A stretch of DNA of 22,236 nt from the IMG/VR virus record IMGVR_UViG_3300021961_000709, positions 1-22,236 of that record. One strand, 5' to 3'. This stretch comes from a virus. The notes under the pieces are model-generated. The model was not told where the DNA came from, did no database searches, and saw nothing but the letters and a program-made list of their open reading frames with translations. Shown piece by piece: positions 1 through 22,236 of this stretch. The translations under genes were made by a program, and so were the position numbers. Numbering within the stretch: position 1 is the stretch's first letter; every line of letters starts with the position of its first letter.

Positions 1-1070
1 CCCGTGGGTAGGTTCATTCGGTTGCCTCCCTTGTCGGTATCCCAACAATACCCCCGCAATTCCTTGATCAATTCCACGGATTGGGATGTCACCAAATATT
101 CCTGACCCTGCATCAACTGTATTCCGTAGTTGATGGAATCCTTACCCTTGGTCACGCCCTTGATTTGTTTTCCATACCGCCGTATTTCCTCGATGGATTT
201 CGGTTCGGCCGAATCGGCATACACACGGATGTGGTCGGGCAATTGTTTGGCGATATCCGAATTTATCATGCCCGTGCGGTATACGATTTGGTTCAAAATG
301 CGTTGGTTGTCGTATTGGTAGATTTCTACGATGGCCGTTGGGTCATTGGTGAAACCAAAGTCCACGCCTAATCCAAGCAAACGGGCTTCGGGTGGTATTT
401 GGTCGATGGTCTTCCAATTGTTGAATATAACGCCCTCCAAATTGCCGATTTCCCCCAAGCCATACACACGCCACCAATTTGCCCAATACGATGATGTGGC
501 GGCCTTATCACGGGCCTTTTCGATTTCGGTGACGATGGATGCGTCCAAAGCTTCGTTGTCCTTGTACGTCAAAACCACCATATCCGAATCGGGGTCGGAT
601 ACCAATTCCGTGTCCACCCAAAATTCGGTCACGGGGTTGTAGTCCAAATAAATGAATCGGCGGGTACGGATGGCCAGTTGATAGTAAGATTCCCATTCGA
701 TGTTGTTGCACTCATTGATGAACAACACGTCACGCCGTGCGCCTCGAAGCTTATCGGGTTGATCGGCGGAAAAGAATTCCACGAATGCCCCGTTTGAAAA
801 TTGGTACGTTAACGTGGATTTGTTCCATTTGTTGGGGTCGTACATTCCCACCATATCCATGATTTTGAGAAAGTCACGGATGGCACCACGGCGCAAATGC
901 GGGATGGATTCCGCCACAACGGATATTTCCACATTGGGGTTTTTGACGGCATAGTCAATCAACAACGGGATGATGGAAAACGTCTTGGATGACGATGTGC
1001 CACCCCGCACAATGCGAACGCGTTTGCGTAATGCGGCGATTTTACTTTGTGCCGTTGTCCTTTGGAACAT
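1..1070 (-). CDS. terL: Terminase large subunit, C-terminus cut by window edge
   Basis: This is the packaging motor that pumps DNA into the prohead and cuts the concatemer. The visible 356 residues show an ATPase domain with Walker A RGGTSSSKT (residues 22-30) and Walker B DVLFINE (114-120, catalytic E120), and a DYNP motif at 143-146. An RNase H-like nuclease domain follows, with first acid D237 in GVDFGFTNDP and a second candidate D286 in VYADSAEP. The start ATG at 1070 overlaps the small-subunit gene by 29 bases in another frame. The third nuclease acid and the stop codon lie beyond position 1. The adjacent terS-like gene supports the call. Residues are seen; function is family knowledge. 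Confidence 0.95.
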   Translation of the reverse strand, partial: MFQRTTAQSKIAALRKRVRIVRGGTSSSKTFSIIPLLIDYAVKNPNVEISVVAESIPHLRRGAIRDFLKIMDMVGMYDPNKWNKSTLTYQFSNGAFVEFFSADQPDKLRGARRDVLFINECNNIEWESYYQLAIRTRRFIYLDYNPVTEFWVDTELVSDPDSDMVVLTYKDNEALDASIVTEIEKARDKAATSSYWANWWRVYGLGEIGNLEGVIFNNWKTIDQIPPEARLLGLGVDFGFTNDPTAIVEIYQYDNQRILNQIVYRTGMINSDIAKQLPDHIRVYADSAEPKSIEEIRRYGKQIKGVTKGKDSINYGIQLMQGQEYLVTSQSVELIKELRGYCWDTDKGGNRMNLPT

Positions 1071-1410
1071 CCAAATCCAATGCGTTGAAAATAGGGCGTT
1101 CGGCGGTCACATCAATTTGTTGGGTGGGCATTCCGTACCCCGAATCCATCAATTTTTGGTATGCCTGCACATCGCCATTTCGGGCCTTTTTGATAAGGGC
1201 CAATGTCATGATATCCTCTTGCGACAAATATTCCGATTCACCCGTAATGGGGTTCTTGATTGATTCTGCCGCTTCCAACCACTTGCGTGCGATGGTGCTT
1301 CGGTTCTTCGACCCCTTGGGGCGGCCGTTCGGGTTCCTCGATTCCCCAGGTTGTATGGGTTTCAAATTGTCTATTCCTGCCATTGTTGTTTCTTTGTTTT
1401 TGTTCGTCAT
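1042..1410 (-). CDS. terS: Probable terminase small subunit (DUF5681-like)
   Basis: A 122-residue protein lying directly before terL and overlapping it by 29 bases. The N-terminal part carries a basic GESRNPNGRPKGSKNRST stretch typical of DUF5681-type proteins that often sit next to terL. The rest looks helical and contains a MTLALIKKARNGDVQAYQKL segment. A small subunit would recognise the packaging site and hand DNA to TerL. The start is uncertain: ATG at 1410 gives 122 residues, whereas ATG at 1383 has an A-rich upstream stretch (aaacaaagaaacaaca) that fits Bacteroidota initiation better and would give 113 residues. The role is inferred from position and the DUF5681-like motif, not from a proven small-subunit fold. 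Confidence 0.75.
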   Translation of the reverse strand: MTNKNKETTMAGIDNLKPIQPGESRNPNGRPKGSKNRSTIARKWLEAAESIKNPITGESEYLSQEDIMTLALIKKARNGDVQAYQKLMDSGYGMPTQQIDVTAERPIFNALDLDVPKDNGTK

Positions 1411-1436
1411 CGGCCAATTGGGCCAAAACTATTTTA

Positions 1437-1622
1437 TCATTCATTTGGTGGTACGGGTAAACGCGACCAATATTTCACATTGACGATTTGTTCATCCACG
1501 TATTCAAACCAATATTCATCGCGGTACCATGCCAAATAATAGTCGCCATTGTAATCCAACACCAAACACAGTTCAAATTCATCGGGTGGGGTTTTGCTGT
1601 GATCCCTCCAAACTTTACTCAT
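1437..1622 (-). CDS. Small DUF551-like protein
   Basis: A 61-residue protein starting at the ATG at 1622, which overlaps the end of the ParB-methyltransferase gene by 8 bases. The layout is that of DUF551 proteins common in phages: an early W-R-D-x-S-x-x-P-P segment, a middle with LVLDYNGDYYLAWYRDEYWF, and the closing YWSRLPVPP, which resembles the typical family ending HWMPLPEPP. Its function is unknown. The longer open frame reaching 1718 runs inside the methyltransferase gene in another frame and was not used. Confidence 0.75.
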   Translation of the reverse strand: MSKVWRDHSKTPPDEFELCLVLDYNGDYYLAWYRDEYWFEYVDEQIVNVKYWSRLPVPPNE

Positions 1623-2775
1623 AAGGTTCTCCGTTTCTTTTAATAACGATATTTTGGTCAAGCTTGCGCATTCGGTCAATGATAACTTGGCAATATTTGG
1701 GGTCAAGTTCCATGCCATAGCATTTGCGTTTCAATTGATGGGCGGCGACCATTGTTGAACCGCTTCCTAAAAATAAATCAGCGACCAAATCATTTTTATT
1801 CCCCCATTTTTCAAAAAACCATTTTGCCAATTCAGTTGGTTTTTGTGTTGGATGCACTCGTGTTTTTGTATCGTCTTTTTGCATACCATGATGTCCAGAC
1901 CATAAAATCCTGGCCACTAATCTTTTGTGTTTTTGTTTTGACCAACACAATTCAAAAGTATTTCCACTGACCTTGTCCATATTTTCATCGCATCGTTTAT
2001 CCCATACAACCCAACTACCATCGGTTCGGTTTGGTATTAATTCAGCAAAATAATCCGCACCCCAAATAAACACCTCCTTGCAATAATCAAAACACGCAAA
2101 AATTGTATTAATCAATTCGGGAACAAAATCATCGTTATCGCCCTTTACCTTGTCAAATCTATTGTTTGTTTTGCGGTGCGTTTTATCATTTGCAAACATT
2201 TGATCATAATTTGTGTCTAAAAACATACCATACGGGGGGTCAGTAAAAACCATGTCTGCCTTTTCCCCATTCATCAACATGGCAACCGCATCTGAATCGG
2301 TTGAATCCCCACACAACAAACGATGTTCACCTATCTCAAAAAGATCACCCAATACAATATCGGTTTCAATGGTGTCGGGTTGTTCGTAATCGTCTTCGAC
2401 CGCATCAATAACCTTGGGTTCAAATTCCAATGGCAAATCCAATCCCCAATGATCCAACAATTCAACATCCCATTCGTTGGCCAATTGGTTCCAATCCCAT
2501 TCGCCGAATCCGACATTGTCTTTGACGATGAATTCCCGTTTTTGTTCCTCGGTTAGGCCCTGGGCAATTTGGACGGGTACGTCTTCGATGCCCGCTTCCA
2601 TGCAAGCCCGCAAACGCATATTGCCCCCCAACACGATGTGATTTTCATCGATGACGATGGGACGCAATGCCAACATTTCGGGAAATTCCTTGATGGATTG
2701 AACGAGCTTTTTGAACTTGGCATCCTTGATGATGCGGGGGTTGTGGGGGTTAAGTTGTATTTCCGTGATTTTCAT
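1615..2775 (-). CDS. ParB-domain DNA methyltransferase (N6-adenine/N4-cytosine type)
   Basis: A 386-residue fusion. Residues 1-115 form a ParB/Srx-like domain: NPHNPR at 9-14, a PIVIDENHIVLGGNMRLRA segment (39-57) with the GG.MR.RA box, and a V/K-D-N segment at 84-87. Residues from about 138 form a class-beta amino-methyltransferase: catalytic TDPPYG at 178-183, and the S-adenosylmethionine loop FLGSGS at 335-340 near the C-terminus. It would methylate the exocyclic amine of A or C, probably protecting phage DNA from host restriction. The ATG at 2775 overlaps the HNH stop as ATGA, so I prefer it to the ATG 45 bases upstream. No cognate restriction enzyme is adjacent. Target sequence is not deducible. 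Confidence 0.93.
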   Translation of the reverse strand: MKITEIQLNPHNPRIIKDAKFKKLVQSIKEFPEMLALRPIVIDENHIVLGGNMRLRACMEAGIEDVPVQIAQGLTEEQKREFIVKDNVGFGEWDWNQLANEWDVELLDHWGLDLPLEFEPKVIDAVEDDYEQPDTIETDIVLGDLFEIGEHRLLCGDSTDSDAVAMLMNGEKADMVFTDPPYGMFLDTNYDQMFANDKTHRKTNNRFDKVKGDNDDFVPELINTIFACFDYCKEVFIWGADYFAELIPNRTDGSWVVWDKRCDENMDKVSGNTFELCWSKQKHKRLVARILWSGHHGMQKDDTKTRVHPTQKPTELAKWFFEKWGNKNDLVADLFLGSGSTMVAAHQLKRKCYGMELDPKYCQVIIDRMRKLDQNIVIKRNGEPYE

Positions 2776-3035
2776 ATTCCGTGCCTTTCCATGAATCCTT
2801 TGTGTACCAATTCCAACCATTCGCGAAATTGCTTTTTATCGCCGTATTGGACGTGGCAATCGCGGCATAACAACATCAAATTGTCGATGGTGTCGCGGTG
2901 CTTTGACCCACCCATGCCACGGGCGCGAATGTGGTGAACGTCCGTGCCTCGGTATTTGTTGCAGGCTTCGCACTCCAATGGTGAAAGCCCATCAAACCCA
3001 AAGGCATCAAGGTACATTTTAACGTGTTTTTTCAA
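2772..3035 (-). CDS. HNH endonuclease
   Basis: An 87-residue single-domain HNH nuclease. Two CxxC-type zinc pairs are visible, C22-x2-C25 and C57-x2-C60, flanking the catalytic DVHHIRARGMGG segment (H34, H35) and N52, followed by H61. This order is the standard McrA/HNH arrangement. Small HNH proteins encoded near terminases assist DNA cleavage during packaging in HK97-like phages. That role fits here, with only the ParB-methyltransferase and a 61-residue gene between this gene and terS-terL, but a homing or defence nuclease remains possible. It overlaps its downstream neighbour by ATGA and its upstream neighbour by 17 bases. A second start at codon 7 (3017) would avoid the upstream overlap. 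Confidence 0.9.
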   Translation of the reverse strand: MKKHVKMYLDAFGFDGLSPLECEACNKYRGTDVHHIRARGMGGSKHRDTIDNLMLLCRDCHVQYGDKKQFREWLELVHKGFMERHGI

Positions 3036-3246
3036 TTATCGTTGCTTTTAATCGGTCAAGGGTATCCCATGATGCGGAACATTCGCCGATGGTTTGTTTG
3101 TAACGGCGTATCCACCCTTCGGTTTGTGCCAATGCTAATTTTTTTTCATAGTCCTTTTGGCGGTTGGATATGACGTTCATTTCCAAATCGATGAACCGCA
3201 ATATTTGTTTGATGCGGTCATCCGTGCGCACTACATTAAGCGTCAT
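3019..3246 (-). CDS. Hypothetical protein, predicted helical
   Basis: A 75-residue protein I do not recognise. It is rich in charged residues with long uninterrupted helical stretches (RIKQILRFIDLEMN, then NRQKDYEKKLALAQ) and ends with KATIIEKTR. There is no membrane segment, cysteine cluster or obvious motif apart from one Cys. I chose the ATG at 3246, which overlaps the upstream gene by 11 bases, over the ATG 18 bases further upstream. It sits between a CxC protein and the HNH gene in the modification/packaging cluster. Confidence 0.65.
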   Translation of the reverse strand: MTLNVVRTDDRIKQILRFIDLEMNVISNRQKDYEKKLALAQTEGWIRRYKQTIGECSASWDTLDRLKATIIEKTR

Positions 3247-3625
3247 AGGTTTCGAATACGGCATTTAGTTCGTTAATCATGCGTTGCCATTCGCGGGGGT
3301 TGCACGTGCATGGTTTATACACCCGTTTCAATTGGAATATGCGGTGGTACATTTTGGCGATTTCCTCCGACTCCATGTGCGTGATGGTGGTATTTTGTTG
3401 TTCGCGAAATGTCTTCATCCAATTGTATTCGAATTCCGTCATGCATAGCGGTTGGCGATATGGCACCAATGCATTCAATTTAACCTTCCGTTCCTCGCAT
3501 CCGCAATCCTCGCCCGCGATAAACTTCACGGCTTTTTCAATTCCCGTGGCTTTCGTGATTTTCTCGATCGTATCCCCGATACCGCGTGATGGTTTCCGTG
3601 TCTGCTTTCTCTTGTATGTACTCAT
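3236..3625 (-). CDS. Conserved phage protein with two CxC pairs
   Basis: A 129-residue protein beginning MSTYKRKQTRKPSRG. After a basic tail comes a GIGDTIEKITKATGI segment (15-29), then C41-G-C43 in DCGCEERKVKLN. A second cysteine pair, C106-T-C108, lies in YKPCTCNPREWQRMI. The two CxC pairs could form one zinc site. I recall similar GLGDTIEKxTKATGI...CGCxxRKxKLN proteins in Bacteroidota phages and prophages, without known function. Its first 89 bases overlap the 3' end of the sigma-factor gene in another frame; no later in-frame ATG would preserve the conserved block, so the overlap appears real. Confidence 0.8.
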   Translation of the reverse strand: MSTYKRKQTRKPSRGIGDTIEKITKATGIEKAVKFIAGEDCGCEERKVKLNALVPYRQPLCMTEFEYNWMKTFREQQNTTITHMESEEIAKMYHRIFQLKRVYKPCTCNPREWQRMINELNAVFETYDA

Positions 3626-4124
3626 GGTATAAGTGTTTAGAATGTTTTTTAATGTATTCCTTGGCGTTTTTGATGGTATTGAATACCGAATGTGTGGGTA
3701 TGCCCGTTCGGGCTTCAATTTCACGAAATGAATGCCCATGGACGAAATACAATTCCAACATCATTTGGTCGTAATCCCTCATTTCGTCAATGCATTCCCG
3801 TATGCGGACCATCAATTCGGCATATTTGTATTCGGATTTTTCGGGATCGTCAATCGGGCAAAATTCATCAAACGAATCGAACGTGCGGTTTCGTTCGCGA
3901 AATGTGTCCACAACGGCGGATTGTAATATTTTGAAAATGTACAACGTGTTGACACCACTTGGTGTTGCCATGCGGTTCAAATGCCCTTCGCGTTCTTGGA
4001 TTTCCCCCAATTTCAAATACATGGTTTGGACGCAGTCGTCGATATCCGAACCACGTGCGCCTAAATAATTCGCCATGCGCCGCCATCGGGTGTCTTCGAT
4101 TGCTATGTCGGCCAGGGTTAGCAT
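3537..4124 (-). CDS. Sigma-70 family (ECF-like) RNA polymerase sigma factor
   Basis: A 195-residue protein with the two-domain layout of a small sigma factor. An N-terminal region-2-like part includes DIDDCVQTMYLKL (27-39). A variable linker follows, then a region-4-like HTH: RDYDQMMLELYFVHGHSFREIE (116-137 approximately), GIPTHSVFNTIKNAKEYIKK (141-160). The GHSFREIEARTGIP stretch matches the region 4.2 helix-turn-helix pattern. Phage sigma factors redirect host polymerase to middle or late promoters. The last 29 residues, rich in polar residues, overlap the next gene and are probably dispensable. It starts 19 bases after the VRR-NUC stop. Alternative: a general HTH protein of the terminase-small or RinA-like kind; the region 4 match makes sigma likelier. 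Confidence 0.75.
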   Translation of the reverse strand: MLTLADIAIEDTRWRRMANYLGARGSDIDDCVQTMYLKLGEIQEREGHLNRMATPSGVNTLYIFKILQSAVVDTFRERNRTFDSFDEFCPIDDPEKSEYKYAELMVRIRECIDEMRDYDQMMLELYFVHGHSFREIEARTGIPTHSVFNTIKNAKEYIKKHSKHLYHEYIQEKADTETITRYRGYDRENHESHGN

Positions 4125-4142
4125 TTACGCTTTGCAAATTAG

Positions 4143-4490
4143 TCATTTTTCGTTCAAATAAAAATTGATGGTATCGACAAATTCATCAACCGACCGCACC
4201 ACCACGTATTTGTATCCCGCATCGGTGACGTGGCGTTGCCATTCCTTTTGCGTATCGGTTTGCCGACCCGTGGGTGTTTTCATTTCGATAAACAATGCGG
4301 GGTGTGATTTTGGTACGAACAATGCCAAATCCGCAACCCCAGCCGTGACACCCTCTTGTTTGAGCAAAAAAGCTTCGCGCTTGGAACGATGCCGCCCGTT
4401 GGGTATGTGGATTAACAACGGAGCCAATTTTGGGTATTGGTATCGAAACCATCGAACACATTGGATTTGGATTTGGCTTTCGTCACTCAT
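4143..4490 (-). CDS. VRR-NUC domain nuclease
   Basis: A 115-residue stand-alone VRR-NUC (PD-(D/E)xK superfamily) nuclease. Visible motifs are HIPNGRHRSKREAFLLKQEG (28-47), GVADL with D54, the catalytic strand FIEMK with E69 and K71, and Q81 in TDTQKEWQ, followed by a GYKYVVVRS strand. Known phage members are structure-selective nucleases that resolve branched DNA, or replication-linked nucleases. The ATG at 4490 overlaps the methyltransferase stop as ATGA, hence its choice over the start 129 bases upstream. The context with a methyltransferase is compatible with DNA processing; it is not a typical restriction partner. Confidence 0.92.
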   Translation of the reverse strand: MSDESQIQIQCVRWFRYQYPKLAPLLIHIPNGRHRSKREAFLLKQEGVTAGVADLALFVPKSHPALFIEMKTPTGRQTDTQKEWQRHVTDAGYKYVVVRSVDEFVDTINFYLNEK

Positions 4491-5335
4491 TTTTTGAATA
4501 CCAAAACGTTTTGATGGACTTTGACCAATTTTTGTGATTTCATATTGCCATTGGCACGCATCGATGCGGATGCGATCGAATTTAACAATATGGCTTCGTT
4601 GTAAAATGCCATGCCACATTTTTGAAATGCCCGTATCGTATCGGGAACAAAACCAACATAATTGCCACGTTTATCGCGTATTTCACCAACCACAAAACAC
4701 GCGTATCCATTTGGTTTTAATAGCGAACACGATTTTGCAATAATGGATTCATATGCCGTCATGAAATCGTTGTATTCCATGTTTGAAATATCACCATCCA
4801 AATCACTATAAATTTCCAAATCACCATAGGGTGGGCATGAAAAAACAAAATCGTATTGTGCATTCATGCCATCCAAAACAACATTAGAATCACCAACGTA
4901 CCAATTTGGTTGATTGTTTACCGCCAATATTTGCAACGCTTGTTCACGATTGCTTTCAATTTGTTCGGTGCGTATGTCGATTCCCGTGTATTTGTACCCC
5001 AAATAATTCGCTACAATTCCACGCACGGAACCACCCGCAAATGGATCCAATATTGCACCACCATCATTGCAAAACCATCGGTACAATACTTCACACAATG
5101 CAGGATCAAATATGGAAACATATTCCGCCGTATTGTTTTGCTTTGATTTGGTATCCATATGAATCACGGAAGAATTGCGGCCAACTTCCGATTTGATCCC
5201 CAATGCCTTCCATTGTTTTTGCCGATTTCGCCATGATCCACTTTTTGTATCCAACACGGAAAAAGGTGGTTCAATGAATTTGTCACGCAAAATGACATCC
5301 TCAATAATTGGGTTACCAAACAAATCAACGTTCAC
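4487..5335 (-). CDS. DNA amino-methyltransferase with SCPPY active site
   Basis: A 282-residue methyltransferase. The cofactor loop DPFAGGSVRG (about 97-106) precedes the catalytic motif, giving the gamma-class order. Motif IV reads SCPPYGDLE, a variant of (D/N/S)PPY with Cys before PPY. A FVVGEIRDKRGNYVGFVPD segment follows. It would transfer a methyl group to adenine-N6 or cytosine-N4. It begins at a GTG (5335) that overlaps the upstream stop as GTGA and ends in an ATGA overlap with the VRR-NUC gene, so the three are translationally linked. It is unrelated in layout to the ParB-linked enzyme downstream, so the phage carries two different modification activities. Target unknown. Confidence 0.9.
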   Translation of the reverse strand: MNVDLFGNPIIEDVILRDKFIEPPFSVLDTKSGSWRNRQKQWKALGIKSEVGRNSSVIHMDTKSKQNNTAEYVSIFDPALCEVLYRWFCNDGGAILDPFAGGSVRGIVANYLGYKYTGIDIRTEQIESNREQALQILAVNNQPNWYVGDSNVVLDGMNAQYDFVFSCPPYGDLEIYSDLDGDISNMEYNDFMTAYESIIAKSCSLLKPNGYACFVVGEIRDKRGNYVGFVPDTIRAFQKCGMAFYNEAILLNSIASASMRANGNMKSQKLVKVHQNVLVFKK

Positions 5336-5538
5336 CGCAAAATTGCTTTGATTTGATCGATTTCATACACCACTTCATCGATGGTCATGGATTCGTGTTT
5401 GGTGATGGTGTCCCGAACGATATCCAAATATTTGACGGCCAATTGTTTTTCTAATCGGTCAAAATGATTCAGCATTGCACGCACCTTGGCGATATCCATT
5501 TTGCAATCGTGGCCGTACGTATCCAACCATTCACGCAT
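5332..5538 (-). CDS. Hypothetical helical protein
   Basis: A 68-residue protein beginning MREWLDTYGHDC. It is almost wholly helical in pattern, with LNHFDRLEKQLAVKYLDIVRD forming an amphipathic stretch and IDEVVYEIDQIKAIL at the end. There is no recognised motif. The start is ambiguous: ATG at 5538 overlaps the previous gene by 8 bases, whereas ATG at 5547 would overlap by 17. The stop overlaps the GTG of the methyltransferase gene, so it is part of the same coupled string. Confidence 0.6.
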   Translation of the reverse strand: MREWLDTYGHDCKMDIAKVRAMLNHFDRLEKQLAVKYLDIVRDTITKHESMTIDEVVYEIDQIKAILR

Positions 5539-5734
5539 TAAGGTCATTCCACTTTGCATAATAATCATCAAAAAATTGTTGGCGTTGGGTGATGGTCATG
5601 CCATCGGTTAATACACTAAATTCCACAAATTTCATTTTTTCAATGATCAACGACATTGAAATCGTGGCATCGGAATAATTGTTTTTGCCTTCCGATTTGA
5701 AAAGCAATTGCATGGGCGTATCGGGTTTGTTCAT
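5531..5734 (-). CDS. Hypothetical protein with a strong Shine-Dalgarno site
   Basis: A 67-residue protein starting MNKPDTPMQLLFKSEGKNN and ending YYAKWNDLNA. No motif is recognised. It is preceded by ggaggt, seven bases before the ATG, one of the few convincing Shine-Dalgarno sequences in the window. It is also overlapped as ATGA by a 22-codon frame upstream. It is the first sizeable gene of the modification and packaging cluster and follows a roughly 130-base noncoding region. Confidence 0.7.
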   Translation of the reverse strand: MNKPDTPMQLLFKSEGKNNYSDATISMSLIIEKMKFVEFSVLTDGMTITQRQQFFDDYYAKWNDLNA

Positions 5735-5799
5735 TTGTTACCTCCGTATGTTTCGTTTGTCATGTTTTTTAGTTCATTTACTGGACATTTGTGGCTCAT
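5731..5799 (-). CDS. Possible 22-residue leader or small protein
   Basis: A short frame encoding MSHKCPVNELKNMTNETYGGNK whose stop overlaps the next start as ATGA. It spans the ggaggt Shine-Dalgarno of the following gene, so its translation would bring ribosomes to that start. The upstream sequence is A-rich (caaaccaaa). It may be a real micro-protein, a coupling leader, or chance. The coupling geometry matches that used by proven genes here, but the length gives little statistical support. Confidence 0.35.
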   Translation of the reverse strand: MSHKCPVNELKNMTNETYGGNK

Positions 5800-5931
5800 T
5801 TTGGTTTGAAATTGAGCCTTAAATTGCACTATTGGTATAAATTCTGTCGTAATTCGGAACATTGCCGAATTAAAGTGCATTTAATGACACCAATTGCATA
5901 TAATTTGTGCGTTTTAAGGGACGTTATATGT
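5800..5931. promoter_or_regulatory. Noncoding region with nested inverted repeats
   Basis: This 132-base A+T-rich gap separates the replication genes from the modification/packaging genes. It contains a perfect inverted repeat, AATTCGG-N7-CCGAATT, at 5851-5871. Around that lies an outer pair, TGCACT (5825-5830) and AGTGCA (5874-5879). The inner palindrome has no T-run on either side, so it is not an intrinsic terminator. It resembles an operator or a 5' leader hairpin. I found no clear TAnnTTTG box on the minus strand here. Confidence 0.5.
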
Positions 5932-6234
5932 TTATTCATACCCCAATTGGCGTTTAACATCCTTTTGATTGCCTTGTCTCTTCGCGTAATTCTTGCCACG
6001 CAATTCGGGGTGCAATTCCTGCACCTTTCTCCGTGCGCGTGTGACCGATTCCGTGGATGCCAATTTGCCATCCGAATGAAGCTTCAAAAAATTCCATGCG
6101 TTCATGGTGACAATGTTTTGGCCCAATCGTTTAACTTGGGCATCCCAAATGATGGCCATCAACAAATTGTCGTTGTCGCGTGCGTCCTCGTATTGTTCCA
6201 ATACGTTTTTGACTTGGTTAAATTGTATTTTCAT
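5932..6234 (-). CDS. Conserved phage hypothetical protein
   Basis: A 100-residue protein. It has a helical N-terminal part (VLEQYEDARDNDNLLMAIIW), a central FLKLHSDGKLASTESVTRARRKVQELHP and a basic C-terminus (ELRGKNYAKRQGNQKDVKRQLGYE). I recall proteins of this pattern, with DDxLLIxxIW, GKL.....RRxRQKxQExHPELRG, in many phages next to replication or recombination genes, without assigned function. The basic half suggests nucleic-acid binding. The start overlaps the preceding stop by 17 bases. It is the last gene of the early block before the palindrome-bearing gap. Confidence 0.75.
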   Translation of the reverse strand: MKIQFNQVKNVLEQYEDARDNDNLLMAIIWDAQVKRLGQNIVTMNAWNFLKLHSDGKLASTESVTRARRKVQELHPELRGKNYAKRQGNQKDVKRQLGYE

Positions 6235-6874
6235 GGTTCAAAGTATAAAGTGCAAATTTTGCCGCATCGGACATATCGTCCCAATTGCGGGTTGTTTCTT
6301 CGATTTGTGCGAACGTACGTTCAAAGTCCACCCGCTTATTTGATGGGATGGTTTTGGCCAACGATTTGGTGTACCGCGTTTCATATTCCACAATCCAATC
6401 AACCATCTGCGATATCTCGGCATTGGAAAACATATCTGGGTGTTCCATTTCACGCCAACAAATGGCCATTAAACGCGGCGAAATCAATTCATTGATACCT
6501 TGGTATGCCCGTTTGAATTTCGTGGCCGTAAATGCGATTGTTTGCGGCCAATCCGTTGGTTCGGGTTTGGGGGCCGCAAGTTGTTTTGGTTGCTTTCGTT
6601 CCAAGGTTTGCCAATTGTCGCGGCGGTATTGGTTCAAAATGGCCGTCACAAATGGCACGTTCAATCGCTTTGGTTTGAAAATGTCGGCGTATTTTCCCGC
6701 CAACCACGCATCAAACGCCATCGGCAACATTTCCACTTGGTACGATGCGTATTGTTTTTGAACAAACGCGGCAATTTCGGATATCACTTCGCCACGATCA
6801 ATATCCGCCAAGGCGCACAATCGGCCCAGGGCGTTCCCAATGTGGTGGTGTTCCAAATCTTCAATATATTTCAT
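6218..6874 (-). CDS. Putative replication-associated protein
   Basis: A 218-residue protein downstream of the initiator candidate. The N-terminal 90 residues contain an AAFVQKQYASYQVEMLPMAFDAWLAGKY-like run (35-61; residues E48, F54 and G60 stand out) and a VPFVTAILNQYRRDNWQTLE segment. I associate this pattern with uncharacterised proteins near replication genes of Bacteroidota phages. A Lys/Pro linker (QPKQLAAPKPEPTD) separates it from a helical C-terminal half. Such a two-part layout suits a helicase loader or replication accessory protein, but no Walker motif is present, so an ATPase loader is unlikely. It begins 22 bases after the initiator stop. Confidence 0.65.
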   Translation of the reverse strand: MKYIEDLEHHHIGNALGRLCALADIDRGEVISEIAAFVQKQYASYQVEMLPMAFDAWLAGKYADIFKPKRLNVPFVTAILNQYRRDNWQTLERKQPKQLAAPKPEPTDWPQTIAFTATKFKRAYQGINELISPRLMAICWREMEHPDMFSNAEISQMVDWIVEYETRYTKSLAKTIPSNKRVDFERTFAQIEETTRNWDDMSDAAKFALYTLNHENTI

Positions 6875-6896
6875 ATTCGCAATTTATCAATTTATT

Positions 6897-7625
6897 TTAA
6901 TCAAACCAACCTTTTTGTGGGGCGTTCCAATCGATGTCGTCCCACCCTTGTTTTTTGGTGTATGGCAATTCATCCATCCAACGGCGTTGATTGATGTATG
7001 TGGTGAAATGGGGTAGGAATTCCAATTTTCCGTTGTCCTTGTGATTTTGGACATATTGTTCAACGTGGCCCATGATGGCTTTCATATCGTCCTTGGAAAG
7101 CTTTCGGAATTTGGCCAACGCGGTTTGTTTGGTTCCCTTTTTCCCGTAGGCATTCCATATGTGTTCGAACAATTCGTCAATTCGATTTTTCGGCCCTTTA
7201 TTAGTTACAGTTCTATTATCAATTACAATTAAATTATCATTTTCATTTTCATTTTCCATATGGGGTTCCATATGCGTTTCCATATGGGCGGCCATATGTG
7301 TGTTCATATGTGGTTTTTCTTCTTTGGTTTTAAGATTACGGCGGCGTGATTCGGTGAAACGTTGGCGTTTGATTTGTTCATCTTCCAATCGTTTATTGAA
7401 CCAAAGTCCGTTTTCATCCTGCGCGAATTTTTTGCGAACCACGGGCCAATGTGCCGCGAAATCGGATTCGCCCAATAACTGCATGATTTCGGATTCGTGC
7501 AAATGGCCGTTGTTGAATTGTGCGTGTAACAAATCCATATACACGCCCTTTTGGTGTCGGTTTAATAGTATGGTTCCAGAATGCCAATCATTCCAATACC
7601 ATAACATTGCGGGGTCTTTTGACAT
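6897..7625 (-). CDS. DUF1376-like replication initiator candidate
   Basis: A 242-residue protein. Residues 1-90 match the DUF1376 (YdaU) pattern: MSKDPAMLWYWNDWHSGT, then a GVYMDLLHAQFNNGHL helix pair and a WFNKRLEDE segment, a winged-helix-like fold linked to phage DNA replication. A basic stretch (QRFTESRRRNLKTK) leads to a linker with five HMxx repeats (106-125) and Asn/Glu repeats. The C-terminal domain (about 150-230) contains WNAYGKKGTKQTALAKFRKL and a FTTYINQRRWMDE end, a pattern common at the C-termini of phage initiators. The ATG at 7625 directly follows a T-run. A GTG at 7649 would add eight residues encoded by the possible terminator and is less likely. It probably melts or marks the origin carried inside its own gene. 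Confidence 0.78.
   Translation of the reverse strand: MSKDPAMLWYWNDWHSGTILLNRHQKGVYMDLLHAQFNNGHLHESEIMQLLGESDFAAHWPVVRKKFAQDENGLWFNKRLEDEQIKRQRFTESRRRNLKTKEEKPHMNTHMAAHMETHMEPHMENENENDNLIVIDNRTVTNKGPKNRIDELFEHIWNAYGKKGTKQTALAKFRKLSKDDMKAIMGHVEQYVQNHKDNGKLEFLPHFTTYINQRRWMDELPYTKKQGWDDIDWNAPQKGWFD
7198..7256. other. A+T-rich stretch beside iterons, candidate unwinding element
   Basis: This stretch is markedly richer in A and T than the surrounding coding sequence. It includes attatcaattacaattaaa and three copies of CATTTT at 6-bp spacing (7238-7255) that abut the first CATATG. It stays in frame, encoding Asn/Glu/Asp-rich linker residues. Its placement on one side of the iteron array matches the usual order of a duplex-unwinding element in phage and plasmid origins. 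Function is inferred from arrangement only. Confidence 0.5.
7257..7310. repeat. Five CATATG iterons at exact 12-bp spacing
   Basis: CATATG begins at 7257, 7269, 7281, 7293 and 7305, so five palindromic cores recur every 12 bases. On the coding strand the unit is roughly CATATGGAAACC and encodes His-Met-x-x five times. The intervening six bases vary (AACACA, GCCGCC, GAAACG, GAACCC, GAAAAT). The array lies in the linker region of the initiator candidate. Iterons inside the initiator gene flanked by A+T-rich DNA are how lambda-type origins are built (lambda O). Alternatively it is only an in-frame codon repeat in a disordered linker. Confidence 0.7.
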
Positions 7626-7653
7626 AAAATAAAAAAGCCCAACGACCACGGGC
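7626..7653 (-). terminator. Weak terminator-like hairpin just before the initiator start
   Basis: The minus strand reads GCCC-N9-GGGC (7653-7637) followed by a run of TTTTTTATTTT that ends at the ATG at 7625. The stem is only four base pairs plus a possible G-T pair, so it is weak on its own. Its position after a larger foldable leader makes an attenuator possible. It could equally just keep the translation start unstructured. Confidence 0.35.
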
Positions 7654-7736
7654 GGCGGGGGAGCGCACGCCCATAGTGTTGAGCAAAAGGTGTTTTCACA
7701 TAGGACACCTCCCCGTGTCCGTGAATCGTTACAATA
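7626..7736 (-). promoter_or_regulatory. Structured 5' leader of the initiator gene
   Basis: A 111-base gap with unusually high G+C. Read on the minus strand it forms a hairpin GGACAC-GGGGAG-GTGTCC (7720-7703). The six-base loop GGGGAG is perfectly complementary to CTCCCC downstream (7663-7658), which would make a pseudoknot. A competing pairing, GGTGT with ACACC followed by TTTT, shares the GTGT arm. A short GCCC/GGGC stem followed by TTTTTTATTTT ends right at the ATG. A weak -7-like TAATATTG sits at 7739-7732. The gap has no credible ORF. The layout suggests attenuation or translational control. Confidence 0.55.
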
Positions 7737-7916
7737 TTAACGCTTTTCTTTTGTTTTGTTTTCGATTTCGTACGGATCAATTCCCTGAAACCTTAACCAT
7801 GCCCGCATTTCGTTGGAAACGTGGCCATGATCATATGGCGTTTTTTGGTCAAACCATGCCACCTCGCGTTCGGCACGTTCGATATCTTGTTCGGTTTTTT
7901 TAGAATGGCAGGTCAT
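7737..7916 (-). CDS. Hypothetical small protein
   Basis: A 59-residue protein starting MTCHSKKTEQDIERAEREVA and ending YEIENKTKEKR. The ATG at 7916 overlaps the stop of the SSB-like gene by 17 bases, so I prefer it to the upstream start at 7994, which would lie inside that gene. The middle contains WFDQKTPYDHGHVSNEMRAW. It is strongly charged, with no recognised motif. It is the last gene before the structured leader. Confidence 0.65.
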   Translation of the reverse strand: MTCHSKKTEQDIERAEREVAWFDQKTPYDHGHVSNEMRAWLRFQGIDPYEIENKTKEKR

Positions 7917-8382
7917 CGCTTGTTCCATATGTTTTTGATTTGATGGCATCGTGTTTGGCATCCTCGGCCAAAGCTTTGGCGGTGTCTTCACCACTCATGA
8001 CGTACAATTCGAATATTTTGGCGAATGTGGTTATTTGATGCAATTTGATTTCCCCGTGAATGCACAAATCCGTTGCGCATTTCAATACACTCATGCGTGT
8101 GATTCGCTTGTCGGTTTCGGGGTCTTTCGCCTTCGGTGCAAATGCTTGTTGTTGCATCTGGGCGGGCTTCACATTGTAAAACGTACGGCCGCCATGTTCA
8201 CGTGATGTGATGGTGTATGCGGATTCGGTACCCACAACGAATTTGTTTTGGTCTTGGGACTTGGACAAATATTCGCCCGTGTCCCCATTTTCGAACGATA
8301 CTTCAAATTTGTACATGGTGCCATACTGGCCATTCCATGTTCCGTTGGCGGCGACATTGGTCACCTTTGATTGCTTTTCCAT
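7900..8382 (-). CDS. Single-stranded DNA-binding-like protein
   Basis: A 160-residue protein. The N-terminal half fits an OB-fold-like beta domain: VTNVAANGTWNGQYGTMYKF, then FENGDTGEYLSKSQDQNKFV and a YTITSREHGGRTFYNVKP strand pair. A helical part follows (KRITRMSVLKCATDL). The C-terminus is TSDDLPF, closely resembling the acidic DDDIPF tip by which bacterial SSB recruits replication and repair proteins. It would coat single-stranded phage DNA during replication and recombination. It overlaps the upstream HTH gene by 22 bases. The tip is seen; the OB fold is inferred from pattern. Confidence 0.8.
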   Translation of the reverse strand: MEKQSKVTNVAANGTWNGQYGTMYKFEVSFENGDTGEYLSKSQDQNKFVVGTESAYTITSREHGGRTFYNVKPAQMQQQAFAPKAKDPETDKRITRMSVLKCATDLCIHGEIKLHQITTFAKIFELYVMSGEDTAKALAEDAKHDAIKSKTYGTSDDLPF

Positions 8383-8567
8383 GTTAAGTTGGTAATTGGT
8401 TGAAAGTTAAGTTTTGTCAAGATTTCGATTTGTTTTTCCAATGACAATTGGTGGCGGCGGAATTTGTAGCGGTACGATGCGGCGGTGTTGTAAGGTATGC
8501 CCATCTTGTCCGCCATTTCCTGCAACCCCATTGTCATGGCTTGTATCATTGCTTCATGCGTTTCCAT
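8361..8567 (-). CDS. Small helix-turn-helix-like protein
   Basis: A 68-residue protein starting METHEAMIQAMTMGLQEMAD. The segment GLQEMADKMGIPYNTAASYRYKFR fits a helix-turn-helix (ADKMGIPYNTAASYR), followed by SLEKQIEILTKLNF, a pattern I know from small phage DNA-binding proteins. A longer open frame up to 8678 is an artefact of the upstream region. The start lies only six bases after a perfect TATATTTG box, so it could regulate the early block from its own promoter. Confidence 0.65.
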   Translation of the reverse strand: METHEAMIQAMTMGLQEMADKMGIPYNTAASYRYKFRRHQLSLEKQIEILTKLNFQPITNLTWKSNQR

Positions 8568-8573
8568 ACTTTG

Positions 8574-8581
8574 CAAATATA
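8574..8581 (-). promoter_or_regulatory. Bacteroidetes-type -7 box TATATTTG before the HTH gene
   Basis: TATATTTG matches the TAnnTTTG consensus of the Bacteroidetes primary sigma factor in full. The box ends six bases before the ATG at 8567. If transcription starts at the usual distance the mRNA would be almost leaderless. The -33 element is poor: TTG triplets lie 14 and 23 bases upstream rather than the usual 19-21. Confidence 0.5.
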
Positions 8582-8592
8582 CAATATAAGGG

Positions 8593-8811
8593 CTACAATT
8601 CCCACAATTTGCGGCGTTCGAATAGGTGAACTTGATACAAATATCCCCATCGTTCGCGGTCAATGCCATCGCGTACAATCACAATCACTTCCCCATTGGG
8701 ATGGTAATGGACCTTGACGAATGTCATTTCATCGGCCCGTTCGGCCCCGTGTTGCCCGCTAAAAATGACGGGCGTACCCTCGGCCAGTTTAATTGCTTCC
8801 TTGAACGTCAT
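8593..8811 (-). CDS. Hypothetical small protein
   Basis: A 72-residue protein that starts MTFKEAIKLAEGTPVIFSG and ends LFERRKLWEL. It has the look of a small beta-barrel: GTPVIFSG, MTFVKVHYHPNGEVIVIVRD and WGYLYQVHLF are alternating strand-like segments. No motif is recognised. It overlaps the upstream gene by 23 bases and is followed by the 25-base gap holding the TATATTTG box. Confidence 0.7.
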   Translation of the reverse strand: MTFKEAIKLAEGTPVIFSGQHGAERADEMTFVKVHYHPNGEVIVIVRDGIDRERWGYLYQVHLFERRKLWEL

Positions 8812-8971
8812 ACATTTTTGAATAAATTTCCTCGAATGTCAAATGGGGGCATTTGCGGGCAAGCTCGACCATAATACCCATTGCGTGTTTTTCACTATCC
8901 ATGAAGATTTGACGATTCACATCCACATTCAAGTTTTTCAGTAATTCCAATACGATTTCCATTGGTGTCAT
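8789..8971 (-). CDS. Hypothetical small helical protein
   Basis: A 60-residue protein beginning MTPMEIVLELLKNLNVDVNR. It is helical throughout, with HAMGIMVELARKCPHLTFEEIYSKM in the second half (residues about 29-53). It has no recognised domain. The start overlaps the upstream stop as ATGA. It belongs to the four-gene string of small proteins driven by the promoter near 9440. Confidence 0.65.
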   Translation of the reverse strand: MTPMEIVLELLKNLNVDVNRQIFMDSEKHAMGIMVELARKCPHLTFEEIYSKMYDVQGSN

Positions 8972-9195
8972 TTGGCCCTCCCTTTATATAGTTTTTTCCG
9001 TTCCTTGTACAACGTACGTTGCCAATCGTTGAAATCCGCAATGAATGGATCGCGTGGTGGATTTGGGCGTGGTGGTACTTCGTCAATGTTGTTGGATGCC
9101 ATCACTTTTTTGGCAATGTAATAAATGGCGGCCACCGCAACCGATACGGCCATCAATGTCCATGGGCTTTGCCCTACAAATTCAATGTGTGTCAT
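8968..9195 (-). CDS. Single-pass membrane protein
   Basis: A 75-residue protein with one clear hydrophobic segment (WTLMAVSVAVAAIYYIA, about residues 12-28), followed by KK and a Pro-rich stretch (VPPRPNPPRDP). A basic C-terminal tail ends KERKKLYKGRAK. This suggests a membrane anchor with a cytoplasmic basic tail. Early-expressed small membrane proteins of phages often act in superinfection exclusion or host takeover; that is only a possibility. Both ends overlap neighbours as ATGA. Confidence 0.7.
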   Translation of the reverse strand: MTHIEFVGQSPWTLMAVSVAVAAIYYIAKKVMASNNIDEVPPRPNPPRDPFIADFNDWQRTLYKERKKLYKGRAK

Positions 9196-9434
9196 ATGTA
9201 TTCAATATCGCAATGTTCCTTACATTCTGAACAAAACCCGTCATAAATGATTGTGGCGTTGCAACAATCCGAAACGGGTATGCCTTGTTCCTCCTCGGGG
9301 AAAATCAAATCATCCTCATGAATGGTCATTAAACGTTCCTCGAATTTCATCCAGTAAATGCCAACGCGATCGGTTGGCAACACCTCCACGGCCTTGCCGT
9401 TGCTTTTGAGATGTGCGTGTAGTGGGTTTTGCAT
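9192..9434 (-). CDS. Small protein with C-terminal zinc-ribbon-like cysteines
   Basis: An 80-residue protein and the first gene of the early block. The N-terminal half looks like a small beta domain (KAVEVLPTDRVGIYWMKFE). The C-terminus carries C57-C58 in SDCCNATI and C68-x2-C71 in FCSECKEHC, consistent with a four-cysteine zinc ribbon. I recall similar CCxAxI...CSxCKEHC tails on unassigned phage proteins. It starts four bases after the best promoter in the window. Confidence 0.75.
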   Translation of the reverse strand: MQNPLHAHLKSNGKAVEVLPTDRVGIYWMKFEERLMTIHEDDLIFPEEEQGIPVSDCCNATIIYDGFCSECKEHCDIEYI

Positions 9435-9438
9435 AGTT

Positions 9439-9468
9439 CAAATATACACCTATTTTGTCAATTCGCAA
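9439..9468 (-). promoter_or_regulatory. Bacteroidetes-type promoter of the early block
   Basis: On the minus strand ATTG (the -33 element) is followed after exactly 19 bases by TATATTTG (the -7 element, 9446-9439), agreeing with the Bacteroidetes consensus TTTG-N19/20-TAnnTTTG. The box ends four bases before the ATG at 9434, implying a leaderless transcript. It lies directly downstream of the terminator closing the lysis block, which is the right place for an independent promoter. Confidence 0.75.
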
Positions 9469-9477
9469 TACGCAATA

Positions 9478-9521
9478 CAAAATAAAACAAAATACCACCC
9501 ATTTTTTTGTGAATGGATGGT
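9478..9521 (-). terminator. Intrinsic terminator after the amidase gene
   Basis: On the minus strand ACCATCCATT and AATGGGTGGT (9521-9512 and 9503-9494) form a ten-base-pair stem with one G-T pair and an eight-base loop. It is followed by ATTTTGTTTTATTTTG. It begins seven bases after the amidase stop codon and separates the lysis and early transcription units. Confidence 0.85.
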
Positions 9522-9528
9522 TTCTTGA

Positions 9529-10158
9529 TTAAAGGGCTTTCAATGCCTCGATCAACTTGGGTTGTGGGGTTACGTCAATCTTGTCCTTACGCACGGAATT
9601 GTGCGTGTAAACGCCGTATTCGCCCTTCAATGCTCGTGGGCATATATCCCAAATATCATCCTTGTAATCCAAATCGATGCCGTATTTGTCGTGCCAGAGC
9701 TTCAAAAGGTACACCACGGATTCAATTTGCGCATCCGAATACGCGTGAACGTATTTGTATCCCTTGTATGGGGTTTCCAATTCCACCACTTCATCGGCGG
9801 GGACTTCCTTACCCAAATAATGGTAAAACTTGCCACCCTTTTTTGTCAATCCACCCCAATTGCACAATTCAATGCCGATGGATATTTTGTCCAATGATTG
9901 GTAAGGTATGCCGTTGGCCTTGAATACATCGTTTTTCAAACCCAAATGGTAGGCCCAAAACTGTGATCCAAACCCTTGGACGATTTGTCCGTCACCCGCA
10001 ATGACCACACACGTGGCAATTTTTACGGGTGTCTTTTCCCATCCACCAAATACGGGTTCGGCCTTCGGGCCACCCGCCGTATGGTGCAAATACACTTGAC
10101 GTTTGGGCATTGCCTCGCGGTAATACCCACGGAATTCATATTGTTTTATCTTTTTCAT
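9529..10158 (-). CDS. N-acetylmuramoyl-L-alanine amidase endolysin
   Basis: A 209-residue Amidase_2-type endolysin that cuts the peptide from N-acetylmuramic acid in peptidoglycan. Visible motifs are VYLHHTAGG (zinc ligand H25 or H26), AYHLG (H71), SIGIELCNWGG (E98) and THNSVRKDKIDVTPQP (H186, K193, D195). Where T7 lysozyme has Cys as the third zinc ligand, Asp is here, as in many relatives. No signal peptide is seen, so release would rely on the holin-like protein encoded upstream. I chose the ATG at 10158 (23-base overlap) over that at 10176. It is the last gene of the lysis unit, closed by a terminator. Confidence 0.92.
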   Translation of the reverse strand: MKKIKQYEFRGYYREAMPKRQVYLHHTAGGPKAEPVFGGWEKTPVKIATCVVIAGDGQIVQGFGSQFWAYHLGLKNDVFKANGIPYQSLDKISIGIELCNWGGLTKKGGKFYHYLGKEVPADEVVELETPYKGYKYVHAYSDAQIESVVYLLKLWHDKYGIDLDYKDDIWDICPRALKGEYGVYTHNSVRKDKIDVTPQPKLIEALKAL

Positions 10159-10366
10159 GTGCCTTTTGTTTTTCAATCATTCGTGCCAAATACCACTGGG
10201 CCTTTTCAAGGTCTTCCAATCCGTTTTTCCGATCCCATCGAATGACGTATTTCATCACGTTGCCTTTCAAATACCCCATTTGTTGTTGGAATGGCATTGA
10301 AGCTTCGATTGCGTCAATGGCCTCGATTGACCCTTGGTAATGTGTTGGTTTGTTTACCCTATCCAT
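10136..10366 (-). CDS. DUF3310 protein
   Basis: A 76-residue protein matching DUF3310, a small family widespread in phages: VNKPTHYQGSIEAIDAIEA at the N-terminus, then GYLKGNVMKYVIRWDRKNG and LEDLEKAQWYLARMIE. The biochemical role of the family is unsettled. The ATG at 10366 overlaps the upstream gene by 13 bases; an ATG nine bases earlier is also possible. Its presence between lysis genes is probably positional only. Confidence 0.9.
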   Translation of the reverse strand: MDRVNKPTHYQGSIEAIDAIEASMPFQQQMGYLKGNVMKYVIRWDRKNGLEDLEKAQWYLARMIEKQKAHEKDKTI

Positions 10367-10566
10367 GCCGTACAAAAATCGTCAAAATCGTGTTCAATTT
10401 TCATGGAATGGCCGCACGTGAATATTTCAACGCGGTCTTCAATTTGAATGGCCGCAATGACGTGATCCAAATCCACGTACCCCATTTCGGTATATTCGGC
10501 AATTCCGCCCAATATATCCTCCAATTCATCGGTTTCGTATACCACTTGTACTTTCAACAATCTCAT
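10354..10566 (-). CDS. Hypothetical acidic small protein
   Basis: A 70-residue protein starting MRLLKVQVVYETDELEDILG and ending IEHDFDDFCTAWIG. It is acidic, with an alternating strand-helix pattern (LLKVQVVYE, then HVIAAIQIEDRVEIFTCG). The family is not recognised. The ATG at 10566 overlaps the phosphoesterase stop as ATGA, which picks it over a 159-codon frame that would run far into that gene. Confidence 0.7.
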   Translation of the reverse strand: MRLLKVQVVYETDELEDILGGIAEYTEMGYVDLDHVIAAIQIEDRVEIFTCGHSMKIEHDFDDFCTAWIG

Positions 10567-11411
10567 GTCGTACGATATGTGTATCCAACAACGCGATAAT
10601 CCGTGTCGTAATGCCCACCACCTGGGTGTGGGGTCAATGACAACCAACGACCGCCCAATGGCTTCGGTGCGGCTCCACGCTCCACGTGCCAACCTCCTTT
10701 GCCTTGGTTGTATTCTTCCTTGTATGTGGCCGTGCGCACATGGCATACATCCTTCAATCGCACTTTGTTGTGCCAAGTCAAATATTCTTGGGTATAGGTC
10801 AATTCGTAATCGTTGTGGACGTGGCCTTGCCATATCAAATCGGCACCCGCCACAAATACCTGCATCCTATTCGATTGAATGGTTCCCAATGTAACTGGGG
10901 CGGCACCACCCGCACCATGGAAATATTTGATTTTGTACGATGCCTTGTGTTTATTGTCATCACGGAAATTGTAAACAACCCAACCGCCGTATCCACCCGC
11001 TTGGATTGCGCTTTCGTTCTTGATATTAAGCCCTGAAACAAATCGTTCAATCACATCGGTTTCGGCACGTTTCAAAATGGATGTTTCGTGGTTGCCATAT
11101 CCGATGACCCGAATCAAATGCGCATAGGGTGAAAACCATTCGATGGCCTCACCAATCACGGCATCCAAATAATTGTTGACGTTGTGTTGGGGTAAAATAT
11201 CCGATTTTGATTTGCGTGGGTCGTATGCGCCCTGCATCAAACAAAATGTGTCGCCGTTGAATAAAATGTCGGCCCCGTGTTCCAAAGCTTGATCCAAATG
11301 CCGTTTCAACAAATGGCGGTCGCATTTGGGGTTGTCGAAATGGATGTCGCTAATAAGCAACACCAATCGCGGGGTGAAATCACAATTGATTTCGTGTACG
11401 TTATTCTTTTT
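10563..11411 (-). CDS. Calcineurin-like metallophosphoesterase
   Basis: A 282-residue protein with the full metal-binding set of the calcineurin-like phosphoesterase family: D23 and H25 in LISDIHFDN, D55 in LFNGDTF, N108 and H109 in GYGNHET, H166 in KYFHGAGG, and H198 and H200 in WQGHVHND. Such phage enzymes may act on nucleotides, 2',3'-phosphate ends or damaged nucleic acids; the substrate cannot be told from sequence. I favour the GTG at 11411, which overlaps the holin stop by 11 bases and lies close to the conserved core. An ATG at 11456 would overlap by 56. It stands within the lysis genes. Confidence 0.9.
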   Translation of the reverse strand, partial: KKNNVHEINCDFTPRLVLLISDIHFDNPKCDRHLLKRHLDQALEHGADILFNGDTFCLMQGAYDPRKSKSDILPQHNVNNYLDAVIGEAIEWFSPYAHLIRVIGYGNHETSILKRAETDVIERFVSGLNIKNESAIQAGGYGGWVVYNFRDDNKHKASYKIKYFHGAGGAAPVTLGTIQSNRMQVFVAGADLIWQGHVHNDYELTYTQEYLTWHNKVRLKDVCHVRTATYKEEYNQGKGGWHVERGAAPKPLGGRWLSLTPHPGGGHYDTDYRVVGYTYRTT

Positions 11412-11628
11412 CACTGCGGGCGAATTTGTCAATTGACGTGAACCCAAGGCACGCAATTGTCACCCATTCAACCGCCGCCACCAATTCGGATGACGGGGCG
11501 ATGTCTTGCGGCGACAATGAATTGTGTGCCATGGTGCCAAACAATACGATGGCCCCCACGATTCCCACAACGCGTTTGGATGAAATTTCACCCTTGTCGC
11601 CTTTGAACATTTCAAATACTTTTTTCAT
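11401..11628 (-). CDS. Holin-like two-helix membrane protein
   Basis: A 75-residue protein with a charged N-terminus (KKVFEMFKGDKGEISSKR) and two hydrophobic segments, VVGIVGAIVLFGTMAH (20-35) and LVAAVEWVTIACLGFTSI (49-66), separated by a short loop, with a charged end RSEKE. Size, topology and its position upstream of the amidase gene fit a holin that times membrane permeabilisation. The SSKR before the first helix is common in such proteins of Bacteroidota phages. Confidence 0.75.
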   Translation of the reverse strand: MKKVFEMFKGDKGEISSKRVVGIVGAIVLFGTMAHNSLSPQDIAPSSELVAAVEWVTIACLGFTSIDKFARSEKE

Positions 11629-12008
11629 AGTGTATCGGATACGCCGTTCAACTTTAACGCGTTTTGGTAGCGCATTGAATCGGCAAATTTTTCGGCCGCG
11701 ATTTGATCCATCAATTCCTTGGTGGATTTTGGCACGGGTATTTCAAAAACCTCCATGGTCATTTCCATTATTTCGACCTTGGATTCCAATTGCTTTTTTT
11801 CCTCCACCTTTTGTTCCACAATCGCATCGGCCTTTTCTTTTGCGATTTGCGTCACTTTATGGGCGTTTTGGATGTTCCGTTCCACCCGCATCAACATCGC
11901 GTCAATTTCATCGGGTTTTGGGGCTTGTACGGCCTTCAATGGTGTGGTGGCCGCATCCAAAATGAATGCGACAAATACCAATACAACGGAAATGTACATT
12001 AACCTCAT
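11625..12008 (-). CDS. Membrane-anchored coiled-coil protein
   Basis: A 127-residue protein with an N-terminal hydrophobic helix (MYISVVLVFVAFILDAA, 4-20) that could be an anchor or signal peptide. A long helical stretch follows (about 34-90), rich in Glu, Lys and Ala, including KEKADAIVEQKVEEKKQLES. There is no lipobox. This shape resembles inner-membrane spanins, which link the membranes of Gram-negative hosts during lysis, but virion or anchoring roles are equally open. Both ends overlap neighbours as ATGA. Confidence 0.7.
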   Translation of the reverse strand: MRLMYISVVLVFVAFILDAATTPLKAVQAPKPDEIDAMLMRVERNIQNAHKVTQIAKEKADAIVEQKVEEKKQLESKVEIMEMTMEVFEIPVPKSTKELMDQIAAEKFADSMRYQNALKLNGVSDTL

Positions 12009-12250
12009 AGTTTTTTCATCGTGTTAATCAACCGCAATTCGGTGATGGCGGCCGCCAATGCACTATCCGATTTTTTCAATGCATAGTTCATGCGGTCAAC
12101 CTTCACGTTCAAAGCTTTGATTTCAAAACGGGCTTCCTCCAATTGTGTTTGATATTGATGCTTAACGTCATAATACAAATACGACACGGCAATCAACATA
12201 CAAAAGGCAACCGCCGCAACGGGGTTGGATTTGAATTGATCGAACGACAC
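12005..12250 (-). CDS. Membrane-anchored coiled-coil protein, GTG start likely
   Basis: An 81-residue protein with a hydrophobic segment (VAAVAFCMLIAVSYLYY, 11-27), then a coiled coil with heptad-like spacing (LEEARFEIKALNVKVDRMNY) and a helical end. With its downstream neighbour it makes a pair of membrane-plus-coiled-coil proteins beside holin and endolysin. The open frame extends to 12400, but that part overlaps the 39-residue gene in another frame, so I infer the GTG at 12250, 10 bases after its stop. The start codon is the weak point. Confidence 0.6.
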   Translation of the reverse strand: MSFDQFKSNPVAAVAFCMLIAVSYLYYDVKHQYQTQLEEARFEIKALNVKVDRMNYALKKSDSALAAAITELRLINTMKKL

Positions 12251-12260
12251 GGGGAATGGA

Positions 12261-12380
12261 TTAGCGACCTTGTCCCCGATATTTTTTTGCGGGTTTGTTG
12301 TTTTTGGAGTGGACACCTTTGTTGTTCTTTTTAGGTTTGGGGCGGTATTTGGAAACCGATATGCTTTTAACTTTGGCCAT
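12261..12380 (-). CDS. 39-residue highly basic protein
   Basis: A short gene, MAKVKSISVSKYRPKPKKNN then KGVHSKN and a final KKYRGQGR. About a third of residues are Lys or Arg. I recall basic proteins of this pattern (KKPGVHAKTK...KYRGQG) between structural and lysis genes in Bacteroidota phages. A role in nucleic-acid binding or virion assembly is possible. The ATG at 12380 overlaps the upstream stop by 14 bases. Codons and conserved-looking termini support a real gene despite its size. Confidence 0.72.
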   Translation of the reverse strand: MAKVKSISVSKYRPKPKKNNKGVHSKNNKPAKKYRGQGR

Positions 12381-12738
12381 TGGGTTCGGGAACTACACAA
12401 TACTCACTATCGGGAAACTTGGCGCAATACCCTTTCAAGTATTCGCTCTCGCAACCCGCAAAAATATGCACCCCGCAAGGCTTCGGCCATACCTCGTAAG
12501 CGGTAAAATCGGCCAAAGGTTCTGTGTACCAAAGAATATCAACCGCCCATTTATCGGACTGCAAAACGCAAACGGGCATATCTTCGGCATCTTTGCCCCA
12601 TTCAAGGCAAATAAAACCTATCTCGTGGACTGCGCAGCCTTTATAGGACTTGTTGCCTTCCTCGTCCGTTACTTGTATCTTGGCTTGGAGGGTTGCCCAT
12701 TGTGTGGGAGTAAACTCGTATTTGCGAAAAGTTGTCAT
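12367..12738 (-). CDS. Hypothetical protein following the fibre gene
   Basis: A 123-residue protein starting MTTFRKYEFTPTQWATLQAK. It has a strand-rich body with many aromatics (FICLEWGKDAEDMPV, WAVDILWYTEPLADFTAYE) and four scattered Cys residues. The family is unrecognised. It starts one base after the fibre stop. Use of GAG, CTT and ATA codons sets it apart from most neighbours and matches the fibre gene, so the two probably moved together. It might be a fibre-assembly chaperone or a receptor-interaction partner, which is inference from position. Confidence 0.75.
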   Translation of the reverse strand: MTTFRKYEFTPTQWATLQAKIQVTDEEGNKSYKGCAVHEIGFICLEWGKDAEDMPVCVLQSDKWAVDILWYTEPLADFTAYEVWPKPCGVHIFAGCESEYLKGYCAKFPDSEYCVVPEPNGQS

Positions 12739-12739
12739 A

Positions 12740-14494
12740 TTACAAGGTTGTTAGGGCGATACATTCGGCATCGGTTAGAGCGGTTGGGAATACTAAACAT
12801 TGAGCCAAAGGCATTAAGGTTTGAAATGTATTATTAAGGCTTATTTCCGTAATAGTCGGTGCAGTTCCGCTTGTATCAATCATTCGTTGAACTCCGTTGA
12901 TGTATGTTACAAATCGGTTATCCTCATAAGCCATTGCCCATTTAATTACCGAAGGTTGTGTAGTGCTTAAAAAAGTGCTAACATTAACGCTTGCATTAAC
13001 TTGCTGCACACCGCCATCATTGATTAGCATACGGAATTGTTGGTTGCCACCCACTAAATCTTGCCATAAACGAATAAAACCAGCACTTGTATCTTCTTGG
13101 GCATAAACAAAACGCTCACCACCACCAATGTTTGTTTCGGGATAGTATATCGTTTCAAAGTAGATTGTGCCAGAGTTAGCACCAAACAAAGAGCCAATCC
13201 CCGTCTTGTAAGCCGCATCCGCTACCCTTGTAACCGCTGCCGAAGTTGTGGGGATATAGGAGGTGGGGTAGGAAACATTTCGCTCATATTGAAAACCCCA
13301 TATATAAATACCATTTGTGCCATCAACAACAACGCTACCGCTTGAATTGTCAGCCACACCAATAAAAGGGTAAGCCGCTGCGGTTGATGATGTATAAACG
13401 GCCGAAATTCTATACCACCCGTTGCTTAATGCTTCAATACTTCCCGTGTAGTTTGTAGCCTCGTAAACTACTGTTGCCGTTTGCAAGTCAAAAATGCAGG
13501 TGTAAGTTGCATTGTTGTCAGTTCCAATAATTGCGTAACGCTTACCCGCTTGTTTAACAAAACCCGAAACAACGCCAGTTGTTGTTCCAGTAACATTTTT
13601 GTACTTACCTGCAAAATTCCCGCTTATCGCTGGATACATTAAATCGGCATTTTGAGTTCCGTCTGGGCTTACCGCTTGGTTAGTGCTTATTGTTGCACCA
13701 CTACCAGAGTATCCGCTAAAATCCTCGCTCGGAAATACATCATTCGTCCTCTGCGGCTCAAGCAACAAACTCGGACACCCTCCGTCATAAGTCAAACGGG
13801 GAACATTTTGGCGGTCTGTGGTGGGGAAGTAGGGTTTGGCGGTTGAGCCGTAGTTTAGTTGTGCGCCATATATCAAAATACCTCCAACCCCATCTCCCGT
13901 AAAACTTCCTCCGTTGTTCGCATTTCTAACGCTCAAATAAATGCCAACGCTTGATGCAACGCCAGTAAAGGTTAAAATTGCTTTATACCATCCATTGCCA
14001 ACGCTTTCAATAGTTGCAGTAGATTGAGAACCAGTGCCACCAACAACGCCAGTCGTTGCGTTGTAATATGCGTATTTGTCGCTTAATCCAGAATCAATAA
14101 CGAACCAACTATATCCATCTGCCTTGATATATGCAAATAAAGTATATTGGTCGTTTGTGTATGTTATTGGCTCGTATATGTAATGGAAATTATTTGCATT
14201 ATCTGCAACTAATTTATCGGCATTTGTTAATCCAGTTAATGGGTTTTCTGCTGCGTTTGCCGTTACACTTATACCCGATTTTTGCCAAATTGCGTTATCA
14301 AAAGTTTCTGACTCTTGCAACAAATTCCACGGCACATTCTCAACCAACCCCGCAGAATTTACACGGGTGCCGTCACTCGCACGGGTAAAGGTAAGGTCTC
14401 CGCTTCCGTCTGTGGGTTTTTGTGAATAGACAATGTCTTCCTTATACCCCGATGGGATTAAAACCAACGAAGCTTGATCCAATAATGTACTCAT
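12740..14494 (-). CDS. Tail fibre / adhesin with lectin-like domains
   Basis: A 584-residue protein. It opens with a short conserved-looking anchor (LVLIPSGYKED), then LTFTRASDGTRVNSAGLVE, a motif I know from phage fibre and appendage proteins. Two similar beta modules follow, each with a GNGWYKAIL- or SNGWYRISA-type strand and a FxGVA segment (about residues 55-235 and 255-420), resembling carbohydrate-binding jelly rolls. The last 170 residues look like a concanavalin A/LamG-like domain (GTIYFETIYYPE, FVTYINGVQRMID). It likely binds the host surface. The ATG at 14494 overlaps the upstream stop as ATGA. Composition differs from neighbours. Confidence 0.85.
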   Translation of the reverse strand: MSTLLDQASLVLIPSGYKEDIVYSQKPTDGSGDLTFTRASDGTRVNSAGLVENVPWNLLQESETFDNAIWQKSGISVTANAAENPLTGLTNADKLVADNANNFHYIYEPITYTNDQYTLFAYIKADGYSWFVIDSGLSDKYAYYNATTGVVGGTGSQSTATIESVGNGWYKAILTFTGVASSVGIYLSVRNANNGGSFTGDGVGGILIYGAQLNYGSTAKPYFPTTDRQNVPRLTYDGGCPSLLLEPQRTNDVFPSEDFSGYSGSGATISTNQAVSPDGTQNADLMYPAISGNFAGKYKNVTGTTTGVVSGFVKQAGKRYAIIGTDNNATYTCIFDLQTATVVYEATNYTGSIEALSNGWYRISAVYTSSTAAAYPFIGVADNSSGSVVVDGTNGIYIWGFQYERNVSYPTSYIPTTSAAVTRVADAAYKTGIGSLFGANSGTIYFETIYYPETNIGGGERFVYAQEDTSAGFIRLWQDLVGGNQQFRMLINDGGVQQVNASVNVSTFLSTTQPSVIKWAMAYEDNRFVTYINGVQRMIDTSGTAPTITEISLNNTFQTLMPLAQCLVFPTALTDAECIALTTL

Positions 14495-14649
14495 AAAATA
14501 GAATCTAAAAAGTCCAACGCGGCAATCATGCACGCAACGCCCTCATAATAACCACCATCCGCCGTGACGCGATTGGTGTATGCCAATGCAACGACCGCCC
14601 CATCTTGATTGATGAACGGCGTGACACCCGTTGAAATTCCAACAAACAT
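14491..14649 (-). CDS. Small putative virion-associated protein
   Basis: A 52-residue protein starting MFVGISTGVTPFINQDGAVV and ending MIAALDFLDSIL. It is uncharged and strand-rich with a hydrophobic C-terminal helix. It is linked to the upstream gene by a TAATG one-base overlap and to the fibre gene by ATGA. No family is recognised. The position suggests an appendage part or fibre accessory. Confidence 0.65.
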   Translation of the reverse strand: MFVGISTGVTPFINQDGAVVALAYTNRVTADGGYYEGVACMIAALDFLDSIL

Positions 14650-14921
14650 TAAATGTTGTACAATACGATTGAACCCGATGACAACGTGATGGATGAAATG
14701 TAATTGCCATCCGCAACGCAATGGAATGGGCCAGGCAATAAAGTTTCGCCCGACAATCCCATTGTGGTCATCAATGAATTTCCGTCCTTATCCAAAATAG
14801 CCGAAACAACGGCATTGGCGTTGACCAAAAATCCACGAAATTTTCCCGTATTGGCCGATGTGTTGGATACAACCTTCGAACCCGTGTAACCTGCGCTGAA
14901 TGCGCTTCCTGAAATGCTCAT
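14649..14921 (-). CDS. Small putative structural protein
   Basis: A 90-residue protein beginning MSISGSAFSAGYTGSKVVSN. It is rich in Ser, Gly, Ala and Val with alternating hydrophobics (GFLVNANAVVSAILDKDG, then YISSITLSSGSIVLYNI), typical of small all-beta virion proteins. Gene order (between connector-region genes and the fibre) supports a tail or appendage role. A 28-base gap precedes the start. Confidence 0.7.
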   Translation of the reverse strand: MSISGSAFSAGYTGSKVVSNTSANTGKFRGFLVNANAVVSAILDKDGNSLMTTMGLSGETLLPGPFHCVADGNYISSITLSSGSIVLYNI

Positions 14922-14949
14922 ATTCTTAAAACGATTATTTTTCTAAATG

Positions 14950-15102
14950 TTAGGGTTGTCGCGTGATGGGGCCAATCCCTTGCGCCCACAATGAACCATC
15001 GCAACATTTTTTGGAATACGTATTTTTATCCTTGCATAAACACGCACGCGTTCCACCGCCCTGCGGGCTTGATCGTGATGGGGTTTTCCATTCTTTTTTC
15101 AT
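14950..15102 (-). CDS. 50-residue Cys-rich small protein
   Basis: A short gene starting MKKEWKTPSRSSPQGGGTRA and continuing CLCKDKNTYSKKCCDGSLWA, then QGIGPITRQP. Four cysteines (C21, C23, C33, C34) are grouped around a TYSKKCCDGS motif. I recall close patterns (CLCxDxxTYSxKCCDGSxxAQGIG) recurring as tiny genes beside virion genes in Bacteroidota phages. The ATG overlaps the upstream stop as ATGA, which strongly supports it. Function unknown; a zinc site or disulfide-linked virion part are possibilities. Confidence 0.8.
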   Translation of the reverse strand: MKKEWKTPSRSSPQGGGTRACLCKDKNTYSKKCCDGSLWAQGIGPITRQP

Positions 15103-15584
15103 CGGATTTTTTTAATAACTGCAATTAGACATAACACCACAATAATCCACATCCACCATTGGTCGTTTTTGTATACCACCTTGGGTACCGCAACCGATTT
15201 CGTGATGCGTATCGTATCCCCCTTGCATTTGGTGTATACCTTTATGATATCCTTTTCGCGTATAACTTGCGTATAAACGAACGAATCCTCCATTGTGATG
15301 GTATCGTATTCCGTGGTGACGAACGTGTCGGAAATCGTCCTTTCCTCGCGAACCACGATGGTATCGATGGTGACAATGGTTGGGTGAATGATGGTTGGAT
15401 CTTTTTTTACGGCCCTTTTGACGTGCCATTCGGCCGAACACGATGTCATCAACAACACGATGGCGATGGCCTTGGCCGTGCGTTTGAAAAGCTCGCATTT
15501 GACCACGGGCAATTTGTCCATGTAGGCCGTTAATTTGGCCACCTTTTCGGGTTTGGGTTTGTATGGTTTCTTCAATTCCGTCAT
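15099..15584 (-). CDS. Lipoprotein-like membrane protein
   Basis: A 161-residue protein. After a Lys/Pro-rich start comes a hydrophobic run ending in a lipobox (AIAIVLLMTSC, C49) and AEWHVKRAVKKDPTI. A strand-rich middle has many Thr, Val and Ile (TIVTIDTIVV, TFVTTEYDTITMED). A C-terminal membrane helix, WWMWIIVVLCLIAVI, is followed by KKIR. With the internal ATG at 15521 the signal peptide would have normal lipoprotein length (Cys28), so that start deserves weight. Lipobox proteins with C-terminal helix recur in Bacteroidota phage structural regions; the role is unknown. Confidence 0.7.
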   Translation of the reverse strand: MTELKKPYKPKPEKVAKLTAYMDKLPVVKCELFKRTAKAIAIVLLMTSCSAEWHVKRAVKKDPTIIHPTIVTIDTIVVREERTISDTFVTTEYDTITMEDSFVYTQVIREKDIIKVYTKCKGDTIRITKSVAVPKVVYKNDQWWMWIIVVLCLIAVIKKIR

Positions 15585-15632
15585 TATGTTGACGCTATTT
15601 GGCCAAATTCCGTCACTATATTGACGCTTTTT
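15574..15632. repeat. 27-bp direct repeat, two copies 32 bp apart, each with a dyad
   Basis: AATTCCGTCAttatgtTGACG at 15574 and AATTCCGTCActatatTGACG at 15606 match over 27 bases with three differences. Each copy contains a perfect inverted repeat CGTCA-N6-TGACG (15579-15594 and 15611-15626). The first covers the start codon at 15584; the second touches the stop codon of the upstream gene. This looks like a tandem operator or a duplicated translation-start region. Confidence 0.6.
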
Positions 15633-16143
15633 ACAAATTCCAATTGACGTAATTCGATGGATTGGAATTCGGATATTCGCCCGATTGTTGATCCTGCGTA
15701 TATTCTGGGAAATACTGCGGGAAATACGACAAATAATCCACCACACGGCGGCGGTATGTTTCGGCAATTTGCCGTTGGCGTGCCACCAATGTATCGATTT
15801 CACCCTTATCGGGCAATGCCGTATTTTCGGGGGTGTTGCGAACGATGCCCGCATTGGATACCTCATATCCATGGAACAACAACAAATCGGCCATGGAATA
15901 GTGAATCAACATCGGTTGGATGTATTGCGACACCAACGTGGCATAATTGCCCGCTAATGTTCCATTTTGGACATCCGTCAATACCTTGCGGTAAAGGGCC
16001 GTCCCCAATAATTCCTGCACCTGAATATCTTGGGCCACCTTCACGAATGGCGTGATTTTGTCAATGTCAAAATTCCCCGACAACTGCGTGTATTTGTACA
16101 ATTCATCGCGGGTAATCAATAAAACGTCATCGTTTGCGTACAT
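15631..16143 (-). CDS. Head-tail connector-like protein (DUF6712-like)
   Basis: A 170-residue protein starting MYANDDVLLITRDELYKYTQ. It is predominantly helical: KITPFVKVAQDIQVQELLGT, then LVSQYIQPMLIHYSMADLLL, and a VARQRQIAETYRRRVVDYL helix. This matches the adaptor/connector-like DUF6712 pattern of Bacteroidota phages (I/VQ..L.GTxLY....). Such proteins sit under the portal and join head to tail. It lies four bases after the portal stop, as expected. The C-terminal tail is rich in Tyr, Asn and Pro. Confidence 0.75.
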   Translation of the reverse strand: MYANDDVLLITRDELYKYTQLSGNFDIDKITPFVKVAQDIQVQELLGTALYRKVLTDVQNGTLAGNYATLVSQYIQPMLIHYSMADLLLFHGYEVSNAGIVRNTPENTALPDKGEIDTLVARQRQIAETYRRRVVDYLSYFPQYFPEYTQDQQSGEYPNSNPSNYVNWNL

Positions 16144-16146
16144 GGC

Positions 16147-18348
16147 TTATCTTTTTATGCGCCCTTGGTTGGGCAGGTCAATTGTTTTTGTTGATGCGGT
16201 CTTCCAATCGGGGGGGCTAAATGGCACGCCCGCGCCATCGGCGGATTGGGATGAAACGCGTTTGTATGTTTCCTCGATCATGCGAATATTCTCGGCTTTT
16301 TCCTCGGGGGTCAATGGGATGAATTTCCCTTTGATTTGTTTGCGTTTATACGTCAATCGGTACCATTGGTGGTGACAATTCACGCCGCCTTTGTATTTCC
16401 AAATGGAATAGGTGGTTTTGCCCTTGGGTGCGAATTGGCCGTTGATGCCTTGTTCACCCATTTCATCGATATCCTCACGGCGGTACACCACACCGCTTTT
16501 GGCGTTGGCTACCATGTTTTGACAAAATACCCGTGAATTGCCCGACAATTGCATCGGGGCATATCGGTATCGTATCAAATACACGCCCTTGTCATCCTTG
16601 GACTTTTGTTCGGGGTCGGCAAAACGCTTGAAAAACGCATATTCGCCATCGTCCGTGACGGGGGTTTCTTCAATCAAGTCCCATAATTGTTCATCGACCA
16701 CTTGCCCCTTGTCGGACAAATATTCCAACCAAGCTTGTTCATCGGCTTCCGACATCTTGGCATCGATTTCCTTCAATTTGGATTCGGCCCATCGGATACC
16801 CGAATCACCGCCCCATGCATCCCACATCAATCCACCGCAACCCTCGGAATATGGGACATCCTTGTGTTGTTGGTGACGGCGAAATGCGGCCATGCGGGCA
16901 ATCGTGTCCCGCGAAATAGGCTTGCCATTGGCCAGTTGGTTCGCCCTAATCTTTCCCACTTGGGTTCCACAATCACCCCACCCGTTTTTTTCGGCCCAAT
17001 CCAATGCCTTTTTGGCGTTGTTTGACGCACTTTCTGGGTAATCGGTGTATGTTTCCTCCATCTCCATTTTTTCGCCCTCAAAATAGGAATAACAAATGGC
17101 GGCCGCTTGATCGTCATCCTTGCCCTCGGCCTTCAATACGGGAATGCAACGGGCGATAAATTCGTCCTTTGTTTCCCCCGCCGTGGGTTTTACCAATTCC
17201 ACTTTGGAAAATCCGTATTCCTTTTCCTCGGTGACCTTATCAACGGGCTTGCCACTCAAATCCGTGAATTCAAGCGGTTGCAATGTCTTGAAATAAAGTT
17301 CCAACGATACGCCGTTGGCGTTCAATACCTTGGATACGCTACCAATCAACAAACGTTGAAATGGGCGGATTACAGTGTTGTCAAAAAGTATCGATGCGGT
17401 TTTCAATTCCTCGGCGTTGTTACCCAATCCCGTGGAATCCTTAATGCCCAACAACATGGGCGATGTCACGCGGTGGGCAATCAATATTTTTTGGATGCAC
17501 TCGGATGACAAAAATTGGTATTGGTTGTGGGCATCGCTCAACTGCACGGGCGTAATGTCCGCCGATGAATCCTTGCCATCGTTCCATGAAATAATCCATT
17601 TGCCCGCATTGCTCGACCCTTGGAATTTGGCGGCGATTTGAGCTTCGACCATATCTTTGACCTCGGCGGGTGGTTGCCCGTTGTTGAAATTGATCAACAT
17701 CGATGGGGCCAACCCGTTTTTGATGTTGTTGATATGGTAGTTGGCGATTTCGGTTTCCAATTCGCAATACTGCGTCCCACCTTGATAGTCAACGGGGGCG
17801 AAATAAAAATTACCCGTGGAATATGGTTTGATGACCAACATCGCTTCGTTGGCGTTTTTATCAAATCCGAATGCGTCAAAACGCTTGGGGACTTGCCCAC
17901 GCTTCAAATTGGCCCAATCGGCGCAATAATAATACCCCGTGATGTCGCCATCCTCATTGCATTTTTCGGGACGTAGGGTCTGAATCGGCCAATGGTAGGC
18001 ACGAACATATTTTTTTCGGTCTTTGGATTTTACCAAATGAATGGCACATTGGCCCAGCATCTTCAAATCCATGGCGGCATTGCGCAAACACTCGTCATCG
18101 AATAGGGTTTTGAATTCGATGTATCCTTGCAAATGGCGGTCACCGCGTACAACCTCCAATCCTTGGCCAAATATCAAATCGGCGATGCCTTTGATGGCGG
18201 CGTTGTTGGTCGGGGAACCATAATACAAATCAATCAAATATTGATAGTAATTATTGTCGGCCCCGTATTCGACCCAATCTTTGTTTTTCTTTTCAACGAT
18301 TTCGGGGGCGGTGTACGACCCCATTTCAATAAATTTCAAATTGCTCAT
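16147..18348 (-). CDS. Portal protein with C-terminal extra modules
   Basis: A 733-residue protein. Residues 1-370 are a portal-like body: GADNNYYQYLIDLYYGSPTN near the start, ADLIFGQGLEV, a central GLAPSMLINFNNGQPP and the HRVTSPMLLGI...GLGNNAEEL segment typical of Bacteroidota phage portals. The remainder carries three modules: a short GETKDEFIARCIPVL...AICYSYF motif (387-426), a helical AKKALDWAEKNGWGDCG...WGGDSGIRWAESKL module (438-525), and a C-terminal FCQNMV...WKYKGGVNCHHQWYR module (589-670). These usually occur on head-maturation or other phage proteins, so this portal is an enlarged fusion. The ATG at 18348 overlaps the upstream stop as ATGA. Confidence 0.85.
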   Translation of the reverse strand: MSNLKFIEMGSYTAPEIVEKKNKDWVEYGADNNYYQYLIDLYYGSPTNNAAIKGIADLIFGQGLEVVRGDRHLQGYIEFKTLFDDECLRNAAMDLKMLGQCAIHLVKSKDRKKYVRAYHWPIQTLRPEKCNEDGDITGYYYCADWANLKRGQVPKRFDAFGFDKNANEAMLVIKPYSTGNFYFAPVDYQGGTQYCELETEIANYHINNIKNGLAPSMLINFNNGQPPAEVKDMVEAQIAAKFQGSSNAGKWIISWNDGKDSSADITPVQLSDAHNQYQFLSSECIQKILIAHRVTSPMLLGIKDSTGLGNNAEELKTASILFDNTVIRPFQRLLIGSVSKVLNANGVSLELYFKTLQPLEFTDLSGKPVDKVTEEKEYGFSKVELVKPTAGETKDEFIARCIPVLKAEGKDDDQAAAICYSYFEGEKMEMEETYTDYPESASNNAKKALDWAEKNGWGDCGTQVGKIRANQLANGKPISRDTIARMAAFRRHQQHKDVPYSEGCGGLMWDAWGGDSGIRWAESKLKEIDAKMSEADEQAWLEYLSDKGQVVDEQLWDLIEETPVTDDGEYAFFKRFADPEQKSKDDKGVYLIRYRYAPMQLSGNSRVFCQNMVANAKSGVVYRREDIDEMGEQGINGQFAPKGKTTYSIWKYKGGVNCHHQWYRLTYKRKQIKGKFIPLTPEEKAENIRMIEETYKRVSSQSADGAGVPFSPPDWKTASTKTIDLPNQGRIKR

Positions 18349-18686
18349 ATCGTTACCCATTGGGGTGTTGTACCCGTGGTGGTTTGCCACGTCTTAAATG
18401 AATTGTTTATGTTGGTATTGCCGTCCGACCATGTGGCAAGGTATTCCCAGTACAATGTATCGCCGTTGTAAATGCGAATCAACATCATGTCCAAATTGGT
18501 CGTGTCCAATGATGTCATGTCGGGCATTGTGATATTGATACGGGTGCCGTTGCGGGTAATTGTACCCGTTGTGGTGACCATTTCTTTGGTTGGCTTATGC
18601 CATACCTCAATCGTGGCCGTGGCAATTGCCCCGAAATCCACGAACGGATAAAATGAAATGGATGTCGTTGAATTGTTAATGACCAT
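18345..18686 (-). CDS. Small structural protein
   Basis: A 113-residue, strand-rich protein starting MVINNSTTSISFYPFVDFGA. It has repeated Thr/Ile/Asn-rich strands (TGTITRNGTRINITMPDMT, LIRIYNGDTLYWEYLATWSD) and only a few charges, typical of a tail or head-completion protein. The family is not recognised. It lies between the tube-like gene with its terminator and the portal gene, to which it is coupled by ATGA. Confidence 0.7.
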   Translation of the reverse strand: MVINNSTTSISFYPFVDFGAIATATIEVWHKPTKEMVTTTGTITRNGTRINITMPDMTSLDTTNLDMMLIRIYNGDTLYWEYLATWSDGNTNINNSFKTWQTTTGTTPQWVTI

Positions 18687-18724
18687 TTAATGGGAAACGA
18701 AAATCGTGTGTTTTGTTCCATAAA

Positions 18725-18749
18725 TGAAAAAAGGGCCATGACGGCCCTT
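18725..18749 (-). terminator. Intrinsic terminator after the tube-like gene
   Basis: On the minus strand AAGGGCC-GTCAT-GGCCCTT (18749-18731) forms a perfect seven-base-pair stem, followed by TTTTC. The last stem bases are themselves T, giving six Ts in a row. It lies 24 bases after the stop at 18774. No clear promoter is visible before 18686, so read-through probably feeds the portal gene. Confidence 0.88.
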
Positions 18750-18773
18750 CCTTCAACTTAACTATGAACCAAA

Positions 18774-19334
18774 TTATGAAGCGATGGTGATCACGCTTCC
18801 CATTTCGGCGTAGGTTTCGGCATCCACGATTGCGGGGGGATTCTTTTCCATAGATTGGAAAGTCAAGGTGTACAAATGTGCATCGCCCAATTGAACGCCC
18901 CATGAAAGGGTACCGCCATTGGCATCACATCCGTTTACCTCACCCAACAACCAAAATTGGTCGTTTCTATCCCATACAATCACCTGCCAACGGCCTTGAA
19001 CCAATGTTTTGGCCAAGTCCATGTCGGAATCACCCGTGGTGGGGGTGTTGCCCGATGGTTTGAATGAAAGGGTGAACGTGGTGTCGTACATGGAAACGCC
19101 ATTGTCACGTGATGCGGTCACGGCGGTTTCAATGGTAGACAAGCCTTTCAATTCCCAAAAATAACCCGTTTTGTTGGTAGCGGGTGAACCGCCATCGTTC
19201 AACGATGTTACCAACCCTGCGGCATCCTTGGAAACGACAGTTGAAAATTCGAAAGGTACAAAGAATGCACCACGGATACCACCCACAAATTGTTTGCATG
19301 GTTCGTATCTATTTGCTAATGTATTGCAAGCCAT
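18774..19334 (-). CDS. Tail-tube-like structural protein
   Basis: A 186-residue protein starting MACNTLANRYEPCKQFVGGI. The body has YFWELKGLSTIETAVTASRD, a DLAKTLVQGRWQVIVWDRND strand pair and GGTLSWGVQLGDAHLYTLTF, then MEKNPPA. This pattern (LANRxEPCKQFVGGIKG..., GxxWGxxLGDxxGYTLTF) is the one I know for the abundant tube or major virion protein encoded after the capsid gene in Bacteroidota phages. An A-rich leader precedes the ATG and terminators flank the gene on both sides, consistent with high independent expression. Confidence 0.75.
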   Translation of the reverse strand: MACNTLANRYEPCKQFVGGIRGAFFVPFEFSTVVSKDAAGLVTSLNDGGSPATNKTGYFWELKGLSTIETAVTASRDNGVSMYDTTFTLSFKPSGNTPTTGDSDMDLAKTLVQGRWQVIVWDRNDQFWLLGEVNGCDANGGTLSWGVQLGDAHLYTLTFQSMEKNPPAIVDAETYAEMGSVITIAS

Positions 19335-19354
19335 TTTTTTATTTTTATTCGGTT

Positions 19355-19386
19355 AAAAAAAAGGGGCGGGGTTTGGTTCCCGCCCC
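19355..19386 (-). terminator. Strong intrinsic terminator after the capsid gene
   Basis: On the minus strand GGGGCGGG-N8-CCCGCCCC (19386-19363) forms an eight-base-pair all-G/C stem followed by TTTTTTTT. It lies 27 bases past the capsid stop and upstream of the tube-like gene. The rest of the 79-base gap is the A-rich leader of that gene. Confidence 0.93.
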
Positions 19387-19413
19387 CGTGGTGTTTATTT
19401 TATGTCAAACGAA

Positions 19414-20334
19414 TTAGGTTACGTTCAATACAACTTGCTGGGCTACGTTTGAAGCGATGATACCACCCGTAAAGCGCATGATAACGCGAACGTTTTGGCT
19501 TCCATCGATATCGCTCATGTCGATAACCTTCACTTCGTTGGTGTCGCTCAACAAGCCAGTTCCAAAGTGCAAATCGGATTTCAATCCCAATACGCAATCG
19601 TAGTCATTCAAGCCAGGACACATCACAACGGGAATACCTTGGAAGTTCATGGGCTTTTCGCCAACGTAGAATTGGAAATTATAGTTACCTGCGGACAAAG
19701 CGGCTTGGTAAGCTTTCATGGTAGATGGGCCAACATAGAATTGGTATCCCTCTTTGCCATACAAAGCACTTGGAGAATAATCCAACATATCCTGCAAACG
19801 GGCAACAACGTTTGAACCCGTGGTGGCACCTGATGCGGTACGGGTGATGGCACTATTGTCCAACAAATAACCGATCATGCCTTCGGCGGCGGTTCCGTTG
19901 TAGAACAAAGTTGAAGTCCAAATACCCAATTCGATGGCTTGTGCAACCTCGGCGGCAACTTGGGCCAACAAAAATTCGTTGAAATCGGCGGGCAATTTCT
20001 CGAATGCGCTGAAACCAGCTTGGGCGGCTTCCCATGTAGTACGCAATTGGTTTTTGCACAACTGCAAGTTCACTTGCTTTTCGGTTGTGGTCAAAACGTA
20101 TTCACCCAATGTGATTGAACTTGAATCGGTGAAATCGCAAGTTGCATCGGCGATTGATACGCTGTTCTGCCAGTTACGGATTACCTCTTTGTAAGCCACG
20201 TTGGGGTGGATGGTGATCAAATCTTTGGCAAGGGTTTCACCTGACAAAAGGGCGGCGGCAATGTACTTGCCCGCAAACTGACCCGCGTAGGTGTTTGGCG
20301 AAACAGTTGGCCCAGAGAATTTGTAATTATTCAT
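19414..20334 (-). CDS. Major capsid protein
   Basis: A 306-residue protein with the size and pattern of an HK97-fold major capsid protein. It starts MNNYKFSGPTVSPNTYAGQF. Features include EKQVNLQLCKNQLRTTWEAA (E-loop side helix region), FNEFLLAQVAAEVAQAIELG (spine-helix-like), a YQFYVGPSTMKAYQAAL domain segment and FQGIPVVMCPGLND. The codon usage looks more uniform than in neighbours, as expected for an abundant protein. An A-rich leader (aacacaaaaaaatacc) precedes the ATG. The preceding scaffold and protease genes and the following strong terminator support the call. No N-terminal prodomain is obvious, so scaffolding is separate. Confidence 0.9.
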   Translation of the reverse strand: MNNYKFSGPTVSPNTYAGQFAGKYIAAALLSGETLAKDLITIHPNVAYKEVIRNWQNSVSIADATCDFTDSSSITLGEYVLTTTEKQVNLQLCKNQLRTTWEAAQAGFSAFEKLPADFNEFLLAQVAAEVAQAIELGIWTSTLFYNGTAAEGMIGYLLDNSAITRTASGATTGSNVVARLQDMLDYSPSALYGKEGYQFYVGPSTMKAYQAALSAGNYNFQFYVGEKPMNFQGIPVVMCPGLNDYDCVLGLKSDLHFGTGLLSDTNEVKVIDMSDIDGSQNVRVIMRFTGGIIASNVAQQVVLNVT

Positions 20335-20355
20335 GGTATTTTTTTGTGTTATTGG

Positions 20356-20985
20356 TTAGGAAAAAAGTTGGTTGAATACGCGGTCGGCGATGGTTTCTTG
20401 ACGGCGTGCGCCAATCTTGAAATTCGCAACACGCTCGGGTTGTGCATCGGGATTGAATTTAGCGTGGGGGGCGGGTTCGCTTGCCAACGCCTTTTTCAAT
20501 TCTTCGTTTTCTTCGCTCAATTTGATGTTTTCGGCTTTCAACGTTTCGTTGTTGGCTTCGATGGCACTCAAACGGGCTTCGATTTTGCTGAAATAAGATT
20601 CTTCCATTTCGGTTTTTGATTTTACGACCTTTTTAGGGGTGGCGGTCATTTCGCCTTTTTCCTCTTTCATTGGTACGTCTTCGGCTTCAACTTCCTCGGT
20701 GATTTCCTCGGTCACTTCTTCCTCGGTTGATACCTCGACAATGACACCCATTTCATCGGTTTCGATGGTCACGCCATCTTCCAACACGTATTGTCCCATG
20801 GGGACGGGGATATTGCCTTCTTCGGTTACGATGAAAACGGGTTCACCAATTGCAAAGTTTTCGGAATCCAATACAATGGTTCCATCGGCGGTTTTCTTTT
20901 GCGCCATTTCAACCTCGATGGTGGCTTCGGGTTTCATACCCAAGGCCGTCATTACGCGGTTCAATGTTTCTTTTGCGTTACTCAT
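20356..20985 (-). CDS. Scaffold-like capsid assembly protein
   Basis: A 209-residue protein between protease and major capsid genes. The N-terminal half has a strand-rich stretch with EVEMAQKKTADGTIVLDS and PVPMGQYVLEDGV. A very acidic linker follows (EVSTEEEVTEEITEEVEAED). The C-terminal third is a coiled coil (SKIEARLSAIEANNETLKAE) ending in a basic tail with FKIGARRQETIADRVFNQLF. Acidic plus coiled-coil plus basic C-terminal tail is the classic layout of phage scaffolds that bind capsid subunits. A TTG nine bases upstream could also start it; I prefer the ATG. Confidence 0.8.
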   Translation of the reverse strand: MSNAKETLNRVMTALGMKPEATIEVEMAQKKTADGTIVLDSENFAIGEPVFIVTEEGNIPVPMGQYVLEDGVTIETDEMGVIVEVSTEEEVTEEITEEVEAEDVPMKEEKGEMTATPKKVVKSKTEMEESYFSKIEARLSAIEANNETLKAENIKLSEENEELKKALASEPAPHAKFNPDAQPERVANFKIGARRQETIADRVFNQLFS

Positions 20986-21007
20986 ATTTGACAAACGATT
21001 GTAGTTT

Positions 21008-21616
21008 TTATTGTTCGGTTTTTAGGTAATTTGATAAGATTTCACGCACCTCGGACAAACGTTGTTCGGGTGTTTTGTGCGATGACAACGGGGTGGATTT
21101 GTCGGCAAAATATCCTTCGATTGAAAACCCTTTGACCTTGCCCGTTTTTACGTAATCCGTCCACACTTCCTCATTGTTGACTTTCATGGAAACGTACCAT
21201 GTGCCTATGGGGTCATTCATTCCGTATTTCACGGATTTGTCATTGACCGCGTCTTCCTTGATCCATGATTCCACCAACGTCAATCCCTCGATTTTGCCAT
21301 CGTGTTCCAACGTGGCGTTGTGTTGGCGGCCACGCATCAAATACAATTGCGAAGCTTTTTCGATTGTGGCTTTGGAAAAATAAACGTAAAATTCTTCGGG
21401 CGTGCCGTTTAATTCTTGGTTGCGGTAAATGGGTTTGTTGGGGATTAATGCAGGCCCCATCAAAATGCGTTTTTCCGCATCCAACGTTTTGAATTCCAGT
21501 TTGTGGTTGTTCAAGGCCACAAAATTGGATTCAATCGCGGGTGATTCAACGATGGAAATGGCTTCGATACCCGATGCCGCTTCCTCCTCGTTCAATATCA
21601 ATTCAACGATTTTCAA
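21008..21616 (-). CDS. XkdF-like prohead maturation protease
   Basis: A 202-residue protein. The N-terminus reads GIEAISIVESPAIESNFVAL, then ILMGPALIPNKPIYR, YVYFSKATIEKASQLYL, RGRQHNATLEHDG (H105), VESWIKED, PIGTWYVSMKV and VKGFSIEGYFADK (candidate nucleophile S165). This ordered set fits the XkdF-like head-protease family, which trims scaffold and capsid during maturation. It starts with TTG at 21616, overlapping the upstream stop as TTGA. Gene order protease, scaffold, capsid supports it. Confidence 0.88.
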   Translation of the reverse strand: MKIVELILNEEEAASGIEAISIVESPAIESNFVALNNHKLEFKTLDAEKRILMGPALIPNKPIYRNQELNGTPEEFYVYFSKATIEKASQLYLMRGRQHNATLEHDGKIEGLTLVESWIKEDAVNDKSVKYGMNDPIGTWYVSMKVNNEEVWTDYVKTGKVKGFSIEGYFADKSTPLSSHKTPEQRLSEVREILSNYLKTEQ

Positions 21617-21945
21617 TATCCTTTTGATTTAATTGCCGCAATGATTGCGTCAATGGTTTTCACAAATGATTTATTTTCACTCACGCGCTTTTCAGCCTGT
21701 GCTAATGCAGGCACATTTTTGTGATCAACCCCAATGGAATCCAATTGTTTTTTGATTTTTTCGGATAGGGATTCAATTTCATTGGTATGTGTTTCAATAC
21801 CCGCAATTGATTTACGACCTTGGTTTATTGCTTGATCCAATTTGGTTTTCAAATCACCATATTCATTGGCGGCAACATTGGATTTTATCGCGTTTTCCAA
21901 ATCGGGGACTAATGCCATATCAATCTTGATTGCGTTCTTTTTCAT
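21613..21945 (-). CDS. Small coiled-coil protein
   Basis: A 110-residue protein starting MKKNAIKIDMALVPDLENAI. Long helical stretches dominate, with heptad-like leucine/isoleucine spacing (IESLSEKIKKQLDSIGV, then ALAQAEKRVSENKSFVKTID). It lacks cysteines and membrane segments. It could be a head or tail assembly partner encoded before the protease; I do not recognise the family. An ATG six bases upstream is an alternative start. Confidence 0.65.
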   Translation of the reverse strand: MKKNAIKIDMALVPDLENAIKSNVAANEYGDLKTKLDQAINQGRKSIAGIETHTNEIESLSEKIKKQLDSIGVDHKNVPALAQAEKRVSENKSFVKTIDAIIAAIKSKGY

Positions 21946-21961
21946 ATACATTCAAAACGGA

Positions 21962-22236
21962 TTATCCGCCCAATGTTGCATTTTTACGTATGGCCCTATC
22001 CATAGCCGTTTGGGTGGACACATCTTGGCCAATGACATACGCCCTTTGCGGTTGTCCTAAATTCTTATTAAGGGTCGATTGCAATTGCGCATTCGGATTC
22101 ACTTGTTGGCCTACAATACCCACGGATGGCATCAATGCGGAATAACCTCCGCCACCACCTCCACCGCCTGGGACATCGGGCAAATCGGTTTGCATAATCG
22201 CACGCACGTTTGCAAGTCCCGCCGCAATGACCGAAC
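21962..22236 (-). CDS. C-terminal end of a glycine-rich virion protein (5' cut)
   Basis: The frame is open to the window edge, so the start is missing. The visible 90 residues begin SVIAAGLANVRAIMQTD, then a run of eight glycines, and continue to a Gln/Asn-rich end (GQQVNPNAQLQSTLNKNLGQ). The very end is DRAIRKNATLGG. An AAGLANVxxI segment followed by low-complexity Gly is common near the C-terminus of tape-measure or large tail/internal virion proteins. I make that only a tentative suggestion. An internal GTG at 22207 is not needed as a start. Confidence 0.7.
   Translation of the reverse strand, partial: SVIAAGLANVRAIMQTDLPDVPGGGGGGGGYSALMPSVGIVGQQVNPNAQLQSTLNKNLGQPQRAYVIGQDVSTQTAMDRAIRKNATLGG

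Follow-up and report, generated by a model that had tools for sequence, protein, structure and literature searches.

The window (the whole stretch analysed here, a 22,236-bp virus record) carries five exact CATATG iterons at 12-bp steps beside an A+T-rich block, both within the gene for a putative replication initiator. This array and block very probably constitute a phage replication origin embedded in its own initiator gene, for which we infer protein binding and replication start from the DNA and its relatives. An origin of this lambda-like arrangement had been proposed in an earlier note, and its proposal gains support from sequence observations described below, among them the independence of the motif from reading frame, the strong CAT bias of its His codons, and a record (G002) in which the array lies outside the gene.

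All five hexamers that the earlier note had listed were re-found exactly by motif search, at 7257–7262 (the iteron adjoining the A+T block), 7269–7274, 7281–7286, 7293–7298 and 7305–7310 (the iteron farthest from the block); every step is 12 bp, and the array, to which no strand was assigned, spans 7257–7310. CATATG is not over-abundant as such in the window (11 copies against 8.8 expected, with 11 or more in 26 of 100 shuffles), whereas a fixed-step run of five is expected about 2e-13 times at a frequency of about 4e-4 per base by our own arithmetic. The unusual property is the spacing, not the abundance. Tandem Repeats Finder called the array at period 12 (score 59) and period 24 (score 77), together with (ATTTTC)x4 at 7233–7256, so the A+T-rich repeat DNA said to abut one side of the array was also recovered. 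On the coding (minus) strand, the five CATATG are followed by GAAAATGAAAATGAAAATGATAATTTAATTG. The A+T-rich block (7197–7256, minus strand), which starts with GAAAATGAAAATGAAAAT on the coding strand and is the proposed unwinding element, was 83% A+T over the 60 nt from its start, compared with 56% for the array and 58% for the initiator gene. A 32-bp tandem repeat elsewhere in the window (15574–15641; 2.2 copies, 84% matches) is unrelated to the array.

The host gene (6897–7625, minus strand; defined from its ORF and its Pfam and PHROG matches) encodes 242 aa comprising a DUF1376-like N-terminal domain (7353–7625, minus strand), the array-bearing linker and a C-terminal domain (6951–7190, minus strand). 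Its DUF1376-like character, claimed previously, was borne out: residues 10–83 matched PF07120 with an E-value of 2.2e-6, though the score of 28.4 bits was below the curated cut-off of 30.1, and the best PHROG matches of the protein were to 'primosomal protein' (2.4e-18) and 'replication initiation protein' (6.8e-14). Among relatives, L101, L189 and L267 likewise scored below the PF07120 cut-off, L165 (32.6) and YdaU (92.2) scored above it, and at E 0.01 the L006 protein had no match. DUF1376 was the only Pfam family returned for the window initiator, with no lambda-O-type N-terminus, and none of the four proteins searched against NCBIfam gave a match there. AlphaFold2 predicted a winged-helix-like fold for the N-terminal domain with confidence (pLDDT 89.9). 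Comparison with solved structures gave weak matches only, of the winged-helix kind (best Foldseek E 0.38); the best structural Z was 6.9, for an ORC2 domain, and the DnaD N-domain gave a weak Z of 4.9. These predicted similarities are consistent with, rather than proof of, DNA binding by the N-terminal domain, which is our candidate for the iteron binder.

The C-terminal domain is proposed to contact a helicase loader, and its type varied among relatives: of the 63 genes with CATATG, 10 had the window type and the other 53 fell into 23 clusters, 13 of them single-gene. The C-terminus of L184 is PF07261 ('Replication initiation and membrane attachment'), which we take to be of the DnaB/DnaD type. 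In two loci (L102:4001-4873 and L184:206-1165), a T5orf172/MUG113 domain, of the GIY-YIG type, separates the DUF1376-like domain from the CATATG array as an in-frame insertion; it is possibly a homing-type nuclease lodged beside an origin. The co-directional gene downstream of the window initiator (6218–6874, minus strand) had no Pfam match and a single PHROG match (E 0.092). It occupies the position at which a helicase or loader was found in 4 of 8 relatives tested, these eight downstream genes being drawn from 12 loci: a G39P-type loader (PF11417) directly downstream in L189, DnaB in L214, a DnaC-like loader in L085 and a primase/helicase in L170. The downstream genes of L101, L220, L089 and L117 gave no replication match. 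On the other side, the neighbouring gene (7900–8382, minus strand) had been called SSB-like; its product does end in an SSB-like acidic tail, DDLPF, but it matched no Pfam or PHROG family at E 0.1, and the label is unproven. The window also contains two DNA methyltransferase genes on the minus strand (1615–2820 and 4487–5335), one of them with a fused ParB-like N-terminal domain.

Relatives were collected with the N-terminal domain only (seed KDPA[FV]LFY), yielding 80 viral loci (the best 80 of 509) and 57 genome loci, with 133 distinct proteins. Removal of genes shorter than 140 aa or with a similarity above 0.80 across 160 residues reduced these 137 loci to 88, in which dereplication at 0.80 similarity leaves some shared ancestry. 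A previous homologue search had the linker peptide HMENENEN among its seed peptides and was therefore linker-biased; its loci were excluded from the frame, spacing and codon statistics and were used for the comparisons with L005 and L006, the C-terminal clusters and the nearest-neighbour test. A residual bias comes from the alignment for the N-terminal search, which was built from loci of the HMENENEN-seeded search.

The repeat might be a feature of the protein only, a His-Met linker, or a product of codon-level slippage in a low-complexity linker. All five window copies lie in a single frame and are read as HMxx, and the in-frame 12-bp form is common among relatives, where 77 of 80 12-bp gaps were in frame 0. 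The whole set of relatives, however, argued strongly against this reading. CATATG was present in 63 of the 88 genes at 235 sites, distributed over the three frames as 182/32/21, and neighbouring sites were separated by 11 bp 25 times, 12 bp 80 times and 22–24 bp 16 times. These 121 gaps compare with a mean of 0.04 and a maximum of 2 in 300 codon shuffles, and the 25 gaps of 11 bp with a mean of 3.3 and a maximum of 8 in 300 synonymous shuffles that kept the protein. At 11-bp steps, CATATG was coded as HM, [ST]Y[VDE] and xI[CW], for example in L179 and L189. The L189 linker, TYEKDMKNICNSYEKHM, carries CATATG, GATATG, CATATG, CATATG and CATATG at exact 11-bp steps through three frames, an array that no protein-level rule yields. 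Pairs of CATATG at 11 or 12 bp numbered 105 in 64,416 bp of initiator genes versus 2 in 703,279 bp of flanks, and both flank pairs belong to one array, that of L186. In a diverged DUF1376-like gene (L343, in G016; E 1.5e-11), the third frame holds three CATATG spaced 12 bp apart (CDGICERICDGIC). Flavobacterium caseinilyticum (L220) has a version with two sites.

Codon choice pointed in the same direction. The earlier note had suggested asking whether the His codons vary freely, and they do not: His-Met codons of the linkers were CAT 104 times and CAC once, compared with 271:109 for other His codons. In the A+T block, which was located by protein pattern in 78 of the 88 genes, GAA:GAG was 205:1 and AAT:AAC was 271:1, compared with 1075:386 and 831:476 elsewhere in the genes; the A+T content of the block exceeded that of its own gene in 77 of the 78. 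The hexamer after the last linker CATATG was GAAAAT in 31 and GAAGAT in 13 of the 58 genes with a linker site. Between the window and its nearest relative, L005, the 11 shared His-Met and Glu-Asn codons tested were all identical, as against 87 of 149 codons elsewhere. It is thus well supported that selection acts on the DNA, and not on the protein alone, in both the array and the A+T block. Selection on protein as the sole cause, which the note had wanted excluded, is excluded because the motif occurs in each of the three frames and is found past stop codons as well; the protein-only or slippage explanation is refuted by this frame independence and by the copies outside the reading frame, and we regard it as almost certainly wrong.

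Homologues of equal linker length without a repeated DNA motif were to count against an origin. A linker CATATG pair at 11 or 12 bp was kept in 49 of the 88 relatives, and other linker repeats, at lag 11, 12 or 22–24, were found in 18 of the 23 testable genes without CATATG (shuffle mean 3.5, maximum 9); the lag statistics covered 23 of the 25 genes without CATATG and 55 of the 63 with it. Among these 23, the number of genes in which a shared exact 6-mer recurred was 10 at lag 11 (shuffle mean 0.69, maximum 3), 10 at lag 12 (1.22 and 4) and 8 at lag 22 (0.50 and 3), with no excess at lag 10 or at lags 13–20. Lag 11 or 12 was seen in 16 (mean 1.8, maximum 5), and the control lags 9, 10, 13 and 14 in 4 (mean 2.9). 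Alternative cores recognised by eye were ACCACGGTAATACC, GATAACCCAAAA, AAGCTATGCTTG and TTGACC/GGTCAA. The palindromic CATATG core put forward earlier holds for the window and many relatives but is one core among several, and its 12-bp period, exact in the window, becomes 11 or 12 bp among relatives. The suggested restriction to phages of Bacteroidota had to be dropped, since arrays also occurred in loci of MAGs labelled Clostridia and others.

In 34 of the 88 genes a CATATG pair lay inside the codons of the DNA-binding domain itself, and 31 of these also had a linker pair. A tblastn search of plasmids with part of the L101 protein gave no match, and the same part matched one record among annotated phages, with no CATATG in the fetched stretch. 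Among annotated phages, the window protein had matches in 61 records, one of which covered at least 80% of the protein. The match in Tenacibaculum phage JQ was to the C-terminal part only, and its gene has no CATATG.

The viral collection was also scanned blind to protein, using the pattern CATATGN{5,6}CATATGN{5,6}CATATG, which returned at least 120 stretches. Of 120, 87 were inside an ORF with a DUF1376-like domain and 6 within 50 bp after the end of one, giving 93 in or at most 50 bp past such a gene, and 27 were neither. Seven of the 27 looked related (L223, L289, L230, L329, L304, L312 and L301), L289 being a contig edge with the same linker; the other 20, judged by reading, were tail-fibre-like coding repeats, low-complexity DNA or stretches without assignment. 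At L223 (6175–6213), four CATATG at 11-bp steps lie in different frames (AYEKHMDTICKPYG) in the gene of an initiator-like protein without a DUF1376 match, and the same signal may be read there by a second initiator family.

Several records had the array and the A+T block together outside the coding frame. In L230 (G002), L329, L312, L304, L301 and L186, the array belongs to no initiator ORF and A+T-rich DNA, GAAAAT-like or of another kind, comes after it; the L312 array is overlapped by a 78-aa ORF of no known family. In G002, both array and block are missing from the linker of the DUF1376-like gene at 3595. An intergenic run of three CATATG spaced 11 bp apart, with GAAAATGAAAATATAAATG after it, is found at 33106, about 29 kb from the initiator along the record. 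The L186 array consists of three CATATG spaced 12 bp apart, with GGGAAATGGAAATGGAAATGAAAATGG after them, and is located approximately 130–160 bp upstream of a DUF1376-like gene whose linker has no array. The His-Met frame of the L186 array is broken by stops, and two other open frames cross it, one of which would be the extreme 5' end of a divergent 520-aa ORF, provided that this ORF begins at an upstream GTG; the array is probably non-coding, and L186 is probably the second case, after G002, of an array outside the gene with a linker that lacks it. The L186 array (2199–2228) is situated between the DUF1376-like gene and the 520-aa ORF, which is host-peptidase-like by eye, and the element may be a remnant in a chromosome. 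In six further loci, L225, L244, L267 (224–566), L274, L236 and L233, the DUF1376-like ORF is cut short by a stop codon, with the array just beyond it. The 60 nt after these arrays were 70–95% A+T in five and 63% A+T in L236, where degenerate GATATG copies continue.

When 35 hand-chosen whole records were searched for CATATG pairs, 32 had a pair and none had the reversed control pattern. Thirty of the records had one DUF1376-like match each, 3 of these without an exact CATATG pair, and 5 had no such match, including G033 (32,995 bp), which has an array. The pairs listed for the 30 records were at the DUF1376-like gene except in G002 and for one extra pair in G006. This isolated pair (L342; G006:C1:30759-30775) is located about 4.3 kb from the initiator gene and adjoins DNA that looks, by eye, like the 3' portion of a tRNA gene. 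Among 15 of the 35 records, treated as circles with their ends unknown, GC-skew extremes were no nearer to the array than expected by chance (Fisher P 0.42).

Palindromes arrayed one turn apart would suit a transcriptional regulator too, and the L186 array does lie upstream of its gene, so that the array might be an operator at which the initiator or a repressor controls transcription of the replication operon. Such a function seems unlikely to us, given that the array is usually in the middle of the gene and in G002 is far from it along the record, that the A+T block follows the array in most cases read, and that the coding copies of this block are themselves under a synonymous constraint which an operator does not need. 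Autoregulation through the array could nevertheless accompany its role as an origin.

The window was also compared with L006. Identity in the flanks is 95.1% over the 992 bp ending at codon 5 of the gene and 91.5% over 1709 bp on the other side. Of the 24 consecutive 30-bp steps that start at the last CATATG, 23 were 87–100% identical and one was 73% identical, whereas ungapped steps before the last CATATG were 17–40% identical. The approximately 345 nt between the matching flanks correspond to the whole putative DNA-binding domain (37% protein identity) and four of the five iterons, and the array types differ, being 12-bp and in-frame in the window and 11-bp and multi-frame in L006. As judged from these alignments, the comparison shows an exchange between the window phage and L006 that involved the predicted DNA-binding domain and the array as a single unit. 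The pair L170/L173, for which one flank was considered, may represent another such exchange. In the nearest-neighbour test, array class followed the N-terminal part in 64 of 78 cases and the C-terminal part in 48 of 63, so the N-terminal part was not singled out.

The ends of the L006 exchange, at MSKDPA and CATATGGAAAATGAAAATGA, together with the possible L170/L173 case, could also mean that the array is mainly a recombination joint for the exchange of initiator domains. A joint, however, needs no 11–12-bp phasing, no multiple copies and no presence away from the gene, and the phasing is kept in relatives with entirely different cores; we consider this explanation very unlikely. A broader proposal that goes beyond the embedded origin, and to which we give about an even chance, is that DUF1376-type initiators are self-addressed cassettes. 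The domain and its own sites would be contiguous and swapped as a unit at two conserved ends, and the cores (CATATG, GGTAnTACC-like, AACCC-type and others) would turn over without change in the one-turn step or the purine-rich A+T block. If this is true, a phage could change its origin specificity in one recombination, a large family of so far unassigned function would have a mechanism, and origins would be predictable from gene sequence.

For the embedded origin itself, the following mechanism is proposed. The winged-helix DUF1376-like domain would bind the CATATG palindromes, which recur about once per helical turn, and assemble a nucleoprotein complex. This complex would strain the adjacent (GAAAAT)n block, which would then open, and the C-terminal domain, as its type and the gene order suggest, would recruit a helicase loader or helicase to the exposed strand. 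The proposal gives DUF1376-like proteins a concrete, testable function and provides a single short pattern by which candidate origins of replication can be located in many uncultured phages and prophages. It also describes a striking DNA signal that runs through a coding gene in every reading frame, lies outside the gene in some lineages, and has been exchanged along with its proposed reader domain.

Several known systems resemble this arrangement. In lambda, according to the J02459 annotation and PMC7466680, iterons and an A+T-rich tract lie in the middle of the initiator gene O, as they do in the window. The four 18-bp iterons annotated in lambda (J02459) follow one another at 20, 24 and 23 bp, or about two turns, whereas the window has 6-bp palindromic cores and the steps in its relatives are 11–12 bp. 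The N-terminus of the window initiator is also of another type, and we found no membership of the lambda O family for it, with DUF1376 as its only Pfam match, a 12-bp step and a 6-bp core.

The Bacillus phage SPP1 has an oriL within gene 38 and a distant oriR, each consisting of direct repeats and an A+T unwinding element, and a replication set of initiator gp38, loader gp39 and helicase gp40, as described in PMC6316719. Compared by description, SPP1 and the window share repeats with an A+T element inside the initiator gene, and the G002 array away from its initiator gene resembles oriR. L189, with its G39P-type loader directly downstream, is a further likeness. The Rac prophage of E. coli has an active origin, oriJ, according to PMC3945230. 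Its DUF1376 protein YdaU gave the strong PF07120 match noted above (92.2), and the DnaC-like ydaV lies downstream. The ydaU linker has repeats at 33, 33 and 12 bp, which are suggestive only, and it differs in having no CATATG; the motif count of the fetched stretch was 15 against 9.5 expected, a value reached by 11 of 200 shuffles and borderline at most.

The DnaD/DnaB primosome proteins of Firmicutes are similar in their winged-helix N-terminus, to which the weak DnaD match of the window domain points, and in the PF07261 domain at the C-terminus of L184; the window protein differs in that its Pfam scan gave DUF1376 only. To our knowledge, no embedded origin is known for DnaD. A search of the open-access literature, which leaves subscription papers mostly outside, found no paper tying DUF1376 to an origin. 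What differs from the known embedded origins is the short palindromic core, the one-turn step, the encoding through three frames and the initiator family.

Follow-up and report, generated by a model that had tools for sequence, protein, structure and literature searches.

In pT181-type plasmids, an intrinsic terminator lies directly upstream of the replication initiator gene and is controlled by pairing of the leader. In ColE1, replication control involves the kissing hairpins of RNAI-RNAII, which are joined through a loop-loop helix of 7 bp, and proteins that recognize loop-loop helices are known, Rop of ColE1 among them. In phages P1 and P7, the antirepressor operon is controlled by the RNA C4, which comes from the same transcript and pairs close to the first start codon. 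In the satellite phage P4, complementary segments in the leader of the replication operon (seqA, seqB, and seqC) cause premature termination (PMC4825925). IsrK, from the Salmonella prophage Gifsy-1, is a terminated small RNA whose read-through product is the mRNA of a small ORF and an antirepressor (PMC4825925). Control of the start of replication in phages of the Bacteroidota is almost unstudied.

The locus considered here lies in a viral DNA stretch of 22,236 nucleotides (IMG/VR record IMGVR_UViG_3300021961_000709, positions 1 to 22,236), referred to below as the window. Its portal protein is nearest to that of Nonlabens phage P12024S, which, together with the promoter type described below, suggests a flavobacterial host. 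The leader RNA is read from the minus strand (7736 to 7626), between an 85-aa ORF of unknown function that ends where the leader begins (7737 to 7994, minus strand) and the ATG of a 242-aa gene (MSKDP...; 6897 to 7625, minus strand). Matches to Pfam and PHROG families identify the latter as encoding a DUF1376-type phage primosomal or replication initiation protein (PF07120 [DUF1376], E value of 2e-6, just below the Pfam cut-off; phrog_9327, primosomal protein, 2e-18; phrog_270, replication initiation, 7e-14). The window also contains two DNA methyltransferase genes on the minus strand (4487 to 5335 and 1615 to 2820), one of them fused to a ParB-like N-terminal domain.

A separate feature of the initiator gene is a tandem series of His-Met codon pairs at a spacing of 4 codons, written as CATATG (window 7268 to 7315, within 6897 to 7625, minus strand), which is found in all DUF1376 relatives. 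Among 219 distinct homologues, the His-Met pairs are encoded by 692 CATATG versus 11 CACATG, and other His codons by 475 CAT versus 378 CAC. The bias looks like a DNA-level constraint on a 12-bp palindromic repeat, and by analogy with lambda O these repeats are possibly origin iterons within the initiator gene.

Two hairpins occupy the minus-strand leader from 7725 to 7626. The 5' hairpin (7725 to 7695) has the stem GGACAC/GTGTCC closed by the six-base loop GGGGAG (7720 to 7703; loop, 7714 to 7709), which after an intervening TAT is lengthened by TTCAC/GTGAA (7725 to 7721 with 7699 to 7695). A linker (7694 to 7685) leads to a 20-bp hairpin (7684 to 7637; GCTCAACACTATGGGCGTGCG, loop CTCCCC, CGCCGCCCGTGGTCGTTGGGC), and a U-run (TTTTTTATTTT, including TTTTTT; 7636 to 7626) stands directly before the start codon at 7625. 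A stable G+C-rich hairpin followed directly by a U-run is the form of an intrinsic terminator; this one (TTTTTT) ends 11 nt before the ATG of the replication gene. The first-pass annotation had described a separate short stem with a T-run ending at the start codon. The T-run is there, and the stem is the 3' half of the 20-bp hairpin, which is also all that a simple terminator scan reports (approximately 7653 to 7637). The minimum free energy of the leader is −49.7 kcal/mol, compared with a mean of −34.0 kcal/mol for dinucleotide shuffles (z score of −4.1), and is below that of all 200 shuffles. As judged by eye, reading frames that begin at the ATG-like start of the 5' hairpin lack conservation, and several stop at once (e.g., ATG TAG), so a leader peptide was rejected.

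The apical loop of the second hairpin, CTCCCC (7663 to 7658), is complementary to all six bases of the GGGGAG loop, as had been noted from the minus-strand sequence alone. Because CTCCCC is itself a hairpin loop, the predicted pairing is a loop-loop kiss between two hairpins and not an H-type pseudoknot: the long-range loop pairing claimed earlier stands, and the loop pseudoknot, whose partner would be free sequence, does not. Upstream, a candidate weak −7 box (TAATATTG; 7739 to 7732, minus strand) overlaps the stop codon of the 85-aa ORF. It has one mismatch to TAnnTTTG, the −7 consensus of sigma-ABfr-type promoters of the Bacteroidota (PMC7366714), and no −33 box was seen upstream of it.

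The order of promoter box, 5' hairpin, linker, terminator, T-run, and ATG recurs in hundreds of related phage loci, taken as homologues of the 242-aa gene in viral contigs from metagenomic or phage records. The earlier description of a structured leader before the initiator gene is supported. In most relatives, a TAnnTTTG promoter with TTG about 23 nt before it ends about 10 nt before the 5' hairpin. The length of the element is nearly constant, with the T-run mostly 88 to 101 nt after the −7 box, and the spacing from T-run to ATG is mostly 9 to 14 nt. A terminator between the promoter and the first gene, as expected of an attenuator, is clear in these relatives; in the window, the terminator is clear and the promoter is weak.

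Homologues lacking any leader between these two genes had been named in advance as a finding that would speak against the element. Some homologues indeed have neither a gap before the DUF1376 gene nor an element that we could find, but in many of those in which the DUF1376 gene adjoins the upstream ORF without a gap (for example, L005, L007, L009, L039, L057, L071, L212, and L257 to L307), the element lies about 250 to 450 nt upstream, immediately preceding the operon's first ORF. In some relatives, that first gene encodes an unknown 75-aa product; in others, it is HNH-like. Since the element stays before the first gene even when that gene differs, it is the leader of the operon. In the subgroup with an HNH-like gene (L057, L275, L294, L302, L304, and L307), the 5' loop recurs, exactly or nearly so (TTCGCAGC; ATGCGGG or ATGCGGT), between the T-run and the start codon, and this copy varies along with the loop.

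Complementarity between the two loops is far more frequent than expected. When loops within hairpins were compared in divergent leader clusters with a T-tailed hairpin, 33 of 63 had at least 6 Watson-Crick loop pairs, against 4.2 expected from shuffles. A second set of 62 clusters was picked by the box TA[TC]nTT[TC]G, a strong hairpin, a T-run, and a start codon, without regard to the loops, in order to avoid choosing by the answer; perfect complementarity of at least 7 nt linking the 5' part to the interior of the terminator was found in 53 of them, against 6.15 expected. Single clusters are often marginal, and the weight lies in the sum; the clusters are also not fully independent. The listed seven-base loop pairs include at least 24 distinct ones, with six- and eight-base pairs in addition; this list was itself selected by complementarity and measures diversity, not significance. 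GU is common at the 5' side of the kiss. Compared with L353 and L225, L317 has its two loop sequences swapped between the hairpins, which indicates that base pairing and not sequence is kept. An initial duplex-energy test was confounded by stem pieces and is superseded by these counts, and a MAFFT alignment of trimmed loops was set aside because its rows were misaligned.

Alignments of related phage leaders contain the compensatory changes that the first-pass annotation had proposed looking for. The kissing helix is 100% paired in alignment A3 (12 leaders) and paired in 92.5% of cells in A2 (16 leaders), and in each of the two, 5 of 7 pairs have changed on both sides. Among 20 close relatives (A4; mean column identity of 89%), the kiss is 100% paired; at 2 of its 8 pairs, both bases have changed, in 8 and 10 sequences and without a single exception. 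If the partners are shifted against each other by one to three columns, the pairing is lost in all three alignments. Complementary loops with compensatory changes are what a loop-loop RNA interaction should display. An invariant core of the riboswitch type was absent from A2 and A3 beyond A/T-rich linker positions, and loops and stems vary freely.

In L002, the closest of the divergent homologues (73% protein identity), none of the 37 pairs of the fold made up of hairpin, kiss, and terminator is lost. Eight pairs differ from those of the window and all are still paired, four having changed on both sides and four by a one-sided G-U exchange; in the 5' hairpin, all 11 pairs are kept, with one compensatory change from G-C to A-U. 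G-U exchanges without mismatches point to a structure that acts as RNA. The competing stem that had been put forward as a switch, GGTGT with ACACC of the linker, is present in the window as AGGTGT/ACACCT and is broken in L002 (AGGTGT/AAACCT), and it was rejected as a functional switch. Another homologue, L003, has a leader identical to that of the window and is for this reason not an independent witness. Its gene diverges directly after ATGTCAAAAGACCCCGC, within about 17 nt of the ATG (window 7625; L003 2501). This looks like a recombination border exactly between leader and gene, as if initiator alleles had been swapped under a constant leader.

Structure, conservation, and place are seen directly, and it is very likely that the element is real and is a control element, seemingly not described before, for the start of phage DNA replication. 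Its novelty, suspected from the start, is consistent with the databases: Rfam gave no match at the gathering threshold in the window, the relatives, or Riemerella phage RAP44, nor did a relaxed search, and a search of the open-licence literature found no description of it. Covariance models built here (R1 and R2) were too weak beyond their own clusters for their empty results to mean much, and a DUF1376 family search of 60 bacterial genomes returned no match, controls included.

We favor, with a probability of roughly 0.6, the reading that transcription of the phage replication operon is attenuated in cis by this leader, in which the kiss would set the terminating fraction and hence the supply of initiator and its timing. 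The idea in the first-pass annotation that the element sets the initiator dose is reasonable as an inference. For termination, the direction of the effect, and any action in trans, we infer the following. A polymerase that initiates a short way upstream, or that comes in from the preceding gene, would mostly stop at the U-run and release an RNA of about 100 nt. The kiss would form once the terminator loop emerges and would set the fraction of polymerases that terminate; replication genes would be made only from read-through transcripts, so that the kiss would set how much initiator is supplied and when. Through the same loops, the short terminated RNA may in addition target new leaders in trans.

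Attenuation is the simplest reading because transcripts from the leader promoter must pass the terminator, and the stretch from T-run to ATG is too short to hold another promoter. The kiss, as the conserved part, presumably sets the read-through fraction. Its effect on termination does not follow from the fold, since kiss and terminator are not mutually exclusive; we hold only weakly that it favors termination, on the grounds that the two are geometrically compatible, as in RNAI-RNAII complexes. The weakness of the window's own promoter speaks against attenuation, and the RNA of the window may for this reason start elsewhere. Classical attenuators usually, although not always, have a conserved antiterminator that excludes the terminator; none was found here, the AGGTGT/ACACCT stem being lost in L002.

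The element also occurs in named phages. Tenacibaculum phage JQ has it, with a 10-bp loop pairing, before the ORF that leads into its replication genes. Riemerella phage RAP44 carries a pair of long forms; what comes directly after each of them is a small ORF and then a gene annotated as an anti-repressor. Five such leaders of antirepressor operons occur in three records: RAP44 (L391; 13711 to 13863, plus strand, and 30567 to 30426, minus strand), L411 (667 to 821 and 1003 to 1162), and L404 (1122 to 1269). In all five, a second copy of the 5' segment stands at the start codon (e.g., ATGTTAATCCAAG), and both copies are complementary to the interior of the terminator; the sequence differs from leader to leader. 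We take these long forms as related to the short form in design, though not necessarily by descent. A third complementary copy as a general rule was rejected, as it occurs only in antirepressor leaders and one HNH-like subgroup. Among leaders of DUF1376 genes, there are also long forms (L095, L121, L034, L035, L038, L047, L052, and L339) in which the 5' end pairs over about 10 to 20 nt with a branched terminator interior instead of forming a 7-nt kiss.

The main rival for the function, which these antirepressor leaders would fit, is a trans-acting immunity or incompatibility RNA, like P4 CI or P1 C4, with which a resident phage shuts off an incoming operon: phage-specific loops of its short RNA would pair with the incoming leader of a replication or antirepressor operon, and loop diversity would be specificity. 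The position of the long forms before a small ORF and an antirepressor, the five different repeated segments, which recall seqA-seqB-seqC of P4 (PMC4825925), and the strong diversification of the loops all speak for such a role. However, the third copy at the start codon is absent from the window and from most DUF1376 leaders, and with complementary loops in one molecule, pairing in trans must compete with the kiss in cis. In addition, a single DUF1376 relative turned up in a scan of genome contigs and no leader match in a sample of 198 genomes, which, both searches being weak, hints at non-integrating phages. We regard immunity in trans as unlikely as the main function.

A further rival involves a protein. 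The kissing complex, as the best conserved feature and with GU common at its 5' side, might be the landing site of a Rop-like or N-like protein of phage or host that brings about antitermination or autoregulation, but no co-varying partner protein was identified and the loops are too variable for recognition by sequence, which makes this improbable. The promoter, compact fold, terminator, and nearly constant length would equally suit a free-standing small RNA gene with host or phage targets elsewhere, placed before the replication gene merely by compact packing. Against this, the element stays immediately upstream of the first operon gene while that gene changes, the gene must be read through it for want of room for another promoter, and the loops co-vary with each other, so that outside targets would have to co-vary too; we consider it quite improbable. 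A pair of DNA-level hairpins at a replication origin or primosome assembly site is scarcely credible, since, despite the location at the border of the initiator gene and the iteron-like CATATG repeats within it, the T-run is strand specific with a promoter in front, G-U pairs replace Watson-Crick pairs (in A2 and between the window and L002), and the same layout precedes antirepressor operons.

The terminator-loop kiss could be a new way of tuning intrinsic termination, and a compact element whose matched loops form a mutable, built-in specificity right before an initiator gene offers a handle on replication timing, copy control, and superinfection that can be put to the test. We advance more tentatively, and with some doubt, the wider idea that such self-pairing leaders form a new class of RNAs, widely spread among Bacteroidota phages, in which the terminator loop kisses the 5' end of the leader. 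Their loop pairs would have diversified into dozens of specificities, letting each phage control its replication or antirepressor operon, and possibly exclude relatives from it, via a short terminated RNA.

Each of the described systems shares part of this design. As in pT181-type plasmids, the terminator of the window stands directly upstream of a replication initiator gene; the 5' segment of the element, however, pairs with the terminator loop and not with an arm, and no antisense promoter was seen. Control by an antisense RNA of the pT181 type was rejected, as −7 boxes on the opposite strand are not enriched (2 versus 3.8 expected). Unlike RNAI-RNAII, the element has its two hairpins within a single RNA, the terminator being one of the two. 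C4 resembles only the antirepressor-type relatives; its fold is different, the leaders have no Rfam match, and the window has no antirepressor. The P4 leader likewise precedes a replication operon, and the antirepressor-type relatives carry three complementary segments as it does, but CI RNA is processed out of the leader, acts in trans, and is not a terminator loop, and the window lacks the third segment. The gene order controlled by IsrK, a small ORF and an antirepressor, is matched by the RAP44 and L411 relatives, although IsrK has an unrelated structure, belongs to another host phylum, and acts on translation via a helix with orf45, whereas the element in the window precedes a DUF1376 primosomal gene and has loop-loop pairing with the terminator as its key feature. 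A role of this kind would extend the logic of P4 CI and IsrK to a phylum for which we found no known examples. Because the antirepressor-type leaders recall IsrK and P4 CI RNA, regulation of early phage operons by leader-derived RNA appears to be of a known kind, of which this element would be a structurally new variant with a logic like that of P4 CI and IsrK.
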